Source of the DNA: Gemmatimonadaceae bacterium
GTDB taxonomy: Bacteria > Gemmatimonadota > Gemmatimonadetes > Gemmatimonadales > Gemmatimonadaceae
DNA: 64,000 bases
Direction of reading: 5' to 3'
Assembly (NCBI GenBank): GCA_019637445.1
Contig: JAHBVS010000002.1
Span: 372,001-436,000 of the forward strand
The translations under genes and the position numbers were made by a program. Under the pieces are notes generated by a model. It saw nothing but the letters and a program-made list of their open reading frames with translations, was not told the origin of the DNA and did not search any database. Each line of letters starts with the position of its first letter. Position 1 is the first letter of the stretch. This document shows positions 1 to 64,000 of the stretch, piece by piece.

Positions 1-574
1 TCGCGTTCGGCAGCACCACGATCGGGCTGTTGAAGCTGTTCACCCAGGTCGTTCCGCCAAAGGTCCAGTGATAGTTGGCGTAGGCTGTGAGCGAGTTCTC
101 CCGCACCGGGAAGTCGTAGCCGATGCCGCTCTGGAACAGAAAGGCGTCGGTCTGCACGATGACCGCGTCATCCTCGGCGATGGCGCGGATGGCGCCGACG
201 CCGCTCTTGAAGAAGAAGCGCGAGGTGGCGCTGGGATAGCCGATGAGGACGAGGCTCAGCGCCGCCGTGCGCCGATAGATGGGCGGCTCGTTGCCGAGCC
301 AGCCGCTGAACTCACCGGCAATCACGAGACGGTCGCTGACCGAGCCGCCGAGCTGCAGGTTGCCCGAGAACCCAGTGATGCGGTTCTCGAAGAAGTCGTT
401 GGTGCAGCCATCGCAGGAGGCGGAGACGGAGGCCGCGCCGCTGCCGACGGAGAAGAAGAAGCCATCGCGCAACGGGCCGTCGCCCGATTGTGCCGTCACG
501 AGCGACGGTGTAGCGAGCATTGAGAGCGCAAGCAAACACTGCACTCGGCGGAGACGTGGGCGCGAAGCGCGCAT
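1..574 (-). CDS. Outer-membrane beta-barrel protein, 3' end cut by window edge
   Basis: Reading the minus strand from the ATG at 574 gives an open frame that runs off the left edge without a stop, so about 191 codons are visible and the C-terminus is missing. The product begins with a basic n-region (MRASRPRLRR) and a hydrophobic stretch ending near TPSLVTAQ, a typical signal peptide with an A-Q cleavage context. The mature part alternates polar and hydrophobic residues and is rich in Gly, Phe and Tyr (for example RFFFKSGVGA and TAYANYHWTF), as in small outer-membrane barrels. A short acidic Cys-containing segment (CDGCTND) lies near residue 55. No enzyme motif is visible. The call rests on composition and the signal peptide, and the exact family is unknown. 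It lies downstream of the permease on the same strand, separated by 139 bases that contain a hairpin. Confidence 0.6.
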   Translation of the reverse strand, partial: MRASRPRLRRVQCLLALSMLATPSLVTAQSGDGPLRDGFFFSVGSGAASVSASCDGCTNDFFENRITGFSGNLQLGGSVSDRLVIAGEFSGWLGNEPPIYRRTAALSLVLIGYPSATSRFFFKSGVGAIRAIAEDDAVIVQTDAFLFQSGIGYDFPVRENSLTAYANYHWTFGGTTWVNSFNSPIVVLPNA

Positions 575-622
575 AGGTCCGTCCGGATTGTGGCGATTGG
601 GCCGCGCGCCGCCGGATGCGCC

Positions 623-673
623 GCGAGCTTCCGCAGCGAGAATGGGGCGCGGGGCAGCTTCTCGCAAGCTCGC
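623..673. terminator. Nested hairpin between the permease and the barrel gene
   Basis: Two perfect complementary pairs are nested: GCGAGCTT (623-630) with AAGCTCGC (666-673), and GCGAGAA (636-642) with TTCTCGC (659-665), separated on one side by a five-base bulge. This would fold into a 15-bp bulged stem in the 139-base gap between two minus-strand genes. There is no T-run on either side, so it may be a factor-dependent terminator or a leader structure of the barrel gene rather than a classic intrinsic terminator. Confidence 0.4.
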
Positions 674-713
674 GCCGCCGTGCCCTGCGACGCGAGCCAT
701 CGCTACGCTGCGG

Positions 714-3191
714 CTAGCCCTCGCGCAGCGCCTCGAGCGGATTCACCAGCGCCGCCCGCCGCGCCGGGATCCACGCGGCCACCGCACTCACGGTCGCGAG
801 GATCATCAGCGCACCCGCCAGTGTCGTCGGGTCGTTGGGCTCCAGCCCGAACAAGAGCGTGGAGATGAAGCGCGAGAGCCACCAACTCGCCGCGCCACCG
901 ATGATCATCCCCGAGACGACCAGCGCGCCCGTGCGCGAGAGCAGCTGTCGCACCAGTCGCGCGGGGTTCGCACCCAGCGCCAGGCGAATGCCGATTTCCG
1001 CGCGGCGCCGCACCACCGAGTACGCGGTGATGCCGTAAAGGCCGATGGCGGCGAGCAGCAGGGCCAGTCCGCCGAAGAAGCCCGAGAGCATCGCGACCAG
1101 TCGCTCCTGCGCCAGCGCGGCATCCACATACTCCTCGAGCGGACGATACGACAGGCTGACATTCGGGTTCACGCCGGTGATGGCTGCGGTCAGCGCCTGC
1201 CGCAGGGCGATGCCATCGTCGGTGGCGGCACGAACGGTGAGCAGCACGCTGCTTCCCGGATCATCTTCCTGTGCGAAGGCACGGTACATCACGGGGCCGA
1301 TCGGCTCGCGTGGGCTGCGATACACGGCGTCCTCGACCACGCCGACAATCTCGAACGACAGCGTGGGCCGGCTCGGGTACTCCTCGCTGCGCACGACCTG
1401 GCCGAGGGGATCCATCCCCTCGAAGTACTTCTTGACGAAGGACTCGTTCACCACGACGGCCAACGGCGTGCCCACCCGGTCGCGCGCGTCGAAATCCCGG
1501 CCGCGCAGCAAGCGCGTGCCGTAGGTGGCGAACCAGCCCGGCGTCACGAAGTTGAGGTCGACGATGCGCTCCTCCTCGGGGAGGTTGGGCAGGTGCGCGA
1601 ATACGAATCCATCGTTCCAGGTGCTGCCGCTCACGGGCGTGATCACGGAGAGCCCGGCCTGCGTGACGCCTGGAATGGACTGCACACGACGCAGCACCTC
1701 GTCATAGAGCTGGTGCCGCTGCTCGCTGGCGACGCCGGCGCGTGTCGTGCCGATGTTGGCCACCAGGGCGCGCTGCGGCTCGAAGCCAAGCTCCACGTCG
1801 GCGAGGGCGACGAAGGAGCGCACGAAGAGCCCGGCGCCGATGATCAGCAGCAGCGACAACGAGACCTGCGCCACCACCAGCGAGTTGGCCACCACCTTCT
1901 GGCGGCCCGAGGTCGAACCGCGGCCCTGTTCCTTGAGGGCGTCCATTGGCGGGGCGTTGGCCGCCAGCACAGCCGGACCCACGCCGAAGAGCAACGTCGT
2001 CAGCACGGCGATGCCCGCGGTGAAGCCCAGCATGCGCCAGTCGAGTCCAATATCCAGCGCGACCTGCGAGGCGGAGGTCGAGAGTTGCTGCACGATCAAC
2101 CGACTGGCCCAGAGCGCGAGCAACAGGCCCAGCGCGGCACCGACCGCCGAGAGGATGAGATTCTCCGCCAACAGATCGCGCGCGACGCGCCAGCGTGGTG
2201 CGCCCAGCGCCGTGCGCACGGCGAACTCGTGGCGACGTGCGGAGGCGCGTGCGAGCATCAGGTTGGCGATGTTGCCGCAGGCAATCAGCAGCGTGAGTCC
2301 GACGACGACGGCCAGCGCCATCAGCGGACGCTCGTAGCGGTTGCGCAGGCTTGAGATGCCACCGGCGGCGGCTTGCACCGACAGCGGCTCAGCCAGGTAG
2401 GTCACTTGGTCCTGCGGCCGCCAGTTCTCCGGGATGGTGGCCTCGCGCACCTGCGGCGTGATGCTGCCCAACAACGCGCTCACGGCCTCGGTTGACTGGT
2501 CGGGCCGCGCCCGGATGAAGACCTGCATCCACCAGGTCGAGCGGCGGTCGAGCGCGCTCGCCGACCCACGCAGCACCGGCTCGGTGCCCAGCGGCACCCA
2601 CACATCGTAGGAACTGCCGACCGTGTGGCCGAGGAAGCTGCGCGCCGCGACACCGACGATCACATAGTTCACGCCCGAGAGCGGGAGCGTGCGTCCGACA
2701 ACATCGGCGGCGCCGCCGAACCGCGTCTGCCACATCGCGTGGCTGATGACCGCCACCGGACCGTCGGCGCCGCCGCCGCGGACGTCGTCGTCCACGGTGA
2801 GGAGTCGGCCCAGCGCGGGGCGCACGCCGAGCACCTCGAAGTAGCGGCCGCTCACGAAGGAGCCCGCCACGGGGTCCGTCTCACCGCCGGTGCTGGCGTC
2901 GAAGCGCACGTTGCCAGCGGCAAAGGCGCCGTCCCAGAGGTCCTGCCGCTCGCGGATCTGCTCCCAGATCGGATTGGTCCAGTACTGCCGGACGCCGCCG
3001 CTTCGCGTTGGCGCTCCGACGACGGTCAGCCGCGCCGCGTGTTCCACGGGCAGCGCGCGCAGCACCAGCGCATCAACGATCGAGAAGATCGCGGTATTCG
3101 CCCCAATGCCCAGGGCCAGCGAGAGCAGCGCGACGACCGTCACGAGCGGCGTCGAGCGCAGGGAGCGAATGGCGGTGCGGAACGGGAGCAT
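714..3191 (-). CDS. MacB/FtsX-type duplicated ABC transporter permease (ADOP family)
   Basis: This 825-residue protein has the layout of the duplicated orphan permeases common in Acidobacteriota and Gemmatimonadota. It starts with a membrane segment (TVVALLSLALGIGANTAIFS, about residues 17-36), followed by a MacB-like periplasmic core domain. A first FtsX block lies near residues 290-410 (IACGNIANLMLARASARR), then a second periplasmic core. A second FtsX block lies near 700-815 and contains RRRAEIGIRLALGANPARL. Family knowledge places it in the inner membrane, moving or signalling an unknown substrate with a separate ATPase. No ATPase gene adjoins it, which is usual for this family. The ATG at 3191 begins directly with the canonical N-terminus, and a TACCTT box lies 31 bases upstream. 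A second member is at 58993-61443. Confidence 0.85.
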   Translation of the reverse strand: MLPFRTAIRSLRSTPLVTVVALLSLALGIGANTAIFSIVDALVLRALPVEHAARLTVVGAPTRSGGVRQYWTNPIWEQIRERQDLWDGAFAAGNVRFDASTGGETDPVAGSFVSGRYFEVLGVRPALGRLLTVDDDVRGGGADGPVAVISHAMWQTRFGGAADVVGRTLPLSGVNYVIVGVAARSFLGHTVGSSYDVWVPLGTEPVLRGSASALDRRSTWWMQVFIRARPDQSTEAVSALLGSITPQVREATIPENWRPQDQVTYLAEPLSVQAAAGGISSLRNRYERPLMALAVVVGLTLLIACGNIANLMLARASARRHEFAVRTALGAPRWRVARDLLAENLILSAVGAALGLLLALWASRLIVQQLSTSASQVALDIGLDWRMLGFTAGIAVLTTLLFGVGPAVLAANAPPMDALKEQGRGSTSGRQKVVANSLVVAQVSLSLLLIIGAGLFVRSFVALADVELGFEPQRALVANIGTTRAGVASEQRHQLYDEVLRRVQSIPGVTQAGLSVITPVSGSTWNDGFVFAHLPNLPEEERIVDLNFVTPGWFATYGTRLLRGRDFDARDRVGTPLAVVVNESFVKKYFEGMDPLGQVVRSEEYPSRPTLSFEIVGVVEDAVYRSPREPIGPVMYRAFAQEDDPGSSVLLTVRAATDDGIALRQALTAAITGVNPNVSLSYRPLEEYVDAALAQERLVAMLSGFFGGLALLLAAIGLYGITAYSVVRRRAEIGIRLALGANPARLVRQLLSRTGALVVSGMIIGGAASWWLSRFISTLLFGLEPNDPTTLAGALMILATVSAVAAWIPARRAALVNPLEALREG

Positions 3192-3222
3192 AAGTCGGCG
3201 GCTGAAGTGGGTGTCGGGACCG

Positions 3223-3228
3223 AAGGTA
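3223..3228 (-). promoter_or_regulatory. Candidate -10 box upstream of permease
   Basis: On the minus strand the sequence TACCTT lies 31 bases before the ATG at 3191. It fits the TAnnnT pattern repeated before many genes of this window. No convincing -35 element was found, so this is a pattern-based suggestion. Confidence 0.3.
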
Positions 3229-3287
3229 CGACACCAGCAGCAGCCAGAGGGTTGGCCGGGCGGTACGGGCCGCCCGGCCGGGGCGAA

Positions 3288-4457
3288 CTACGCCACGCCG
3301 CTCAGTCCGCGCGCCTTGGCGATTAGGGCCGGGAACAGCTCGGCCACCCGCGCCACGTCCTCGTCCTTGTTCAGGCTGCCGAAGCTGAGGCGGATCGCCG
3401 CAGATGCGATGTCGGCGCGCACACCCATCGCGCTCAACACGTGCGACGGCGTGACGCTCCCACTCTGGCAGGCCGAGCCGCTCGAGGCGGCGACACCCTG
3501 GAGGTCGAGCGCCATCAACAGCGACTCGGCGTCCGTGCCGGGCACGGAGATGTGCAGCACGTGCGGGGCGCGCGGCGCGCCGCGGCCGTGCACGACGGCA
3601 TCGGGGATCTTGGCCAGCAGTTCGCGCTCGAGCTCATCGCGCATCGACTCACAGCTCTGCCAATGCGCCTCGCGCTCGTCGCGGGCGAGCTCCATCGCAC
3701 GGGCGAGGCCGACGGCGGCGGCCACGTTCTCCGTGCCGGGGCGACGTCCGCGATCCTGCGACCCGCCAAAGAACAGCGGCTCGATGGCCGCGCCACGCCT
3801 GATGAAGAAGGCGCCGATACCCTTGGGCGCGCCGAGCTTGTGGCCGCTGACCGAGGCGAAGTCGAACGGGATCTCACGCGCGTCGACAATCACCTTGCCG
3901 TAGGCCTGCACCGCGTCCGTATGGAAGACGGCGCCCGAACCCTTGGTGAGCGCAGCCAGCTCAGCGATCGGCTGGATGACACCCGTCTCGTTGTTCACCC
4001 ACATCACGGAGACCAGCGCCGTGTCGCCGCCGGTGATCTTGCGGGCGGCGTCCTCAAGATCCACCACGCCGTTGGCGCGCATCTCGATGAAGCGTTCCTC
4101 GGCGCCTTCCTTGGCCGCCTGGTGCACGGCCTGCAGCACCGCCTTGTGCTCGACGGGCGAGGACACGACGGCCTTGCGGCCCTTGGCCTTGAGCAGGCGC
4201 CAGCCGCCGAGCACGGCGAGGTTGTCGGCCTCGGTTCCGCCGGAGGTGAAGCAGACTTCGTCCGGGGCGGCGCCGAGGCAGGCGGCCACGCGCTCGCGGG
4301 CTTCGTCGAGCGCGGTGCGGGCCTCGCGGCCCCAGCGGTGGCTGGAGGAGGGGTTGCCGAAGCGCGGGCCGAAGAACGGCGTCATCGCTTCGAAGACTTC
4401 CTGGCGGACCGGCGTCGTCGCGGCGTGGTCGAGGTAGATCGGGGACTTTGGAGGCAT
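3288..4457 (-). CDS. Cysteine desulfurase, NifS/IscS family
   Basis: The product is a PLP-dependent class V aminotransferase-fold enzyme that takes sulfur from cysteine for Fe-S clusters or other thio-cofactors. The N-terminus reads PIYLDHAATTP, the usual start of the family. The PLP-binding lysine lies in SVSGHKLGAPKG (about residue 205). The persulfide-forming cysteine lies in SSGSACQSG (about residue 329). With 389 residues it is full length. I take the ATG at 4457 (MPPKSPIY) rather than the in-frame start 33 bases upstream, because the family begins here and a TATATT box lies six bases before this ATG, inside the longer frame. No IscU, SufE or thiolase-type partner is adjacent, so its acceptor cannot be named from context. 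Confidence 0.92.
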   Translation of the reverse strand: MPPKSPIYLDHAATTPVRQEVFEAMTPFFGPRFGNPSSSHRWGREARTALDEARERVAACLGAAPDEVCFTSGGTEADNLAVLGGWRLLKAKGRKAVVSSPVEHKAVLQAVHQAAKEGAEERFIEMRANGVVDLEDAARKITGGDTALVSVMWVNNETGVIQPIAELAALTKGSGAVFHTDAVQAYGKVIVDAREIPFDFASVSGHKLGAPKGIGAFFIRRGAAIEPLFFGGSQDRGRRPGTENVAAAVGLARAMELARDEREAHWQSCESMRDELERELLAKIPDAVVHGRGAPRAPHVLHISVPGTDAESLLMALDLQGVAASSGSACQSGSVTPSHVLSAMGVRADIASAAIRLSFGSLNKDEDVARVAELFPALIAKARGLSGVA

Positions 4458-4463
4458 CACTTC

Positions 4464-4469
4464 AATATA
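4464..4469 (-). promoter_or_regulatory. Candidate -10 box (TATATT) of cysteine desulfurase
   Basis: On the minus strand TATATT ends six bases before the ATG at 4457. Transcription would then start at or next to the start codon, giving a leaderless mRNA. No ribosome-binding sequence is present in the six-base gap. Confidence 0.45.
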
Positions 4470-4523
4470 CGTAAAGCCGTTTTGGCTCACGACATTTTCC
4501 CGGCTCGCGCGATCGATTGGCGG

Positions 4524-4988
4524 CTACCTCCGCTCCCAGCGCTCCTCGTAGGATATCCATTTGGGCCAATTGAGCCGCCAGGTCTCCCCCACCTTGTAGA
4601 AGCGGCCGTGCGTGACGCTGCCATCCCAGTGGGTGATGTGGATGGTGTCCCCGGAGATGGTGTAGCTGCCCTCCCAGGTGCCGGGTGAAGGGGAGGCGGT
4701 GCCCATGGCGACAGCGATCACCATGTGCGAACTGGTGAGAGTGCCGTCAGGCCGCAGGAACAGGGAGTCGGCCGTGAGCACGCCGTAGATTGACGGGGTG
4801 CCTGGGAAGGCGAAGGGCAGTGCCCGGCCGGCGATCCGGAAGGCCACGAAGGTGGCACCGGTCGCGGGAACCGGCCGGTTGCGACTGTCTGCGCCGGGCG
4901 AGAGAAAATCGTGCAGCGCTCCATCGCCCGCGGAGCAGGCAAGGGAGGTGAGGAGCGCAGCCAGCACCACGGGGCTCGATCGCGGCAC
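4524..4988 (-). CDS. Small exported lipoprotein of unknown function
   Basis: The product (about 154 residues) begins with a short signal sequence ending in a lipobox, TSLAC, followed by a Ser/Gly-rich linker. It should therefore be lipid-anchored in the envelope. The remainder (for example GTWEGSYTISGDTIHITHWD) resembles a small beta-sandwich or lipocalin-like fold, but no catalytic motif is visible and I do not recognise the family. The start is uncertain: the GTG at 4988 and an in-frame TTG at 4994 are both possible, and neither has a clear ribosome-binding site. It lies 23 bases downstream of the nuclease-like gene on the same strand, so the two probably form an operon. Confidence 0.6.
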   Translation of the reverse strand: MPRSSPVVLAALLTSLACSAGDGALHDFLSPGADSRNRPVPATGATFVAFRIAGRALPFAFPGTPSIYGVLTADSLFLRPDGTLTSSHMVIAVAMGTASPSPGTWEGSYTISGDTIHITHWDGSVTHGRFYKVGETWRLNWPKWISYEERWERR

Positions 4989-5011
4989 GCTCAATCATTG
5001 GAAGAACCGGG

Positions 5012-5476
5012 CTACTCCGCCAGAGTCTCCGGGAACTCGACGCGGTGGAGGCGGTCGCGGGAGGCGTCAAACAGGAACACCCGCTCGACGCCGAACACCG
5101 CCGCATACTCGCGCAGTTGCCGTCGAGTGGCAGGCAGCCGTGGGTCCGCCGCCTCGCCCGTCTTCACCTCGACAATCACGCGCTCGTCACCCATCTGGAC
5201 TAGCAAGTCGGCGCGGACGTCGTACTCGGCCACGCGGCCGTCGATGTGCATTAAGGATCGCTTGCTGAGCTGGCGCTGCAGCACCCGGTAGCCCTGGGCC
5301 TCCAACCAACGCTCGGCGCGCCGTTCGCCGCTGGCGGCCCGGTCCATCCGCTCGGCGAGGATCTGCGCCTTCCACCATCGCCGGACCGCGAGGGCCAGCC
5401 AGGCGGCGAAGGCCAGCGCGGCGAGCGCGACGATGAGGAGGACGTAGGGCGGAATGGGCCTGAGCTCGGCTTGCAT
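5012..5476 (-). CDS. Membrane-anchored PD-(D/E)XK nuclease-like protein
   Basis: The 154-residue product has one N-terminal transmembrane helix (about residues 9-31, core LLIVALAALAFAAWLALAV). A cytoplasmic domain follows with the spacing of a restriction-endonuclease fold: an acidic residue in RADLLVQ, then VIVEVKTG giving the E-x-K pair, then a helix RRQLREYAAVF. This resembles NERD or Cas4-like nuclease domains tethered to the membrane. Start choice: the ATG at 5476 puts the transmembrane helix at the N-terminus, while the longer frame adds about 60 residues of unlikely sequence that overlaps the divergent hydrolase gene. A perfect inverted repeat sits on the start codon. The function could be nuclease or a nuclease-fold binding protein; activity is inferred from motifs only. 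Confidence 0.65.
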   Translation of the reverse strand: MQAELRPIPPYVLLIVALAALAFAAWLALAVRRWWKAQILAERMDRAASGERRAERWLEAQGYRVLQRQLSKRSLMHIDGRVAEYDVRADLLVQMGDERVIVEVKTGEAADPRLPATRRQLREYAAVFGVERVFLFDASRDRLHRVEFPETLAE

Positions 5477-5491
5477 CCGGGGACGATGCAA
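5471..5491. repeat. Inverted repeat covering the start codon of the nuclease-like gene
   Basis: TTGCATC (5471-5477) and GATGCAA (5485-5491) are perfect 7-bp complements with a 7-base loop. The minus-strand ATG at 5474-5476 lies inside the left arm. The element also sits in the short divergent promoter region with the hydrolase gene. It could be an operator, or an RNA hairpin hiding the start codon. Confidence 0.45.
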
Positions 5492-5512
5492 GCGCGCCGC
5501 GCCCAACGCGAG

Positions 5513-5518
5513 TAGCAT
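5513..5518 (+). promoter_or_regulatory. Candidate -10 box (TAGCAT) of alpha/beta hydrolase
   Basis: TAGCAT lies ten bases before the ATG at 5529, implying a leader of only a few bases. The same hexamer at the same ten-base distance precedes the GGDEF gene at 53449, which supports both calls. Confidence 0.45.
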
Positions 5519-5528
5519 TGAGGCAGCT

Positions 5529-6458
5529 ATGAAACAACTTCGACTGCTGTTCATCGTGCTGGGGGTCATCGTCGCCACGCTCTGGGGCGTGCTTGCCTGG
5601 CGGACTCCCGAGACCCGCGACATCACGACCGTCACGCGCTCCGACGCGCAGGGCGAGTACATCCAGTTGAGTGATGGCGTGACGCACTACGACCTCGGCG
5701 GGCCGGACACGGCGCGCACCGTGGTGCTGGTGCACGGCTTCTCCGTGCCGATGTACATCTGGGACTCGACGGCGGTCGCGTTGCGCGACGCGGGGTATCG
5801 CGTGCTGCGCTACGATCTGTTCGGGCGCGGACTGTCGGACCGTCCGGATGCTTCGTATGACGGGACCTTCCACGCAAACCAGTTGAAGGAGTTGCTGGAC
5901 TCGCTGGGCATCCGCGAGCCGGTGGATGTGGTGGGGCTCTCGTTTGGCGGGCCGGTGAGCGCGTACTTCACGACGCAGCATCGTGCGCGGGTGCGGACGT
6001 TGACGTTGATGGATCCCGCCACAGAGCGCGCCTCGCCGCCGGGTTGGCTCGCGTGGCCGGTGGTCGGGCATTGGGTGTGGCAGGTGACGCGCGCTCCGAA
6101 TGCCGCGCAGGGTCAGCCGTCGGACTTCCTGCATCCCGAGCGATTCCCGGAGTGGGTGTCGCGCTATGAGCCGCAGATGCAGTACAAGGGCTTCGGGCGC
6201 GCGCTGCGGCGCTCGGTGCTCAACACGGGCGCCAGCAATATTGATTCGCTGTACGATGCAGTGGGCCGCACGGGCGTGCCGGCGATGCTCATTTGGGGCA
6301 AGCAGGACAACACCACGCCGATTGCCGCGGCGGATCAGTTGATTCCGCGAATCCCGGGCATCGTGTTCCTGCCGGTGGACTCGGCGGGTCATCTGCCGGC
6401 GATGGAGCAGGGCGGGGTTGTGCATCCGGCGATGCTGGCGTTTTTCGCGGCGCACTAG
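5529..6458 (+). CDS. Alpha/beta-fold hydrolase with N-terminal membrane anchor
   Basis: This 309-residue protein has an N-terminal hydrophobic segment (LLFIVLGVIVATLWGVLAW) acting as a signal anchor. A complete alpha/beta hydrolase domain follows. The oxyanion region is LVHGFSVPMYIWD. The nucleophile elbow is GLSFGG. The acid is expected in LIWGKQDNTTP and the catalytic histidine in DSAGHLPAMEQ. The substrate cannot be read from the sequence; the family includes esterases, lipases and epoxide hydrolases. The ATG at 5529 is preferred over upstream starts because it begins MKQLRL and has a TAGCAT box ten bases before it. The CDP-alcohol phosphotransferase gene starts nine bases after its stop, so a shared transcript and a lipid-related role are plausible. 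Confidence 0.85.
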   Translation: MKQLRLLFIVLGVIVATLWGVLAWRTPETRDITTVTRSDAQGEYIQLSDGVTHYDLGGPDTARTVVLVHGFSVPMYIWDSTAVALRDAGYRVLRYDLFGRGLSDRPDASYDGTFHANQLKELLDSLGIREPVDVVGLSFGGPVSAYFTTQHRARVRTLTLMDPATERASPPGWLAWPVVGHWVWQVTRAPNAAQGQPSDFLHPERFPEWVSRYEPQMQYKGFGRALRRSVLNTGASNIDSLYDAVGRTGVPAMLIWGKQDNTTPIAAADQLIPRIPGIVFLPVDSAGHLPAMEQGGVVHPAMLAFFAAH

Positions 6459-6467
6459 GCGCCGGTC

Positions 6468-7049
6468 GTGAAACGCACCATAGGGATTGTGGTGCAGCCT
6501 GGCGCATTCCATTTGCCGAACGCGCTGTCGCTCACGCGGCTGCTCGGCGTGCCGGTGCTGTTCGTGTTGGTAGATGTGCAACCCGTGGGATGGTTCATCG
6601 CGCTCTACGCGTTCTTGGGCCTCACGGATTGGCTCGATGGTGTGCTGGCGCGGGCGTGGAACATGACCAGCGAGTTTGGGTCACGGCTCGATGCCATCGC
6701 GGACCTGGCCTACTACCTGAGCACCGCGTACTTCGCCTGGCGGCTGTTTCCCGACTATGTGCGGCCTAACCTGCCGTACATCATCGCGGTGGTTGCGTTG
6801 TATCCCACGCTGCTGCTGGTCGGGAAGCTGCGCGCGGGGCGCGTGGTGCTGCCACACACGCATCTGAGCCGAGTCGCTGGCGCAGTGGTGGTGGTCGTGG
6901 TGTTTCTGTCGTTCTTCATTGACGCCACGTGGTGGCTGCGGGGGACGATCTTGCTGTACGGCGTGGCGTTCGTGGAGCAGATCCTGATGGTGTGGATCTT
7001 TGGCGATGTGCCGCCGGATACGCGGACGATTCTCTCGCTCCGACGCTGA
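6468..7049 (+). CDS. CDP-alcohol phosphatidyltransferase family membrane protein
   Basis: This 193-residue integral membrane protein carries the family signature D-x2-D-G-x2-A-R...G-x3-D-x3-D, visible as TDWLDGVLAR followed by FGSRLDAIAD. The aspartates bind the metals that activate the CDP-linked lipid donor. Enzymes of this family join a CDP-diacylglycerol or similar donor to a small alcohol in phospholipid synthesis. About five or six hydrophobic helices are present. The acceptor (glycerol-3-phosphate, inositol, choline or other) cannot be told. The GTG at 6468 is used because it lies nine bases after the hydrolase stop and gives a normal N-terminus (MKRTIGIVV). The gene ends three bases before the end of the convergent DUF2779 gene. 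Confidence 0.82.
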   Translation: MKRTIGIVVQPGAFHLPNALSLTRLLGVPVLFVLVDVQPVGWFIALYAFLGLTDWLDGVLARAWNMTSEFGSRLDAIADLAYYLSTAYFAWRLFPDYVRPNLPYIIAVVALYPTLLLVGKLRAGRVVLPHTHLSRVAGAVVVVVVFLSFFIDATWWLRGTILLYGVAFVEQILMVWIFGDVPPDTRTILSLRR

Positions 7050-7052
7050 CGC

Positions 7053-8903
7053 CTATCGCCCGGCGCCCGTGACCCGCCCCCAGTGCTCCCACACAAGCAC
7101 CATCGCCAGCGTATCGAGCTTGCAGTACTCCAGCAGCAGCCGTGACCACTGCTCCTTGGCCACCGGATCATCCCGCTCCACGCCGTAGACCATCGCGAAG
7201 TACGCATTGATGGCCCCCGTGCCCTCGGCCACCCGCTGCGCGGCGCCGTTGATCTCGATCGGCGGCAGCGCCGCATAGGGCCCAAGCTCCGGGTCGCCCT
7301 CGACCCCCGTGAGCTCCAGGAACCGCGAGCGCACATCCGGCACGTGCTTCCAGAGCGCGTCGAGCACCGCCTTGATGGAGTTGCTGCCTTCCATGGCCGG
7401 GTGGAAGTACTTCTTGCGGCAGAGCTTGAGCATGTCGAGCTGGCGGCCGCCGTCGGGCGCGGCGTCGAGTGCGGCAAGCCGCAGCCAGCCGGCGAGTTCG
7501 GGGTCACCGCTGCCGAGTGCGGAGAGTTCCTCGGCGACGGTACGGAGCACCGAGCGCTCGAAGGCGGACCAGACGAGCAGCGTGCCGTCATCACCCACGG
7601 CCTCGCGCAGCGTGCGGGCGAAGCTCTCGTTGGGCCAGCGCGGGTCGGTGTTGAGGTACTCGCGATGCACGAGCGGCGCGCCGGGCGCGCGCTGCGTGTG
7701 GCAGCTCCACTGGAAGGCCAGCTGGCCGTAGGGCGTCATCCCCTTGTGGTGTGGGACGGCGATACGGGCGGCCTCGAAGTCAATGAAGTGCAGGGGGTAG
7801 CGCGCGCCGGCGATGTCGTGGCGCAGGGAGTCGTCCACGAACTCCTTGCCCGAGCGCGAGTGCTCCACCTGGATGACCTGCCGCTCGGCGTAGGCGCCGG
7901 AGCGCTGGGCGAGCACGTCGTCGGGGATGTCGGTGACGCGGTCCACGCCGCGCTCGATCATCGTGACGAGCAGGTCGCGGCCCTGGTAGAGGCCGAGGAT
8001 GTGCGGGCTGGCGTCGGCTCGTGCGCCCCAGCATTCGCGGAAGCCGTTCTTGGGTTCGTCGTCGTCGACGCGGAACTCGCAGGCGCGGCACTTGGCGCCG
8101 ATCTCGGGCGGGATCTTGCGGAGCTCAGGCGTGATCGAGGCGACGAACGCCTCGGCGGCCTCGCGGACCTCCGGCTCCAGCTCGGCGACCTCGGCGGAGA
8201 CATCGAAGGAGACTGTCAGGTTCGACTCGGCGACGAGCGCAGGATCGCCGATGAACTCCGCGGTGTGCAGGCGGCCGTCGTCGCGGCGGAGGATGCGGAA
8301 CCAGGAGGGCATCTCGTCGTGGGCGGCGAGGGCCTGCTTGTTCATCAGGATCAGGTGCGCGCGGACGGGGACGTCCGGGTAGAGGTCGCGCAGGATGCTG
8401 ACCTGGTAGGTGACGTCCTCGAGGTACTCGCGCCAGTCGTTGGCGATGTCGAAGGGCTTGCGGAGGGAGCGGAAGGCGGAGCCGGTCTTCTCGATGCGCT
8501 TGAGGGCGTCCTCGGTGTCGATGGAGGAGGACTTGACCTCGTAGAGGTCGAAGCCGGTGGGGCCGCGGCGGAGGACGTCGACGCGGGCCATCCGGGCGCC
8601 GTGGAGCAGGGTGGCCTCGAAGAGGGTGATCTCTGCCCTAGGCTCGCTGGCCTGGTCCAGGAGCTGCTGGGTTTCCTCGGCGGAGCCTAGGGCGCCCTTG
8701 GTGTAGTCGAGGGTGATGCCGCCCGGGAAGAGCTGCTTGGCGAGCAGCTCGACCATGTAGCCGCCTTCAGCGAGGAGCTGGAGGTAGTCGTTGGTTTCGC
8801 GGGTGTCCGGGTACTTCAGCTCGCGGTAGTAGAGCTTGGTGGGGCAACTGCGGGCGAGTTTGAAGTCGGATTTGGAGAGGGTGTGGGGGGGCGGTGGGGT
8901 CAT
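7053..8903 (-). CDS. DUF2779 protein: Cas4-like Fe-S nuclease domain plus RNase H-fold exonuclease-like domain
   Basis: The 616-residue product starts with SKSDFKLARSCPTKLYY, the opening of a Cas4/RecB-type nuclease with a first cysteine at residue 20. The E-x-K element appears as LYEVKSSS. Three further cysteines in KCRACEFR...ECWG (around residues 270-290) complete a likely 4Fe-4S cluster. The C-terminal half is DUF2779. It begins FIDFEAARI and ends YCKLDTLAMVLVW, which looks like a DEDD-type 3'-5' exonuclease core. The combination suggests processing of single-stranded or broken DNA. The ATG at 8903 has GAGGATCGC before it, a reasonable ribosome-binding site. It lies divergently next to the cassette array, so a defence or repair role is possible, but DUF2779 proteins also occur elsewhere. 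Confidence 0.8.
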   Translation of the reverse strand: MTPPPPHTLSKSDFKLARSCPTKLYYRELKYPDTRETNDYLQLLAEGGYMVELLAKQLFPGGITLDYTKGALGSAEETQQLLDQASEPRAEITLFEATLLHGARMARVDVLRRGPTGFDLYEVKSSSIDTEDALKRIEKTGSAFRSLRKPFDIANDWREYLEDVTYQVSILRDLYPDVPVRAHLILMNKQALAAHDEMPSWFRILRRDDGRLHTAEFIGDPALVAESNLTVSFDVSAEVAELEPEVREAAEAFVASITPELRKIPPEIGAKCRACEFRVDDDEPKNGFRECWGARADASPHILGLYQGRDLLVTMIERGVDRVTDIPDDVLAQRSGAYAERQVIQVEHSRSGKEFVDDSLRHDIAGARYPLHFIDFEAARIAVPHHKGMTPYGQLAFQWSCHTQRAPGAPLVHREYLNTDPRWPNESFARTLREAVGDDGTLLVWSAFERSVLRTVAEELSALGSGDPELAGWLRLAALDAAPDGGRQLDMLKLCRKKYFHPAMEGSNSIKAVLDALWKHVPDVRSRFLELTGVEGDPELGPYAALPPIEINGAAQRVAEGTGAINAYFAMVYGVERDDPVAKEQWSRLLLEYCKLDTLAMVLVWEHWGRVTGAGR

Positions 8904-8981
8904 GCGATCCTCGGGCTGCCCTAGGCTGGTTGCGTCCTACGAGTTGAGACAGCAGGTTCGCAAGATAAGCCGGGGGTCACG

Positions 8982-9008
8982 GCGTATTCTGCTCGGAGCA
9001 CAATACGC
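8982..9008. repeat. Strong hairpin at the left edge of the cassette array
   Basis: GCGTATT (8982-8988) pairs perfectly with AATACGC (9002-9008). After one C/C mismatch, TGCT (8990-8993) pairs with AGCA (8997-9000) around a CGG loop. It lies between the DUF2779 gene and the first cassette boundary at 9044. It could be a terminator or part of a recombination site. Confidence 0.45.
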
Positions 9009-9043
9009 TTCTTCGCGGCCAATGCTACTGCAGTACACTCCTC

Positions 9044-9050
9044 GTTAGGG
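9044..9050 (+). other. Candidate attI-like or cassette-boundary core (GTTAGGG)
   Basis: GTTAGGG fits the integron core GTTRRR, differing from GTTRRRY only in its last base, and lies 39 bases before the first cassette gene. No matching RYYYAAC arm was found to its left. That is what an attI site or a worn boundary would show, rather than a full attC. No integrase gene is near. Confidence 0.3.
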
Positions 9051-9089
9051 TGATGAGCCGCCGTCTGCGCTGACACACAATCATCGGAC

Positions 9090-10499
9090 ATGGATCCCGT
9101 CGACCGCCCGAGATCGCCGGACTTCGCGGGAGTGGAGTTCGAACGCTACGCGCTTGCGCTTCTCACTGAGGCGGCGCGTGCGCAAAGACGCGCCCTTCTG
9201 CTCGGAAGCGAACTCCCGCGAGCAATCGCCTTCGCGGACGCCTTCGCGCCCCAAGGACTGTTCGACCTCCCGGGCCCCTGCTTCGTCGAGGTCAGACTCC
9301 GGTACAGCGACCGCCTGCTCGAGATGGTAGATCGTGCACGTACGATGATTCAGGATGACCCGTCATTCATCATCGTCCTCCGCGACACCAAGGGGCCACC
9401 CGAGCGAATAGCTCAGAATATCGTGGAGAAACTTCCCGGAGTCCGTGTTCGCGTCCTCGGGCGCCACGACCTGGAACGCCTTGCGTCGCAACATCCGGGC
9501 GCCGCTTTGCCTTTCGCCCGGGTCAATCTACAGCGGGCGTTCGAGTCTTTCGCGGCACGATCCTCTGATGAAAGCCAGAACGATCAGTACCTAACCGCGC
9601 TGCGCACTGCGTTCACGGAGGACCGATTATCGCTCTTCGTCGGCGCCGGAGTCTCCCGTTCTGCTGGGTACCCCGACTGGCCAGACTTGGTGCGCCGCCT
9701 CGCAACCAAAGTGTTCAACAACCACTCCGCCACGCCCCTTTCGTCCGAAGAGCATGAGGAGGTTCAGCGCTTCTTCGAGCGTGAGGTCCCTGCGTCTCCG
9801 CTCATCGTTGCACGATTGCTCCGTAACAGCTTGGGCGGTGGCTTCGCGGATACGGTGCGCGGTGCTCTCTATGAGGGTAATGGAGAGGCGCGCGGTTCTC
9901 GATTGATCTCTGCTTTGGGAGCGCTACGTATGCCGCAGCGAGGGCGTCTCGGCGTACAAGCTGTTGTGAACTACAACTTCGATGATCTCTTGGAGTCCGA
10001 ACTCCAAGCGCGTTCAATCGCCTATCGCGTTGTACTAGGAGAGGGCGACAAACCGCTCAGGACTGAGCTGCCCGTCTACCACGTGCACGGCTTCCTCCCT
10101 CGGAAGGGCCAGCTATCTCCCCTCCAGAAGAGCGCCCTCGTACTGAGTGAAGACGCGTATCACGCGCAGTTTGCAGATCCATTCATCTGGACCAATCTCA
10201 CCCAGTTGTCGCTCCTGCGGCAGTCCGTCTGTCTCTTCGTGGGCGTTAGCATGACCGATCCGAATCACAGGCGACTTCTGGAGATCACCGCAACAAAGGA
10301 TGCCAGTGTGCGCCATTACACCATAATGCGCGATCACTGGGCGAGCAGCTCCGCCACGAAGCTGGGACCTAGAGCGCAGGAGCTCGCGCGCGTGTTCAAA
10401 GGACTGGAAGAAGCATCGCTTTCCAGCCTCGGAATCTCGGCCATTTGGGTGCGCTCCTACGATGAGATCCCGATGCTACTGGCGCGACTGCGATCGTGA
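9090..10499 (+). CDS. SIR2-family NADase-like defence protein with restriction-fold-like N-terminus
   Basis: The 469-residue product has a SIR2 domain in its C-terminal two thirds. The NAD-binding loop is FVGAGVSRSAGYPDW (GAGVS at 185-189). NYNFDDLLES follows at about 294-303. The catalytic-type histidine lies in YHVHGF (330-335), and GVSMTDPNH lies near 385-393. SIR2 proteins of this type deplete NAD after phage sensing in several known systems (DSR, Thoeris ThsA, SIR2-pAgo). Residues 10-135 do not belong to SIR2. GVEFERYALALL, FVEVRLRY and VRVLGRHDLERLA resemble a degenerate Mrr-like restriction fold with the lysine replaced. The gene ends six bases before the first attC-like repeat. Codon use and GC are lower than in neighbours. 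The NADase role is inferred; all SIR2 landmarks are seen. Confidence 0.85.
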   Translation: MDPVDRPRSPDFAGVEFERYALALLTEAARAQRRALLLGSELPRAIAFADAFAPQGLFDLPGPCFVEVRLRYSDRLLEMVDRARTMIQDDPSFIIVLRDTKGPPERIAQNIVEKLPGVRVRVLGRHDLERLASQHPGAALPFARVNLQRAFESFAARSSDESQNDQYLTALRTAFTEDRLSLFVGAGVSRSAGYPDWPDLVRRLATKVFNNHSATPLSSEEHEEVQRFFEREVPASPLIVARLLRNSLGGGFADTVRGALYEGNGEARGSRLISALGALRMPQRGRLGVQAVVNYNFDDLLESELQARSIAYRVVLGEGDKPLRTELPVYHVHGFLPRKGQLSPLQKSALVLSEDAYHAQFADPFIWTNLTQLSLLRQSVCLFVGVSMTDPNHRRLLEITATKDASVRHYTIMRDHWASSSATKLGPRAQELARVFKGLEEASLSSLGISAIWVRSYDEIPMLLARLRS

Positions 10500-10504
10500 G
10501 CACG

Positions 10505-10635
10505 CCGTAACGACGCTTGCAGCAGATGGCCGTGCGTGGTAGCGGCCGGGCGGCCACGCCATAGTTTGAGGGCGGTCGGGCTTGGCCGCCCGTCCGCTCT
10601 TGTTCGAACAGCCAATGCTGAAGCAATCGTTCGCC
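10505..10635 (+). repeat. attC-like site 1 (131 bp)
   Basis: The element runs from CCGTAAC (10505-10511) to GTTCGCC (10629-10635), just after the SIR2 stop. The left arm AACGACGCTTGCAGCA pairs with the reverse complement of the right arm, AACGATTGCTTCAGCA, leaving unpaired bases as in integron attC sites; similarity continues through TGGC. An inner perfect stem pairs GGGCGGCCA with TGGCCGCCC. The outer cores keep AAC/GTT but deviate from the strict RYYYAAC/GTTRRRY consensus. Confidence 0.65.
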
Positions 10636-10664
10636 AGACGGACCAAGCTGACCCGCGAGGTGAG

Positions 10665-11363
10665 ATGCCGAAGTTCCCCAAGGTTGACGCCGCAAAGCTT
10701 CCTGCGACCCGCAACGCCTACGTAGCCTGGATCGACGTAATGGGTGTGCAATCCATCATGTCTCGTAGCTTGCCGATCTCCGCGAACTTCATCCTGAAGT
10801 TCCACGCCATCGCGTTGCGGCACCGCGCGGCTGGAGTCGCACTGTTCCCGGTTATGGACGGTTTGTACTTCACGAGTGAAGACCAAGACAAGACCAAGGC
10901 GTTCATCCGCGAGATCATGACCGACCTTGCGGACCTTCTTATTTCGGAAACCGAGAACAAGCATCGTTTCCTCGTCCGCGCAGGCCTGGCCTACGGCCCT
11001 GTGATATCCGGGTCGGACATTACCAAGCAGGCGTGCGAGGAGATCCACAAGGAGCCGGACTACGCGCGTACGCTCCTGATGGGAATCCCGATGATCCAGG
11101 CTCACCTGGGCGAACGCTTGGCTGCGCCCTTTGGCTGCTTCGTCGATGATTCGGCGCGCGCTTTTGCCCCCTCAGGAAAGGCGCCATTTAACGAGATCTG
11201 GTGGAGCTGGTTTGAGCCACAGAAGCTCGCGCTGGCGAAGCAGCTGAGAAAGGCGGTTCTTGACTACCTGTCGTGGGCGGAAGGTCATGCTACTGCGATT
11301 GGATACGAGCGCAGCCGAATCGCAAGCCATCGCGATGCAGTTGAGCAGTACCTTCCGGCGTAG
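10665..11363 (+). CDS. Class III nucleotide-cyclase-like protein (Pycsar-cyclase-like candidate)
   Basis: This 232-residue protein shows the landmarks of a class III adenylate/guanylate cyclase fold. YVAWIDVMG (residues 19-27) carries a metal-binding-type Asp24. FPVMDGLYFTS (61-71) carries a second acidic residue, Asp65. FLVRAGLAYGPVISG (102-116) matches the usual RxGIxxGPVxxG strand-turn. Stand-alone domains of this shape with poor similarity to housekeeping cyclases include the Pycsar uridylate/cytidylate cyclases. The base selected here cannot be read. The ATG at 10665 is chosen because GAGGTGAG directly precedes it and the longer frame reads through the attC-like element. It is the only gene between attC-like sites 1 and 2, and it is followed by a TIR-like gene in the next cassette. 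Assignment as a cyclase is motif-based. Confidence 0.6.
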   Translation: MPKFPKVDAAKLPATRNAYVAWIDVMGVQSIMSRSLPISANFILKFHAIALRHRAAGVALFPVMDGLYFTSEDQDKTKAFIREIMTDLADLLISETENKHRFLVRAGLAYGPVISGSDITKQACEEIHKEPDYARTLLMGIPMIQAHLGERLAAPFGCFVDDSARAFAPSGKAPFNEIWWSWFEPQKLALAKQLRKAVLDYLSWAEGHATAIGYERSRIASHRDAVEQYLPA

Positions 11364-11367
11364 CGCT

Positions 11368-11496
11368 GGCTAACGACCCCTGTGGCAAGCGGCTGTGCGT
11401 CGGCGGCGGGGCCGCCGCCTGTGACCTACGGCAGGTTGTCTACGGCGGCGCCGCCGCCTCGTATTCGAATGGCCACAGCTGTAGCAAGTGTTATAT
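11368..11496 (+). repeat. attC-like site 2 (129 bp)
   Basis: The element runs from GGCTAAC (11368-11374) to GTTATAT (11490-11496). Its last 35 bases up to GTT (11458-11492) match those of site 1 (10597-10631) at 26 positions without gaps, including TTCGAA, GCCA and AGCAA. The arms share TAAC and GCTGTG. The interior has GC-rich stems such as GGCGGCG with CGCCGCC. It lies four bases after the cyclase-like gene's stop. Confidence 0.6.
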
Positions 11497-11532
11497 GGAC
11501 TGGCTCGCCGTAATCGTCTGTGGAGATCCCGC

Positions 11533-12378
11533 ATGTTCAATCTGCTGGTGAGTGCACGAGGATGGGCGCCCACACGAGACGCGAGCTCGGCAGATCGCCT
11601 GTTTGAGTACACGGCTCCTCACGTGATAACGCGGTTCAAATCCGACAATCAGGTCGACTTTGCGGCGCTGTGCCAGTTGCCGACGTTGATGCTGGACGAG
11701 ACGAACGGGAACCCGCACAAGCCGGCTCGACTGGTCACTTTGATTCGCGCTCGCTACTCAGGACGGGAAATTGAGCTCGAGTACGCGAATGATCCCGACG
11801 CTCCTCCATTGACGAATGGTATGCTGGAGACGCTGGCGCGCGACCTGGATATCACTCCATTCGAGTTCGAGCGTACTCATTGGGCGGTAAAGGACATCGA
11901 CCTCTTTCGCGTCCTCAACCGCGCAGCCGCGCCAAGACGGCCGCGGGCTCGCGTCTTCCGATTGAATGAGCCGGAGCACATCGAGCCATCCCTGGTGTCT
12001 GCAATGATGCCATTCGACAGCCGATTCGATGCGGTTGCGGCTACGCTCAAAGAGGTATCGGAGAACGCGGGATTGAGGTGCCGACGTGCCGACGACATCT
12101 GGGACGATCCCGCCGTCATCCAGGACGTGGTTAGCCTAATCGATCAGTCGAGAGTTGTCATTGCTGATTGTACGGACCGCAATCCTAACGTGTTCTACGA
12201 GATTGGCATTGCGCATACTCTCGGTCGCGATGTCATCCTCATCACGCAGAACGACGGGGACATCCCGTTTGACCTACGTCACCTGAGGTATGTCAAATAC
12301 CTCAATAATGGAGAGGGCTTGCAGGCCCTTGCGGCGAAACTGTTTCCTCGGCTTCGAGAGCTAGCGGGCGAGGACTGA
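11533..12378 (+). CDS. TIR / deoxyribosyltransferase-fold protein, candidate defence effector
   Basis: The 281-residue product has a C-terminal Rossmann-like domain (about 150-275). It opens with SLVSAMMPFDSRFDAV, continues with SLIDQSRVVIADCTDRNPNV and FYEIGIAHTLGRDVILIT. The E-x-G-x-A motif with Glu223 is where nucleoside 2-deoxyribosyltransferases and the related nucleotide-hydrolysing and TIR-like proteins keep their catalytic glutamate. The N-terminal 130 residues (MFNLLVSARGW, THWAVKDIDLFRVL) are a separate domain that I do not recognise. The ATG at 11533 is chosen because GGAGAT lies five bases before it; the longer frame starts inside the attC-like repeat. It may hydrolyse NAD or another nucleotide, perhaps under control of the preceding cyclase-like gene. 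That link is a hypothesis. Confidence 0.62.
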   Translation: MFNLLVSARGWAPTRDASSADRLFEYTAPHVITRFKSDNQVDFAALCQLPTLMLDETNGNPHKPARLVTLIRARYSGREIELEYANDPDAPPLTNGMLETLARDLDITPFEFERTHWAVKDIDLFRVLNRAAAPRRPRARVFRLNEPEHIEPSLVSAMMPFDSRFDAVAATLKEVSENAGLRCRRADDIWDDPAVIQDVVSLIDQSRVVIADCTDRNPNVFYEIGIAHTLGRDVILITQNDGDIPFDLRHLRYVKYLNNGEGLQALAAKLFPRLRELAGED

Positions 12379-12384
12379 CACGCC

Positions 12385-12451
12385 CCGTGACGACGCCTAT
12401 CGGCTACGGGAAGTATCTCGACGAAGGGTTCTCTCGATGCTATCGTTGCCT
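12385..12451 (+). repeat. attC-like site 3 (67 bp)
   Basis: A short element runs from CCGTGAC (12385-12391) to GTTGCCT (12445-12451). The left arm GACGACGCCTATCG pairs imperfectly with the reverse complement of the right arm, AACGATAGCATCG. The left core resembles that of site 1 (CCGTAAC) with one change. It is the weakest of the four but has the right place, between two cassette genes, starting seven bases after the stop codon. Confidence 0.45.
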
Positions 12452-12453
12452 AC

Positions 12454-13335
12454 ATGCCCGAAAACAAGCTGCGCGAGCAGGATATGCGCCTCATCGATGA
12501 GCTTTTCGACATGGGGGGCGGCTACGTCCTGGACTTCACAGATCGCAGTTTCACGTACTTCTTCCGTGACGACCTAGGCATCGACATCGATCATGCGCGG
12601 TTTTGCACGGATGGCACGAGCAAGGCGAAGCGACTTCGTCGCTTGCTTCGCACCGCGGACTCAAAGACATGCGTGAAAGTGCTTGAGGCCTTGTGGGAGT
12701 ACCGCAGCGCACATCTGGCCCGGCGCGGCCTCGAGGAGCCTCGGCCAGCGTTGACCCCAGAGTTCGCGAAGATTGTCGCGCGCCTTCAGGGGCGGTCCCC
12801 TGTCGCGTCGCAGCCTGCTCGAACAGCCTCAGTGTTCGCGTCACTCACTGCGGCGCAGTATTCCGCGTTTAGGTCCGACCTAGTGGCATTGAGCGCGCTC
12901 GACCCACAGCCGCGCGGCTTTGCCTTTGAGAAGTTCCTCAAGGAGCTCTTCGACGCGAGCGGACTCGGCGCCCGCGCTTCATTTCGCCTTGTCGGCGAAC
13001 AGATTGATGGCAGCTTTGAGCTTACCAATGAGACTTATCTGCTGGAGGCAAAGTGGACCGGAGAGCGCACCGGCGCTGCTGACCTTCGTTCGTTTAATGC
13101 AAAGGTCGAAGAGAAGGCCGCTTGGAGCAGAGGCCTGTTCCTCAGCAACTCTGGCTTTACAGACGATGGACTCGAGGCGTTTGGGCGCGGCAAGCGCGTA
13201 ATCTGTATGGATGGGTTCGATTTATACGAGGTGCTCGAACGCCAGATTCCTGTAGGAGAGGCGCTAGCACTAAAGGCGCGACGTGCTGCAGAGAGTGGTC
13301 ACCCTTTCGCTCGCATCCGCGACCTTTTCCCATGA
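12454..13335 (+). CDS. PD-(D/E)XK (Mrr-like) restriction endonuclease-family protein
   Basis: The 293-residue product ends in a complete restriction-endonuclease fold. Glu159 lies in GFAFEKFLKELF, Asp185 in EQIDGSFEL and Glu198-x-Lys200 in YLLEAKWTG. A helix and strand follow (WSRGLFLSNSGFTDDGLEAF, then VICMDGFDLYEVL), as in Mrr-type domains. Residues 1-90 form a separate small domain (DELFDMGGGYVLDFTDRSF, then SKAKRLRRLLRT) that I do not recognise but which looks like a sensor or adaptor. No methyltransferase is adjacent, so a modified-DNA-dependent or abortive mechanism is more likely than classic restriction-modification. The start at 12454 lies only three bases after the attC-like core. 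An alternative ATG at 12484 with AGGAT before it is possible. Confidence 0.75.
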   Translation: MPENKLREQDMRLIDELFDMGGGYVLDFTDRSFTYFFRDDLGIDIDHARFCTDGTSKAKRLRRLLRTADSKTCVKVLEALWEYRSAHLARRGLEEPRPALTPEFAKIVARLQGRSPVASQPARTASVFASLTAAQYSAFRSDLVALSALDPQPRGFAFEKFLKELFDASGLGARASFRLVGEQIDGSFELTNETYLLEAKWTGERTGAADLRSFNAKVEEKAAWSRGLFLSNSGFTDDGLEAFGRGKRVICMDGFDLYEVLERQIPVGEALALKARRAAESGHPFARIRDLFP

Positions 13336-13359
13336 CAGACGGATAGCACTCCCGATGCC

Positions 13360-13435
13360 ACTTAACGACGCTTGGCGCTGACGTCCGCCCGCCCGCATCA
13401 CTGTAACTCGGCCGCAGTGGTAGCAAACGTTGAGG
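13360..13435 (+). repeat. attC-like site 4 (76 bp)
   Basis: The element runs from ACTTAAC (13360-13366), a perfect RYYYAAC core, to GTTGAGG (13429-13435), which matches GTTRRR. The right arm GTGGTAGCAAACGTT has the AGCAA-nn-GTT form also present at sites 1 and 2. The left arm AACGACGCTTGG is nearly identical to that of site 1. It closes the cassette array 24 bases after the nuclease stop. Confidence 0.65.
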
Positions 13436-13521
13436 CGGCACTTCTAACGGAATCGTAGGTGACGGCCGCGCTTGCCAGCAGGCCTCACACAGGCAAACTT
13501 GGGACATGTTCGCCTCCTCCT

Positions 13522-13600
13522 CGGAGCGCCCGTGCGATTCCTGAGTACTCGCTGTCCCGCCGCGAGCACCTCGCCGCCATCGCGGCCGTGAGCACTCTCC
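13522..13600 (+). pseudogene. Decayed 5' fragment of a DUF885 lipoprotein gene
   Basis: Without gaps, 59 of 79 bases match 16475-16553, the 5' end of the intact DUF885 gene, including bases before the start codon. The start ATG has become ATT (13537-13539). The frame still reads PEYSLSRREHLAAIAAVST against PEHTLTRRDLLATLAAAST in the intact protein, so the Tat signal is recognisable. Similarity stops after about 25 codons, shortly before the 3' end of the DUF5916 gene. It is probably a remnant of a duplicated or displaced paralogue. The 200 bases between attC-like site 4 and 13637 hold nothing else that I can recognise. Confidence 0.6.
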
Positions 13601-13637
13601 GTCTAGTCGAGGGTGATGCAGGCACTATGCGCCGCCG

Positions 13638-15971
13638 CTACCGCGTCCGAAACAGATAACTCAACTTCACAAAAAACCCATCACTCGTCCGCGTCAGATT
13701 CGTCGGCCGGAACTCATCACTGCCGACATTCGCCCCATACCCGGCAAACAACACCGTCCCCGGATTCGGCTGATACGAAAACAGCCAATCCGCCCGCAAC
13801 CCACCGCGATCGATTGCCGTCGCCCGACGAAACCCAGTCGCGGTCCGGATGAGGATGGGATCCCCAGACCGCGAATCATCGCGCAGCTCATCGACGGTGA
13901 GCCCATCATACTGCCCCACGAATCGCAGAAACACGGCGCGCGAGACCTGATACTCCACCCGCAACCGCGGAATCGACCGCAGCCGCACCAGCGACCCATC
14001 GCTCTTCCGCATCACCCGCTGCTCAAGGAACCGCCCGTTCACGCGGATCTGCTCCGTCGGCTGCCACTGAAGGTCGATGGTCGTGTACAGGATCCACGCC
14101 GACGACCACTCATCGAAGTTGTCGTCCTGCCCGGCGGTCAGATCCACCGACGCCGAGAAGCGCTTCCATTGCGGCGTGCCAAGGCGCGTGTTCACCCCGA
14201 GGTTCGTGAGCCGGTCGGTGCCGACGAAGGGCACGGTGTCGGTCACCGCGCCGAGCGCGTCGCGGCGCTCGACGAAGTAGTTGGTGTAGAGGAACGCCGG
14301 GTACTTGAAGGTCTCCGTCCACGTATAGATGTGGCCGTTCCATCCGCCGCGCAGCACCGCGGAGGTGACGGTGTTCATCTTGATGTCGTTCGGCTCGGTG
14401 CCGCGCGTGAACCGGTCCCATTCCCAGGTGTTGTCGGAGATGGGCTGGAAGGAGATGGACTGGAAGACGCTGTTCTCGGGGAACCACGTGCGCCGGGGCT
14501 GAAAGACAAGGCGGAGGATGCCGGTGCGTGGGATGAATCCGCTGGCGGTCTCGAACTCCGGATGGAATCCCGTGAAGAACGCGGTGAAGCCGCGCTCGCG
14601 CCCGGTCTTCACGAGGCGCACATCGAATAGCGGACGGCCGTCGGCCTGGACGTCACCGCGGCGGGTGAAGCTGGTTCCGAGCTGGCCGCTCAACACATAC
14701 CGGTCGCCGAGGAGGAGCCGGGTGTCGACGGCAGCGACCCGATTGTAGTCGCTGCCCTGCACGCGGTCCGTGTAGACCATCCCGAGTGTGGACCCGGGAC
14801 CAACATCGCGTCGCAAGCGCAGGATATTGAACAGCGGGTCCTCGGCGGTGCCGCCCTCATCGACCGCTGAGAGGAATCCGATGTTGTTGCCGCCGACCTT
14901 GCCGCTGAGCTTGGCCGCGCCGACGGGGTCGATGATCCGACGAGTGAAGATGAGCCCGTTGGGGACCTGGAAGTTCTCGTTGGCCTCGAGGAAGAACGGG
15001 CGCCGCTCGGGGAAGGCGATGCCTGAGCGCGGATCGAAGATGGTCTGGCCGACGTCGGACTCGACCTGCGAGAAGTCGGGGTTCGCGGTCGCGGTGAGCG
15101 ACACGTTCGGGGTCACGCCCCAGCGCACGAGGCCGCCGAAGTCCGGCTTCGGCTGCTGGTAGCGCCAGGTCGGGTCTGTGTCGCTGCGGGGACCGCCGGG
15201 CGAACTGGCAATGACGGTGGGGTTCACGTCCATCACGAGTCCACGCCGCAGGTCCGTGAGCCCCACGAGCCGGCCGCTCTGCTCCAGGAACGATGTCGCA
15301 CCCCGCTCGGTGGCGGTCCACGTGTCCTCCACGCCCGAATGCATCACGCGGCGTATCACCTGGATGCCCCACTGATGCGTGGACTTGGACTCGTAGCGGA
15401 GGCTCTTGAACGGGATGCGCACTTCGACTTCGTATCCGAACTCCGTCAGGCGGCCCTTGGACTCAAAGAGGAAATCGGGCGTGCGGTCCGCGCCCGTCCC
15501 TTCGACAAAGGTGCCGTCGCTTTGGATGCCGAAGGCGTTCACGCCGAACAACAGGGCGCGGCGACGGTCGTCGAAGGTGTCGAGAAAGATCTCGACGTGG
15601 TCGTTGCTGAAGATCCGGTCGCGGTCGGCGAGCGTGGCCACGACGCCGCCGTGCGACTCGAAGGCGCGGATGCCGAAGTAGATGGCGTGGTCGTCGTAGG
15701 CGACGAGCACCACAGTGGAGTCGGCGGCCGGCAAGCGGTCGACCGGGCTGTACTGCGAGAATCCGGTGAGCGTCGCTGCGCCTTGCCAGGCGCTCTCGCT
15801 GAGCTGTCCATCGATGACGAACGCGGCCTGCGTCCGTGGGATGGTGACGTTGGTCTCGCGCGCGCGACCGTTATAGACAGGGCTAGGGGCGTTCGATGGC
15901 CCTTGGGCGGCGACCGCTCCCGAAAGGAGCATCAGCAGGCAGACTCCTCGCGGCAGCGATTGGCGCATCAT
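13638..15971 (-). CDS. DUF5916 outer-membrane protein with family 9 carbohydrate-binding-like domain
   Basis: The 777-residue product has a signal peptide (LPRGVCLLMLLSGAVAAQ). A domain similar to CBM9 follows (about residues 40-220), with IDGQLSESAWQGA, YFGIRAFESHGG and NDHVEIFLDTF. The C-terminal part is the DUF5916 barrel-like region, rich in aromatic beta-strands and ending KLSYLFRTR. Family members are predicted to sit in the outer membrane and are often found with peptidases or glycan enzymes; no substrate is established. The ATG pair at 15971 gives the signal peptide directly. It is divergent from the DUF1304 gene, with a 61-base gap. Its 3' end abuts the decayed DUF885 fragment beside the cassette array. 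Confidence 0.8.
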   Translation of the reverse strand: MMRQSLPRGVCLLMLLSGAVAAQGPSNAPSPVYNGRARETNVTIPRTQAAFVIDGQLSESAWQGAATLTGFSQYSPVDRLPAADSTVVLVAYDDHAIYFGIRAFESHGGVVATLADRDRIFSNDHVEIFLDTFDDRRRALLFGVNAFGIQSDGTFVEGTGADRTPDFLFESKGRLTEFGYEVEVRIPFKSLRYESKSTHQWGIQVIRRVMHSGVEDTWTATERGATSFLEQSGRLVGLTDLRRGLVMDVNPTVIASSPGGPRSDTDPTWRYQQPKPDFGGLVRWGVTPNVSLTATANPDFSQVESDVGQTIFDPRSGIAFPERRPFFLEANENFQVPNGLIFTRRIIDPVGAAKLSGKVGGNNIGFLSAVDEGGTAEDPLFNILRLRRDVGPGSTLGMVYTDRVQGSDYNRVAAVDTRLLLGDRYVLSGQLGTSFTRRGDVQADGRPLFDVRLVKTGRERGFTAFFTGFHPEFETASGFIPRTGILRLVFQPRRTWFPENSVFQSISFQPISDNTWEWDRFTRGTEPNDIKMNTVTSAVLRGGWNGHIYTWTETFKYPAFLYTNYFVERRDALGAVTDTVPFVGTDRLTNLGVNTRLGTPQWKRFSASVDLTAGQDDNFDEWSSAWILYTTIDLQWQPTEQIRVNGRFLEQRVMRKSDGSLVRLRSIPRLRVEYQVSRAVFLRFVGQYDGLTVDELRDDSRSGDPILIRTATGFRRATAIDRGGLRADWLFSYQPNPGTVLFAGYGANVGSDEFRPTNLTRTSDGFFVKLSYLFRTR

Positions 15972-16032
15972 TCAGGAAGCTAGCCATCTTGGGAGGCATC
16001 TCCAATCCACTTCTCCGCCGGGAGCCCAACCA

Positions 16033-16392
16033 ATGCTCGCCCATCTCCGTGACGCCGTCGTGCTCCTCGTGGCCCTGCTGCACATCTATATACTCGTGCT
16101 CGAGATGTTTCTCTGGACCACGCCCCGCGGCCGACGCACGTTCGGACTCACGCCGGAGTTCGCCGAACAGTCCAAGGTCCTGGCCGCCAACCAAGGCCTC
16201 TACAACGGCTTCCTCGCCGCCGGCCTGCTGTGGGGACTGTCGCTGCGCGAACAGGGGCAGGGGATCGTGCTGTTCTTCCTGATATGTGTGCTAGTGGCCG
16301 GACTCTACGGCGCGGCAACGGCCAACAAGCGCATTCTGTTCGTGCAGGCAGTCCCGGCGGCGCTCGGGCTCGTGTTGCTCTGGCTCGCGTAG
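16033..16392 (+). CDS. DUF1304 family membrane protein
   Basis: This 119-residue protein has four predicted membrane helices. It carries the family pattern ALLHIYILVLEMFLW near the N-terminus and ANQGLYNGFLAAGLLWG in the middle, typical of DUF1304. The function of the family is not established. The ATG at 16033 has GGGAG about eight bases upstream. It is divergent from the DUF5916 gene and 97 bases before the DUF885 gene on the same strand. A shared transcript is possible but unproven. Confidence 0.82.
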   Translation: MLAHLRDAVVLLVALLHIYILVLEMFLWTTPRGRRTFGLTPEFAEQSKVLAANQGLYNGFLAAGLLWGLSLREQGQGIVLFFLICVLVAGLYGAATANKRILFVQAVPAALGLVLLWLA

Positions 16393-16489
16393 CTGGGGTA
16401 GAGCACGCCAAACCGCACTCGCTCGCGCCCTCAACCGCGCGCATACTACGGAAGCCACGTTGTCTTTGTCTCCCCGGAGCACCGATCCG

Positions 16490-18328
16490 ATGCCTGAGCA
16501 CACGCTGACCCGCCGCGACCTTCTCGCCACGCTCGCCGCGGCTAGCACGATCCCACTCCTCTCCAGTTGCGGCGGCTCCGCTGACAGCGCCGACGCCGAA
16601 GAGGCCGCGCGCACGCAGGCCCTGCTTGCCGACTTCGCCGAGTCGTTTCTGCGCTTCGCCCCCGAGCAGGCGACCTCACTTGGCCTCGACGTCGGTCCTC
16701 GCGCAGGCCTCCGGAACCAGTTGGCTGATCGTTCACCAACCGGTCAAGCCGCCATCGCGGCCCAGCTCCGCGCCGACCTGGCGAAGCTGAACGAGATCGA
16801 CAGCACCAAGCTCCCCTACGCCCTCCGCACCACCGTCGAGGTCGTCAAGAGCGCCTACAACACGAGCCTCGAAGGCTTTGCCCTCCCATACGGCGACATC
16901 ACCGTCGGCGGCTGGCGCAACACGCCATACGTGGTGATCCAGAACGTCGGCACGTACCTCGACATCCCTCGCTTCCTCGACGCCGAGCACCGCATCGAGA
17001 AGGCCGAGGACGCCGAGGCGTATCTCGCCCGCCTCGAATCGTTCGCCACCCAACTCGATGGCGAACGCGAACGCGTCGAGGCCGCCCGCGCGATGGGACT
17101 CGTCCCCCCGGCCTTCCTCATCGACAAGGCACTCGGCCAGATGCGCCAGTCGCGATGGAACGCGCAGTCGGGCGGCACGCTCGTGGAGTCCATCGAACGG
17201 CGCACGATGAATGCAAAGATCTCCGGCAACTGGGCCGAGCGCGCGCGCGCCATCGCGCAGCAGAAGATCACTCCCGCACTGCAGAGGCAGATCGAAGAGC
17301 TCGAGGCCGGCCGCCGCATCGCGACCAACGACGCTGGGATATCGCATCGCCCGCAGGGTGATGCGTTCTATAGATGGGCCCTCAAGGCCTCGACCACCAC
17401 GACGATGACGCCCGACGAGGTGCACGCCCACGGCCTCAGCGAGGTCGAGCGCCTGCACGGGCAGATGGACGCCATCCTCAAGGAGGTCGGCTACACGCAG
17501 GGTTCCGTCGGCGAGCGGATGAATGCGCTGGCCAAGGACCCCAAGTACAAGTTCGCCGAGGGCGACGCGGGCCGGCGCGAGATCCTCGCCTTCATTGATG
17601 AGCGCCTGGCCTGGATCAAGGCGCAAATGCCGCGCGCCTTCAACACGCTGGTGGATCCGCATATGGAGGTGAAGCGCCTGCCGCCCGAGGAGGAGCCGGG
17701 CGCGCCGGCGGCCTACGGCGGCGCGGGGGCCATCGACGGTTCGATTCCCGGCCGCTTCTGGATCAACCTCCGCACCACCGACCTGCACAGCAAGTACAGC
17801 CTCGCCGACCTCAGCTTCCACGAGGCGATTCCCGGCCACATCTGGCAGGGGGAGTACACGCACGCGATGCCCACGCTGCGGCAGACGCTGGCGTTCAACG
17901 CGTACTCCGAGGGCTGGGCGCTGTACGCCGAGCAGCTTGCTGACGAGCTTGGTGCCTACGACAGCGACAAGGTCGGGCGGCTCGGGTACCTGCAGTCACT
18001 CGCTTTCCGCGCCTGCCGCTTGGTGGTGGATACGGGGCTGCACGCCAAGCAGTGGACTCGCGAGCAAGGTGTCAGATACTTCGTCGAGGTGAATGGGTCG
18101 AACCCGCTGGAGGTTGCGAGCGAGGTGGATCGGTATTGCTCGTGGCCGGGGCAGGCGTGTGGGTACAAGGTTGGGCACAGTGAGATCGTGCGGCAGCGGG
18201 AGCGGGCGCAGGAGGCGCTTGGCTCGCGGTTTGATCTCAAGAAGTTCAACGATGCGTTGGTGCTGGGCGGCAATGTGCCGCTCGATGTGCTCGCCAAGAA
18301 CGTGGACGAGTACGTACGGCGGGGCTGA
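16490..18328 (+). CDS. DUF885 metalloprotease-like Tat lipoprotein
   Basis: The 612-residue product begins MPEHTLTRRDLLATLAAAST, a twin-arginine signal, followed by a lipobox in PLLSSCGG, so it should be a Tat-exported lipoprotein. The DUF885 body contains SFHEAIPGHIWQ (about residue 443), an H-E-x-x-x-x-H zinc-site-like motif, and EGWALYAEQLADELG downstream, which would provide a further ligand. Family members are predicted zinc peptidases of unknown substrate. The ATG at 16490 is preferred over an in-frame start 30 bases earlier because the Tat motif then sits normally. A truncated homologous 5' end lies 2.9 kb upstream at 13522-13600. It converges with the Ser/Thr kinase gene. Confidence 0.85.
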   Translation: MPEHTLTRRDLLATLAAASTIPLLSSCGGSADSADAEEAARTQALLADFAESFLRFAPEQATSLGLDVGPRAGLRNQLADRSPTGQAAIAAQLRADLAKLNEIDSTKLPYALRTTVEVVKSAYNTSLEGFALPYGDITVGGWRNTPYVVIQNVGTYLDIPRFLDAEHRIEKAEDAEAYLARLESFATQLDGERERVEAARAMGLVPPAFLIDKALGQMRQSRWNAQSGGTLVESIERRTMNAKISGNWAERARAIAQQKITPALQRQIEELEAGRRIATNDAGISHRPQGDAFYRWALKASTTTTMTPDEVHAHGLSEVERLHGQMDAILKEVGYTQGSVGERMNALAKDPKYKFAEGDAGRREILAFIDERLAWIKAQMPRAFNTLVDPHMEVKRLPPEEEPGAPAAYGGAGAIDGSIPGRFWINLRTTDLHSKYSLADLSFHEAIPGHIWQGEYTHAMPTLRQTLAFNAYSEGWALYAEQLADELGAYDSDKVGRLGYLQSLAFRACRLVVDTGLHAKQWTREQGVRYFVEVNGSNPLEVASEVDRYCSWPGQACGYKVGHSEIVRQRERAQEALGSRFDLKKFNDALVLGGNVPLDVLAKNVDEYVRRG

Positions 18329-18330
18329 AC

Positions 18331-18365
18331 GCGGGCGGGCGCGCGAGCGCCTTAGCCACGCCCGC
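18331..18365. terminator. Weak hairpin between convergent genes
   Basis: GCGGGCG (18331-18337) and CGCCCGC (18359-18365) are complementary across a 21-base GC-rich loop, in the 45-base gap between the convergent DUF885 and kinase genes. There is no T-run. A bidirectional terminator is plausible from position only. Confidence 0.3.
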
Positions 18366-18373
18366 TGAGCGAA

Positions 18374-20218
18374 TCAGTCCTCGCGCGCGAGCAACGCGTC
18401 CACTTCACCTTCCGCGCGCAGCCGACGGTCGATCTCGTCGCCGACGTTTCGGACGCGCTCGAGCTCGGCCGTCAGTCGCTCCGCCGGGATGGCGCCGACC
18501 GAGAGGCGAAGCAGGTCGAGGCGCAGGCTCTCGAGCGCCGTGACCGCGGTGGGGTCCGCGGGCGCGCCGCGCTCTACGGCCTCCGCGGCCAGTCGCGCCT
18601 TCCGCTCCAATGCGTCGATCAGCGAGGGCACGCCGGGGCCGAGCATCGCGATTGCTTCTTGCGGCAGGGCCTCGTACAGTGCGCGCGCGGCGGAGCCGAG
18701 GGCGATGGCGGTGGGTTCGGGTCCCTCGAGCGCAGCGCCCTCCATCGGCGCGCGGTCGCCACGTCGTGACTTAAACATCCAGCGGCCGAGCCGACCCTGC
18801 AGCAGTCGGTCCCACCAGCGCTCGCGGCCATCGGGCGCGATGAGACGCAGCCCCGTGAGGACCGCCAGCGTCGGCAGCACGACGGCTCCCGCGATGCCGA
18901 AGATGTTGAGAATCGCCGGCTCGTTGGCGAGCGCCATCGCAAAGCTGGCAACGCTTCCGACGACGGTCCCCGCGAGCAGCCAGCGTTCCTGCCGCCGGTT
19001 CATTGCCGTGGCCTGCGCGGTTGCGGCGCGTTCCTCCTCGCGGGTGGCGGTCTCCTGCGCGAGTGCGGCGACGATCCGTCGCTGGTCCACGCCGCGGCTG
19101 CGCAGCGCCCTCGCGTGTCGCAGCAGCTGCCACATCCGCGCCTTTGCGAGTCCCGCGGGCAGCACCGCGATCAACACGAAGATCCAGGCGAGGATGCTGT
19201 GGCGATCCGGCGACCCTGCAATGAGATCCGCGATCGTGAGGCCGAGGGCGTTGCTTGCGGCGACCGTGGCGGCAGCGCCAGCAGTCGCGATCTCGCCGCC
19301 GAGTCGTTCCCAGTCGCGAAGGAAGGACCGCTGCGGCGCCGGCACCAGCGCAGTGCGCGACCGCGCGGCGTCGAGCTCGGCGACGAGCCGTTCCGCCGAC
19401 TCCCAGCGCTCCGCCGGTCGCTTGGCAAGGCAGCGATCGATGGCGGCGGCAAAGCGCGCCGGAATCCCCGCGACGGTTGCGGCGAGTGGTGGGGCAGGAG
19501 TCTGCACGTGCGCCAGCAGCAGCGCTGCCGGAGATGTCGATTCGAAGGGAAGGCGACCAGCCGCAGCCATCCACGCGGTCACGCCGAGTGAGTAGAGATC
19601 GCTGTGCGCAGTCGCCGTCTCACCCTGTGCGACCTCTGGACTGATGTACTGCGGCGTGCCCCGCAGCACGCCCTCGGCGGGCGTGGCCGTGCCAAGCGCG
19701 AGCGCAATGCCGAAGTCCGTGACGAGCGCCCGCCCGGTCGACTCCTCGAGGAGCACGTTGTCGGGCTTGATGTCGCGGTGCACCACGCCTCGCGCGTGGG
19801 CGTGGGCCAGCGCCCAGGCGATCTCCTGCACTACCCGCATGGACTCAGCGGCCGTCAACGGCCCGTCGCGGCGCAGGCGTTCGCCGAGCGTCTCGCCCTC
19901 GACGTAGGTCATCACGAACCAGGTCAGCGCGCCGTTGGACTCGACGCCGTGGATCGGTACGATGTTCGGGTGTGAGAGGCCGGCGGCGGTGCGTGCCTCT
20001 CGCAGGAAGCGTTCGCGCGAGTCGTCAGATGCCGCGACCTGCGGCGGCAGCAGCTTGATGGCGACCAGGCGATCGAGTGCGATGTCGCGCGCGAGGAAGA
20101 CGATGCCCATCCCGCCACGGCCCAGCTCACGCACGAGCGAGAACCGGCCGGCCACGGCGTCCTGCAGCGCGAGGAACTCGGGCGATGGCGAAGGCGAGGT
20201 CGTCAGTGAAGCGGGCAC
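18374..20218 (-). CDS. Eukaryotic-like Ser/Thr protein kinase with C-terminal membrane region
   Basis: The 614-residue product has a complete N-terminal kinase domain (about residues 25-290). The glycine loop is GRGGMGIVF, the ATP lysine is in VAIKLL, the catalytic loop is HRDIKPDNVLL, the metal site is DFGIAL and the APE-like motif is ISPEVA. Activity should therefore be intact. After a linker come roughly four membrane helices (for example ILAWIFVLIAVLPAGLA and LLAGTVVGSVASFAMAL), then a helical, charged C-terminal tail of about 130 residues. No PASTA or other extracellular sensor is visible, so the signal is unknown. The GTG at 20218 starts MPASLTTSPSP. Downstream targets are not evident; neighbours are envelope proteins. 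Confidence 0.88.
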   Translation of the reverse strand: MPASLTTSPSPSPEFLALQDAVAGRFSLVRELGRGGMGIVFLARDIALDRLVAIKLLPPQVAASDDSRERFLREARTAAGLSHPNIVPIHGVESNGALTWFVMTYVEGETLGERLRRDGPLTAAESMRVVQEIAWALAHAHARGVVHRDIKPDNVLLEESTGRALVTDFGIALALGTATPAEGVLRGTPQYISPEVAQGETATAHSDLYSLGVTAWMAAAGRLPFESTSPAALLLAHVQTPAPPLAATVAGIPARFAAAIDRCLAKRPAERWESAERLVAELDAARSRTALVPAPQRSFLRDWERLGGEIATAGAAATVAASNALGLTIADLIAGSPDRHSILAWIFVLIAVLPAGLAKARMWQLLRHARALRSRGVDQRRIVAALAQETATREEERAATAQATAMNRRQERWLLAGTVVGSVASFAMALANEPAILNIFGIAGAVVLPTLAVLTGLRLIAPDGRERWWDRLLQGRLGRWMFKSRRGDRAPMEGAALEGPEPTAIALGSAARALYEALPQEAIAMLGPGVPSLIDALERKARLAAEAVERGAPADPTAVTALESLRLDLLRLSVGAIPAERLTAELERVRNVGDEIDRRLRAEGEVDALLARED

Positions 20219-20393
20219 GGTGTCTCTACGGATGGGGCCGGGGAAAAGCTTCAGGCGCGCTCATCAAGAATAGGATAGCGCAGGCACTCAAGCAGGACGA
20301 AGTGTGGTGACAACGGCGATGGCGCGCGAGGTACAGGGGGAAAACGGCCGCCGTTCACACCGCAGCGTACACATCAACCGAGGAGTCCCCGCC

Positions 20394-22295
20394 ATGCTTA
20401 CGTCCTCGCTCGCGCTCTCACCCTTCACACGACGCACGACTGCGAGTCTCGCGATCGTGGCGGGGCTCCTCCTCGGCGCGCCGCCGATGGGACACGCGAC
20501 CTCGGCGAATGATGTCGTCATCACTGGTCGGGTGGTCGATGTACGCGGCCGCGCCCTATTCGGTGCGGGAGTTGGCATCGAAGCAATCGCCCTGCAGGTC
20601 GGGGTCAACGAGAGTGGCGTCTACACGATGACCGTGCCAGCGCGCCATCGCGGCAAGACGCTGATCCTGCGCGCGCGGATCTTCGGGTATGCGCCCCAGG
20701 TGCGGTCGGTCAAGCTCGACAGCGACACCATCGTCATCGATTTCCAGCTCCGGCAGGACGTGAATCGCCTGAGCCAGGTTGTCGTCACCAACGGGAAGGG
20801 AGCCGCGGCGGCCAGCCTCTACAATGGACCTCAGGGCTTCTCCACGGGCGCCCCGCTCTATGAGCACTCGCGCGATCTTGGCGGCGAGTCCTACGCGCGG
20901 ATCACCGAGAACAGCTTCCGCTCGCCGCGCGTGGCCCCGCGCTCGACCTTCGGCGTGGATGTCGACCGGGCCTCGTACAGCAACGTGCGCCGCATCATCA
21001 AGGCCGATCACCAGCGGCCGCCCGTGGACGCCGTGCGCATCGAGGAGTTGATCAACTACTTCCCCTACGCCTACGCGGAGCCGCGCGGTGAGCATCCCAT
21101 CGCCATCCGCACGGACGTCGCCGCCGCGCCGTGGGCGCCCGACCATCTGTTGGTGCGCGTGGGACTGCAGACGCGCGCCATCGACCTCACGGAGGCCCCG
21201 GCGAACAACCTGGTCTTCCTGATCGACGTCTCGGGCTCGATGTCGAGCGCCGACAAGCTGCCGCTGTTGCAGCAGGCATTGGCAATGTTGGTCGAGCAAC
21301 TGCGTGAGCAGGACCGCGTCGCCATCGTCGTGTACGCCGGTGCGTCGGGCCTGGTGCTGCCCGCGACGTCTGGCGCCGAGAAGATGAGGATCCTTGCCGC
21401 CATCGACAGACTGCACCCCGGCGGCTCCACCGCGGGTGCGGAGGGGTTGCAGCTCGCGTACAAGGTGGCGCGGAAGAACTTCATCCCCGACGGCAACAAC
21501 CGTGTGATTCTCGCCACTGATGGCGACTTCAACGTCGGCGTGACCGACAATGCGGAGCTGGAGCGGATGATCACGCAGCGCCGCGAGGAAGGCACGGCGC
21601 TGACCGTACTCGGCTTCGGTGCAGGAAACATCCAGGACGACCGGATGGAGATGCTCGCGCGCATCGGCAACGGGAACTACGCCTACATCGACTCGCGGCT
21701 CGAGGCGCGGAAGGTGCTGGTGCACGAGCTTGGCGGCACGCTGGTGACCGTTGCGAAGGACGTGAAGCTGCAGGTCGAGTTCAATCCGGCCTTGGTCGCG
21801 GGCTACCGTCTGCTTGGCTACGAGAATCGCCTGCTCAACGACGAGGACTTCAAGGACGACAAGAAGGATGCGGGCGATATGGGGGCAGGGCACTCCGTCA
21901 CGGCGCTGTACGAGATCATTCCGGTCGGGTCGCGGGATGCGGCACAGGTGAAGCTGCCGGACTCGCTGCGGTATGTGCTTGTGGCGCGGCCGGAGCCTCG
22001 CAGCACGGGCGAGCTAATGTATGTGAAGGTGCGCTACAAGCAGCCGACGGACTCCGTGAGCGTGCCGATGGAGCACGCGGTGCCGAATCGGGTGGCCGAG
22101 GCAGATGAGGACTTCCGGTTTGCGCAGGCGGTGGCGGCGTTCGGGATGGTGCTGCGTCAGTCGGAGCACAAAGGCAGCGCGACTCCGGAGATGGCGTTGG
22201 AACTGGCCAATGGCGCGGTGGGGCGGGACTCGCGAGGGTACCGCGAGGACTTCGTCGAGTTGGTGTCGGCGTATGGCCGGCTGCCGCGGAGGTAG
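20394..22295 (+). CDS. VWA domain protein, YfbK-like, with N-terminal carboxypeptidase-regulatory domain
   Basis: The 633-residue product has a signal-like N-terminus (SLAIVAGLLLGAPPMGHA). A carboxypeptidase-regulatory-like beta-sandwich follows (VVITGRVVDVRGRALFGAG), then a short stretch resembling TonB-receptor linkers (RLSQVVVTNGKG). The YfbK-type region contains STFGVDVDRASYSNVRR. The von Willebrand A domain carries an intact MIDAS motif, LIDVSGSMSS, and ILATDGDFNVG. The C-terminus matches the DUF3520 end of this family. It probably works in the periplasm in protein-protein contacts. The ATG at 20394 is chosen because GAGGAG precedes it and a signal sequence follows. It begins a plus-strand run with an ExbD-like gene 122 bases downstream. 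Confidence 0.82.
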   Translation: MLTSSLALSPFTRRTTASLAIVAGLLLGAPPMGHATSANDVVITGRVVDVRGRALFGAGVGIEAIALQVGVNESGVYTMTVPARHRGKTLILRARIFGYAPQVRSVKLDSDTIVIDFQLRQDVNRLSQVVVTNGKGAAAASLYNGPQGFSTGAPLYEHSRDLGGESYARITENSFRSPRVAPRSTFGVDVDRASYSNVRRIIKADHQRPPVDAVRIEELINYFPYAYAEPRGEHPIAIRTDVAAAPWAPDHLLVRVGLQTRAIDLTEAPANNLVFLIDVSGSMSSADKLPLLQQALAMLVEQLREQDRVAIVVYAGASGLVLPATSGAEKMRILAAIDRLHPGGSTAGAEGLQLAYKVARKNFIPDGNNRVILATDGDFNVGVTDNAELERMITQRREEGTALTVLGFGAGNIQDDRMEMLARIGNGNYAYIDSRLEARKVLVHELGGTLVTVAKDVKLQVEFNPALVAGYRLLGYENRLLNDEDFKDDKKDAGDMGAGHSVTALYEIIPVGSRDAAQVKLPDSLRYVLVARPEPRSTGELMYVKVRYKQPTDSVSVPMEHAVPNRVAEADEDFRFAQAVAAFGMVLRQSEHKGSATPEMALELANGAVGRDSRGYREDFVELVSAYGRLPRR

Positions 22296-22417
22296 ACGGA
22301 GTACGGATGCGGCGATGGCGAGACCTCATTCGGCCGTCATCGATCTGTAATGGAAGGCTCACGGGCGCTTCAGGTCGGCGTGGCACGTTGCACGCACCCT
22401 TCATCCTGGAGCGACCC

Positions 22418-22828
22418 GTGCAGCCGAATACCCGGTCTCCTGTCGTTGCCGTGCCAAATGTCACCCCGCTGGTGGACGTGATGCTGGTGCTGTTGATCAT
22501 CTTCATGATCGTCACGCCGGCGCTGGAGTCCGGGGTCATCGCGGAGCTGCCGGTTGCCGAGAACCTGCTCAACCGGCCGACGAAGGAATCGGACCACACG
22601 CTGGCGATCGACTTCAGTGGGGCGTTCTTCCTCGATCGGAAGCCGGTCGTGGCAACTGCCCTCGGCCCGGCGATCCGCGCGCTTTATCCGGACACGCGCC
22701 TGGACCGGGTTCTCTTTGTGAAGGCGCACAAGGAGCTGCCGTACGCGATCGTGCGCGATGCGCTCGATGTGGCCCGCGAGAACGGGGTCAAGGTCGTGGG
22801 GCTCGTGTCGGAGAAACCCAGACCGTAG
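22418..22828 (+). CDS. Orphan ExbD/TolR family protein
   Basis: The 136-residue product has one N-terminal membrane helix (LVDVMLVLLIIFMIV) preceded by NVTPLVDV. It carries the conserved membrane aspartate and is followed by a periplasmic ExbD domain (TLAIDFSGAFFLDRKPV...LFVKAHKELPYAIVRDAL). ExbD/TolR proteins normally join an ExbB/TolQ proton channel to energise outer-membrane work. No such partner or TonB is nearby, so it must pair with one encoded elsewhere or have lost its partner. The GTG at 22418 gives the usual family length and has TGGAG about eight bases before it; the longer in-frame ATG adds 37 unlikely residues. It lies between the VWA gene and two propeller genes on the same strand. 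Confidence 0.82.
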   Translation: MQPNTRSPVVAVPNVTPLVDVMLVLLIIFMIVTPALESGVIAELPVAENLLNRPTKESDHTLAIDFSGAFFLDRKPVVATALGPAIRALYPDTRLDRVLFVKAHKELPYAIVRDALDVARENGVKVVGLVSEKPRP

Positions 22829-22848
22829 GGCAGGTGTCGAACGCGAGG

Positions 22849-22854
22849 TACATT
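22849..22854 (+). promoter_or_regulatory. Candidate -10 box (TACATT) before the propeller pair
   Basis: TACATT lies 38 bases before the ATG at 22893, in the 64-base gap after the ExbD gene. It fits the TAnnnT pattern and would let the two propeller genes and the cupin gene be transcribed separately from exbD. Confidence 0.3.
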
Positions 22855-22892
22855 CAAGCGGTTCGCCCCTGGCTGATTCCCGGAGACGCCTG

Positions 22893-24068
22893 ATGCCGCA
22901 GCATCGAGTTCCGCTCGCCGCCGCACTTCTTGCCACGCTCGTCGCAATCGCTACTGCACGGGGACAGGCGTCCGACACCCTCCGCCTCCCGCTTCGCTGG
23001 GAGGTCGCCGAGGGCCTGCATCCGACCGCCGACTCGCTCGGCAAGCTCTCCGGCGTTGCGCTCGACAGCGCGGGGAACGTCTACGTGTCGGATTTCTCGG
23101 ATGCGCGCATCTGGGTCTTCGGGCCGGACGGGCGTTCGCTGCGCGCCATTGGGCGCAAGGGCAAGGGGCCGGGCGAGTTCGAGGCGCCGACCGGCATCGC
23201 CATTGGCCCCGACGGCAAGCTGTACGTGCGCGACCTCGAGCACGTGAGCCTCTTCAGCGTCGATCCAGAGACCAAACGACTCGCGCGCTATGAGACACGC
23301 TTCCGCGGCCCCCTGATGTCCGACTGGACATCGCAGAGGACAACGCGGTTCGATCGGGCTGGACACCTGTTCTATCCGCAGTTCGCGGTCATGACAAAGG
23401 ACGGGCCGTCCGGGTGGTACTACCAGTACACAACTGCGGGCGAACTACGCGACTCGCTGCGAGTTTCGTCGTTCCCCACCGCATCGGTGCACACTGCCTA
23501 CGTGCGCCTTGACGCGCGTGGCGGGCGAATGCTGAGCGGCCTGAACCGCGTTCCCTTCGCACCGTGGCCCACCTGGGACGTCACGCCGCGTGGTACGCTG
23601 CTGATTGGCGACGGCACATCGTACCTGCTCACCGAGACGGACGCCTCTGGCCGCGTGCTCAGGGAGTTCCGCCGCAGCGTTGCGCCCGAGCGCATCCCGG
23701 CCGCCGAGCGACGCGACAGTCTCGCTGCCCTTAGCGCGCGCCTCGACTCCATCACGGTGCCCTGGAGTCAGGTGGTCGGCGTGCCGCCCGAGGTGCGCGC
23801 CAAACAGCTGCCCGAGCACTACCCGGCGTACATCGCGGCCTACGCCGCCGAGGATGGGCGTGTGTGGGTGCGGCGTTGGGTCTCTCGCGGTGATCGGCGC
23901 ACGGTGTTCGACGTGTTCGAGGCGGACGGGCGGTTCGTGCGCGTGGTGGAGCTGTCGCGCAATCTTGCCGTACAGCCGGCGCCGGTGCTCGGGCTTCGGG
24001 AGATCGTGGGCATCAGCATCGATGCGGAGACGGGTGCGCACACGGTGGTGCGCTTCGGGTCGCGATGA
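22893..24068 (+). CDS. Secreted 6-bladed beta-propeller (NHL-like) protein
   Basis: The 391-residue product has a signal peptide (PLAAALLATLVAIATARGQ). NHL-like blades follow, with repeated forms such as GVALDSAGNVYVSDFSDARI, FGPDGRSLRAIGRKGKGPGE and AIGPDGKLYVRDLEH. Such propellers bind proteins or ligands in the envelope; no catalytic residues are evident. The ATG at 22893 has GGAGACGCCTG before it. Its TGA overlaps the ATG of the next gene in an ATGA junction, so the two are translationally coupled. The next gene encodes a related propeller, which suggests a tandem duplication followed by divergence. Confidence 0.78.
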   Translation: MPQHRVPLAAALLATLVAIATARGQASDTLRLPLRWEVAEGLHPTADSLGKLSGVALDSAGNVYVSDFSDARIWVFGPDGRSLRAIGRKGKGPGEFEAPTGIAIGPDGKLYVRDLEHVSLFSVDPETKRLARYETRFRGPLMSDWTSQRTTRFDRAGHLFYPQFAVMTKDGPSGWYYQYTTAGELRDSLRVSSFPTASVHTAYVRLDARGGRMLSGLNRVPFAPWPTWDVTPRGTLLIGDGTSYLLTETDASGRVLREFRRSVAPERIPAAERRDSLAALSARLDSITVPWSQVVGVPPEVRAKQLPEHYPAYIAAYAAEDGRVWVRRWVSRGDRRTVFDVFEADGRFVRVVELSRNLAVQPAPVLGLREIVGISIDAETGAHTVVRFGSR

Positions 24069-25195
24069 TGATGACTCGCGCCCTGCTCATCGCAGTTGTG
24101 AGCACTGTCCTCGCCTCGGAGGCGCTCGCGCAGTGGCGCATTGATCTCACGGGCGAACCAGCGCTCTCGCTCAGCGAGCCGTTCACGCAGATCGCGGGGA
24201 TTCGTGCGCTTCCCGGCAATCGCGCAATCGTCGTGGATCAGATGGAGCGTCGAGTGCTGCTCGTAGATCTGTCCAACAACACGTATCGGCAGATCGGGCG
24301 CGAGGGCGGCGGTCCCGCTGAGTATCGTTTCCCGACTCGCCCGATGGCCGCCCCTGACGGCCGCACGCTCATTTACGATGCAGTGCTGCGTCGGTTGCTG
24401 CGCCTCGAGCCAGACGGCCGCTTCGAGCCATCAGCGCCGCTGCCAAGTGTTACGGTGCCGGGCGGCGTAGGACGCGCGGTCGGTTCGGACAGCGAGGGGC
24501 GTGTGTACTTCGAAGGCAGCAGCTTCAACGCCGAGACGGGGCGATTTGCCGACTCAGTGGCAGTCGTGCGATGGGATCCCGCTTCGGATCGTGTCGACCT
24601 GCTCGGCCGCGTGTGGTCCGGGGGCCGTGTGCGTGTCCAACGCAACGGCGAGGTCGCCAGCCTGGCGCGCTCCATCACGCCGTTCCCGGCGGTCGATGCT
24701 TGGGTGGTACTGGCGGATGCACGGGTGGCCATCGTGCAGCAGCAGCCTCACCGCATTGTGTTGCGTGATGCCGTGGGGTCGCGCACCGTCGAGTCTGCTG
24801 ACCTCTCGTTCCCGCCAGTGGCCATCACCCCGGCTGAACGGAACGCCTATCGCGCGCGCGAGGAAGGCGCGAGAATGGCGGCCGCGGGAGTCGCAGGCGG
24901 CGGGCCATCAATGCGACGTCCGCCGACCGGCGACGCAGAGTTTCCCGAGGCGATGCCAGCCTTTGTCGCGGCGTCGCTGCTTGCCTCGCCCGCTGGTGAG
25001 CTTTGGATCGGGCGGAGCTACGCGCACAACAGCGCGACAAGGCGCTACGATGTGTTCTCGACGGACGGTCGACTTGTCGCGGTCGCCACGCTCGGGCGCG
25101 ATCGCACGGTGGTCGGCTTCGGCGACGGTGTCATCTACGTCGCGCGCACTGACCCGGGCGACCACCTGGTCTATCTCGAGTTGTATCGGCAATAG
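24065..25195 (+). CDS. Second secreted beta-propeller protein, coupled to the first
   Basis: The 376-residue product has a signal peptide (MMTRALLIAVVSTVLASEALAQ region). It has the same general plan as its upstream neighbour: QIGREGGGPAEYRFPTRPM corresponds to the GRKGKGPGEFEAPTG segment there, followed by AAPDGRTLIYDAVLRRLLRL. The C-terminus reads YDVFSTDGRLVAVATLGRD. It is probably a 6-bladed propeller in the periplasm or on the surface. The start codon overlaps the preceding stop by four bases. A cupin gene follows after 30 bases. The ligand or partner is unknown, and the assignment rests on repeat pattern rather than a named family. Confidence 0.72.
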   Translation: MMMTRALLIAVVSTVLASEALAQWRIDLTGEPALSLSEPFTQIAGIRALPGNRAIVVDQMERRVLLVDLSNNTYRQIGREGGGPAEYRFPTRPMAAPDGRTLIYDAVLRRLLRLEPDGRFEPSAPLPSVTVPGGVGRAVGSDSEGRVYFEGSSFNAETGRFADSVAVVRWDPASDRVDLLGRVWSGGRVRVQRNGEVASLARSITPFPAVDAWVVLADARVAIVQQQPHRIVLRDAVGSRTVESADLSFPPVAITPAERNAYRAREEGARMAAAGVAGGGPSMRRPPTGDAEFPEAMPAFVAASLLASPAGELWIGRSYAHNSATRRYDVFSTDGRLVAVATLGRDRTVVGFGDGVIYVARTDPGDHLVYLELYRQ

Positions 25196-25225
25196 CGGGC
25201 TCAAATCCCTCGAACTGGCGGAGAC

Positions 25226-25576
25226 GTGACGGCAATCAACATTCCCCAGAAGCTGGCCTCCTTCACCGACCACTGGCAGCCGCGCACCATCGCCGAGTTC
25301 AACGGACACGACATCCGCGTGGTGAAGCTCAAGGGCGAGTTCGTCTGGCACAAGCACGACGACACGGACGACTTCTTTCTCGTGCTCAGCGGGCGCGTCA
25401 CCATCCAGTTGCGCGACGGCAACGTGACGCTGGGCCCAGGCGAGATGTACGTGGTGCCGCAGGGCGTGGAGCACTGCCCGATGGCGGAGGAGGAGGCTCA
25501 CGTGCTGTTAATTGAGCGCTCGGGGACGCCGAATACGGGGGATCCGGCGACCGCTGCACCACGTGTGATGATCTAG
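25226..25576 (+). CDS. Small cupin-domain protein
   Basis: The 116-residue product is a single cupin barrel. Motif 1 is visible as FVWHKHDDTDDFFLVLSGR, with two metal-ligand histidines and an acidic residue. Motif 2 reads PGEMYVVPQGVEHCP, with the third histidine. The size and spacing match the small stand-alone cupins that act as isomerases, dioxygenases or sugar-binding proteins; which applies cannot be told. It starts with GTG at 25226, preceded by GGAGAC, 30 bases after the second propeller gene, and probably ends that operon. Confidence 0.85.
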   Translation: MTAINIPQKLASFTDHWQPRTIAEFNGHDIRVVKLKGEFVWHKHDDTDDFFLVLSGRVTIQLRDGNVTLGPGEMYVVPQGVEHCPMAEEEAHVLLIERSGTPNTGDPATAAPRVMI

Positions 25577-25690
25577 CCGCCCAAGCCAGCCGCTGGAATC
25601 CTAAACGATTGCTGCGTAGTGCTTTAGCTAAACATCGAACCTTTTGGCGCGGGCCCGGCAGCGCTCCCTTGAGTTCAGACTGCGCAAAGA

Positions 25691-25741
25691 TTCTATACGA
25701 ATGGCAATAATATGTATAGAAATCAACGATATCTATACATA
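25691..25741. promoter_or_regulatory. Triple TCTATAC operator-like array upstream of fic
   Basis: Three copies of TCTATAC lie in alternating orientation at 25692-25698 (+), 25714-25720 (-) and 25732-25738 (+). The first two form TTCTATAC...GTATAGAA (25691-25698 and 25714-25721). The last two form a perfect 10-bp inverted repeat, TATGTATAGA (25711-25720) with TCTATACATA (25732-25741). Centres are 22 and 18 bases apart, roughly two helical turns. The array is strongly AT-rich in a GC-rich genome and ends 38 bases before the fic start. It probably binds a regulator, perhaps the winged-helix tail of the Fic protein itself. Confidence 0.6.
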
Positions 25742-25779
25742 TATTCCTGCGCCGGTCCAGAACACCAGAACCCTCGCAG

Positions 25780-26856
25780 ATGCGCTTCTCGGACGTTCCT
25801 CGAGAGATTTTCGACTCCCCGCAGGTCCTTCGACGCGTCACGGAAGCCGCGCGGGCGCTCGCTGAGTTCAAGGGCGGCGTTGCCACCATTCCGAACCAGC
25901 AGATCCTGATCAACACGCTGGCGTTGCAGGAGGCAAAGGACTCCTCCGCAATCGAGAACATCGTCACGACGCACGACGAATTATTCCGGCACCTGTCCGG
26001 CCCCGATGGTCCGGAGAACCCGACGGCGAAAGAGGTGCTGCGCTATCGCGAAGCGTTGAACGTCGGCTGGGACCGCGTCGCCAAGCGCGGCCTGATCACG
26101 AACAACGATGTCCTGGAGATTCAGGCCGCGCTGGAATCGAGCAAACCGGGATTCCGAAAGGCGCCAGGCACGACGCTCAAAGACTCCGACGGCAGGGTCG
26201 TGTACACGCCTCCGCAGGACGCTCGGCTGATTCGGCAGCTGATGGAAGATCTTGAGGCGGAGCTCAACGCCCCGCCCGATGCCGGACCAGACCCGCTCAT
26301 TCGGATGGCCGTCCTCCATCACTGCTTCGAGAGCATCCACCCTTTCTACGATGGCAATGGTCGGACGGGTCGGATCCTCAACGTGCTCTTCCTACTCAAG
26401 GAAGGGCTGCTCGACCTACCAGTGCTGTTCCTGAGCGGTCCGATCGTGCGGAGCAAGCCGCGCTACTACGAGCTGCTACAGGAAGTGCGTGCGCGCGGCG
26501 CTTGGGAATCCTGGATTCTCTACGTGCTCGACGCAGTGCGGGAGAGTGCCCGCGAAGGCATGGCCCAGGTCTCGAAGATTCGCGATGCGATGCTCGCCGT
26601 GAAGCATCGCGTGCGCGCCGAGTTCCCCAAGCTCTATTCGCAGGATCTGATCAACAACCTCTTCGCGAACCCGTACACGAAGTCGACCTTCCTGGTGCGC
26701 GAACTCGGCGTCTCGCGGGTCACGGCGGCCAAGTATCTCGATCTGCTCGCGGGAGCCGGCATCGTCCGCAAGATCAAACGCGGCCGTGCGACCTACTATG
26801 TCAACGTGAGCCTTCTCGCGATCCTCACCGAGAGCGGCGGCAGTGCATCAGGATGA
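25780..26856 (+). CDS. Fic family AMP-transferase with N-terminal inhibitory helix and winged-helix tail
   Basis: The 358-residue product carries the Fic core HPFYDGNGRTGR (about residues 187-198), matching HxFx(D/E)GNGRxxR, so it should transfer AMP or another nucleotide moiety to target proteins. The inhibition motif (S/T)xxxE(G/N) is present near the N-terminus as SSAIEN (55-60), placing it among self-inhibited Fic proteins with the inhibitory helix inside the same chain. The C-terminal 60 residues (FLVRELGVSRVTAAKYLDLL) form a winged helix, consistent with DNA binding. The operator-like array just upstream fits autoregulation. The gene ends by overlapping the convergent 5'-nucleotidase gene by nine bases. 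No antitoxin gene is adjacent. Confidence 0.9.
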   Translation: MRFSDVPREIFDSPQVLRRVTEAARALAEFKGGVATIPNQQILINTLALQEAKDSSAIENIVTTHDELFRHLSGPDGPENPTAKEVLRYREALNVGWDRVAKRGLITNNDVLEIQAALESSKPGFRKAPGTTLKDSDGRVVYTPPQDARLIRQLMEDLEAELNAPPDAGPDPLIRMAVLHHCFESIHPFYDGNGRTGRILNVLFLLKEGLLDLPVLFLSGPIVRSKPRYYELLQEVRARGAWESWILYVLDAVRESAREGMAQVSKIRDAMLAVKHRVRAEFPKLYSQDLINNLFANPYTKSTFLVRELGVSRVTAAKYLDLLAGAGIVRKIKRGRATYYVNVSLLAILTESGGSASG

Positions 26857-28467
26857 GACGATCCGCCCCATCGCCGGCAGGTCCACGCTCCCTGTGCGCT
26901 TCACGTGCTCCGTGATGAGCTCCGACAGCACCACGTCGCGCCGCACAACGCGCCCGTCAAGGAACCCGCGATACCCATCGCCGCCCTCGGCCAGGAATGA
27001 GTTGGTCGTCACCGTATAGCGCCGCTCCCGCTCCAACGGCGCGCCGCCGACCGAGACCGAGAGCACACGCGCGCCAACCGGCCGCTTAGGGTCATAGCGC
27101 AGTGACACCCCGCTGACCTGACACATCCCCGCGTGCAGCGAGCAGCCGTGCTCCAGCACCTCCCACAACGCGCCGCCCGGAAGATCCACGGTCACGGAGT
27201 CGTTCAGGAACGGGAACGCATCCAACACGTGCCCCTTGTCGATCACACCCTCGGGGATGTCCGCGCGCAGCCCACCAGCATTCGTGATGCCCACCTCGCT
27301 GCGCGCCTGCGCCCGCATCACGTCCGCGCAGAAGGCGCCAAGCGTTGACTCGTGGTGATAACGCCGCGTGAAGCGACGCGCCGCACGGCCCAACGGCGGC
27401 CCGATCTCCGGCGCGATCTTCTCTCGATACCGCGCCACTCGCGCCGTCACGCTGGGATGCGCCGGGATGTCATCGCTGTCCACGCGCAGCAGCGCAACGT
27501 CGTGGCCCACGACACGGCCGCCATCGATTGCCAATCGCACACGCCCGACGCGCGTGCCGTAGCCGTAGGTCTGCGTGATCACCGTGCCGGTGTCGGGATG
27601 CACGATCGGCGCCTCGAGCCCGTGGTGCGAGTGCGCGGCAATGTACACGTCGATGCCCGGCACCGCGCCACAGAAGGCGATGTCTTCATCCAACGATCGC
27701 TGCACCGCCGGATCGTTCTCGGCGTCCGACTGCATTGGACCCGGCAGGCCCTGATGCCCGAGCACCACGATGGCGTCCACGGAACCACGTAGCGCACGCA
27801 CGGAAGCCTTCGCTTCGGCCACTGGATCCGTGAACTCCAACTCCGCGACCTTGCTCGGCATAATCGTCTGCGTGGCGGCGCGCATGCCCATCACGCCGAT
27901 GACCCCGAGCCGGATGCCATCGCGCTCGAGGATGGTGTGCGGCCGCGCGAAGCGTACACCGGAGCCGCGATGCCGCACGTTGCAGCAGAGGATGGGGAAG
28001 GGCACGCGCGTGATGCCGCGCTCGAAGGCTTGCCAACCGTAGTCGAACTCGTGGTTGCCGACGCCCATCGCGTCGTAGCGCAGGAGCAGCATCAGCTCGA
28101 GCAGCGCCTCACCCTCAGTGAGCTTGGACAGCGTGCCGGTGAACATGTCGCCGGAGTCGAGCAGGAAGGCGGTGTCGGCGGCGTTTCGCTCGCGCTCGAT
28201 CAACGTGGCCATATGCGCGGCGCCGCCGAGTCGTGGGGAGCCCGGCAGCCAGAAGGCGGGCACGGGCTCGAAGGCGCTGTGGAAATCGTTGGTGTAGATC
28301 AGCGTGACCTGGCGCGCGCCGTGCGGGGCGCGCCAGCGGTCGCTCCTGCGGCTGACTGTACGTGGCGCGTCGTCGGCGCCAAGCGTCTGGGGCAGGACAA
28401 ACGGTGCTGCGCCCAGCAGGGCCGCGAATTCGCGGCGCGAGAGCTGCGATCGGTCGCTAGGGGCCAT
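26848..28467 (-). CDS. Tat-exported 5'-nucleotidase / metallophosphoesterase
   Basis: The 539-residue product begins with a twin-arginine signal (SRREFAALLGAAPFVLPQ). The metallophosphatase domain shows IYTNDFHSAFEP, LLDSGDMFTG, GVGNHEFDYGW, VLGHQGLPGP and AAHSHHGLE, the successive metal ligands of the UshA/5'-nucleotidase family. The C-terminal domain has the substrate-binding region with ITNAGGLRADIPEG and TNSFLAEGGDGY. It should dephosphorylate nucleotides or related compounds in the periplasm. It is full length for the family. The gene converges on, and overlaps, the fic gene by nine bases, and begins 22 bases from the end of the upstream Omp85-like gene on the same strand. Confidence 0.88.
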   Translation of the reverse strand: MAPSDRSQLSRREFAALLGAAPFVLPQTLGADDAPRTVSRRSDRWRAPHGARQVTLIYTNDFHSAFEPVPAFWLPGSPRLGGAAHMATLIERERNAADTAFLLDSGDMFTGTLSKLTEGEALLELMLLLRYDAMGVGNHEFDYGWQAFERGITRVPFPILCCNVRHRGSGVRFARPHTILERDGIRLGVIGVMGMRAATQTIMPSKVAELEFTDPVAEAKASVRALRGSVDAIVVLGHQGLPGPMQSDAENDPAVQRSLDEDIAFCGAVPGIDVYIAAHSHHGLEAPIVHPDTGTVITQTYGYGTRVGRVRLAIDGGRVVGHDVALLRVDSDDIPAHPSVTARVARYREKIAPEIGPPLGRAARRFTRRYHHESTLGAFCADVMRAQARSEVGITNAGGLRADIPEGVIDKGHVLDAFPFLNDSVTVDLPGGALWEVLEHGCSLHAGMCQVSGVSLRYDPKRPVGARVLSVSVGGAPLERERRYTVTTNSFLAEGGDGYRGFLDGRVVRRDVVLSELITEHVKRTGSVDLPAMGRIVSS

Positions 28468-28488
28468 GCGCTAATGTAGCGCGATTCG

Positions 28489-30756
28489 TCAGCGCAGCTC
28501 GATGAAGACGTCCACGCCCCAGCCGCGGCGCCCGGTCAGCGCCTTCGAAAGGTCCATCCGCAGCAAGCCATCGAGAATCGCCGCGCCGATTCCCGCCGAC
28601 CACAGGCGAGCGTCCGGTCGAGGGAAACGGTCGCGATCACCCGCCCAGCCGACGTCGGCAAACAGCGTCGGTCGCAGGAGCGGCGTGCCCTTGGAGAGCT
28701 CCGCCCTCGCCATCCAGAACGCATCGCCTTGCATCGAGCCCGGCACCTGCGCGTGCACGGTCTGCGGCCCGCCGAGGAACCAATGGCGCTGCACGGGGAG
28801 CTCGCCCACGGACGAACCCGCCGCGCCACTCACCGCAACGCCGAAGCCGCGGCCGAGTCCGGTGCCGAGTCGCAGGTCCAGCATCCCGCGGCCGTACTCC
28901 GCCTCGCCGCTCGCGCCTTCGAGGCGCAGTGCACCCGAGAGCTGCACGCCTTCCGGGTTTGCGCCAAGTCCGAAGCTGACCGTCGACGCCGCACCATAGA
29001 AGTCGCCGGCGAGCGGCACGATGTTGGGCACGAAGTCGTGTCCGATGATCGCGCGCCCGAACGAGAAGCTGGTCTCGACCTCCGCTTCGTTGTCGCGCTC
29101 GGCGAAGAGTCGCCAGCCGAGCGCGACGTGCCCACTGATGCGTCGGTGCGTGCCGGTGAGCTCGACGCCGGTGCTGCGATGGTAGAACCCGTAATCGTTG
29201 CCGAGCAGGAAGGCGGCAAGCGAGGCGCTGAGTCCGAGCGGGTTTCCCCAGTCATCGCTGGCGTCGAGCCGGTGGTACGCGCCCAGGCGGTACGCGGACA
29301 CGCCGCTGGCCCGTGAGAGCGCAAGCTCGACGTTCGGTTCCAGGTCCGCGACGCCGAGCCGCAGCGTGGCGTCGCCGGCGAGACCGCTGCCGAACTCGCG
29401 GTCGCCGCGCACGCCAATCGCGAGTCCTTCCACGCGGTTGTATCGCAGCAGCCCAGGCTGCAGCCCGTAGCTCCAGCGGGCGGGCTGCGGACTCCAGTCG
29501 GCTTGCCGCGAGATGGCCAGCGCCTTCCCGATGTCGTCGTGCAGTCGGTCGAAGTCCGCCTCGGTGAACAGCTCCTCGCTGGGCGCGTAGATGCTCGGCG
29601 GCAGCGCCGGCGAGTTCACGAGGTCGCGATGGTTGCAGGGATACAGCACGCGCACCCGCACGCCTTCCTGCGAGGCGCGGATGTGCATGTCGTCGCGGCG
29701 GATCAACGAGTCGACGGACAGCGCGGCCTCGTTGGGGTCGCGCGAGTCGCGGCAGGTGCCACTGTCGACGCGGTCGCTGCCGCGCATGCGTTGGAAGCGA
29801 TCGTTCCAGCGTCGGATGCTCTCGCGGTCCGGCTGTGCCGCCTGCGCGATGCCGGTGGGCAGCGCGCGCACGCGTTCGTACTCAAAGGTCTGTTCAATCG
29901 AGATGGTGATGCGCCCACCCTTCGCCGAACCCGCGGCCGTGGCGAGGCGCACGCGCGGAAGCCAGAAGCGTTCCTCGAACAGGCCGTGCTCGATCAGGAT
30001 CTCCTCGATGTCGCCGCGGAACGGGCCGAACTGGCGGAACATCTTCTCTTCGTCGCGATTGAACTCGCCCTTGAAGAACGGCCAGAGGTCCACCGGCACC
30101 GACGGCCGGTACGCGGCGCGCACGAGGGCGCCGCTGGCGTCATCGACCCAGAGCGAGCCGACAATCAGGCGAGAGTCGGGGCGCCGCGGTTGGAGGATCA
30201 ACTCGCGCAGCCGCAGGCGACGGCCGCTGGGCAGCGAGAGCTCGAGCGTGCCGCCGAGTTGGAAGCGATAAAGGCTGTCACTGCCCGCACTGAGCGGGTG
30301 CTCGAAGAAGGTCGGGGCGCCGTCCAAGTCCTCCGTGACGTCGGCGAGCTCGTCGACCGGCCAGAGGCGATCGCGACCGGGATAGTAGGGAATGACAATC
30401 GCCATCTCGTCGTCCACGACATCCATCTCGATCTCACCGACGATCGGCGCGACGCCGCGCCCGGCGATGAGTTCTGTCCAGGCGCCGAACTGGTGGTGCC
30501 AGCCGCTGCGTGCGACGGTCTCGAAGCGCGCGGCGAGTCGCATTCTGCCGATGGGGCCGACAGCCAGCCCCGACGCGACGCCGATCTGCGCGGTCCAGCG
30601 CTGCTTGGCGGTGGCGTGGTACTCCTCGAGCAGCGAATCCTGTTGGTAGCGCGCAGCGCGGGCACGTGCGACAAGCGCGGCCGCGGAGGGATTCTCCGGC
30701 GGCGGCGCGGATGCGGCGATCTGGCAGGCGCAGAGTGCGCCGAGGAGGAGACCCAC
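28489..30756 (-). CDS. Omp85-like outer-membrane barrel protein
   Basis: The 755-residue product has a short hydrophobic N-terminus containing cysteines (LLLGALCACQIAA), so it is a signal peptide or lipoprotein signal. A long periplasmic region of about 400 residues precedes a C-terminal beta-barrel (GLQPGLLRYNRVEGLAIGV onward). HWFLGGPQTVHA near the C-terminus resembles the conserved Gly-Gly segment of Omp85/BamA barrels, and the last residues VDVFIELR form a terminal strand. It could insert or export surface proteins or lipids, but no POTRA repeats are obvious. The GTG at 30756 is used. It probably shares a transcript with the downstream 5'-nucleotidase gene. Confidence 0.7.
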   Translation of the reverse strand: MGLLLGALCACQIAASAPPPENPSAAALVARARAARYQQDSLLEEYHATAKQRWTAQIGVASGLAVGPIGRMRLAARFETVARSGWHHQFGAWTELIAGRGVAPIVGEIEMDVVDDEMAIVIPYYPGRDRLWPVDELADVTEDLDGAPTFFEHPLSAGSDSLYRFQLGGTLELSLPSGRRLRLRELILQPRRPDSRLIVGSLWVDDASGALVRAAYRPSVPVDLWPFFKGEFNRDEEKMFRQFGPFRGDIEEILIEHGLFEERFWLPRVRLATAAGSAKGGRITISIEQTFEYERVRALPTGIAQAAQPDRESIRRWNDRFQRMRGSDRVDSGTCRDSRDPNEAALSVDSLIRRDDMHIRASQEGVRVRVLYPCNHRDLVNSPALPPSIYAPSEELFTEADFDRLHDDIGKALAISRQADWSPQPARWSYGLQPGLLRYNRVEGLAIGVRGDREFGSGLAGDATLRLGVADLEPNVELALSRASGVSAYRLGAYHRLDASDDWGNPLGLSASLAAFLLGNDYGFYHRSTGVELTGTHRRISGHVALGWRLFAERDNEAEVETSFSFGRAIIGHDFVPNIVPLAGDFYGAASTVSFGLGANPEGVQLSGALRLEGASGEAEYGRGMLDLRLGTGLGRGFGVAVSGAAGSSVGELPVQRHWFLGGPQTVHAQVPGSMQGDAFWMARAELSKGTPLLRPTLFADVGWAGDRDRFPRPDARLWSAGIGAAILDGLLRMDLSKALTGRRGWGVDVFIELR

Positions 30757-30889
30757 GGTCGCTCGGGGAGAGGAAGGCTGCGAGGGCCCTACGGCAGGCA
30801 GCGGTGGTCGGTTTCGGGGCGCAGCGCTGGCGGTCGCGCCTCCGCGCGATTCTTTGCGCCGTCAGTCCGGCGGCACCTGTGCGAGGCTG

Positions 30890-30895
30890 TATCTT
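30890..30895 (+). promoter_or_regulatory. Candidate -10 box (TATCTT) of zinc-ribbon protein
   Basis: TATCTT ends nine bases before the ATG at 30905 in the divergent region, giving at most a very short leader. No Shine-Dalgarno sequence is visible between it and the start codon. Confidence 0.45.
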
Positions 30896-30904
30896 GAAAT
30901 TGCG

Positions 30905-31912
30905 ATGTTCCAGACCTGCATCTTCTGTCACAAGCCACTCGGCGCCAACGAGGTCGTCGAGCATTTCCCGGTTGGCCGCCGCCTGGCCTTCGACGCCGCG
31001 AAGGGCCGGCTCTGGGTGGTCTGCCGCAGCTGCGAGCGATGGAATCTCTCGCCACTCGACGCGCGCTGGGAGGCGATCGAGGAATGCGAGAAGATCTTCC
31101 GCGAGACGCGGATGCGGGTGTCCAGCGACAACGTGGGGCTGGCGCGATTGCGTGAGGGCACGGAACTGGTGCGCATCGGCACGCCGCAGCGCCCGGAGTT
31201 CGCGGCCTGGCGCTATGGCGACCAGTTCGGTCGGCGCCGCCGGCGCGCGTTCTTCGTCGGCGGCGGCATTGCCGCAGGTGTCGGGGCGGTGGTGGTGCTG
31301 GGCTCGGTCGCCGGCATCAGCATGGGTGGCTTCGCCGGCATCTGGGGCAACCTGCCGAACATGCTGAATGCGATGCGCAAGGTGAAGCTGCGCACCGATG
31401 ACGGGCAGCTGATCACGATCCGTGGCACCGAGTTCATCAATGCGCGCTTCCACGGCGATGTGCTGCGCGGGACACCGCGACTGACGGTCAAGGTGAAGCG
31501 TGAGGAACTGCTCTTCACCGGCGAGGAGGCGTTGCGCCTCGGTTCGCGCTTGTTGCCGGCCATCAACTCGGCCGGGGGCACGAAGCGCACGGTGGCCAGC
31601 GCCGTCACGGCGTTGGAGGAGCAGCGCGGGTCGGAGGGATATCTCGAGCGCTACTTCGGCCAGCACGCGCCGGTGGATCGCAAGGGAAAGCCCAAGCCGT
31701 TCTCCTCGCTCGATGCGCCGACGCGATTGGCGTTGGAGATGGCGCTGCACGAGGAAGCCGAGCGGCGTGCGATTGCCGGCGAGCTGGAGGTGCTGGAGGC
31801 CGCGTGGCGGGAGGCCGAGGAAATTGCGGGGATCGCCGATAGTCTCACGCTGCCTGAGGATGTCGAGCGGCGCTTCGGGGCGCTGAAGGACGGGAAGGGC
31901 GAGGAGGAGTAG
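30905..31912 (+). CDS. Zinc-ribbon membrane protein of unknown function
   Basis: The 335-residue product begins MFQTCIFCHKPLG and continues to VVCRSCERWNL. Cysteine pairs at residues 5/8 and 40/43 make a likely zinc ribbon. A single membrane helix (FVGGGIAAGVGAVVVLGSVAGI) lies near residues 115-136. The C-terminal region is soluble, largely helical and charged, with LPEDVERRFGALKDG near its end. I do not recognise the family. The ATG at 30905 is chosen because it starts the zinc ribbon and a TATCTT box precedes it; the longer frame adds only low-complexity residues. It is divergent from the Omp85-like gene and followed by a small barrel-like gene. Confidence 0.65.
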   Translation: MFQTCIFCHKPLGANEVVEHFPVGRRLAFDAAKGRLWVVCRSCERWNLSPLDARWEAIEECEKIFRETRMRVSSDNVGLARLREGTELVRIGTPQRPEFAAWRYGDQFGRRRRRAFFVGGGIAAGVGAVVVLGSVAGISMGGFAGIWGNLPNMLNAMRKVKLRTDDGQLITIRGTEFINARFHGDVLRGTPRLTVKVKREELLFTGEEALRLGSRLLPAINSAGGTKRTVASAVTALEEQRGSEGYLERYFGQHAPVDRKGKPKPFSSLDAPTRLALEMALHEEAERRAIAGELEVLEAAWREAEEIAGIADSLTLPEDVERRFGALKDGKGEEE

Positions 31913-31998
31913 CGAGAGCTGTCGGGGAAACCTCGGAGGTTGCGCAGCGTAGGTATTGCCGAACGCAACGCTGTCCAACCCTCGAAGTGAGCAGAACG

Positions 31999-32619
31999 AT
32001 GTTGAGTCTCCCGACTTCCGCCTCTACCGCATTGCGGCGCACGCTTTCCCTTGCCGCGCTGCTCGTGGCCGTTCCCGCGACGCTGGCTGCGCAGGACAAG
32101 ACGCTGCTCGGCAATGGCATCTCCAGCAGCGGCGGGATGGGCGGGCCGGTGCTCAAGGTGAGCAAGGTGGCCGGGACCTCGTCGATCTTCATGGGCGGCC
32201 GCGGCGGTTGGGTGATCAATCGCAAGTTCATCCTTGGCGGCGGCGGGTGGGGGCTGACCAACGAGAACATTCGCGCCAGCGACATCGGCGACGGGCGCGC
32301 GCGCCTGCAGATGGGCTACGGCGGCCTGGAGCTCGGCTACATGCACGACGTGAGCAGGCTCGTGCACTGGTCCGGCCACCTGCTGCTCGGCGGGGGCGGC
32401 GCGTCCTGGGATCCGCCGGCGGCAGCGAGCGACAACGAGGAGACCAGCTTCGCCGTCGTCGAGCCGGAACTGCATCTGGTCTTGAACGTCACGAGCTTCT
32501 TCCGGATCGGTGCCGGCGCGAGCTACCGAGTGGTGACCGGCCCTGGACTGCGTGAGGTGTCGGGGAAGGACCTGAGCGGCGCCGCTGGCGTGCTGGTCTT
32601 CAAGTTTGGTGCCTTCTAG
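31999..32619 (+). CDS. Small secreted beta-barrel-like protein
   Basis: The 206-residue product has a signal peptide (LSLAALLVAVPATLAAQ). The mature protein is Gly-rich, with alternating strands (FILGGGGWGLTNENI, LELGYMHDVSRLVHWSGH), and ends in phenylalanine (VLVFKFGAF), as outer-membrane barrels do. A role is not evident. Starts at 31999 (ATG) and 31987 (GTG) are both possible; the ATG is preferred because the signal peptide keeps a normal length. It lies 86 bases after the zinc-ribbon gene on the same strand. Confidence 0.65.
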   Translation: MLSLPTSASTALRRTLSLAALLVAVPATLAAQDKTLLGNGISSSGGMGGPVLKVSKVAGTSSIFMGGRGGWVINRKFILGGGGWGLTNENIRASDIGDGRARLQMGYGGLELGYMHDVSRLVHWSGHLLLGGGGASWDPPAAASDNEETSFAVVEPELHLVLNVTSFFRIGAGASYRVVTGPGLREVSGKDLSGAAGVLVFKFGAF

Positions 32620-32700
32620 GCCAGGGCCTGCCGTTCCAGCAGTTGCCACAATGTGATAGTAGGGGCTGCGCCGATCGTCCCCGGCCGCGCAATTAGCGGT

Positions 32701-32719
32701 GCCGGGGGCGTCCCCCGGC
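32701..32719. terminator. Perfect 8-bp hairpin before the next plus-strand gene
   Basis: GCCGGGGG (32701-32708) and CCCCCGGC (32712-32719) flank a CGT loop. The hairpin follows the barrel-like gene by 81 bases and precedes the ATG at 32733 by 13 bases. It may end the upstream transcript or form a leader structure. There is no T-run. Confidence 0.4.
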
Positions 32720-32732
32720 CGGGGAGCGATGT

Positions 32733-33326
32733 ATGGCAGAGGCGTCGAAGCGCGGCAGGGATTTCACCGACTCGTTCGGTCTTGAGGTTGAGCGCCTACT
32801 GAAGGCGCTCCCCACCAACGCTCCCAGCGCGCGAAGTTCGGGCGCTATTCCGATACCAGCGGCGGCGCGGCTTGATGCTACGCCCGCGTTCACGCAATCG
32901 GTGCCGGTGTTTCCGCTGGCGCCGGCCGTTGCGGCTTCGACTCCGTGCTCGTCGTCCACTCCGACCGGCGCGCCCCGGCGAGTCTCTTTGGGCACCAATT
33001 CGGCCTCCGTTCGCGCCGCCCAGTTCGCCACGCCCGCGCGTGGGGCCTGGGCGCGGGCCGCCCTGGCGCTTGTGCTCGCGGTGGGGGTGATCTGGTGGCC
33101 GTACCCTGCATCCTGCGGGTTGCTGCTTGGGTCCTACGCGGCGGTGGTGCTGAGCGTGACCGTGGTCGGCGCCTGGACCTCGTGGCTGGCGTGGCGCGCA
33201 CAGGTGCCGACCGCGCACGTGATTGGGCTCGGCGTGTCGTACTGGGGGATTGTGCTGGCGGCCGAGCTGGTGTTGCCGCGGATTGGATACGCTTCGGTGG
33301 AGGCGGGCTGGCGCTGCGTGGGCTAA
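32733..33326 (+). CDS. Hypothetical protein with Ala/Ser/Pro-rich N-terminus and membrane C-terminus
   Basis: The 197-residue product has a charged start (MAEASKRGRDF), a low-complexity Ala/Pro/Ser/Thr-rich stretch to about residue 100, then three hydrophobic helices (ALALVLAVGVIWWPY, LLLGSYAAVVLSVTVVGAW, VIGLGVSYWGIVLAAELVL). No known domain is recognised. The frame is supported by the membrane pattern, but the N-terminal half could be partly spurious. It follows a GC-rich hairpin and may be a single-gene transcript. Confidence 0.5.
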   Translation: MAEASKRGRDFTDSFGLEVERLLKALPTNAPSARSSGAIPIPAAARLDATPAFTQSVPVFPLAPAVAASTPCSSSTPTGAPRRVSLGTNSASVRAAQFATPARGAWARAALALVLAVGVIWWPYPASCGLLLGSYAAVVLSVTVVGAWTSWLAWRAQVPTAHVIGLGVSYWGIVLAAELVLPRIGYASVEAGWRCVG

Positions 33327-33370
33327 GGCCAAGCTGGGTCGCTTCGTGACCGGAGCGACGGTTGGGCGGG

Positions 33371-33376
33371 TAGATT
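33371..33376 (+). promoter_or_regulatory. Candidate -10 box (TAGATT)
   Basis: TAGATT lies 21 bases before the GTG at 33398. The same hexamer precedes the DinB-like gene at 38065 by six bases. A short leader is implied. Confidence 0.4.
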
Positions 33377-33397
33377 GGTGACAGACCTCCGCCGAGC

Positions 33398-33823
33398 GTG
33401 CCCGTGCGCCTTCCCGTTCGCTTTCGCCTTCTTGTTCTAGGCGGCCTCACGCTGCCGGCGGCGTCGTGCCTGTTCCCGACGGAGGTCTGCGGTTGTTCGC
33501 CTGGCCCCACCGTGGCGATGGTGACGGGTACCGTCGTCGATGCGTCGGACGCGCCGCTGGGTGGCGCACGGGTCTGGTTCACCGGACATCGAACGGGCGC
33601 CGCAGTCGCGGGCCCGCCGTTCTTCTCTAACGTCGTCACGACAGAACCGGACGGCGCGTTCCTGTCTCCTGCCGCTTCCCTCTCAGGCAGCGGTGAACTC
33701 GACGTCCACGCATCCGTGGTTCCGGATGGGAGTTCGGATACGCTGCGGCTCGTCGTCGGTCGCGTTCGGTTCAAGCTCGAGGACCCGCCGGATACGCTCA
33801 CGGTGACGATTCGGTTGCCGTAA
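33398..33823 (+). CDS. Small lipoprotein with carboxypeptidase-regulatory-like domain
   Basis: The 141-residue product has a signal sequence (LLVLGGLTLP) ending in the lipobox PAASC, so it is probably a lipoprotein. The mature part is a beta-sandwich resembling the carboxypeptidase-regulatory-like domain: TVAMVTGTVVDASDAPLGGA, then TTEPDGAFLSP and a final strand DTLTVTIRLP. Such domains act as structural or binding modules. Starts at 33398 and 33404 (both GTG) are possible. The gene converges on the fucosidase gene across a 66-base gap that holds a GC palindrome. Confidence 0.65.
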   Translation: MPVRLPVRFRLLVLGGLTLPAASCLFPTEVCGCSPGPTVAMVTGTVVDASDAPLGGARVWFTGHRTGAAVAGPPFFSNVVTTEPDGAFLSPAASLSGSGELDVHASVVPDGSSDTLRLVVGRVRFKLEDPPDTLTVTIRLP

Positions 33824-33889
33824 GTCCGCCGACGCCGCAGTCGAACCTGCGCGTCGCGCGCGCCGGCGCGCAACCGAGGCGCGTCGAGA

Positions 33890-35317
33890 CTAGGGACCGA
33901 ACGCGCCGATGCGCAGTTCGCCCGTCGGACCCTCGGCGTCGCTCACAACCACTCGCAAGCCATCGGTGGTGACGGAGGGAATCCGCAACAGCCGCCGATA
34001 GCCGACCGTCGTGCCCGTCGCCACTTGCTGCCAAGTGCCGTTCACGTGCGCCTCAAGCGCGTACGCGGCGACCGACTGCCCGTCCTCGATCCACTCACGC
34101 AGGTCCACGATGCCGACCGCACGCGGTGTCGAGAGCATCACGGTGGCCGTCCCGCCGCCACCGCGACGCGGGCGCCAGCGATACTCGCCGCCCTCGGCGA
34201 GATTCTCGGCGAAGGTCGCATCGAGTGCGGCACGCATGCCGAGCAGGCGCGCCGCATCGGTCTCGTGCAGCAGGCCCTCGCGCGTGGGCGGCACGTTGAG
34301 CAGGAGCTTGGAGTTGCGGCCTACGCTGGAGAAGTAGAGGCCGACGAGATCATCGACTGAGCGCACGCGCTCGTTCTCCGCCGGGTGATAGAACCAGCCG
34401 GGCCGGATGGATACGTCGGTCTCGCCGGGGCGCCAGACGGAGCCGCCGCGATCGCCTTCTTGCAGCGAGCGCATCACCTCGTCGCCGCTCAGGCCGGGGA
34501 CGGGGACGATGCTGGGATCCACGGTGGACCAGTTGGTCTCGCCGGCCACGCCGCGCTCATTGCCGATCCAGCGCACGTCGGGCCCGGCGTCGGAGAACAT
34601 CACGGCCGCCGGCTGCAGCTCGCGCACCTTGCCCCAGATGCGCGGCCAATCGTACTCCTGCCGCTTGCCGTTGGGGCCTTCGCCGTTGGCGCCGTCGAAC
34701 CACACCTCGTGGATGTTGCCGTAGCGCGTGAGCAGCTCGGTGAGCTGCGCCTCGTACATATCGTTGTAGCGCGGCGAGTCGCCGTAGACGGGCGCGTTCT
34801 GGTCCCAGGGCGAGAGGTACAGCCCCGCACGCAGGCCCTCGGCGCGGCAGGCGTCGATGAACTCACGCACGACATCGCCACTGCCATTGCGGAACGGCGA
34901 GCTGGCGACGGAATGCGGCGTGGTCGCCGTGGGCCAGAGGCAGAAGCCATCGTGATGCTTGGCCGTGAGGATCATCGCCCTGAAGCCGGCGGCGCGGGCG
35001 GTGCGGGCCCAGGCGCGGGCGTCGAGGGCGCGCGGGTTGAAGATGCGCGGCGACTCGGTGCCGTCGCCCCATTCGCGGTCGGTGTAGGTGTTGACGCCGA
35101 AATGCAGGAACAGCGCGAGCTCGTCGCGCTGCCAGGTGAGTTGCGACTGTGAGGGCTTGGGGCGATTGGCTGTCGCTGCATCGGGCGCACAGCCAGTGAG
35201 CAGCGAGGGCAGGGCGGAGGCGGCCACGGCGGCGCCGGCGGCAGCGGCGCTACTGCCGACGAAGCGGCGACGATTGATGGGGCGGTGCATAGGCTGGCGG
35301 TCAGGATGGTCGGTCAT
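33890..35317 (-). CDS. GH29 alpha-L-fucosidase, Tat-exported lipoprotein
   Basis: The 475-residue product has a Tat motif (NRRRFVGSSAAAAG) followed by a lipobox (LLTGC). The glycoside hydrolase 29 domain is clear: LALFLHFGVNTYTDREWG, ILTAKHHDGFCLWPT, GLYLSPWDQN, and EVWFDGANG with the predicted nucleophile aspartate (about residue 207). A C-terminal beta domain follows (LREWIEDGQSVAAYALEA). It should release alpha-L-fucose from glycans in the periplasm or at the surface. Its ATG overlaps the stop codon of the GH3 gene upstream (ATGA), so the two enzymes are translationally coupled and probably attack the same fucosylated oligosaccharide in succession. Confidence 0.88.
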   Translation of the reverse strand: MTDHPDRQPMHRPINRRRFVGSSAAAAGAAVAASALPSLLTGCAPDAATANRPKPSQSQLTWQRDELALFLHFGVNTYTDREWGDGTESPRIFNPRALDARAWARTARAAGFRAMILTAKHHDGFCLWPTATTPHSVASSPFRNGSGDVVREFIDACRAEGLRAGLYLSPWDQNAPVYGDSPRYNDMYEAQLTELLTRYGNIHEVWFDGANGEGPNGKRQEYDWPRIWGKVRELQPAAVMFSDAGPDVRWIGNERGVAGETNWSTVDPSIVPVPGLSGDEVMRSLQEGDRGGSVWRPGETDVSIRPGWFYHPAENERVRSVDDLVGLYFSSVGRNSKLLLNVPPTREGLLHETDAARLLGMRAALDATFAENLAEGGEYRWRPRRGGGGTATVMLSTPRAVGIVDLREWIEDGQSVAAYALEAHVNGTWQQVATGTTVGYRRLLRIPSVTTDGLRVVVSDAEGPTGELRIGAFGP

Positions 35318-38007
35318 CGGACGACAAGCTCCCCTCGGAGGCGAATGTCACGGGACGATGCGCCGACCTGGATGCGGAAGCGCCCGGGCTCGACGAGCCA
35401 GTTGAGGTTGGCGTCGAGCATCTGCAACTGTGCGCGGGTGATGCGGAAGCTCACTTCACGCGATTCGCCAGGTGCGAGTGTGATGCGCGTGAAACCGGCG
35501 AGTTGCTGCACCGGGCGTGCGACGGTGGCGAGCAGGTCGCGGATGTAGAGCTGCACCACTTCATCGCCCGCACGTGGGCCCGTGTTCCTGATGGTGGCGT
35601 ACACGGTGGCGGAGCCGTCGGCGGTGATGGTGTCCGGTGTGATGCGCAGGCCGGAGTACGCGAAGGTCGTGTAGCTGAGGCCGTAGCCGAAGGGGAAGAG
35701 CGGATGGCCCGTGAGGTCGACGTAGTCGTCGCCGCGGCCGGTGGGCTTGTGGTCATACGTGAGCGGCAGCTGGCCTTCGCTCACGGGGAAGGTGATTGGG
35801 AGGCGGCCGGCGGGGTTCGCGTCGCCGAAGAGCACGTCGGCGATGGCGTTGCCGCCTTCGTCGCCGGGATATCCCGCGAACAGCACGGCGTCCACTTGGT
35901 CAAGCCAGGATGACATCGTGACGGCACTGCCTCCGACGATGATCACGACGACGATGGCGCCCGTCCTGGAGACCGCGCGAATCAGGTCCTCCTGCCGGCC
36001 CGGCAGGCGCAACGATGCACGGTCTCTGAACTCGCCTTCCTCGACGCCTGCGACCACGACTGCGACAGCCGCCTCCGTGGCCGCCGCCGCCGCATCGCGA
36101 ATCCGCTGACGATAGTCCGTCTCGCTCGGGACTCCGGCATCCCATATGAGCCTTACCCTGGCATTGCCGGTGCTCTCGAAGTACTCAAGGCGGATCTCGT
36201 GCGTCGAGCCGGGCAACAGCTGAACGTCCGCAAGCGTTGTGCCGGCCGAACGCTTCTCCCAGTTGTCGATCGTGAGGTTGCCGTCGATCCAGAGGCGGAA
36301 GCCGTCGTTGGCCTCGACGCCGATGCGTTGGACGCCACCCTGCGGGACGGTGATGCGACCGGTCCAGCGTACCGAGTACCAGTCGAACGGGATGCCACGT
36401 GCTGGAGCGCTCAGCGTCCAACCGAAGTTGATCTGGGCGTCGGTGCGAGTGAGCGTTGGCGTACCGCTGAGGGCGTTGTTCGCGAAGTACTCACCGCGGA
36501 GGCCTGCGGCTGTGGGGGCGCGCGCAGCGGACCCGCGCGCTGCTCTCTCCCCGTTCGAGTGCGACAGCGCCTCGCTGGGCACCACGACGTACAACGGGGC
36601 CAGTCGCCCGGGGCCTTCGGCGTACGTGACCTTGGTCGTGGGAACGGCGGCGCGAATCGCGTCAAGAATCGATACCGGCGCCACTCCGCGGCCGGAGTAA
36701 CCGCCACTGCGGGCTTCGACGGCGTCCGGTCCGATAACCGCAATGCTCGGCACGCCTCGATGAAGCGGCAGCACCCATGGCTTGTTGCGCAACAGCACCA
36801 GTGACCTGCGCGCCGCGTCGCGGGCCAAGGCGCGCGACGCGGCGAGATTGGCCAGATGCCCCGCCGAGTCCGGGTCCACATACGGCCGCTCGAACAACCC
36901 GAGCTCGAACTTGGCGCGCAGCACGCGCGCGACCGCTGCGTTCATCACGGAGTCGGACACCAGCCCGCGGCGAAAGGCCTCAAGGTACGGGCGATGCTGC
37001 GGCCACTCCGACTGGAAGACGACGTCGAGCCCAGCCGCATACGCGCGCTGCGTCGCTGTCGCCGTGCTGGCCTCGGTGAAGTGCAGCACCGTCGCGCCGC
37101 CAGTCGCAGCGGCGTCGGAGATGATGATGCCCTTGAAGCCCCAGTCACCCTTCACGATGCCATTGAGCAGCGGGCCGTTCTGCGTGGCGGGCAACCCGTC
37201 CACGGAGTTGTAGGCCGTCATCACCGAACGCGCGCCGGTCTCGGTGATCAGCGACCTAAACGGCGGCAGGAATCGCTCGTGGAGCATCCGCGTGCTGACA
37301 TCTATAGGATAGCTGTCGCGGCCGCCCTCGCCGACGTTGGCCACAAGGTGCTTGGGCGTCGTGATAATGCCCGCCGACTCGAAGGCGCGCACGAAGTTGC
37401 GGCCCATCACGCCGGTGAGATAGCCGTCCTCGCCGAAGGTCTCCTCGACGCGGCCCCAGCGCACGTCGCTGGCGATGTTCACCACGGGCGAGAGCACCAT
37501 CCGCACGCCGCGCGCCCTCGTCTCACGCGCCACCGTCTCGCTCACACGCGCGACCAGTGCGCTGTCCCAACTCGCCGCCATCCCGATGGCCTGCGGATAC
37601 ACCAGCGCGCCCTCACGCATCAGGCCGTGCAGGGCTTCATCAAATGGGATGATAGGGATGCCCAGCCGCGTGCGTTCCACGAAGTGCCGCTGGATGGCGT
37701 TCACCCGCTCCGCGTGTGCACGCGCGGCCTGCGTGGCCGGAATGCTGGTGTCAGCGCTGATCTGCAGGCCGAAGGCGCCGTGCGAGTAATCGTGCGAAGG
37801 GTCGTCGAGGCTGCCGGGGATCATGAAGAGCTGCCAGAACTTCTCCTCCAGCGTCATCCGCGGGATGAGGTCGGCGACTCGTTCCGCGATGCTGAGGCTG
37901 GGATTGCGGTATGGCGCGTTGCGCGGCGGGGCGGCTTCTTGCGAGGCGAGCGGAAGCGCGCTGGCCAGCACGAGGATCGGCAGCACGCGGCGAAGGCGAA
38001 GGGGCAT
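35314..38007 (-). CDS. GH3 beta-glucosidase-like protein with inserted PA14 domain
   Basis: The 897-residue product has a signal peptide (LPILVLASALPLASQ). The GH3 N-terminal barrel contains RMVLSPVVNIASDVRWG and FGEDGYLTGVMG, with TPKHLVAN, and ends at GIIISDAAATGG, which holds the predicted nucleophile aspartate. The second GH3 domain follows (SLVLLRNKPWVLPL). A PA14 domain is inserted (GLRGEYFANNALSG, NDGFRLWIDGN) and a C-terminal fibronectin III-like domain ends the chain (PGRFRIQVGASS). Inserted PA14 domains shape substrate range in such beta-glucosidases. The bond cleaved is not certain. It is the first gene of a two-gene operon with the GH29 fucosidase. Confidence 0.9.
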   Translation of the reverse strand: MPLRLRRVLPILVLASALPLASQEAAPPRNAPYRNPSLSIAERVADLIPRMTLEEKFWQLFMIPGSLDDPSHDYSHGAFGLQISADTSIPATQAARAHAERVNAIQRHFVERTRLGIPIIPFDEALHGLMREGALVYPQAIGMAASWDSALVARVSETVARETRARGVRMVLSPVVNIASDVRWGRVEETFGEDGYLTGVMGRNFVRAFESAGIITTPKHLVANVGEGGRDSYPIDVSTRMLHERFLPPFRSLITETGARSVMTAYNSVDGLPATQNGPLLNGIVKGDWGFKGIIISDAAATGGATVLHFTEASTATATQRAYAAGLDVVFQSEWPQHRPYLEAFRRGLVSDSVMNAAVARVLRAKFELGLFERPYVDPDSAGHLANLAASRALARDAARRSLVLLRNKPWVLPLHRGVPSIAVIGPDAVEARSGGYSGRGVAPVSILDAIRAAVPTTKVTYAEGPGRLAPLYVVVPSEALSHSNGERAARGSAARAPTAAGLRGEYFANNALSGTPTLTRTDAQINFGWTLSAPARGIPFDWYSVRWTGRITVPQGGVQRIGVEANDGFRLWIDGNLTIDNWEKRSAGTTLADVQLLPGSTHEIRLEYFESTGNARVRLIWDAGVPSETDYRQRIRDAAAAATEAAVAVVVAGVEEGEFRDRASLRLPGRQEDLIRAVSRTGAIVVVIIVGGSAVTMSSWLDQVDAVLFAGYPGDEGGNAIADVLFGDANPAGRLPITFPVSEGQLPLTYDHKPTGRGDDYVDLTGHPLFPFGYGLSYTTFAYSGLRITPDTITADGSATVYATIRNTGPRAGDEVVQLYIRDLLATVARPVQQLAGFTRITLAPGESREVSFRITRAQLQMLDANLNWLVEPGRFRIQVGASSRDIRLRGELVVR

Positions 38008-38052
38008 CGGCCGAATCTACAGCCACCTGCGCGCCTGCACAGCACGAGGGCG

Positions 38053-38058
38053 TAGATT
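38053..38058 (+). promoter_or_regulatory. Candidate -10 box (TAGATT) of DinB-like gene
   Basis: TAGATT ends six bases before the ATG at 38065. Transcription would start at or near the start codon, making the mRNA leaderless. Confidence 0.5.
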
Positions 38059-38064
38059 GTCCCG

Positions 38065-38607
38065 ATGCGCGAATCCCGTCAGCTGCTGCGCCACTTCCTT
38101 GCCGCCCTCGCGTACCGCACGCAGAAGGCCTTGCGTGGCGCACCGGCAGATTTCGCGGACTTCCGCGCCGCGCCCACGGCCCGCACGCCGCACGAACTCC
38201 TCTGGCATATGACGGGCCTGATCGGCTTTGCCCGCACCTTCTTTCACGGTGGAAGCTTCGCGCCGCCGCCGGTCGCCACGCTGGCCGAGGAAGTCGCGCG
38301 CTTCCACAAGCAACTGGAGTTGCTCGCCGGCGATCTTGCCGACGCCTCGCTGACCAGCAGCCTGAGCGACGAGCAACTGCTGCAGGGCCCGCTCGCCGAC
38401 GCGATGACGCACGTCGGCCAGTTGGCGATGCTACGCCGACTGCACGGAGAACCCGTGCCGAGCGAGAACTTCATCCACGCGGATGTGGATGTCGCGAACC
38501 TCACGAGCGCGCAGGCCGAGCCGCGCGCCCCCGATGCTTGGTGGCGAGCGGACCAAGGGCCGCTACCGCCCGGGCCGTTACGCCCGGACGGGACGCTGGA
38601 AGACTAG
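38065..38607 (+). CDS. DinB-like four-helix protein
   Basis: The 180-residue product has the pattern of the DinB/YfiT superfamily. A first helix is followed by TPHELLWHMTGLIGFAR, with a metal-ligand-type histidine, and a later helix DAMTHVGQLAMLRRLHG carries the second histidine. Such proteins are metal-binding four-helix bundles, including thiol transferases and stress-induced proteins of unknown reaction. The final 30 residues are Pro/Gly-rich and not part of the fold. It is divergent from the GH3 gene, with a 57-base gap that holds its TAGATT box. Confidence 0.8.
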   Translation: MRESRQLLRHFLAALAYRTQKALRGAPADFADFRAAPTARTPHELLWHMTGLIGFARTFFHGGSFAPPPVATLAEEVARFHKQLELLAGDLADASLTSSLSDEQLLQGPLADAMTHVGQLAMLRRLHGEPVPSENFIHADVDVANLTSAQAEPRAPDAWWRADQGPLPPGPLRPDGTLED

Positions 38608-38653
38608 CGGCGAACGACTGGCGCCTGACAACTGGCGGCGGACGACTCGCGCC
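38608..38653. repeat. Short imperfect direct repeat
   Basis: CGGCGAACGACTGGCGCC (38608-38625) and CGGCGGACGACTCGCGCC (38636-38653) agree at 16 of 18 bases, 28 bases apart. They fill the gap between the convergent DinB-like and small exported protein genes. No function is evident. Confidence 0.5.
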
Positions 38654-38664
38654 GCGCCTTGGCG

Positions 38665-39120
38665 CTACGGCTTGATGACGGGCCCGGCGCTGTCGGCGTC
38701 TGGCCTGCGGCTGATCGGATTCACGCCGAGTCCACTGATCTGGCCGTTGGGCTCCATCACGAAGCGGTAGACCACGGGTTCGGTCATCGACGACATTTGC
38801 GCCGTCTGCCAGTACTGCCGCTTGCCGCCGCGCCAGGCGAACTGCTCCTCGAGGATCTTTACGAAGTCCCCCGCGCGCATCGCGATCTGCGACATGCCTT
38901 CGAGCACGCCGTCGCGACCGCCGAGGTCATTGAGCAGGTTGGCGGTCATGTGCGCGGCTGCGCTGTCGGCGTTGGACGCCCGGAACCACTCCGCGAACTT
39001 GCGGCCGAACTCGAGGGAGTCCTTTTGGAGCGGCTCCTGCGCGGCGGCGGGCAGCGCGAGGCTGGCGGTGAGCAGGGCGGCGGCAAGGCCGCGGGCGGCG
39101 AATCGAGTGGACGTGCGCAT
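38665..39120 (-). CDS. Small exported protein, DUF3887/SnoaL-like
   Basis: The 151-residue product has a signal peptide (FAARGLAAALLTASLALPAAAQ region). A domain follows that resembles the cone-shaped NTF2-like folds: GRKFAEWFRASNADSAAAHM, EGMSQIAMRAGDF and FVMEPNGQISGLGVNP. DUF3887-type domains of this shape often occur with peptidases and beta-lactamase-family hydrolases, and such a hydrolase gene is divergent next door. The function is unknown. The ATG at 39120 is preferred over the longer frame because it starts the signal peptide. Confidence 0.65.
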   Translation of the reverse strand: MRTSTRFAARGLAAALLTASLALPAAAQEPLQKDSLEFGRKFAEWFRASNADSAAAHMTANLLNDLGGRDGVLEGMSQIAMRAGDFVKILEEQFAWRGGKRQYWQTAQMSSMTEPVVYRFVMEPNGQISGLGVNPISRRPDADSAGPVIKP

Positions 39121-39267
39121 TGAGTCTCCGTGGTGGCGGTGGTCTGCTCGCCGTACGGCCCGTGGCAGCGTCGGTTTCGTGCGATGGCGAAGCGCTCGCG
39201 CAACTCGCTGCACCCCGTACCTTTAGCTCGGCGCCACGTCAGTGGCGGCCACGTGGCAGTGTGTGCC

Positions 39268-39273
39268 TATTGT
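39268..39273 (+). promoter_or_regulatory. Candidate -10 box (TATTGT) of serine hydrolase gene
   Basis: TATTGT lies 23 bases before the ATG at 39297 in the 176-base divergent region. Nothing else recognisable is in that region. Confidence 0.35.
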
Positions 39274-39296
39274 AAGAACTCCCACTGAGTGAACTG

Positions 39297-41306
39297 ATGC
39301 GTCCCATTCGTGCCTTGCTCCCAGTCCTCGCCCTGCTTGCTGTCGTGCCATCACTCGCGGCGCAGACGCGCACAGCGATCCGCCGCGGTACGCCGGTTGC
39401 CGCGTCGTTGGCGGCCAACGACACGGCACGGTTCTCCATCAGCTTCGCCGACAGCACCTTCGTACTCGGCGCCGTGAGGCAGACGGATGAGCCGCTGGCG
39501 CTGCGCGTGATGACGGCCGCGGGCCAGCAGCGGGCGCGCTTCCAGGGACCTGGGACCGGTGACCTGCGCTATTCAGGCATCGTCGCGGCGGCCGGCGAGT
39601 ATGTGATCGAGGTCTTCGCGCCGTCGCACAAGGCGACGCGGTTCACGCTGCGCTTGGACCGCCAAGAGCCCGTTGCCCGCGATCCGCGCCGGCGCGCCGA
39701 CCAGCTCATCGCCCGCTACGACGCGCCAGACACGCCCGGTGCCGTGCTGCGCGTCTGGCGCGACGGGCGCACGCTGTACTCGAAGGCCTACGGCACGGCG
39801 AACCTCGCCTATGCAATGCCGTACCGCGTCGATACCCGGACGAACATCGGCTCGACATCCAAGCAGTTCACGGCCTTCGCAATCCTGTTGCAGGCCGAGC
39901 GCGGTGCCCTCTCGCTGGACGATGACATCCGCAAGCACATCCCCGAGCTGCCCGACCTCGGCGACACGGTGCGCGTGCGGCACCTCGTCACGCACACCTC
40001 TGGCCTGCGCGAGATCTTCAACCTGATCGAGATGTCGGAGCGCAACGCGATGGCGGACTGGATCGATCGCGACGAGTTGATCGAGGTCGTCCAGCGCCAG
40101 CCCAAGCTGCAGAACGAGCCAGGGACGGAGTTCAACTACAACAACACGGCCTTCGGGCTGGCCGCGCTGATCGTGGCGCGGACCTCGGGCAAGGACTTCG
40201 CGACGTACATGCGCGACGAGGTGTTCCTGCCGCTTGGGATGACTCGGTCGATGGTGCGCTCGGACCGCAATGTGATCGTACCCGATGGTGCGCCGGGCTA
40301 TATCCCGACTGCGGAAGGTTACCGCGAGAGCGGAGACCTGGCCGCGGCGATGGGTGCCGGCGGCATCTATACGACGGTGGAGGACCTTGAGCGCTGGGCG
40401 CAGAACATGGATTCCCCAACGCCGAAGGTCGGCACGCGGGCGATCTTCGACCGGATGATGACCGACTCGCCGCTCAAGGACGGCAAGGCCTCGGGCTACG
40501 GGATGGGCCTGTTCGTGGACACGCAGCGTGGGCAGCGCCGCGTACACCACGGCGGCGCGGACATCGCGCACCGCTCAATGCTCGTGTTGTATCCGGACAT
40601 CAACGCTGGCGTCTCGTTGCAGAGCAACCACGCGGCGTTCAGCTACGCGGCGGCGTTTGAGATCGCCGAGGCCTTCTTTGCGGATGCATTCAAGGACTCG
40701 ACGACGGCGGTGGCATCTTCAACGCCTGCCAGCAGCTATGACCCGGCATCAATGACGGCCGCGCGCTTCGCGGGGCTCGAGGGGCGCTTCGCGCTGGTGG
40801 CGGCCCCGGCCTTCGTGCTGCGCTTCTTCCGCGACGGCTCGACCTTCTACACCCAGGCCACGGGCCAGCCGCGCATCGCGATGGTGCCGACCTCGGACTC
40901 GACGTTCAAGCTGACGGGCGTGGAGGCCTCGCTGCGCTTCCAGCGCGGCGCAAACGGGCGCGCCGAGTCGGTGATCCTGGTGCAGAACGGAGAGCAGCGG
41001 GCCAATCGGTTGCCTGATTCGCCGGGCGAAGGACGTCCGGCCGTGAACCTCGCGGACTTCGCCGGGAGGTACCACAGCGAGGAACTCGATTCGTGGATGA
41101 CGCTCGTCGTGCGCGGCGACTCGTTGATTGCCGAGCAGCGTCGGCGCGAGGATGCGCGGCTGGCGCCCGATGAGGCCAAGGCGGACACATTCGCCGGCCG
41201 CAATCTCACGTTTACGTTCGAGCGTGACCGGAACGGGCAGGTGATCGGGTTCTACGTCTCGAACGGCCGCACGCGGGACGTGCGGTTCGAGCGGGCGCGG
41301 CCCTAG
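39297..41306 (+). CDS. Secreted serine hydrolase, beta-lactamase/DD-peptidase family
   Basis: The 669-residue product has a signal peptide (LPVLALLAVVPSLAAQ). A pre-peptidase-like beta domain follows (about residues 25-120). The class C beta-lactamase-fold domain has the nucleophile motif SxxK in GSTSKQFTAF (about residue 183), YxN in FNYNNTAFGL, and the HxG box in RRVHHGGADIAH. A C-terminal beta-rich lipocalin-like domain begins near MTAARFAGLEGRF. Relatives include esterases and D-aminopeptidases rather than true beta-lactamases, so antibiotic resistance should not be assumed. The gene is full length and converges on the RidA gene across a strong hairpin. Confidence 0.85.
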   Translation: MRPIRALLPVLALLAVVPSLAAQTRTAIRRGTPVAASLAANDTARFSISFADSTFVLGAVRQTDEPLALRVMTAAGQQRARFQGPGTGDLRYSGIVAAAGEYVIEVFAPSHKATRFTLRLDRQEPVARDPRRRADQLIARYDAPDTPGAVLRVWRDGRTLYSKAYGTANLAYAMPYRVDTRTNIGSTSKQFTAFAILLQAERGALSLDDDIRKHIPELPDLGDTVRVRHLVTHTSGLREIFNLIEMSERNAMADWIDRDELIEVVQRQPKLQNEPGTEFNYNNTAFGLAALIVARTSGKDFATYMRDEVFLPLGMTRSMVRSDRNVIVPDGAPGYIPTAEGYRESGDLAAAMGAGGIYTTVEDLERWAQNMDSPTPKVGTRAIFDRMMTDSPLKDGKASGYGMGLFVDTQRGQRRVHHGGADIAHRSMLVLYPDINAGVSLQSNHAAFSYAAAFEIAEAFFADAFKDSTTAVASSTPASSYDPASMTAARFAGLEGRFALVAAPAFVLRFFRDGSTFYTQATGQPRIAMVPTSDSTFKLTGVEASLRFQRGANGRAESVILVQNGEQRANRLPDSPGEGRPAVNLADFAGRYHSEELDSWMTLVVRGDSLIAEQRRREDARLAPDEAKADTFAGRNLTFTFERDRNGQVIGFYVSNGRTRDVRFERARP

Positions 41307-41314
41307 GCACTCAC

Positions 41315-41342
41315 GACGGCGCCGTCGTACGGCGGCGCCGTC
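41315..41342. terminator. Hairpin between convergent hydrolase and RidA genes
   Basis: GACGGCGCC (41315-41323) and GGCGCCGTC (41334-41342) form a perfect 9-bp stem with a 10-base loop, starting eight bases after the hydrolase stop and ending seven bases before the RidA stop. The position fits a bidirectional terminator, though there is no long T-run. Confidence 0.55.
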
Positions 41343-41349
41343 ACCCCAC

Positions 41350-41745
41350 CTAGCGCGGCAGCACCGCAATGGCCTGGATCTCGACCTTCGCGCGATCCTC
41401 GAGCAGCGCCGAGACCTCGACCATCGCCATCGCAGGCCACGTGCGGCCGATGACCTCGCGGTAGACCTCGCCGATCTCGCGCGCCTTGGCGAGGTAGTCG
41501 CGCTTGTCAGTCACGTACCAGGTGAGCTGCACGAGGTGCTCGGGCTTCGCGCCGCCAGCGGCCAGTACCGCGACGACGTTCTGCAGCGTCTGCCGCACCT
41601 GCGCGACCAGGTCGTCGGTCTCCCACTCGCAGTTCGCGTTCCAGCCCACCTGGCCGGCGACGAACACGAAGCGTCCCTCGGCGGCGATCCCGTTGGAGTA
41701 GCCGCGTGGCGCGGTCCAGCCGTCGGGTTGGAGGATCCTATGCAC
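41350..41745 (-). CDS. RidA/YjgF family enamine/imine deaminase
   Basis: The 131-residue product matches RidA: a start with LQPDGWTAPRGYSNG, FVAGQVGWN, VRQTLQNVVAVLAAGGA, and EHLVQLTWYVTDKRDY followed by RTWPAMAMVEVSALL. RidA proteins hydrolyse reactive enamines and imines. It is the last gene of the catabolic operon, and its GTG start overlaps the thioesterase stop by eight bases (GTGCATAG). In a 2-aminobenzoate route a deaminase of this type would remove nitrogen from an enamine intermediate. That role is inferred from context. Confidence 0.88.
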   Translation of the reverse strand: MHRILQPDGWTAPRGYSNGIAAEGRFVFVAGQVGWNANCEWETDDLVAQVRQTLQNVVAVLAAGGAKPEHLVQLTWYVTDKRDYLAKAREIGEVYREVIGRTWPAMAMVEVSALLEDRAKVEIQAIAVLPR

Positions 41746-42202
41746 GATGGCTGTCCTGAAAGCGGGTGAGGCCGTTCCGCACGGCGTCGGGCCAAGGGAT
41801 CGAGCGATGGTTGTCGAGAGACGTGGCGACGAGCACCTGCGTGGCGCGCCAGAGCTCGGTGTCGTCGCGCGCGATGCGGTGCTCCAGCGTGAGCGAGCTG
41901 CGGCCCACGCGTGCGACGCTGACGGACCAGTCGAGCCGGTCGCCGTGAAAGCCGGGCGCGCCGAAGGTGACGTCGAGCTTCACGGTCGGTGTGCCCACGC
42001 GCTGCCGCGCGAAGAGTTCGGGCCAAGGCGCGCCGACACTGGCGAAGAACTCCTCGACCACGCCGACCAGGTGATTGAAGTAGGCAGGGAAGTACGCGAT
42101 GCCCGAGGGATCGCAGTCGCCGAAGCGCAGGACGCGCGTGGTGGTGAAGGACGTCACGCGATCCTCGGGCATCTGCGCACAGTTGAACGGGGACTCACGC
42201 AT
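41738..42202 (-). CDS. 4-hydroxybenzoyl-CoA thioesterase-like hotdog protein
   Basis: The 154-residue product is a single hotdog domain with the signature [19 protein letters not shown]. This is the D-x-D-P-x-G pattern with the catalytic aspartate of the 4-hydroxybenzoyl-CoA thioesterase family. [19 protein letters not shown] follows, as usual. It should hydrolyse an acyl- or aroyl-CoA, possibly to rescue trapped CoA in the neighbouring pathway. Its ATG overlaps the acyl-CoA dehydrogenase stop by eight bases (ATGCGTGA), and its stop overlaps the RidA start, so all are co-translated. Confidence 0.85.
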
Positions 42203-43382
42203 TCCTCAGCAGTTCGCGCGCGACGATGAGCTTCTGCACCTCGGTGGCGCCCTCGTAGATGCGCAGCGCGCGGATCTCACGGTAGAGCCGCTCCACCACC
42301 TCGCCACGTGTGACACCGCGACCGCCGAACAGCTGCACGGCGCTGTCGATGACCTGCTGCGCGGACTCGGTGGCCAGCATCTTGGCCATCGCCGCCTCCT
42401 TGGTCGTGGGCTGTCGCTGCACGTCGCGGCGCCACGCCGCGCGATACGTGAGCAGCGCGGCGGCCTCCACCTGCGTGGCCATCTCGCCGAGCGTGCCTTG
42501 CGTCAGTTGCAAGTCGGCGAGCGTGCCGCCGAAGATGGCACGGGCCTTGGCGTGCGCCACCGACTCGTCGAGCGCGCGCCGCGCGAAGCCCAGTGCCGCC
42601 GCGGCGACCGAGGTGCGGAAGATGTCCAGCGTGCGCATCGCGAGCTTGAATCCGCCGCCGGGTTCTCCAAGGCGGCGTGATGCCGGAATGCGGCAGCCAT
42701 CAAAGCGCAGCGTCGCCAACGGATGCGGCGCGATCACATCGATGCGTTCCGCGATGCTGAAGCCGGGATCGTCCGCAAAGACGACGAAGGCCGAAAGACC
42801 CTTGGTGCCGGGCCCTTCGCCCGTGCGCGCGACCAGCGTGTACACGTCGGCGATGCCGCCGTTGCTGATCCAGGTCTTCTCGCCGTCCAGTACATAGTGG
42901 TCGCCGTCGAGTCGGGCGGCGCACTGCATCGCCGCCACGTCGGAGCCGGCGCCGCTCTCTGACAACGCAAAGGCCGCGATCCACTCGCCCGCCGAGACCT
43001 TGGGCAGCACCTGCGCGCGCAGGGCGTCGCTACCGGCCAACGAGATGGCGCCGGTGCCCAGCCCCTGCATGGCGAAGGCGAAGTCGGCGAGGCCTTCGTG
43101 CCAGGCGAGGATTTCCCGCGTGAGGCAGATGGAGCGCGAGTCCAACGACGTGGCGTCGGCGCCGGGCTTGGCGACACTGACAGAGAGCAGGCCAGCCCTG
43201 CCAAGTTCACGCACCAGCGCGCGGCATTGCACATCCACGTGCGCGCGGACGTCGCTGTGCTTCAGCGTGAGCCCCGACGCGAACTCTGCGACGCGCGCCG
43301 CCCAGGCGGCGTGCTCCTTGCCAAAAAACGGCCAGTCGAAGTGCGCGCGGCTCGGCGCGAGTGGCGTGGAGTGTGCGGCCAC
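42195..43382 (-). CDS. Acyl-CoA dehydrogenase
   Basis: The 395-residue product has the acyl-CoA dehydrogenase fold. [17 protein letters not shown] comes first, [17 protein letters not shown] is the flavin and substrate loop, [19 protein letters not shown] follows, and the C-terminal region ends with [20 protein letters not shown] and [18 protein letters not shown]. The expected catalytic glutamate lies in YEGATEVQ. It oxidises an acyl-CoA at the alpha-beta bond and passes electrons to ETF. The GTG at 43382 is chosen: it lies two bases after the hydratase stop and begins with a normal family N-terminus, while the longer open frame overlaps the hydratase gene. Part of the overlapping catabolic operon. 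Confidence 0.9.
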
Positions 43383-43384
43383 GG

Positions 43385-44206
43385 TCAATCGCCCTCGAAC
43401 ACGGGCGTCTGCTTCGCCGCAAAGGCCTCGAAGGCGCGCCGGAAGTCCTTGGTCTTCATCAACTGCGCCTGCGCCATCGCCTCGGCGTCGATCAGCGCAT
43501 CGATACTCATATCCCATTCCGCGTCGAGCATGCGCTTCGTCATTGAGTGGGCGAGGATAGGGCCGTCGGCCAGTGAGCGCGCAAGCATTGTGGCGTCGGA
43601 GAGCAGGGAGCCGGCGGGCACCAGTCGGTTCCAGAATCCCCAGGCGGCGCCTTCCTCGGCGGTCATCGTGCGGCCGGTGAAGAGCAGCTCCGCCGCGCGC
43701 CCGTGCCCGATGATGCGCGGCAGGATGCCGCAGGCGCCCATATCGCAGCCGGCGAGCCCGACACGCACGAAGAGGAAGGCAGTCTTGGCGTTCGGCGTGG
43801 CAATGCGGAGGTCCGAGGCCATCGCGAGGATCGCGCCGGCGCCGGCGCAGGTGCCGTCCACCGCCGCGATGATTGGCTGCGGACAGTGGCGCATCGCCTT
43901 CACGAGGTCGCCGGTCATCTGCGTGAAGCGCAGCAGGCCGATGTCGTCCATCTCGGTGAGTGGCTCGATGATCTCGAACACATCGCCGCCCGAACAGAAG
44001 TTGCCGCCCGCTCCCGTGAGCACGATGGTGCGCACGTCGTCGGCGTCACGGAGCGCGTGAAAGAGATTCCGCAGCTCGTCGTAGGACTCGAAGGTGAGTG
44101 GGTTGCGGCGCTCGGGACGATTCAGCGTGATGGTGGCCACGCGACCGTCGGCGCTGCACTCCCAGAGGAAGTGTTCGGCTTCGTAGTCCTTGAGCGCTCT
44201 GGTCAT
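43385..44206 (-). CDS. Enoyl-CoA hydratase/isomerase family protein
   Basis: The 273-residue product is a crotonase. [19 protein letters not shown] comes first, the oxyanion-hole loop is [15 protein letters not shown], and [20 protein letters not shown] and [19 protein letters not shown] follow. A single glutamate of the usual hydratase pair is not clear, so isomerase or ring-opening-type chemistry is possible. The ATG at 44206 overlaps the monooxygenase stop (ATGA), so translation is coupled. In the 2-aminobenzoyl-CoA type of pathway such an enzyme handles the reduced ring product before thiolysis. Confidence 0.88.
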
Positions 44207-46524
44207 CGCGTGGGCGGCCCGGCGGCCGCGCGTTGGAGGTTGGTCTCGTATTGCAGCTTGCCGCGCAGATACTGCACCGGCCAGGGCTGGTTCGTCACCC
44301 CGATCTTGGCGGCTTCGTGCAGTGACCAGGCGGCGTCGGCGAGGTGTGGGCGGGCGATGGCGCAGAGATCCGCGCGGCCCGCGGCGATGATGCTGTTGGC
44401 GTGGTCGGCCTCGGAGATCGCGCCCACGGCCACGGTCGCGACGCCGAGCTCGTTGCGGATGCGGTCGGAGAAGGGCGTCTGGAAGAGGCGGCCGTAGACG
44501 GGCTTCTCTTCCGGTGTCACCTGGCCCGAGGAGCAATCGATGAGATCCGCACCTGCGTCCTTGAACATCGCCGCGTAGATGGCGGCGTCGTCGGCCGTGT
44601 TGCCGCCGTCGAACCAGTCGTGGCAGGAGAGGCGCACGGAGATGGGGCGATCCTCGGGCCACGCGGCGCGGACGGCGTGGAAGACCTCGAGCGGATAGCG
44701 CGCACGGGCCTCATGGTCGCCGCCGTACTTGTCGCTGCGCTGGTTGGTGAGCGGCGAGAGGAAGCTCGAGAGCAGGTAGCCGTGCGCACAGTGCAGCTCC
44801 AGCACGTCCGCGCCGATCTCCGCCGACCACTGTGCGGCGCGCACGAAGTCGGCGGTGACGCGGTCCATGTCGTCGCGCGTCATTGCGCGCGGGAGCTGCG
44901 AGACTTCCAGATACTTGAGCGCGGACGCCGAGATCAGCGGCCAGTTGCCATCGTCCAGCGGTTGGTCCGTGCCTTCCCATCCGAGTTTGGTGCTGCCCTT
45001 TCGCCCCGCGTGCCCGAGCTGCATGCCGAACTTGGCCGGCGTGTGCTCGTGGATGAACTGCACGATGCGCTTCCAGGCGTCGCGCTGCACCTCGTTCCAG
45101 AGCCCCGCGCAGCCCGGTGTGATGCGGGCGTCGGGCGAGGTGCAGGTCATTTCGCCGAAGACGAGTCCGGCGCCACCCATCGCGCGCGCACCGAGATGCA
45201 CGAGATGGAAGTCGCCCGGCACGCCATCAATGGCGGAGTACATCGCCATCGGGGAGACGACGATGCGGTTCGGGAGCGTGAGCCCGCGAACCGTGTACGG
45301 CGTGAACATCGGGCGTGGCGCCTTGTCCGTGTCCGACGCGGGCACGCCCGCGCGCGCGGCGAACCAGCGCTCGTAGCCTTCGAGCCAGATCGGATCGCGA
45401 AGCCGCAGGTTCTCGTGGCTGATGCGCTGTGATCGCGTGAGCAGCGAGTACATGAACTGCTCGGGCTCGAGCGTGTCGGCGTAACGCTCGCCGACCACCT
45501 CGAACCACTCCATCGCATTGCGCGCGGCGTTCTGGATGCGCGCCACGTCCACGCGGCGAATCTCCTCGTAGGCGTGCAGCGCATCTGCGGCACGCGTGGC
45601 CTCGTGGCCGACGACATCGAACTGTCGTGCCAGCTCGATGGCATCCTCGAGCGCCAGCTTGGTGCCCGAACCGATTGCGAAATGCGCCGTGTGCGCCGCG
45701 TCGCCCATCAACACGACCTGCGCCTTGCCCACCTTCGTGTGCCAGCGATCGCAGATGAGGCGCGAGAAGTTCATCCAGCCGCCGCCCTTGAGGTGCGGCG
45801 TGTTGCTGAGCAGCGCTGCGCCCTCCAGCACGTCCGCGAACAACCGCTCGCAGAAGTCCAGCGACTCGCGCTGTGACAATGCATCGAGCCCGTGCGCCTC
45901 AAAGGTCTCTGCCGTGGTCTCGACGATGAACGTCGAGTGCTCCTCGTCGAACTTGTAGATGTGCGCCTGGAACCAGCCGTGCTCCGTGCGCTGGAAGTCG
46001 AAGGTGAAGGCGTCGTAGCGCTTCTTCACGCCCAACCACACATAGCGGTTGGGGCGCTTGGCGATGTCGGGGCGAAAGACTTCCGTGAGCCGCTCCCGGA
46101 CCTTGGAGTTCACGCCGTCAGCGGCGACGATCAGGTCCGAGTCGGCGTAGTCGAGGTCCGAGCCCACTTCGCGCTCGAATACAAGTTCCACCCCCAAGGA
46201 CTCCGCGCGCCGCTGCAGGATGTTGAGCATCGTCTTGCGGCCGATGCCCACGAAGCCGTGGCCTGTGGTGCGCATCCGGCGACCCTTGATGCGGACCTCG
46301 ATGTCATCCCAGTGGTTGAAGGCCTGCTCGATCTCCTCGGCAGTCTCCGGATCCGCGCGCCGCATGTTGTCCAGCGTGGCGTCGGAGAAGACCACGCCCC
46401 AGCCGAAGGTGTCGTAGGGCTTGTTGCGCTCCACCACGGCGATCTGGTGCGCCGGGTGCGCCTTCTTCATCAGCAGGGCGAAGTACAGGCCCGCCGGTCC
46501 ACCGCCGATGCAGGTGATGCGCAT
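44203..46524 (-). CDS. Bifunctional aroyl-CoA monooxygenase/reductase (2-aminobenzoyl-CoA or salicylyl-CoA type)
   Basis: The 773-residue product fuses two flavoprotein domains. Residues 1-390 are an FAD monooxygenase: [18 protein letters not shown] binds the ADP part of FAD, and [18 protein letters not shown] is the second flavin motif. From about residue 405 an old-yellow-enzyme FMN domain begins ([20 protein letters not shown]), with [33 protein letters not shown] and [12 protein letters not shown]. This exact fusion is known from 2-aminobenzoyl-CoA monooxygenase/reductase of Azoarcus evansii and from enzymes annotated as salicylyl-CoA 5-hydroxylase/oxidoreductase. It hydroxylates and then reduces the aromatic ring as a CoA thioester. 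The ATG at 46524 begins the dinucleotide fold directly. Confidence 0.88.
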
Positions 46525-46581
46525 TGCTGGGGGCTGAGGGGCGTAGGCGCGGCACACTTGCCGCCGGACGATGGGGAGAAC

Positions 46582-46587
46582 TATATA
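46582..46587 (+). promoter_or_regulatory. Candidate -10 box (TATATA) in the divergent catabolic promoter region
   Basis: TATATA lies seven bases before the ligase ATG at 46595, in the 70-base region shared by the ligase and the catabolic operon. Its near-symmetry means it could also serve the minus strand. No operator repeat or regulator gene is evident. Confidence 0.4.
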
Positions 46588-46594
46588 GGCGGCG

Positions 46595-48202
46595 ATGAAC
46601 CCCCGCGACCGCGACGCACGCGCTTGGCTGCCCCGCGCGGCCGATATGCCCGAGTTCCGGTTCGACCTGCCGGAGCTGCAGTATCCCCCGCGGCTGAACT
46701 GCGTCGCCGAGTTGCTGGACCGCTGGGTGGAGCAGGGGCAGGGGCACCGGCCCTGCCTGTCGTCGCCGACGCTCAAGTGGAGCTACGCGGAGACGCTTGA
46801 CTGGGTGAACCGGATCGCCAACGTGTTGGTGGGCGTGCTGGGGATGCGCCCGGGGGACCGCGTACTGCTGCGCGCGCCGAACACGCCGATGTTCGCGGCG
46901 GCCTACCTCGCCGTGATGAAGGCCGGTGGCATCGCCGTGGCGACGATGCCGTTGCTGCGCGCGCCGGAGCTGAAGGTGGTGATGGAGAAGGCGCGGACCT
47001 CGCTGGCGCTCTGCGACAACCGGTTGCGTGCCGAACTCGACACGGCGCGCGAGGGCTCGGAGGCATTCGGACGGCTGGTGACGTTCGGGACCGCCGAGAC
47101 CGAGATGGAACTGCTCGCTGCTGAAGCGGGCGCGCAGTTCAAGGCCGCCGACACCGCCAGCGACGATCTCTGCCTGTTCAGCTTCACCTCCGGCACCACC
47201 GGTGGGCCGAAGGCGACGATGCACTACCATCGCGATGTGCTCGCCATCGCCGACAGCTATGGCAAGCAGGTGCTGCGCGCCTCGCCGGAGGACGTGTTCA
47301 CGGGGTCGCCGCCGCTGGCGTTCACGTTCGGCTTGGGTGGCCTGGTGATCTTCCCGATGCGAATCGGCGCGTCGAGCCTGCTGCTGGAGAAGGCGCCACC
47401 GGACGAGCTGCTCGCGGCGATCCGCCAGCATCTGCCAAGCGTCGTGTTCACCGCGCCGACCGCCTACCGTGCCATGCTCGGCAAGCTGCGGCCGGGCGAC
47501 CTGGATTCGCTGCGCATCTGCGTGTCGGCGGGCGAAACGTTGCCGGCGTCCACGTTCGATGCGTGGAAGAAGGCCACGGGCATCACGCTGATGGACGGCA
47601 TCGGCGCGACGGAGATGCTGCACATCTTCATTGGATCGCCGGCGGACGAAGCCAAAGCGGGCTCCACGGGTCGCGTGGTGCCGGGCTATGAAGCGCGCAT
47701 CGTGGACGACTCGGGTAACGATGTCCCCGACGGCACGCCCGGGCACCTCGCGGTGCGTGGGCCCACGGGCTGCCGGTATCTCGACGACCCGCGGCAGCGG
47801 CGCTATGTGAAGCAGGGCTGGAACTACCCGGGTGACACCTACATCCGCGATGCTGACGGCTACTTCTGGTACCAGGCGCGCTCGGACGACATGATCGTCA
47901 GTTCCGGCTACAACATTGCGGGGCCGGAGGTGGAGCAGGCGTTGCTCGCGCACGCGGCGGTGGCGGAGTGCGGCGTGGTTGGGCTGCCGGACGCCGAGCG
48001 CGGCACGGTCGTGGCGGCATTTGTGGTGCTCAAGCCCGGCCACAGCGGCGACGCAGCGCTGGTGAGCGCGCTTCAGGAGCACGTGAAGGCGACGATCGCG
48101 CCGTACAAGTATCCGCGCAGCGTGCGCTTTGTGGAGGCGTTGCCCAAGACGTCGTCGGGGAAGCTGCGGCGGAATGTGCTGCGGGAGACGGGCACGGCCT
48201 GA
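46595..48202 (+). CDS. Benzoate/2-aminobenzoate-CoA ligase family enzyme
   Basis: The 535-residue product is an acyl-adenylate-forming ligase. The phosphate loop is [13 protein letters not shown] (about residues 199-211). The adenine region includes [12 protein letters not shown], with [20 protein letters not shown] downstream. The C-terminal catalytic lysine is in [11 protein letters not shown] (about residue 520). The best overall resemblance is to the benzoate-CoA ligase group, which activates small aromatic acids. It is transcribed away from the monooxygenase/reductase operon with a 70-base gap, so it probably makes the aroyl-CoA that the operon consumes. The substrate (2-aminobenzoate, salicylate or related) cannot be fixed from sequence alone. 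Confidence 0.87.
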
Positions 48203-48408
48203 GCCAGAGCTCCCCGAGTGCGCTTCGAGGGGAATGTCTACGGAGTTCCTCGCGCGAGAAGCGCTGGACTGTGTCCACGTGGCCCAACGGTGGCACGGGC
48301 TCTGCACGCGCCTTAGTTTGCGATGGAACACACCGAGCGCGGGCTCAGAGCCGCCGGCAGATCCGGGGCCTAGGCCGCCGCCAACGCGATGTCGCATTGG
48401 AGACCACA

Positions 48409-49058
48409 ATGCCCCCGACACCGTTGAAAGCATCGCCGCGACGACGGGACGCGGACACACCTGCGTGGAAACGGGCGCTTGCCGATCCGCGTCGCGCCAT
48501 CAGCGTCGCGGCGTCGCTGCTTCGCGGGCAGTGGTACAAACGGTACTACCGGCTGCGCGGCATTCGTTTTACGGCCGGCCGGAACTTTCGCGTGCAGGGT
48601 CGGCTCACCGTCCGTGGTCCAGGGCGCGTCGTCTTTGGCGACGACGTGACGGTCGCGATGCACGTGACGCCGTGGACTCACGCCCCCGAGGCGGTCATTG
48701 CCGTCGGAGATCGCGCGATCCTCAATGGGACCAGGATGGGCTGCCGCCGGGAAATCACGATCGGTTCGGACGCGCTCATCGCCGATGCCCACATTCTGGA
48801 TACAGACTTCCACAGTACCTGGAAGGACCGGCGTTCACCGGATGCGCCGGTGCGCGTCGCTCCCGTGCGTCTGGGAAAGAACGTCTGGGTGGCGTCCTCG
48901 GCGGGTGTGCTCCCCGGCACAAGTATCGGAGAGACTTCGTGGTCGGCTTCGGCGCGATCTGCTCCGGCCGCTATCCGGCCGACGTCCTCATCGCCGGCAA
49001 TCCCGCCCGCGCCATCAAGCCGATTCCGACGGCTCTGCCCGCTGAAGCCGCGTCGTAG
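48409..49058 (+). pseudogene. Acyltransferase with left-handed beta-helix, frameshifted near the end
   Basis: The frame from the ATG at 48409 (GGAG six bases upstream) encodes hexapeptide-repeat sequence typical of LbH acetyltransferases: VFGDDVTVAMHVTPW, AVIAVGDRAILNGTRMGC, LGKNVWVASSAGVLPGTSIG. At about 48928-48936 this frame turns into Ser/Pro-rich nonsense. The expected continuation (DFVVGFGAICSGRYPADVLI, then AGNPARAIKP) is found one frame over and ends at a TAG at 49056-49058. One base appears to be missing, or two added, in the last fifth of the gene. Repaired, it would be about 216 residues and full length, resembling sugar O-acetyltransferases. Whether the shift is real or a sequencing error cannot be told here. 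Confidence 0.7.
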
Positions 49059-49078
49059 CGGAGCCGCCGTCGCGCGAT

Positions 49079-50314
49079 CTACCGCCGCGTGAACACCGCC
49101 CCGTGCGGCACACCGGCTGCCGTGCCTCCGTGCGGCCACGACTTGTTGTCGAGCCGCACACCCGGGCTCTCCGCGCCGGCGTCCCGGAAGCGCGAATCCA
49201 ACGTGAGCGCGCCCGTCAGTGTGTCAAAGTCGGCCAGCACCACGCGGTTTCGCATCGCGCCGTAGCCCGTGACCACGATGCGACTGCCATCGGGCGATGC
49301 TGCAATCCAGTGCGGGACGTCGTCATCGCCGAGCGCCATGCGCCCCACCTCGCGCGGTGCCGCGGGATCCGCGATGTCCAGCACCACCACCGCACTCCAC
49401 GCCGGGACCGTCACGAGATAGTAGTGCCCGATGATGACCGGGATCGCGCAGTACGTGTCGGGCTTCTTCGGGAATGACGCCACAAACCTCGCACTCGGCG
49501 CGTCGCCCTCGATACCGTCCATCAGGTAGAGTCCGCAGTTGAACGTCGACACCAGCACCGTGCGCCCGTCGGCCATGACGCGCGGCTCTGCCGTGTAGTC
49601 GCCTTCGTCGCCCAGCGGTCCGGGCGGCAACGGGAAGCTGTGCAGCAGGGCGAGGTCCGAGAGCCGCCACACCTGGATGAGCCGCGACGACTCCACACCG
49701 CCTGCGTCGTGCATATCGGTGGACGTCGTGACAATGCGGTCCAACGCGGGCAGGATCTGCGCGCTGTACACGCGATGGTCCTTGGCGATGCCTGGCCCGA
49801 ACGCCGAGCTCGACCGCACGCGGGCGCCGGCGTCGGTGATCTCGACTAGGCCGCCAGGCTGCATGTCGCCGTTCACGTGTCGCATCTGATACGTGGCGAG
49901 CACGTTGCCGTTCGGCAGGCGCAGGAATGAGTGCGGATGCGTGTAGCCCTCGAAGTCCTCGAACGCGGCGGCAATGCGCGGCGTGCGCGGCTCCTGCAGG
50001 TCGAAGACCCAGGTCTTGCCGGCGCCGAATCCGTTGGCGAACAGTTGCGCGCTCGCCGGCATCTCGTGCTCGGTGTGGTGCGGGCCGTTGCGCAGGCCGG
50101 GAACGGGCAGCGTCGTTACCACGTCGCCGTAGCGCTCGGCGTTGGCGGTCACATCGAGCACGGCGAGGAAGTCCGGCTGCGTGGAATCCGCCGAGGCGAC
50201 CCAGAGGGCCAGGTAGTCTTGGTTCGCCGCCTCCTCAGCGCCAGCACAGGCAACTCCAAGCAGCGCAAGACTATAGAGGAAGGCCCATCGATGGATGGCG
50301 CGGTTGATTCGCAT
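49079..50314 (-). CDS. Selenium-binding-protein/methanethiol-oxidase-like propeller protein
   Basis: The 411-residue product has a signal sequence ending near LLGVACAG, possibly with a lipobox. A beta-propeller follows with YLALWVASADSTQPDFLAVL, VPGLRNGPHHTEHE, AFEDFEGYTHPHSFLRLPNG and a terminal SWPHGGTAAGVPHGAVF. The His-rich loops resemble the metal site of SBP56/methanethiol oxidase, but the N-terminal cysteine pattern of that family is not obvious, so only a relative is claimed. The ATG at 50314 is chosen because it starts the signal peptide; a TATCTT box lies 28 bases before it. It is divergent from the PiT-like gene and convergent with the frameshifted acyltransferase gene. Confidence 0.65.
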   Translation of the reverse strand: MRINRAIHRWAFLYSLALLGVACAGAEEAANQDYLALWVASADSTQPDFLAVLDVTANAERYGDVVTTLPVPGLRNGPHHTEHEMPASAQLFANGFGAGKTWVFDLQEPRTPRIAAAFEDFEGYTHPHSFLRLPNGNVLATYQMRHVNGDMQPGGLVEITDAGARVRSSSAFGPGIAKDHRVYSAQILPALDRIVTTSTDMHDAGGVESSRLIQVWRLSDLALLHSFPLPPGPLGDEGDYTAEPRVMADGRTVLVSTFNCGLYLMDGIEGDAPSARFVASFPKKPDTYCAIPVIIGHYYLVTVPAWSAVVVLDIADPAAPREVGRMALGDDDVPHWIAASPDGSRIVVTGYGAMRNRVVLADFDTLTGALTLDSRFRDAGAESPGVRLDNKSWPHGGTAAGVPHGAVFTRR

Positions 50315-50342
50315 TGGAGGAGGCTGAGGGAGGGAGGCCGCG

Positions 50343-50348
50343 AAGATA
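50343..50348 (-). promoter_or_regulatory. Candidate -10 box (TATCTT)
   Basis: On the minus strand TATCTT lies 28 bases before the ATG at 50314, in the 166-base divergent region between the propeller gene and the PiT-like gene. Nothing else is evident there. Confidence 0.3.
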
Positions 50349-50480
50349 CTGCGTTCGCGCGGGGGCCGTAACACAACTGATACAAAGTGTCGGGGATTTC
50401 CCGTCCCAAGGGCCCGCTGGGTGTCGTAGAATTTCTGCGTCCAAGCGAAGACGCGTCGACCGCCCCATCACACACGCCCC

Positions 50481-51500
50481 GTGACGTTCGACCACCTGCT
50501 GATGCTCGTTGGCTTCACGATCGCCGCGTACTCGATCGTGGCGAACGATGCCATCCAGACGTTGGGGACGTTCCTGTCCTCCAATTCCCGACGCCCGTGG
50601 TGGGTGCTGTGGCTGTTTGCCGTTGGCATCCTCTACACGGTGATCATTTACGGCTGGATCGCCAACAACGGCGACACGTCCTACGGCCGCCTCGAGCGCA
50701 TCCCGCTGCCGCAGCCCTTCGGCATCATCTACCTGGTGCCACCGCTGGTGCTGCTCTGGCTGACGCGGCGCGGCATCCCGGTCTCCACGACGTTCCTCAT
50801 CCTCACGATCTTCGCGCCCAGTAGCCTGGGCGGGATGCTGATCAAGTCGGTCTCGGGCTACATCGTGGCCTTCGTGTTCGCGATCGTGCTGTACTTCGTG
50901 GTCGTGCGCGGGCTGGAGAAGCACTTCATGTCGTCGCTGGACCAGCCGCCGCCGCGACATTGGGTGGCGCTGCAGTGGCTGTCCACGGGCTTCCTCTGGA
51001 GCCAGTGGTTGGTGCAGGACCTCGCCAACATCTTCGTGTACGTGCCGCGCAAGCTGGACGCGAGCTGGCTGGCCTTTGCGCTGGTGTTGATGGCGCTGCT
51101 GCACGCGTTCACGTTCTGGTCACGCGGCGGCGCCATCCAGAAGGTCGTCACCAGCAAGACGAACACGGCCGACATCCGCTCGGCGACGATCATCGATTTC
51201 GCCTTTGGCCTCGTGCTCCTCGTGTTCAAGGAGTGGAGCAAGATCCCGATGAGCACCACCTGGGTGTTCCTGGGCCTGCTGGCCGGGCGTGAGATTGCGA
51301 TGACGGTGCAGCATCAGTCGCGGCCGATGCGCGAGACGCTGGGCATCATCCGCAACGACGGCCTGAAGGTGGCCGCGGGACTCGCGGTGAGCGTGATCCT
51401 GGCGCTGGGGCTGCCGCGTGTGGCGGCGCTGATCTCGAATGTCGGCGTGCAGCCGGTGCAGGCGCAGGTGCCGGTGCCGCCGCCGTCAGTTGCGCCGTAG
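50481..51500 (+). CDS. PiT-like inorganic ion transporter family membrane protein
   Basis: The 339-residue product has about nine membrane helices. Two similar halves each hold a short P-x-S-T-T element: RRGIPVSTTFLILTIFAP in the first and WSKIPMSTTWVFLGLLAG in the second. VANDAIQTLGTFLSSNS at the N-terminus resembles the ANDVANxLG signature of PiT phosphate transporters. This repeat pattern is what is known for the PiT fold, but overall similarity is low, so the transported ion is uncertain. The start used (GTG at 50481) begins MTFDHLLMLVGF. Its end overlaps the convergent histidine kinase gene by 15 bases. Confidence 0.62.
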   Translation: MTFDHLLMLVGFTIAAYSIVANDAIQTLGTFLSSNSRRPWWVLWLFAVGILYTVIIYGWIANNGDTSYGRLERIPLPQPFGIIYLVPPLVLLWLTRRGIPVSTTFLILTIFAPSSLGGMLIKSVSGYIVAFVFAIVLYFVVVRGLEKHFMSSLDQPPPRHWVALQWLSTGFLWSQWLVQDLANIFVYVPRKLDASWLAFALVLMALLHAFTFWSRGGAIQKVVTSKTNTADIRSATIIDFAFGLVLLVFKEWSKIPMSTTWVFLGLLAGREIAMTVQHQSRPMRETLGIIRNDGLKVAAGLAVSVILALGLPRVAALISNVGVQPVQAQVPVPPPSVAP

Positions 51501-53369
51501 CGTCGCCTCGAGGGCCTCGGTCAGCGTGCTCAGCTTGAACGGCTTGGCGAGGAAGCGTGTGCCTTCCACCGCCGACGCCGACGAACCGTCCACGCGGTCG
51601 TAGCCCGAGACAATCAAGACGGGCACATCCGGCGCCGACGTGCGAATCTTTCGCGCCAGGGCCAAGCCGTCCATTCGCGGCATGCGCACGTCGGTGACGA
51701 CCATCGCCAACTCGTCGGCGTGGCGCTGGAAGGTCTCCCAACCGGCGGCCCCATCCTCCGCCACCAACACGCGCCAGCCGAGCCGCGAGAGCAGCCGTGC
51801 GGTCGACTGCCGCACAATGTCCTCGTCCTCGACCAGGAGGATGGTGCGCTCCGCACCATCGTGCTCACCGGGAGCCGCCGAGACGTGCTCCTCGCCCCAG
51901 TTGGCGAGTGGCAGCGTGACCTCGAAGGTGCTGCCTTCGCCGGGCGCGCTCGTGACCTGGATCTCGCCGCCTGCCTGCGCGACGACGCCGTACACGACGG
52001 CGAGGCCCAGCCCCGTGCCGCCGCCGAGGCGCTTGGTGGTGAAGAAGGGTTCGAAGATCCGCGCCCGCGTGGCGTCGTCCATGCCGACACCGGTATCGCG
52101 CACGCGCAGTCGGGCCACGCCCGCGTCCTTGTCGGCGTGCACGCTGAGGTAGAGGTCGCCGCTGCCGCCGATGGCGTCGCGGGCATTGAGCAGCAGGTTC
52201 ATCACCACCTGCTCCAATTGGCTGCGGTCGGCCACGACGACGGCGGGGTGCGGGCAGTCGGAATGCACGCCAATGCCGGCGGGAATCGACGTGCGCATCA
52301 GGCGCAGCGTGCCGCAGGCGAGGCCTGCAAGGTCGAGCCGTTCGACCCGCGCCGAGTCGTGGCGTGAGTAGGCGAGGAGCTGGCGCGTGAGTCCGGCCGC
52401 GCGGTCCACGGCGTCAACGGATACACAAAGATCGCGATGCGCCTGCGTGCCCTCGCCGATCGACTCCAGGGCGAGCTCGATGCCGTTGCGCACGGCGGTC
52501 AGCAGGTTGTTGAAGTCGTGGGCGACGCCGCCGGCCAGCCGGCCGACGGCCTCGAGCTTCTGCGTCTGCACCAGCTTGCGCTCCAGGGCCTCGTGCTCGC
52601 GCTCCATCTCCTTGCGGTGCGTGAGGTCGTGCCAGGAGACCACGCTGATCCGCTTGCCGGCCAAGGTGGCGTGGCGCACGGCAACGTCCACGGGCACGAT
52701 GCTGCCGTCCGGCCGCTGGTGACTCCACTCGAAGCGCTGGGTGCCGGTGGAGAGGGTTTGCCGCCCGAGCGCGCGCGACTTCTCGTCCGAAGGCAGGCCA
52801 TCGGGCTGCCGCGGCGGCGAGTACTCGGCGGGCCGTCGGCCGATCAGCTCGTGCTTCTCGCGGCCCAGCATCTGGAGCGCGGCCGGGTTGCAGTCCAGCA
52901 CGCCGGTCTCGTCGGACAGGAGTAGGCCGTCGTGCGAGTGCTCGAAGACCAGCCGGAAGCGTTCCTCGGCCTCCTGCCGCTGCGTGATGTCCTGGCCCAC
53001 GGCCACGAGGCCGAAGCCTTCGCCGTCCTCGCCGGGCACGCGATCGACGTTCCAGAGCAGGATGCGCCGCTTGCCGTTGGGCAGCGTCAGCGGCGCGACG
53101 TAGTTGCGCATCGGGACGCCATCGAGCGCCGCCCGGAGATTCTTCGCCACCGGGGCGCGATGCCGCGCCGGCAGGAAGCTCTCGAGATAGTTGCACTCGA
53201 GCGCCTTCGTTCGGGCCACCCCGTAGAGCTGCTCGGCTGCCCGGTTCCAGAGGAACACGGTGAAGTCGGTGCGTAGCCCAATCATCACGCTGCCGGCCGT
53301 ATCCACGAGGGTGGCCAGCAGTCGTGCGTCGTCGCGTGGCGCGCCGGGTGCGGACGGGGGCTTCGTCAT
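51486..53369 (-). CDS. Hybrid histidine kinase with two PAS domains and a receiver
   Basis: The 627-residue product has no membrane helix. Two PAS domains come first (about residues 15-130 and 140-265; VFLWNRAAEQLYGVA and LLLSDETGVLDCNPAALQML). The HisKA phosphoacceptor is in GGVAHDFNNLLTAVRNG (histidine near residue 285). The ATPase domain has QVVMNLLLNARDAIGG, VRDTGVGMDD and LGGGTGLGLAVVYG. A C-terminal receiver carries the phosphoacceptor aspartate in MVVTDVRMPRMDGL (about residue 560). It should sense a cytosolic cue and keep the phosphate within the protein or pass it on. It is divergent from a GGDEF diguanylate cyclase gene 79 bases away. Confidence 0.92.
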   Translation of the reverse strand: MTKPPSAPGAPRDDARLLATLVDTAGSVMIGLRTDFTVFLWNRAAEQLYGVARTKALECNYLESFLPARHRAPVAKNLRAALDGVPMRNYVAPLTLPNGKRRILLWNVDRVPGEDGEGFGLVAVGQDITQRQEAEERFRLVFEHSHDGLLLSDETGVLDCNPAALQMLGREKHELIGRRPAEYSPPRQPDGLPSDEKSRALGRQTLSTGTQRFEWSHQRPDGSIVPVDVAVRHATLAGKRISVVSWHDLTHRKEMEREHEALERKLVQTQKLEAVGRLAGGVAHDFNNLLTAVRNGIELALESIGEGTQAHRDLCVSVDAVDRAAGLTRQLLAYSRHDSARVERLDLAGLACGTLRLMRTSIPAGIGVHSDCPHPAVVVADRSQLEQVVMNLLLNARDAIGGSGDLYLSVHADKDAGVARLRVRDTGVGMDDATRARIFEPFFTTKRLGGGTGLGLAVVYGVVAQAGGEIQVTSAPGEGSTFEVTLPLANWGEEHVSAAPGEHDGAERTILLVEDEDIVRQSTARLLSRLGWRVLVAEDGAAGWETFQRHADELAMVVTDVRMPRMDGLALARKIRTSAPDVPVLIVSGYDRVDGSSASAVEGTRFLAKPFKLSTLTEALEATLRRN

Positions 53370-53432
53370 CGTATGTAGTATCGGCCCCCCGGCTGCGAAC
53401 TTGCCGCCCTGTCGGGGAAGGCCTCACGGCGC

Positions 53433-53438
53433 TAGCAT
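53433..53438 (+). promoter_or_regulatory. Candidate -10 box (TAGCAT) of diguanylate cyclase gene
   Basis: TAGCAT lies ten bases before the ATG at 53449, the same hexamer and spacing as before the hydrolase gene at 5529. Confidence 0.45.
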
Positions 53439-53448
53439 CCCTGCGCCT

Positions 53449-54612
53449 ATGCGCCCTCCTCGCCCCTCCGGAGCCCTCACCCGCGACGCCGCGCCGCAGC
53501 CGATTTGGGGTCGGCCGGATCCGGCGCTTGCCGCTGCCGGTATCGAGGGCGAGTACGTCGTGGCACGGGTGCGCCTCGTCGCGATGGGGCTGCTGATGAT
53601 CGCGCCGACGTGGAACCTGTTCTCGTCGCCCGGTACGGCGATGCACGTCGCCGGCTTCTCCGTGACACTGGCCGCGACGCTGGCCTCGGCGGGCATCTGG
53701 TGGGTGCTGAAGAACGGGGGATGGCGCCCCTGGGTGGGGTTCGCGTCCAGCGCCTTCGACGTCTCGATGGTTTCGCTGGCGCTGGTCAGCTTCCTCGTTG
53801 TCGCGTCACCGATGGTGGCGCTGAACAGCACGGTCACGTTCGAGATGTACTTCCTGGCGCTGGTTGCGACCTCGCTGCGCTACGATGCGCGCATCTGCAT
53901 CGTGGTGGGCACGCTGGCGATTGCCGAGTACGCGTCGCTGTGGGGCTTTGCGGCCTCGCAGTACGACCTGGCGGACCCGCGCTACCTGCAGGACGCGGGG
54001 CCGTATCTGCCGGTGGACCTGGCCACGCGGCTGCTGCTCCTCGCGATCGCCACGCTGCTTTCGGTCACCATCGTGCGGCGCGCGCAGCGCTTGCTGTACC
54101 TCGCCGCGCACGACCGGCTCACGGGGCTCTACAACCGCGGGCATTTCGATGGCGTGCTGAACTCCACGTTCCTGCAGGCCGCGCGCGACAAGTCACGTCT
54201 CGCGGTGGCGATTCTCGATGTGGACCACTTCAAGCGCATCAACGACGAGCACGGCCACGCGGTGGGTGATCGCGTGCTACAGACCTTGGCCGAGCGACTG
54301 AGTCGCTCGATGCGGCGCACCGACGTGGTCGCGCGCTACGGGGGCGAGGAGTTCGTACTGCTGATGCCGTCCACCTCGCTCGAGGATGCGATCGGCCACG
54401 TGGAGGAGGTGCGGCAGGAGGTGCACGGCACACCCGTGCCACTCGGCCAGGGCCGCCAACTCACGCTGAACTTCAGCGCCGGCGTCGCCGCGCTGCCCGT
54501 GGACAGCGAAGCGTCGACGCCGGCGGCACTGCTCACCCTCGCCGACCACCGCTTGCTCGAGGCGAAGCGGCAGGGCCGGGGGCGCTGCGTGGGGCAGTTT
54601 CTCTCGGCCTGA
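53449..54612 (+). CDS. Membrane-bound GGDEF diguanylate cyclase
   Basis: The 387-residue product has about six N-terminal membrane helices (residues 40-205; for example LVALVSFLVVASPMVALNS-like segments and LLLLAIATLLSVTIV). A C-terminal GGDEF domain follows. The active motif is intact as RYGGEEFVLL (about 297-302). The inhibitory I-site RxxD is present five residues upstream as RRTD. ILDVDHFKRINDEHGHAVGD supplies the metal and substrate residues. It should make cyclic di-GMP in response to a membrane-region signal and be inhibited by product. The ATG at 53449 is chosen for its TAGCAT box. It is divergent from the hybrid histidine kinase, suggesting related signalling. Confidence 0.9.
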   Translation: MRPPRPSGALTRDAAPQPIWGRPDPALAAAGIEGEYVVARVRLVAMGLLMIAPTWNLFSSPGTAMHVAGFSVTLAATLASAGIWWVLKNGGWRPWVGFASSAFDVSMVSLALVSFLVVASPMVALNSTVTFEMYFLALVATSLRYDARICIVVGTLAIAEYASLWGFAASQYDLADPRYLQDAGPYLPVDLATRLLLLAIATLLSVTIVRRAQRLLYLAAHDRLTGLYNRGHFDGVLNSTFLQAARDKSRLAVAILDVDHFKRINDEHGHAVGDRVLQTLAERLSRSMRRTDVVARYGGEEFVLLMPSTSLEDAIGHVEEVRQEVHGTPVPLGQGRQLTLNFSAGVAALPVDSEASTPAALLTLADHRLLEAKRQGRGRCVGQFLSA

Positions 54613-54621
54613 GCGGCCCCG

Positions 54622-56115
54622 TCACTCCGGCGCACCACCCGGCACGCTGCCCTTGCGATAGTCCAACGGCGGCGGGCGATCGCCGAGAATGGCGCGGTAG
54701 GTGAAGTTCGGCCCCACGAGCTCGCGGTACTCGGCCTTTGCGGCCGCCACCAACGCCGCGTTCGTGAACAGGTCCACCGCGGACATCGCCAGCGTCTTGG
54801 CGGCGATAACCATGCCCTTGTTGCCTATGGTCATCCCACCCGCCGCGATGGCCTGCCACGAGTGCGAGGACGTGCCCGGCACCCAGGTGGCCGCGCGCAT
54901 GCCGCCGGTGGGCACGACCCAGCTCACGTCGGCGACGTCCGTGGAGCCGCCGCCAGGATTGCCTTCGATGATGCGGAACGGCTGCACCTCGCTCGCCACC
55001 TTGAGCGGCGGAGGCTCCACGCCGAATGTCCCGCGCACGATCTCGGCGAAGGCGCGCTCCGCGTCGGTGTAGGTCATCCCGCCGACCGCGACGAGATTCG
55101 CGTGGATCGCCCGCTGCAGCGCGACGTTGGGCAGCAGGTTGTAGACGCCGTGGATCACCTCGTGGTCCACCGTCGTGCCCGTGCCGAGCGCGGCGCCCTC
55201 GGAGGCCTTCACGACGCGGTCGAACAGCGCGAGCACGACCTGTGGGTCGTGGTGGCGCACGTAGTAGAACACCTCGGCAAAGTCCGGCACCACGTTCGGC
55301 GCGCTGCCGCCGCTCGTGATCACGTAGTGGATGCGCGCGTCGGAGGGCACGTGCTCACGCATCATGTTCACCATATGGTTCATCGCCTCGACGCCGTCGA
55401 GTGCCGAACGGCCGCGCTCGGGGGCGCCCGACGCGTGCGCGCTGATGCCGTGGAATCGGAACTTCGCACTCTTGTTCGCCAGCGAGCTCGCGGCGTCGGC
55501 GGCGTTGCGGTCGCCCGGATGCCAGTGCAGCACGACATCCACGTCCTTGAACAGTCCGGCGCGCACCATGTAGACCTTGCCCGCGCCGCCTTCCTCGGCG
55601 GGCGTGCCGTACACGCGGATCGTGCCGCGCTGGTTGGACGACTGCATCCACTGCTTGACGGCGATGGCGGCTGCGGTGGAGGCCGTGCCGAAGAGATGGT
55701 GACCGCAGGCGTGGCCGGCCGGCTTCTCGCCAATCGGATTGCGCTCGGCCGTGCGGTCCTGCGTGATGCCCGGCAGCGCGTCGTACTCGGCGAGGATGCC
55801 GATCACGGGGCCCGCGCCGTTGCTGTACGTGGCGACGAAGGCCGTGGGGATGCCCGCGACGCCCGTCTCGATGGTGAAGCCCGCGTCACGCAGCGTCTGC
55901 TGGAGCAGCGCGGAGCTGCGTTCTTCCTGGTAGCCGACCTCGGCGTAGTTCCAGATGGTCTGGGCGACCTGGCCATACTGCGTGGCGTTGTCGTCGATGA
56001 ACTTGGCGACGAGGGTCTTGCCGGCGGCGGCGGCGCGGGGGGATTGGGCACCGCCGGCGGCAGGCGAGAGGGCGATGGCTGCAACCAGCGCCGGAACCGT
56101 GAGACGACGCAACAT
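54622..56115 (-). CDS. Secreted M20-family amidohydrolase
   Basis: The 497-residue product has a signal peptide (LTVPALVAAIALSPAAGGAQ). The M20D amidohydrolase fold follows: VIGILAEYDALPGI, the metal-ligand motif GHACGHHLFG (about residue 137), VYGTPAEEGGAGKVYM, VVLHWHPGDRN and a dimerisation domain. Late motifs include GTSSHSWQ and GGSTDVADVSWVVPTGG. It resembles AbgB-like and indole-acetyl-amino-acid hydrolases, cleaving amide bonds of N-acyl amino acids; the substrate is unknown. The ATG at 56115 is chosen because GAGGT lies six bases upstream and the signal peptide follows. It is divergent from the kinase-propeller gene and convergent with the GGDEF gene, nine bases apart. Confidence 0.87.
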   Translation of the reverse strand: MLRRLTVPALVAAIALSPAAGGAQSPRAAAAGKTLVAKFIDDNATQYGQVAQTIWNYAEVGYQEERSSALLQQTLRDAGFTIETGVAGIPTAFVATYSNGAGPVIGILAEYDALPGITQDRTAERNPIGEKPAGHACGHHLFGTASTAAAIAVKQWMQSSNQRGTIRVYGTPAEEGGAGKVYMVRAGLFKDVDVVLHWHPGDRNAADAASSLANKSAKFRFHGISAHASGAPERGRSALDGVEAMNHMVNMMREHVPSDARIHYVITSGGSAPNVVPDFAEVFYYVRHHDPQVVLALFDRVVKASEGAALGTGTTVDHEVIHGVYNLLPNVALQRAIHANLVAVGGMTYTDAERAFAEIVRGTFGVEPPPLKVASEVQPFRIIEGNPGGGSTDVADVSWVVPTGGMRAATWVPGTSSHSWQAIAAGGMTIGNKGMVIAAKTLAMSAVDLFTNAALVAAAKAEYRELVGPNFTYRAILGDRPPPLDYRKGSVPGGAPE

Positions 56116-56223
56116 TCCGGACCTCACTCAGGTGGTGGGGGCGCGGGCTGGGCCCGCGTGGCTCGTGGAATGTACCAGCGGATTCGGCTGGCGGCCGCTC
56201 CCATCGCAGGGCACCTTTGGCGC

Positions 56224-58887
56224 GTGCAATCCCTCACTGACCGCCTGAACGCGAGCCTCGAAGGCCGCTATCGCATCCTCCGCGAGCTCGGCGCGGGCGG
56301 TATGGCCACCGTCTTCCTCGCCGAAGACCTCCGCCACGATCGCAAAGTTGCGCTCAAGGTGCTCAAGCCCGAACTCGCGGCCGTGCTCGGCGCCGAGCGC
56401 TTTGTGGTCGAGATCAAGACCACGGCCGCACTGCAGCATCCGCACATCCTGCCGCTGTTCGATTCCGGCGAGGCCGACGGCTTCCTGTTCTACGTGATGC
56501 CGTTCATCGACGGCGAAACACTGCGGGACAAGCTCAATCGGGAGTCGCAGTTCGGCGTGGACGAGGCGCTGCGCATCGCCTGTGACATTGCCGACGCGCT
56601 GGACTATGCGCACCGCCACGCGGTCATCCACCGCGACATCAAGCCGGAGAACATCCTGCTGCACGATGGCCGGCCGATGGTGGCGGACTTCGGCATTGCC
56701 TTGGCGCTGAGCGCGGCGGCGGGCGGGCGGATGACGGAGACCGGGCTCTCGCTGGGCACGCCGCACTATATGAGCCCGGAGCAGGCCACGGCGGAGAAGG
56801 AGATCACCGGCCGCAGCGACATCTACTCGCTGGCCAGCGTGCTCTACGAAATGCTCAGCGGCGAGCCCCCGCATATGGGCAAGACGGCGCAGCAGATCAT
56901 CATGAAGATCATCGCCGAGCCGGTGAAGCCGGTGACGGAGCTGCGGAAGTCGGTGCCACCGCACGTGGCGGAGGCGGTGGCGCAGGCCTTGGAGAAGTTG
57001 CCGGCGGACCGGTTCTCGACGGCGGCGGAGTTTGCGGCGGCGTTGCAGGGCCGGGGCACGGTGCGCACGACGGTGCAGACGGGGCTGCCGAAGCGCGCGG
57101 TGGATACCCGGTGGCGCGCCGTGGCCCTCGTGTCGGTGGCCGCGGCGGTTGTGCTGGGCGCGTTCGCCGCCTGGAACTTGATCCGTCGGCCCGAGCAGGC
57201 GCTGCTTCGCCTTGGCATGGCTTTCCCGGAGAAGGAGCGCATCGTCGCGGTCTCGACGCGGCGGATGGAGTTCTCACGCGACGGCCAGCGCATCGTCTAC
57301 ATCGGTCCCGACAGCGGCGGCACGCAACTGTGGGTTCGCGAGATGGACGAGCTGTCGGGGCGTCCGCTGCCCGGCACGCACAATGGGACGGCACCGTTTT
57401 TCTCACCGGATGGCGCATCGGTGGGATTCATCACGGAGTCCGGCTCCGCGCTGGCGGTCGTCTCGTTGGCCGGTGGGCTGCCGCGCATCGTCGTGAGCGA
57501 CTCGGTCCTTGCGTGGGGCGCCGACTGGGGCGATGACGGCTTCATCTACCTGGTGCACCGCCATGGCGTGGTGGGTCGTGTGCGCGCCTCGGGCGGCGGC
57601 ATCGAGCGCCTGACGCAGCTCGATAGCGCCGGCGGAGAGTTCGAGCACGACTGGCCGCAGGTGCTGCCCGGTAGCAAGCAGCTGCTCGTTCAGGTCTGGC
57701 GATCCTCCATCGCGAACTCCGACGTCGCGATCGTCGACATTGCGTCCGGCCAGCGGACCACCATCGCTCGGCAGGCCTACGGACGCTATCTCCCCAGTGG
57801 GCACGTCATCTACGCGACGATCGACGGCTTGCTGCGGGTCGTCGCCGTGGATGCGTCGGCAGGCAAGCTCATCGGGGAGCCGATGGTCATCGCCCAGAAC
57901 GTGGAGTTCGATTCGCCAAGCGGCGCCGCGCAGTTCGCGGTCTCGGAGACTGGTCGGCTGCTGTTCTCACCGGGTGGCGGCGCCGAGGGTGACCAGGCCG
58001 TGTGGGTGGACCGCAAGGGTGCGGCCGCACCCGTGGACTCCGCGTGGCGCGGCCAGTTCGGCTCGATCGCCCTGGCTCCCGACAACGGCCGCCTGTCCGT
58101 CGCCGTGAACGGCGTGGACGGTGCGAATCTCTGGATCAAGCAACTACCGCGCGGACCGTTGACCCGAATGACGCGGGACGTCGGGAACTACCGCGAGGTT
58201 TGGTTCCCGAACGGCCGTGAACTCGCGTTCATCCGCCAGGGCCTGCCGCGGAATGCCGTCTTCCGGCAGCGGGCCGACGGCAGCGCACCGGCGGAACCAC
58301 TGGTCGATGATCCGCGGGGCATCGACGAGATCATCGTCACGAACTCCTGGCTGGTGTATCGGATCGGCACGGGCACGTTCGGCTCGCGCGACATCTTTGC
58401 CCGCCGCCGCAGCGGGGACACGACGGCGATCGCAATCGCGGCGAGCCCGAGTTACGACGAGTACGGCGCCACCGTGACGGCCGACGAGCGCTGGGTCGCG
58501 TATGTCTCCGTCGAGTCCGGGCGCCCGGAGGTGTACGTGCGCAGCCTGACCGACCCCTCGTCCGGCCGTCTGCAGGTGTCGATCGACGGCGGTGAGGAGC
58601 CGCTGTGGTCGCACAGCGGCCGAGAGCTGTTCTACCGCACGCGGCGCGGGGATATGATCGCGGCCGAACGCGCGCCGGGGGCCGAGATGGCGTTCACGCG
58701 TCGTAGCGTCCTGTTCACCAATCCGGCCTTCTCGGCCGACGGCTTCCACCGGATGTACGACCTTTCGCGCGACGACTCGCGATTTGTCATGATCGAGCGC
58801 GCGCTCGGCGGCGCAGCTGAGGCGGTGCTGATCTCGGACTGGAGAATCGTGGAGCGGCGGGCGCAGCGGAGTGCTGGGACGCGATAG
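56224..58887 (+). CDS. Ser/Thr protein kinase fused to a TolB/WD40-like propeller
   Basis: The 887-residue product has an N-terminal kinase (about residues 15-275). The glycine loop is GAGGMATVF, the ATP lysine is in VALKVLKPEL, the catalytic loop is HRDIKPENILL, and the metal and activation segments are DFGIALALSA and YMSPEQAT. A single membrane helix (AVALVSVAAAVVLGAFAAW) lies near residues 300-318. The C-terminal region is a TolB-like propeller with PD40-type repeats such as FSRDGQRIVYIGPDSGGTQL and FFSPDGASVGFI. Kinase inside and sensor propeller outside fit a one-protein receptor. The GTG at 56224 is used; an in-frame ATG at 56170 is an alternative. The long open frame further upstream lies opposite the amidohydrolase gene and is not coding. 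Confidence 0.88.
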   Translation: MQSLTDRLNASLEGRYRILRELGAGGMATVFLAEDLRHDRKVALKVLKPELAAVLGAERFVVEIKTTAALQHPHILPLFDSGEADGFLFYVMPFIDGETLRDKLNRESQFGVDEALRIACDIADALDYAHRHAVIHRDIKPENILLHDGRPMVADFGIALALSAAAGGRMTETGLSLGTPHYMSPEQATAEKEITGRSDIYSLASVLYEMLSGEPPHMGKTAQQIIMKIIAEPVKPVTELRKSVPPHVAEAVAQALEKLPADRFSTAAEFAAALQGRGTVRTTVQTGLPKRAVDTRWRAVALVSVAAAVVLGAFAAWNLIRRPEQALLRLGMAFPEKERIVAVSTRRMEFSRDGQRIVYIGPDSGGTQLWVREMDELSGRPLPGTHNGTAPFFSPDGASVGFITESGSALAVVSLAGGLPRIVVSDSVLAWGADWGDDGFIYLVHRHGVVGRVRASGGGIERLTQLDSAGGEFEHDWPQVLPGSKQLLVQVWRSSIANSDVAIVDIASGQRTTIARQAYGRYLPSGHVIYATIDGLLRVVAVDASAGKLIGEPMVIAQNVEFDSPSGAAQFAVSETGRLLFSPGGGAEGDQAVWVDRKGAAAPVDSAWRGQFGSIALAPDNGRLSVAVNGVDGANLWIKQLPRGPLTRMTRDVGNYREVWFPNGRELAFIRQGLPRNAVFRQRADGSAPAEPLVDDPRGIDEIIVTNSWLVYRIGTGTFGSRDIFARRRSGDTTAIAIAASPSYDEYGATVTADERWVAYVSVESGRPEVYVRSLTDPSSGRLQVSIDGGEEPLWSHSGRELFYRTRRGDMIAAERAPGAEMAFTRRSVLFTNPAFSADGFHRMYDLSRDDSRFVMIERALGGAAEAVLISDWRIVERRAQRSAGTR

Positions 58888-58957
58888 GCGTCGCTGGGCG
58901 TCGGCTCCCGGTGTAGCGCAGGCGGGCCCGAGCGGTGGCAGCCACCCGTCCCACGGG

Positions 58958-58963
58958 GTATGT
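58958..58963 (+). promoter_or_regulatory. Candidate -10 box (TATGTT) of second permease
   Basis: TATGTT lies 29 bases before the ATG at 58993 and contains an in-frame upstream ATG at 58960. If this is the -10 box, that upstream ATG is not transcribed, which supports the later start. Confidence 0.4.
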
Positions 58964-58992
58964 TCGGTCGCCTCCACCCTCCGGATTCCGCC

Positions 58993-61443
58993 ATGGGCCT
59001 GACCCTCCGCTACGTGCTGCGCAGCCTCTGGAACGCGCGCGGCTTCGCCATCGCCGTCGTCCTCACGCTGGGCCTCGGCATCGGCGCCAACACGGCCATC
59101 TTCTCCGTCGTGCGCGGCGTGCTGCTCAAGCCGCTGCCGCACCAGGAAGGCGACCGCCTGATGTACCTGCGGCATTCGGCCGACGGCATCGGGGCGTCGA
59201 ACGTTGCCTTCTCGGTCCCGGAGATCAACGACTTCCGCGAGCAGTCGAGCACGCTTGGCGAGATCGCCGAGTATTCGCCGCTGACGCTGAACATGATCCT
59301 CGACGAGCAGGCGACGCAGATCGACGTCGGCCTCGTCACCGGCAACTATCTAACGGTGATGGGGCTGAGCCCCATTCGCGGCCGACCGTTCAACGACGCC
59401 GACGACGGCGCCGGCGCCGCGCCGGTGCTGATGCTCGCCCACGGCTACTGGCAGTCGCACTTTGCCGGGGACTCCGGCATCGTGGGACAGACGATTCGCG
59501 TGGCCGGCCGGCAGGTCGAGGTGATCGGCATCCTGCAACCGGCGCCGTTCTTCCCGGGACGCATCGACGCCCTGATGAACATGAGCATCAGCGAGCACCA
59601 CGTGAGCGCGCTGATGGAAGACGGCCGCACGCACCGCATGACGGAGATGATCGCGCGCCTCGCCCCGGGCGCGACGCTGGAGCAGGCGCAGCAGGAGGTG
59701 CAGGCCATCACGGGTCGCGTGCACCAGACCTACCCCGAGATGTACCAGGCCGGCGCCGGCTACAAGGTCACGATGACGCCGCTGCAGGAGGTGCTCGGCC
59801 AGGACGCGCGCAAGACCCTGTGGATGCTGATGGGCGTGACGGCGTTTGTGCTGGTGATCGCCTGCGCGAACGTGGCCAACCTCACGCTGATGCGTGGCGT
59901 GCGGCGCGAGCACGAGATGACGGTGCGGGCGGCGCTTGGTGCCGGCGCGGCACGGCTACGCAAGATGCTGCTGGTCGAGAATGGTGTGCTCGCACTCGCC
60001 GGCGCGGCGCTCGGACTCGCCGTCGCATACGCTGGCGTGGGTATGCTCGCGTCGTTCACGGCGCGCTTCAGCCCGCGCTCCGACGAGATCGCCGTGGACG
60101 GCTTCGTGCTCCTCTTCACGCTGCTGCTGGCCCTGGTGGTGACGGCGGTGCTGTCGTTCGTGCCCAGCATCGGCAAGGAGGACTCGCTGGGTGAAGGCTT
60201 GCGCGCCGGCGGCGCGCGCTCGGGTGGCGGCGGCAAGGGACAGAAGCGCCTGCAGCAGGCACTGGTCGTGATGCAGGTGGCGGTGTCGTTGGTGCTGCTC
60301 ACGGGCGCGGGCTTGCTCACGCGCTCGATGCAGAAGCTCGCGGCCGTGGACCCGGGTCTCACCGCGCCGAACGTGCTGACGATGGAAGTGCCCTACGACT
60401 TCACACAAGCCACGTCGCCGGCCTCGGCGGTGGCGCGCTATGAGCAGATGGGCACCGAGCTGGGTCGCCTGCCCGGGGTCGAGCTGGTTGGCATCGGCAG
60501 TACGATGCCGTTGCGCGCCGCGGGCTTCGTGCTCGAACTCAAGGCGGAGGGTCGGCCCACGGAGGCCGGCGCGGCGCCGCCGACCGGCGAGTACCGCACG
60601 GCAGATCCAGGCTACTTCCGCGCCGCGGGCATCCCGTTGCTCTCCGGCCGTGACTTCACCGCCTCCGACGACGGACAGGCCACGCGGGTGGCCATCATCA
60701 ATCAGACGTTGGCCGAGCGACTCTTCCCGGACTTGGATCCGGTGGGACGCCGCATCGCGTGGACCGGCGACGTGCTGCGCTTCATCGGCATCCCCGAGGA
60801 CAACTGGCTGATGGTGGTCGGCGTGGTCGGCAACACAAAGGACGGCGGGCTCGACGCGACGCCGATTCCCGCTGTGTTCCAGCCCTTCGCCCAAGGCTTC
60901 TTCCCCGGCGGCGGACTCGTGGTGCGTGCGGGCGTCGAACCCAGCGGCATCGCCACAGCGGCGCGGGCGATCATCCGCAGCATCGATCCCACGCAGCCGG
61001 TGGAGAACGTGATGACGGTGGACGAGATCCGCGACGAGAGCGTCGGCCCGCGCCGCTTGAACGCGCTGCTGGTCGGCTCCTTCTCGCTGCTCGCGCTTGT
61101 GATTGCCGCCATCGGCATTGGCGCGGTGCTGGCGTTCTCCGTCAGCGCACGCACCGGCGAGATCGGCATCCGCATGAGCCTTGGCGCCGCGCCCACACGC
61201 GTGCTGCGCATGATCCTCGGCGAGGGCGGCCGATTGGTCGCCCTCGGGCTGCTGCTCGGCGTGGCAGGTTCGCTGGCCCTGGCGCGCTCGATGCAGTCGC
61301 TGCTCTTCGGCGTGGAGCCGAGCGACCCCGGCACGCTGGCGGTCGTGATGTTGTTGCTGGCGGCGATTGGCGTGGCGGCCTGCCTGGTGCCGGCACTGCG
61401 GGCAAGTCGGATTGAGCCGTCGGAGGCCCTGCGGGCGCAGTGA
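58993..61443 (+). CDS. MacB/FtsX-type duplicated ABC transporter permease (ADOP family)
   Basis: The 816-residue product has the same plan as the permease at 714-3191. MGLTLRYVLRSLWNARGFA begins a first membrane helix (AIAVVLTLGLGIGANTAIFS), followed by a MacB core domain with LAHGYWQSHFAGDSG. A first FtsX block contains IACANVANLTLMRGVRREHE, a second core domain contains YFRAAGIPLLSGRDF, and a final FtsX block contains GEIGIRMSLGAAPTRVLR. It ends SRIEPSEALRAQ, the usual family terminus. No ATPase is adjacent. The ATG at 58993 is chosen over 58960 because the family starts here. It follows the kinase-propeller gene after 105 bases on the same strand and converges on the secreted endonuclease gene across a strong terminator. 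Confidence 0.87.
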   Translation: MGLTLRYVLRSLWNARGFAIAVVLTLGLGIGANTAIFSVVRGVLLKPLPHQEGDRLMYLRHSADGIGASNVAFSVPEINDFREQSSTLGEIAEYSPLTLNMILDEQATQIDVGLVTGNYLTVMGLSPIRGRPFNDADDGAGAAPVLMLAHGYWQSHFAGDSGIVGQTIRVAGRQVEVIGILQPAPFFPGRIDALMNMSISEHHVSALMEDGRTHRMTEMIARLAPGATLEQAQQEVQAITGRVHQTYPEMYQAGAGYKVTMTPLQEVLGQDARKTLWMLMGVTAFVLVIACANVANLTLMRGVRREHEMTVRAALGAGAARLRKMLLVENGVLALAGAALGLAVAYAGVGMLASFTARFSPRSDEIAVDGFVLLFTLLLALVVTAVLSFVPSIGKEDSLGEGLRAGGARSGGGGKGQKRLQQALVVMQVAVSLVLLTGAGLLTRSMQKLAAVDPGLTAPNVLTMEVPYDFTQATSPASAVARYEQMGTELGRLPGVELVGIGSTMPLRAAGFVLELKAEGRPTEAGAAPPTGEYRTADPGYFRAAGIPLLSGRDFTASDDGQATRVAIINQTLAERLFPDLDPVGRRIAWTGDVLRFIGIPEDNWLMVVGVVGNTKDGGLDATPIPAVFQPFAQGFFPGGGLVVRAGVEPSGIATAARAIIRSIDPTQPVENVMTVDEIRDESVGPRRLNALLVGSFSLLALVIAAIGIGAVLAFSVSARTGEIGIRMSLGAAPTRVLRMILGEGGRLVALGLLLGVAGSLALARSMQSLLFGVEPSDPGTLAVVMLLLAAIGVAACLVPALRASRIEPSEALRAQ

Positions 61444-61458
61444 GACGTGCCCGCTGAC

Positions 61459-61498
61459 GAGACGGGGCGGCGTGCCAACTGGCACGCCGCCCCGTCTC
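61459..61498. terminator. Perfect 18-bp hairpin, bidirectional terminator
   Basis: The arms at 61459-61476 and 61481-61498 are perfect 18-bp complements (right arm GGCACGCCGCCCCGTCTC) with an AACT loop. The hairpin lies between the convergent permease and endonuclease genes. A TTTTTG run follows on the plus strand at about 61513-61518. This is the strongest terminator in the window. Confidence 0.85.
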
Positions 61499-61518
61499 AC
61501 GTCAGGAACCGGTTTTTG

Positions 61519-64000
61519 TTACAACCCGTCGAGCCCACGCAGGAGGACGTCCACAAGTGGCGCCACCTGGGCGGCGGTCAGGCGACCGCTATTGGCCAGC
61601 GCACGCAATTCGTTCAGCGCCGCACCAATCTGCCCGCTTGCCGAGTTGGTGTTGCCACGCTCGAGCGACGAGGCGGCCGCCCGCAGCTTGGCCCGCAGCG
61701 AGTTGGCTTCGCCACTCGAGAGCGCGCCGCTCGCGGCGAGCTCGTTCACCATCGCGAGTGCCCGCTCCACCGCCAAGGGTGCGGGCAGCTGCGAGATCGT
61801 GGCCGTGGTCTCCACCGTGTCTGCGAGCCCAAGGATATCCGTGACGATCATCCGCACGCTGTAGCTGCCTGCTGCGGCGTAGGTATGCGAGACGGCGGCG
61901 CCGGACGCGAACGTGCCGTCGCCAAAGCTCCAGTTGAAGCTCAGTGCATCACCATCGGCATCCGTGGCGCTCGCATGCATCGCCACTGCGTCACCGGCGT
62001 AGGCGGTGTACGGTCCATCCACCGCTCCCACCGGGAAGCTCGTGCCGCTCTCCAGCGCAATCTCCAGGTCGTCGCGCAGCAGCGAGAGCAGGTCGTAGCC
62101 GCTCAGCGCCTCCACCGCGTCCACCGTCGTGCGGTAGGTATTCCAGTCCACCGTGCGGATGCCTGGGTCGTTCGGCATGATCACGGCAATGACTTCGACG
62201 CCCTCGAGCGAGGTGACGCTTGAGAGCGTCGCATCACGCGGTAGCACCAGCGCCACCTTCCACACCTGCGCCGGGATCGTGATCTTGCCCTCGTTCTTCA
62301 CCGTGCCCTTGGAGCCGGCGACACCGGCCACGATGAACAGCTCACGGTTGCTGAAGCGGGCGAGGTCGCCGAGGGCGTTTTCCATCGCGGCCCAGGGACC
62401 CTGATTATTGTCGGCCGCCTGCGGGATGATGTTCGAGAAGTAGAACGAGCGGGCGTTGTCGAGGCTGCCCGCGGTGCGGTCAAAGGAACGCGCGAGGTGG
62501 CCGCGGTCGATGCCATAGCCAGCGGCTGCGCCGGCGCCCGTGTAGTCCGCCGTGGTGTAGCGCGGATATGCGGCGAGCTCGGGGTCGAAGGTGAAGCAGT
62601 CGCAGCGATCCTCGGGCCCGAAGTGCGTGGCGTCGAGGTTGTAGGCCACCCAGTTGGGCGTGCCGCGCGCCGGGTTCCACGAGGACGTGAACTCCGTGCG
62701 CGCCACGATGATGTCGTTGCTGGCGTCGCCGTCCACCGGCGCGCCGAACTCCACGTGGTTCTGGTACACGGCGCTGCCGCCGGCCATCGCCACGCGCGTC
62801 GGCACGTTGTAGGTCGCGGTGCTGCCGTCCTCTGCCGTGGCGCGCACAACCGCAGTGCCGGCGCCCAACGCCTGCACCACACCGTTCGCATCCACGCTGG
62901 CCAGTGCCGGCGTCTCCGAGCTCCATGTCCAGGTCGTGGTGATCACCGCCGAGGTGGCGCCGTCACGCAGGGTCGCGAAGAGCTGGTCCTCGAAGCCGAT
63001 CGGCAGCGCCGGGTCAGTGCCATCGCGCCCGCTGAACGTGATGGTGTTCGCCGGCGGGGGCGGGACCTGCCCGTAGCAGGTACCGAAGTTCCGCGGCTGC
63101 GTCTCCCAGGTGTTGGCGACGGTGCGCTGCAGCGAGGTGCCCGTCTCCGACGAAAGCCCAAGCTGCACCGCACCGATATCCGTGCCGAGCACGCCGGCGG
63201 CGGCGCCGTCGGCGGCGGTGAAGGTGCCTTCGTAGGTGAGGAACTCAACGAGCACGCCCTCGGCGTTCACCAAGGCGAAGCCGTCTGGTGATCCGTTCTG
63301 AATGCCGTTGGACGGATACTCCACGTACAGCGTGCCGCGTCCATCGCACTGGTTGGCGATGGTGCCGTTCAGGATCTTGGTGTCGTAGCTCGCGCCGCCG
63401 TTGCCGTTGTACAGCACGATGCGCCAGCCGGTGAGGTCCGTGCCGGCCGGGCCTTCGACTTCGATGGCCTCGCCGACGTCGGTACCAAAGTTGTCGTAGT
63501 GGATCTCGCTGAGGCGCACCGGCGGCAGCTCAACCGGCGGCGCGGCCGTCACGGTCACCAGCGCGGAGTCCGCCAGGGCCCCGACGGTCGCCACCACGTA
63601 GGTTGTGCCCTCGCTGACGCCCGTCACGATGCCGTTCTCGACCGACGCCACGGCGGCGTCGCGAGAGGTCCAGGCCACGATGCTCGGCACCACCTCGCCC
63701 TCGGCGTCGGTCGCTTCCGCCGTAAACGCGGCGGTCGCGCCGATGACCATCGTCGCCTCGGCCGGGCTCACCGCAACAGCGACCGGCTCGGCCGGCTCCT
63801 CGTCGTCCACGATGCCGTCGTTGCAGGTGCCGAAGGTGTTCGCGGCCTCGGACTGCCAGGCACGGGTCTCCGAGCGCTGCAGCGAGTTGCCGATGGCGCC
63901 GCTGCCGTTCTGCGACACGCCAATGTCCGGCAGCGTCAGGCCGTTCGCCGGCCCGCCGACGGCGGTAAAGCTGCCTTCGTAGGACAACAGTTCCACGACC
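61519..64000 (-). CDS. Multidomain secreted DNA/RNA non-specific endonuclease, N-terminus cut by window edge
   Basis: About 827 codons are visible and the frame continues beyond the right edge. Order from the visible start: the end of a lamin-tail-like domain (ELLSYEGSFTAVGG), a BIG2-type domain (VSPAEATMVIGATAAFTAEA), and a complete lamin-tail-like domain (VRLSEIHYDNFGTDVGEAIE). A second BIG2-like domain leads to the NUC1-type endonuclease domain, with the catalytic motif GYGIDRGHLARS and FSNIIPQAADNNQGPW. A PKD domain (FNWSFGDGTFASGAAVSHTY) and a C-terminal FIMAH-like helical domain (ELRALANSGRLTAAQVAPLV) follow. It is a secreted or surface nuclease, probably for nutrient DNA or biofilm. 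Most of a signal peptide would lie outside the window. Confidence 0.85.
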   Translation of the reverse strand, partial: VVELLSYEGSFTAVGGPANGLTLPDIGVSQNGSGAIGNSLQRSETRAWQSEAANTFGTCNDGIVDDEEPAEPVAVAVSPAEATMVIGATAAFTAEATDAEGEVVPSIVAWTSRDAAVASVENGIVTGVSEGTTYVVATVGALADSALVTVTAAPPVELPPVRLSEIHYDNFGTDVGEAIEVEGPAGTDLTGWRIVLYNGNGGASYDTKILNGTIANQCDGRGTLYVEYPSNGIQNGSPDGFALVNAEGVLVEFLTYEGTFTAADGAAAGVLGTDIGAVQLGLSSETGTSLQRTVANTWETQPRNFGTCYGQVPPPPANTITFSGRDGTDPALPIGFEDQLFATLRDGATSAVITTTWTWSSETPALASVDANGVVQALGAGTAVVRATAEDGSTATYNVPTRVAMAGGSAVYQNHVEFGAPVDGDASNDIIVARTEFTSSWNPARGTPNWVAYNLDATHFGPEDRCDCFTFDPELAAYPRYTTADYTGAGAAAGYGIDRGHLARSFDRTAGSLDNARSFYFSNIIPQAADNNQGPWAAMENALGDLARFSNRELFIVAGVAGSKGTVKNEGKITIPAQVWKVALVLPRDATLSSVTSLEGVEVIAVIMPNDPGIRTVDWNTYRTTVDAVEALSGYDLLSLLRDDLEIALESGTSFPVGAVDGPYTAYAGDAVAMHASATDADGDALSFNWSFGDGTFASGAAVSHTYAAAGSYSVRMIVTDILGLADTVETTATISQLPAPLAVERALAMVNELAASGALSSGEANSLRAKLRAAASSLERGNTNSASGQIGAALNELRALANSGRLTAAQVAPLVDVLLRGLDGL

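Follow-up and report, generated by a model that had tools for sequence, protein, structure and literature searches.

The fic gene examined here lies in a 64,000-nucleotide stretch of a Gemmatimonadaceae genome (hereafter, the window) and is preceded by a compact cluster of short repeats, which raises the question of which protein reads these repeats and with what consequence for the gene. A first-pass annotation of the locus had proposed that the Fic protein, which carries its own winged helix, acts on them itself. The reading that we favor, with a probability of roughly 0.86, is that the repeats are an operator array of the Fic protein encoded downstream, which most likely represses its own gene. 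The features discussed below are listed in Table 1.

Table 1. Features of the fic locus, with positions in the window
Feature	Position	Strand	Basis
Possible degenerate partner GTTCAGA of the extra half-site	25673..25679	+	Weak, by eye
Extra half-site CTATACG, including most of the first TCTATAC copy	25693..25699	-	13 bp before O1; gap common in related arrays
Extended 33-bp inverted repeat around O1	25710..25742	.	14/15 arm bases paired
O1, putative main operator, 27-bp dyad TGTATAG-N13-CTATACA	25713..25739	.	Perfect 7+7 arms; one genome match; span shared by relatives
Promoter-like match TAGAAA-17-TATATT overlapping O1	25717..25745	+	Weak consensus match in AT-rich DNA
fic gene, 358 aa, SoFic family	25780..26856	+	ORF, domain models, PADLOC, fold
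Class II inhibitory motif SSAIEN, residues 55-60	25942..25959	+	Alignment
Fic catalytic motif HPFYDGNGR, residues 187-195	26338..26364	+	Sequence and alignment
C-terminal winged helix, residues ~288-342	26641..26805	+	PF21248; model secondary structure
Recognition helix, residues 313-325 (V314 = 26719-26721)	26716..26754	+	Model; covariation with half-site base 4

Three copies of the heptamer TCTATAC alternate in orientation upstream of fic (25692–25698, plus strand; 25714–25720, minus strand; 25732–25738, plus strand), with start-to-start distances of 22 and 18 bases, in agreement with the alternation and spacings given in the first-pass annotation. The window holds five copies of this heptamer for 0.58 expected, a number reached by none of 100 dinucleotide-preserving shuffles of the window. 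Genome-wide, there are 55 occurrences in 3.35 Mb; in the scan for TCTATAC pairs suggested earlier, the two smallest copy-to-copy gaps are both found upstream of fic and the third smallest is 491 bp. The inverted repeat formed by the second and third copies proved slightly better than the perfect 10 bp originally reported: its arms are perfect over 11 bp (25710–25720 and 25732–25742), and 14 of 15 bases match overall. The AT-rich pocket described before fic is also present, the GC content of the 60-mer at 25686 (0.23) being the minimum of the window, as compared to 0.45 for the next lowest distinct 60-mer and 0.675 for the window as a whole. The pattern GTATAGA-N5..30-TCTATAC has a single match in the 3.35-Mb genome, and so does TGTATAGA-N11-TCTATACA with up to three mismatches, the control count being 0 in both cases. 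The register TCTATAC-N8-GTATAGA, which was also tried, gave four matches versus five in the control, which is chance level; it is the wrong register.

Sequence and predicted fold place the downstream protein in the SoFic family, which consists of class II Fic AMPylases ending in a winged helix and is listed among the anti-phage systems made of a single gene. It matches the PADLOC SoFic model at 1.5e-105 and displays the Fic_N (PF13784, 2.3e-25), Fic (PF02661, 8.3e-17) and SoFic-like_C (PF21248, 3.2e-20) domains. Its catalytic motif obeys the rule HPFx[DE]GN[GK]R and is invariant in 38 sequences except for Y190. The N-terminal inhibitory motif of class II Fic proteins follows the rule [ST]xxxE[GN], with which residues S55, E59 and N60, invariant across 38 sequences, agree. 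In the AlphaFold2 model of the protein (mean pLDDT 87), this motif lies at the end of helix 41–58, next to a segment modeled with low confidence (residues 61–80). The model superimposes on the structure of Shewanella oneidensis SoFic (3eqx) with a Z-score of 44.7 and an rmsd of 1.8 over 350 aligned residues, with 37% identity. Altogether, domain models, alignment and predicted fold confirm the earlier description as to both the winged helix at the C terminus and the inhibitory motif. Note that the C-terminal 91 residues alone had no match in a sequence search of solved structures, and that the SoFic entries 9tb0, 9tc4, 9tch and 9tcl are absent from the matches of the fold search (structure set to April 2026).

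Defence genes are often patchy in distribution; a search of 16 further genomes of the genus gave no match better than 7.9e-17, so that this gene is patchy as well. A convergent gene coding for a 5'-nucleotidase/metallophosphatase (26848–28467, minus strand) overlaps the end of fic by nine bases, which leaves little room downstream for an AS1-like antitoxin gene, considering the listed ORFs of at least 60 aa. In related loci, some recurrent ORFs near fic resemble, by eye, restriction-modification genes; on an Azotobacter plasmid (L138, 246–4939), the SoFic gene is flanked by the genes of a class I DNA methyltransferase and of a restriction endonuclease subunit S, and another Fic gene follows.

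We surveyed the DNA upstream of related genes. The training set comprised 25 loci from the same phylum, picked as SoFic-like while more distant Fic matches were set aside, and 80 loci from named genomes of several phyla, with 93 loci left after redundancy removal at 85% identity or more. The held-out set initially contained 94 loci (five from plasmids and a phage record, then groups of 19, 30 and 40, the last two, i.e. 70 loci, being drawn from a longer set of matches); removing 15 redundant loci and four lacking the N terminus or enough upstream DNA left 75. Perfect 7+7 dyads, sought without any assumption on their sequence, peak at a span of 27 bp, found at 32 of the 93 training loci, with a mean of 1.6 in shuffles and counts of 9/93 within genes and 2/79 far upstream. 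Dyads with spans of 26–29 bp were also scored, TG ends and an AT-rich middle each adding to the score. At a threshold of 8.4, which was chosen after seeing the training loci, 62 of these 93 loci pass (span 27 in 47, 28 in 11, 26 and 29 in two each), with 8/93 in-gene, 1/78 far-upstream and 3/93 shuffled controls. Applied unchanged to the held-out set, the same threshold is passed by 41 of the 75 loci (span 27 in 31, 28 in nine, 26 in one), with 8/75, 1/37 and 5/75 for the respective controls. For the 168 loci altogether, perfect 7+7 dyads with a span of 26–29 bp are present upstream at 99 loci, as compared to 24 within genes, 7/115 far upstream and a mean of 11 after shuffling; note that the in-gene dyad controls are higher than the shuffles. 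The comparison of orthologous upstream regions proposed in the first-pass annotation thus reveals that the geometry is kept in most of them (103 of the 168 pass). The other 65 non-redundant loci fall below the fixed score, several with weaker or differently spelled dyads and others with none seen, and the phage copy (L142) has no dyad above the threshold. Palindromes do arise more easily in AT-rich DNA, yet a chance arrangement in AT-rich intergenic DNA is next to negligible as an explanation, given that the arrangement is unique in the genome and that the same span recurs across relatives far above shuffles.

Two groups of loci deserve mention beside this survey. In the SoFic relatives L221, L224, L225, L226, L229, L230 and L231, where the helix reads AENTA or SENTA, the dyads mostly have no TG ends (e.g. 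AACATTA...TAATGTT, with a span of 28 bp) and are missed by the TG-based score. Upstream dyads with at least eight perfect pairs per arm were seen at 14 of 26 more distant Fic loci, in a count made without controls (L007, L008, L009, L011, L013, L015, L016, L017, L019, L021, L024, L026, L029 and L030); two of these, L019 and L021, come from the genus of the window itself and have 13+13 bp dyads at a span of 31–33 bp. Control by the protein itself may thus be a general trait of Fic-HTH proteins.

The geometry extends beyond the dyad. Because dyads were picked at spans of 26–29 bp, the inward span statistic is partly circular, a caveat that applies neither to the outward gap nor to the 41-bp period. 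Of the 103 loci that pass, 27 have a distance of 13 bp, and 51 a distance of 14 bp, from a dyad outward to the next half-site; the same-strand period is 40 bp in 30, 41 bp in 49 and 42 bp in 19, and at least two dyads are present in 34. In the window, CTATACG precedes O1 by 13 bp and therefore fits the array position next to O1; as an array half-site, it accounts for the 22- and 18-base spacings of the TCTATAC copies. These features also bear on the idea that the inverted repeat works as an RNA hairpin, either an attenuator or a terminator, for which a stem of at least 11 AT pairs could form. A hairpin would need neither the letters and the 27-bp span, with a middle of 11–15 nt, that the relatives keep, nor the outward half-sites at 13–14 bp, and a search for a terminator-like site at the inverted repeat found none; we therefore consider this idea highly improbable.

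Palindromes upstream of genes are commonly regulator sites, and the dyad could be owned by another host transcription factor, with Fic as a mere target, as the first-pass annotation itself had envisaged. Two observations argue against such a foreign factor. First, within 2.5 kb of fic, ORF families other than fic itself reach at most four of the 48 loci compared. Second, the exact motif is nearly confined to fic in the genomes scanned: in 27 genomes chosen for their TGTAWAG half-site class, TGTAWAG-N13-CTWTACA has 20 exact matches, and, as judged by coordinate comparison, all but one (on G319 contig 102), i.e. 19, belong to the fic locus. A motif match is present in 22 of the 27 genomes, the other five having 28-bp dyads at fic, and one-mismatch matches elsewhere in AT-rich genomes occur at about the control rate. 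An HTH gene does lie upstream at one of three E. coli loci (L234, see below), but no annotated HTH gene is found in the stretch at the other two.

A foreign factor would also leave unexplained that, in the sequences compared, the letters of the half-site covary with one residue of the Fic recognition helix, which in our opinion makes it very unlikely. Residue 314 is the top column of 339–341 for half-site base 4 in four sets, namely all passing loci (n = 98), the PYT/PYS clade (n = 77) and, within this clade, the training (n = 49) and held-out (n = 28) loci. Residues I, L, V, M or P at position 314 go with base A at 62 of 67 loci, and other residues with a base other than A at 30 of 31. A rule that predicts the half-site from residue 314, fixed before the held-out loci were fetched, proved correct in 15 of 16 held-out cases for I/L (failure, L174) and in 12 of 13 for Q (failure, L190); its K part failed in both of two held-out cases. 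In L193 and L194, K314 is part of an ERKAAS helix and the half-sites are of the TGTC type, contrary to the GG rule derived from Moraxella (L112) and Microscilla (L121). Among held-out loci, S314 is found with TGACTTA in L173 and L175, and P314 with TGTAAAG-type sites in all five passing cases. Besides the K cases, the exceptions to the rule are L076, L083, L085, L103, L174 and L190. On a tree built from the Fic part, with the wHTH left out, the residue class changes six times and the operator base 12 times, indicating that residue 314 is only part of the story. Five independent residue changes are usable: the operator changes in the same direction in 4.7 of them on average and in the opposite direction in 0.0 on average (once in a few random pairings), and the five-pair test gives p = 0.0625, the lowest value attainable with only five independent pairs.

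Applied to better characterized proteins, the rule leads to predictions. Both EcSofic (the system of PMC12249575) and S. oneidensis SoFic SO_4266 have Q at the position equivalent to 314, for which the rule predicts TGTCGA half-sites; thus, a TGTCGA-type operator is predicted upstream of SO_4266. Among 5,426 complete E. coli genomes, a lower-identity search retrieved the SoFic gene from 278, a high-identity search having given none. Three E. coli loci were read; in these, a dyad whose left arm is TGTCGAT stops one base short of the ATG, with related dyads spaced at 70 bp. This dyad pairs TGTCGAT with TGTTTAT; its right arm, read inward, is TGTTTA, and the left arm alone fits the prediction. 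Being imperfect, the E. coli dyads would fail the fixed score. Similarly, the enterobacterial promoters L232, L233, L234, L235 and L236 display two or three TGTCGA/TGTTTA dyads with a 70-bp period, the last of which ends one base before the ATG.

If the Fic protein reads the array, it might do so as an activator, or chiefly in order that contact with DNA regulates or positions the enzyme. The latter has been proposed for CbFic2, an enzyme that DNA binding reportedly activates (PMC10628234); the coupling of the C-terminal domain of EcSofic to its AMPylase domain (PMC12249575) would suit such a role. We consider this alternative rather unlikely: specific sites before fic fit promoter control, the position of the E. 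coli sites, one base before the ATG, favors repression, and CccR, a Fic protein described below, is a repressor.

By comparison between loci, the existence of the operator, its geometry, its near-uniqueness in the genome, its constant association with fic and its covariation with the recognition helix are established. We infer from these data that the Fic protein physically binds the operator; the initial proposal of a Fic enzyme acting through its own winged helix on its own operator thus receives support of a comparative nature, from the geometry in relatives, the near-confinement to fic and the covariation. Repression rather than activation is suggested by the analogy with CccR and by the weak promoter-like match over O1. 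According to our preferred reading, autorepression through the array, a Fic dimer would read the 27-bp dyad by placing one C-terminal winged helix on each half-site, the half-sites lying about 20 bp, i.e. two helical turns, apart, and the third half-site would seat the next dimer, as in related arrays. Bound Fic would most likely cover the promoter and repress its own transcription, thereby keeping a potentially toxic anti-phage enzyme scarce. As for the trigger of derepression, repression would lift when free Fic drops or is diverted, for example in infection.

A more speculative scheme, which we put forward tentatively and deem doubtful as a whole, is that SoFic could combine the roles of toxin, antitoxin and repressor. 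Bound to its operator, the dimer would be enzymatically silent, the winged helix that reads the promoter clamping the AMPylase domain, and release from DNA at the time of infection would both raise the level of the protein and activate it; co-evolution of the operator with the recognition helix would keep SoFic copies that coexist in a cell, or newly enter it, from regulating each other.

A close structural relative, S. oneidensis SoFic SO_4266 (3eqx, 3zcn, 3zec), has the same three domains as the Fic protein of the window. It is described as inhibited by E73 (PMC3667792); as of 2023, its binding to DNA was stated not to have been demonstrated (PMC10628234). EcSofic, studied with its AS1 antitoxin, is reported as a toxic SoFic dimer with coupling between the C-terminal and AMPylase domains; the words wHTH and winged are absent from this 2025 study, in which the regulation of SoFic toxicity is called "elusive" (PMC12249575). 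In the open-licence literature, considered mainly through titles and the openings of abstracts, we found neither a SoFic operator nor its cross-phylum geometry nor the relation between recognition residue and operator base. For a catalogued anti-phage gene, a conserved operator and a residue-to-base specificity switch make self-control directly testable, also in E. coli, and SoFic operators constitute a set of natural variants in which base selection by a winged helix can be studied.

Self-regulated operons encoding Fic-fold toxins are exemplified by Phd-Doc and FicA-FicT, whose DNA-binding part is carried by a separate antitoxin, whereas here it sits on the enzyme. Kinch et al. suggested in 2009 a possible role in the regulation of fic for the HTH domains found fused to Fic (PMC2686095). 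CbFic2 of Coxiella burnetii resembles the protein of the window as a Fic with a DNA-binding wHTH; its binding is discussed as possibly nonspecific and of high affinity, and the portion of that account available to us mentions no operator (PMC10628234). A Fic protein that binds its own promoter is known in at least one case: CccR of Yersinia pseudotuberculosis is a Fic AMPylase with a C-terminal HTH that is reported to bind inverted repeats in its own promoter and to autorepress, dimerization being required (PMC9755527). As in CccR, an inverted repeat precedes fic in the window and in its relatives. As described in the same article (PMC9755527), CccR differs in several respects: (i) its footprint, AGATAATCAT-N26-ATGATAATCT, covers 46 nt, as opposed to the 27-bp dyad found here, which has other letters and lacks both the CccR half-sites and their 46-nt spacing; (ii) its dimer is arranged back-to-back, unlike that of 3eqx; (iii) it shares 29% identity with SO_4266 over 45% coverage; and (iv) it is secreted by a T6SS.
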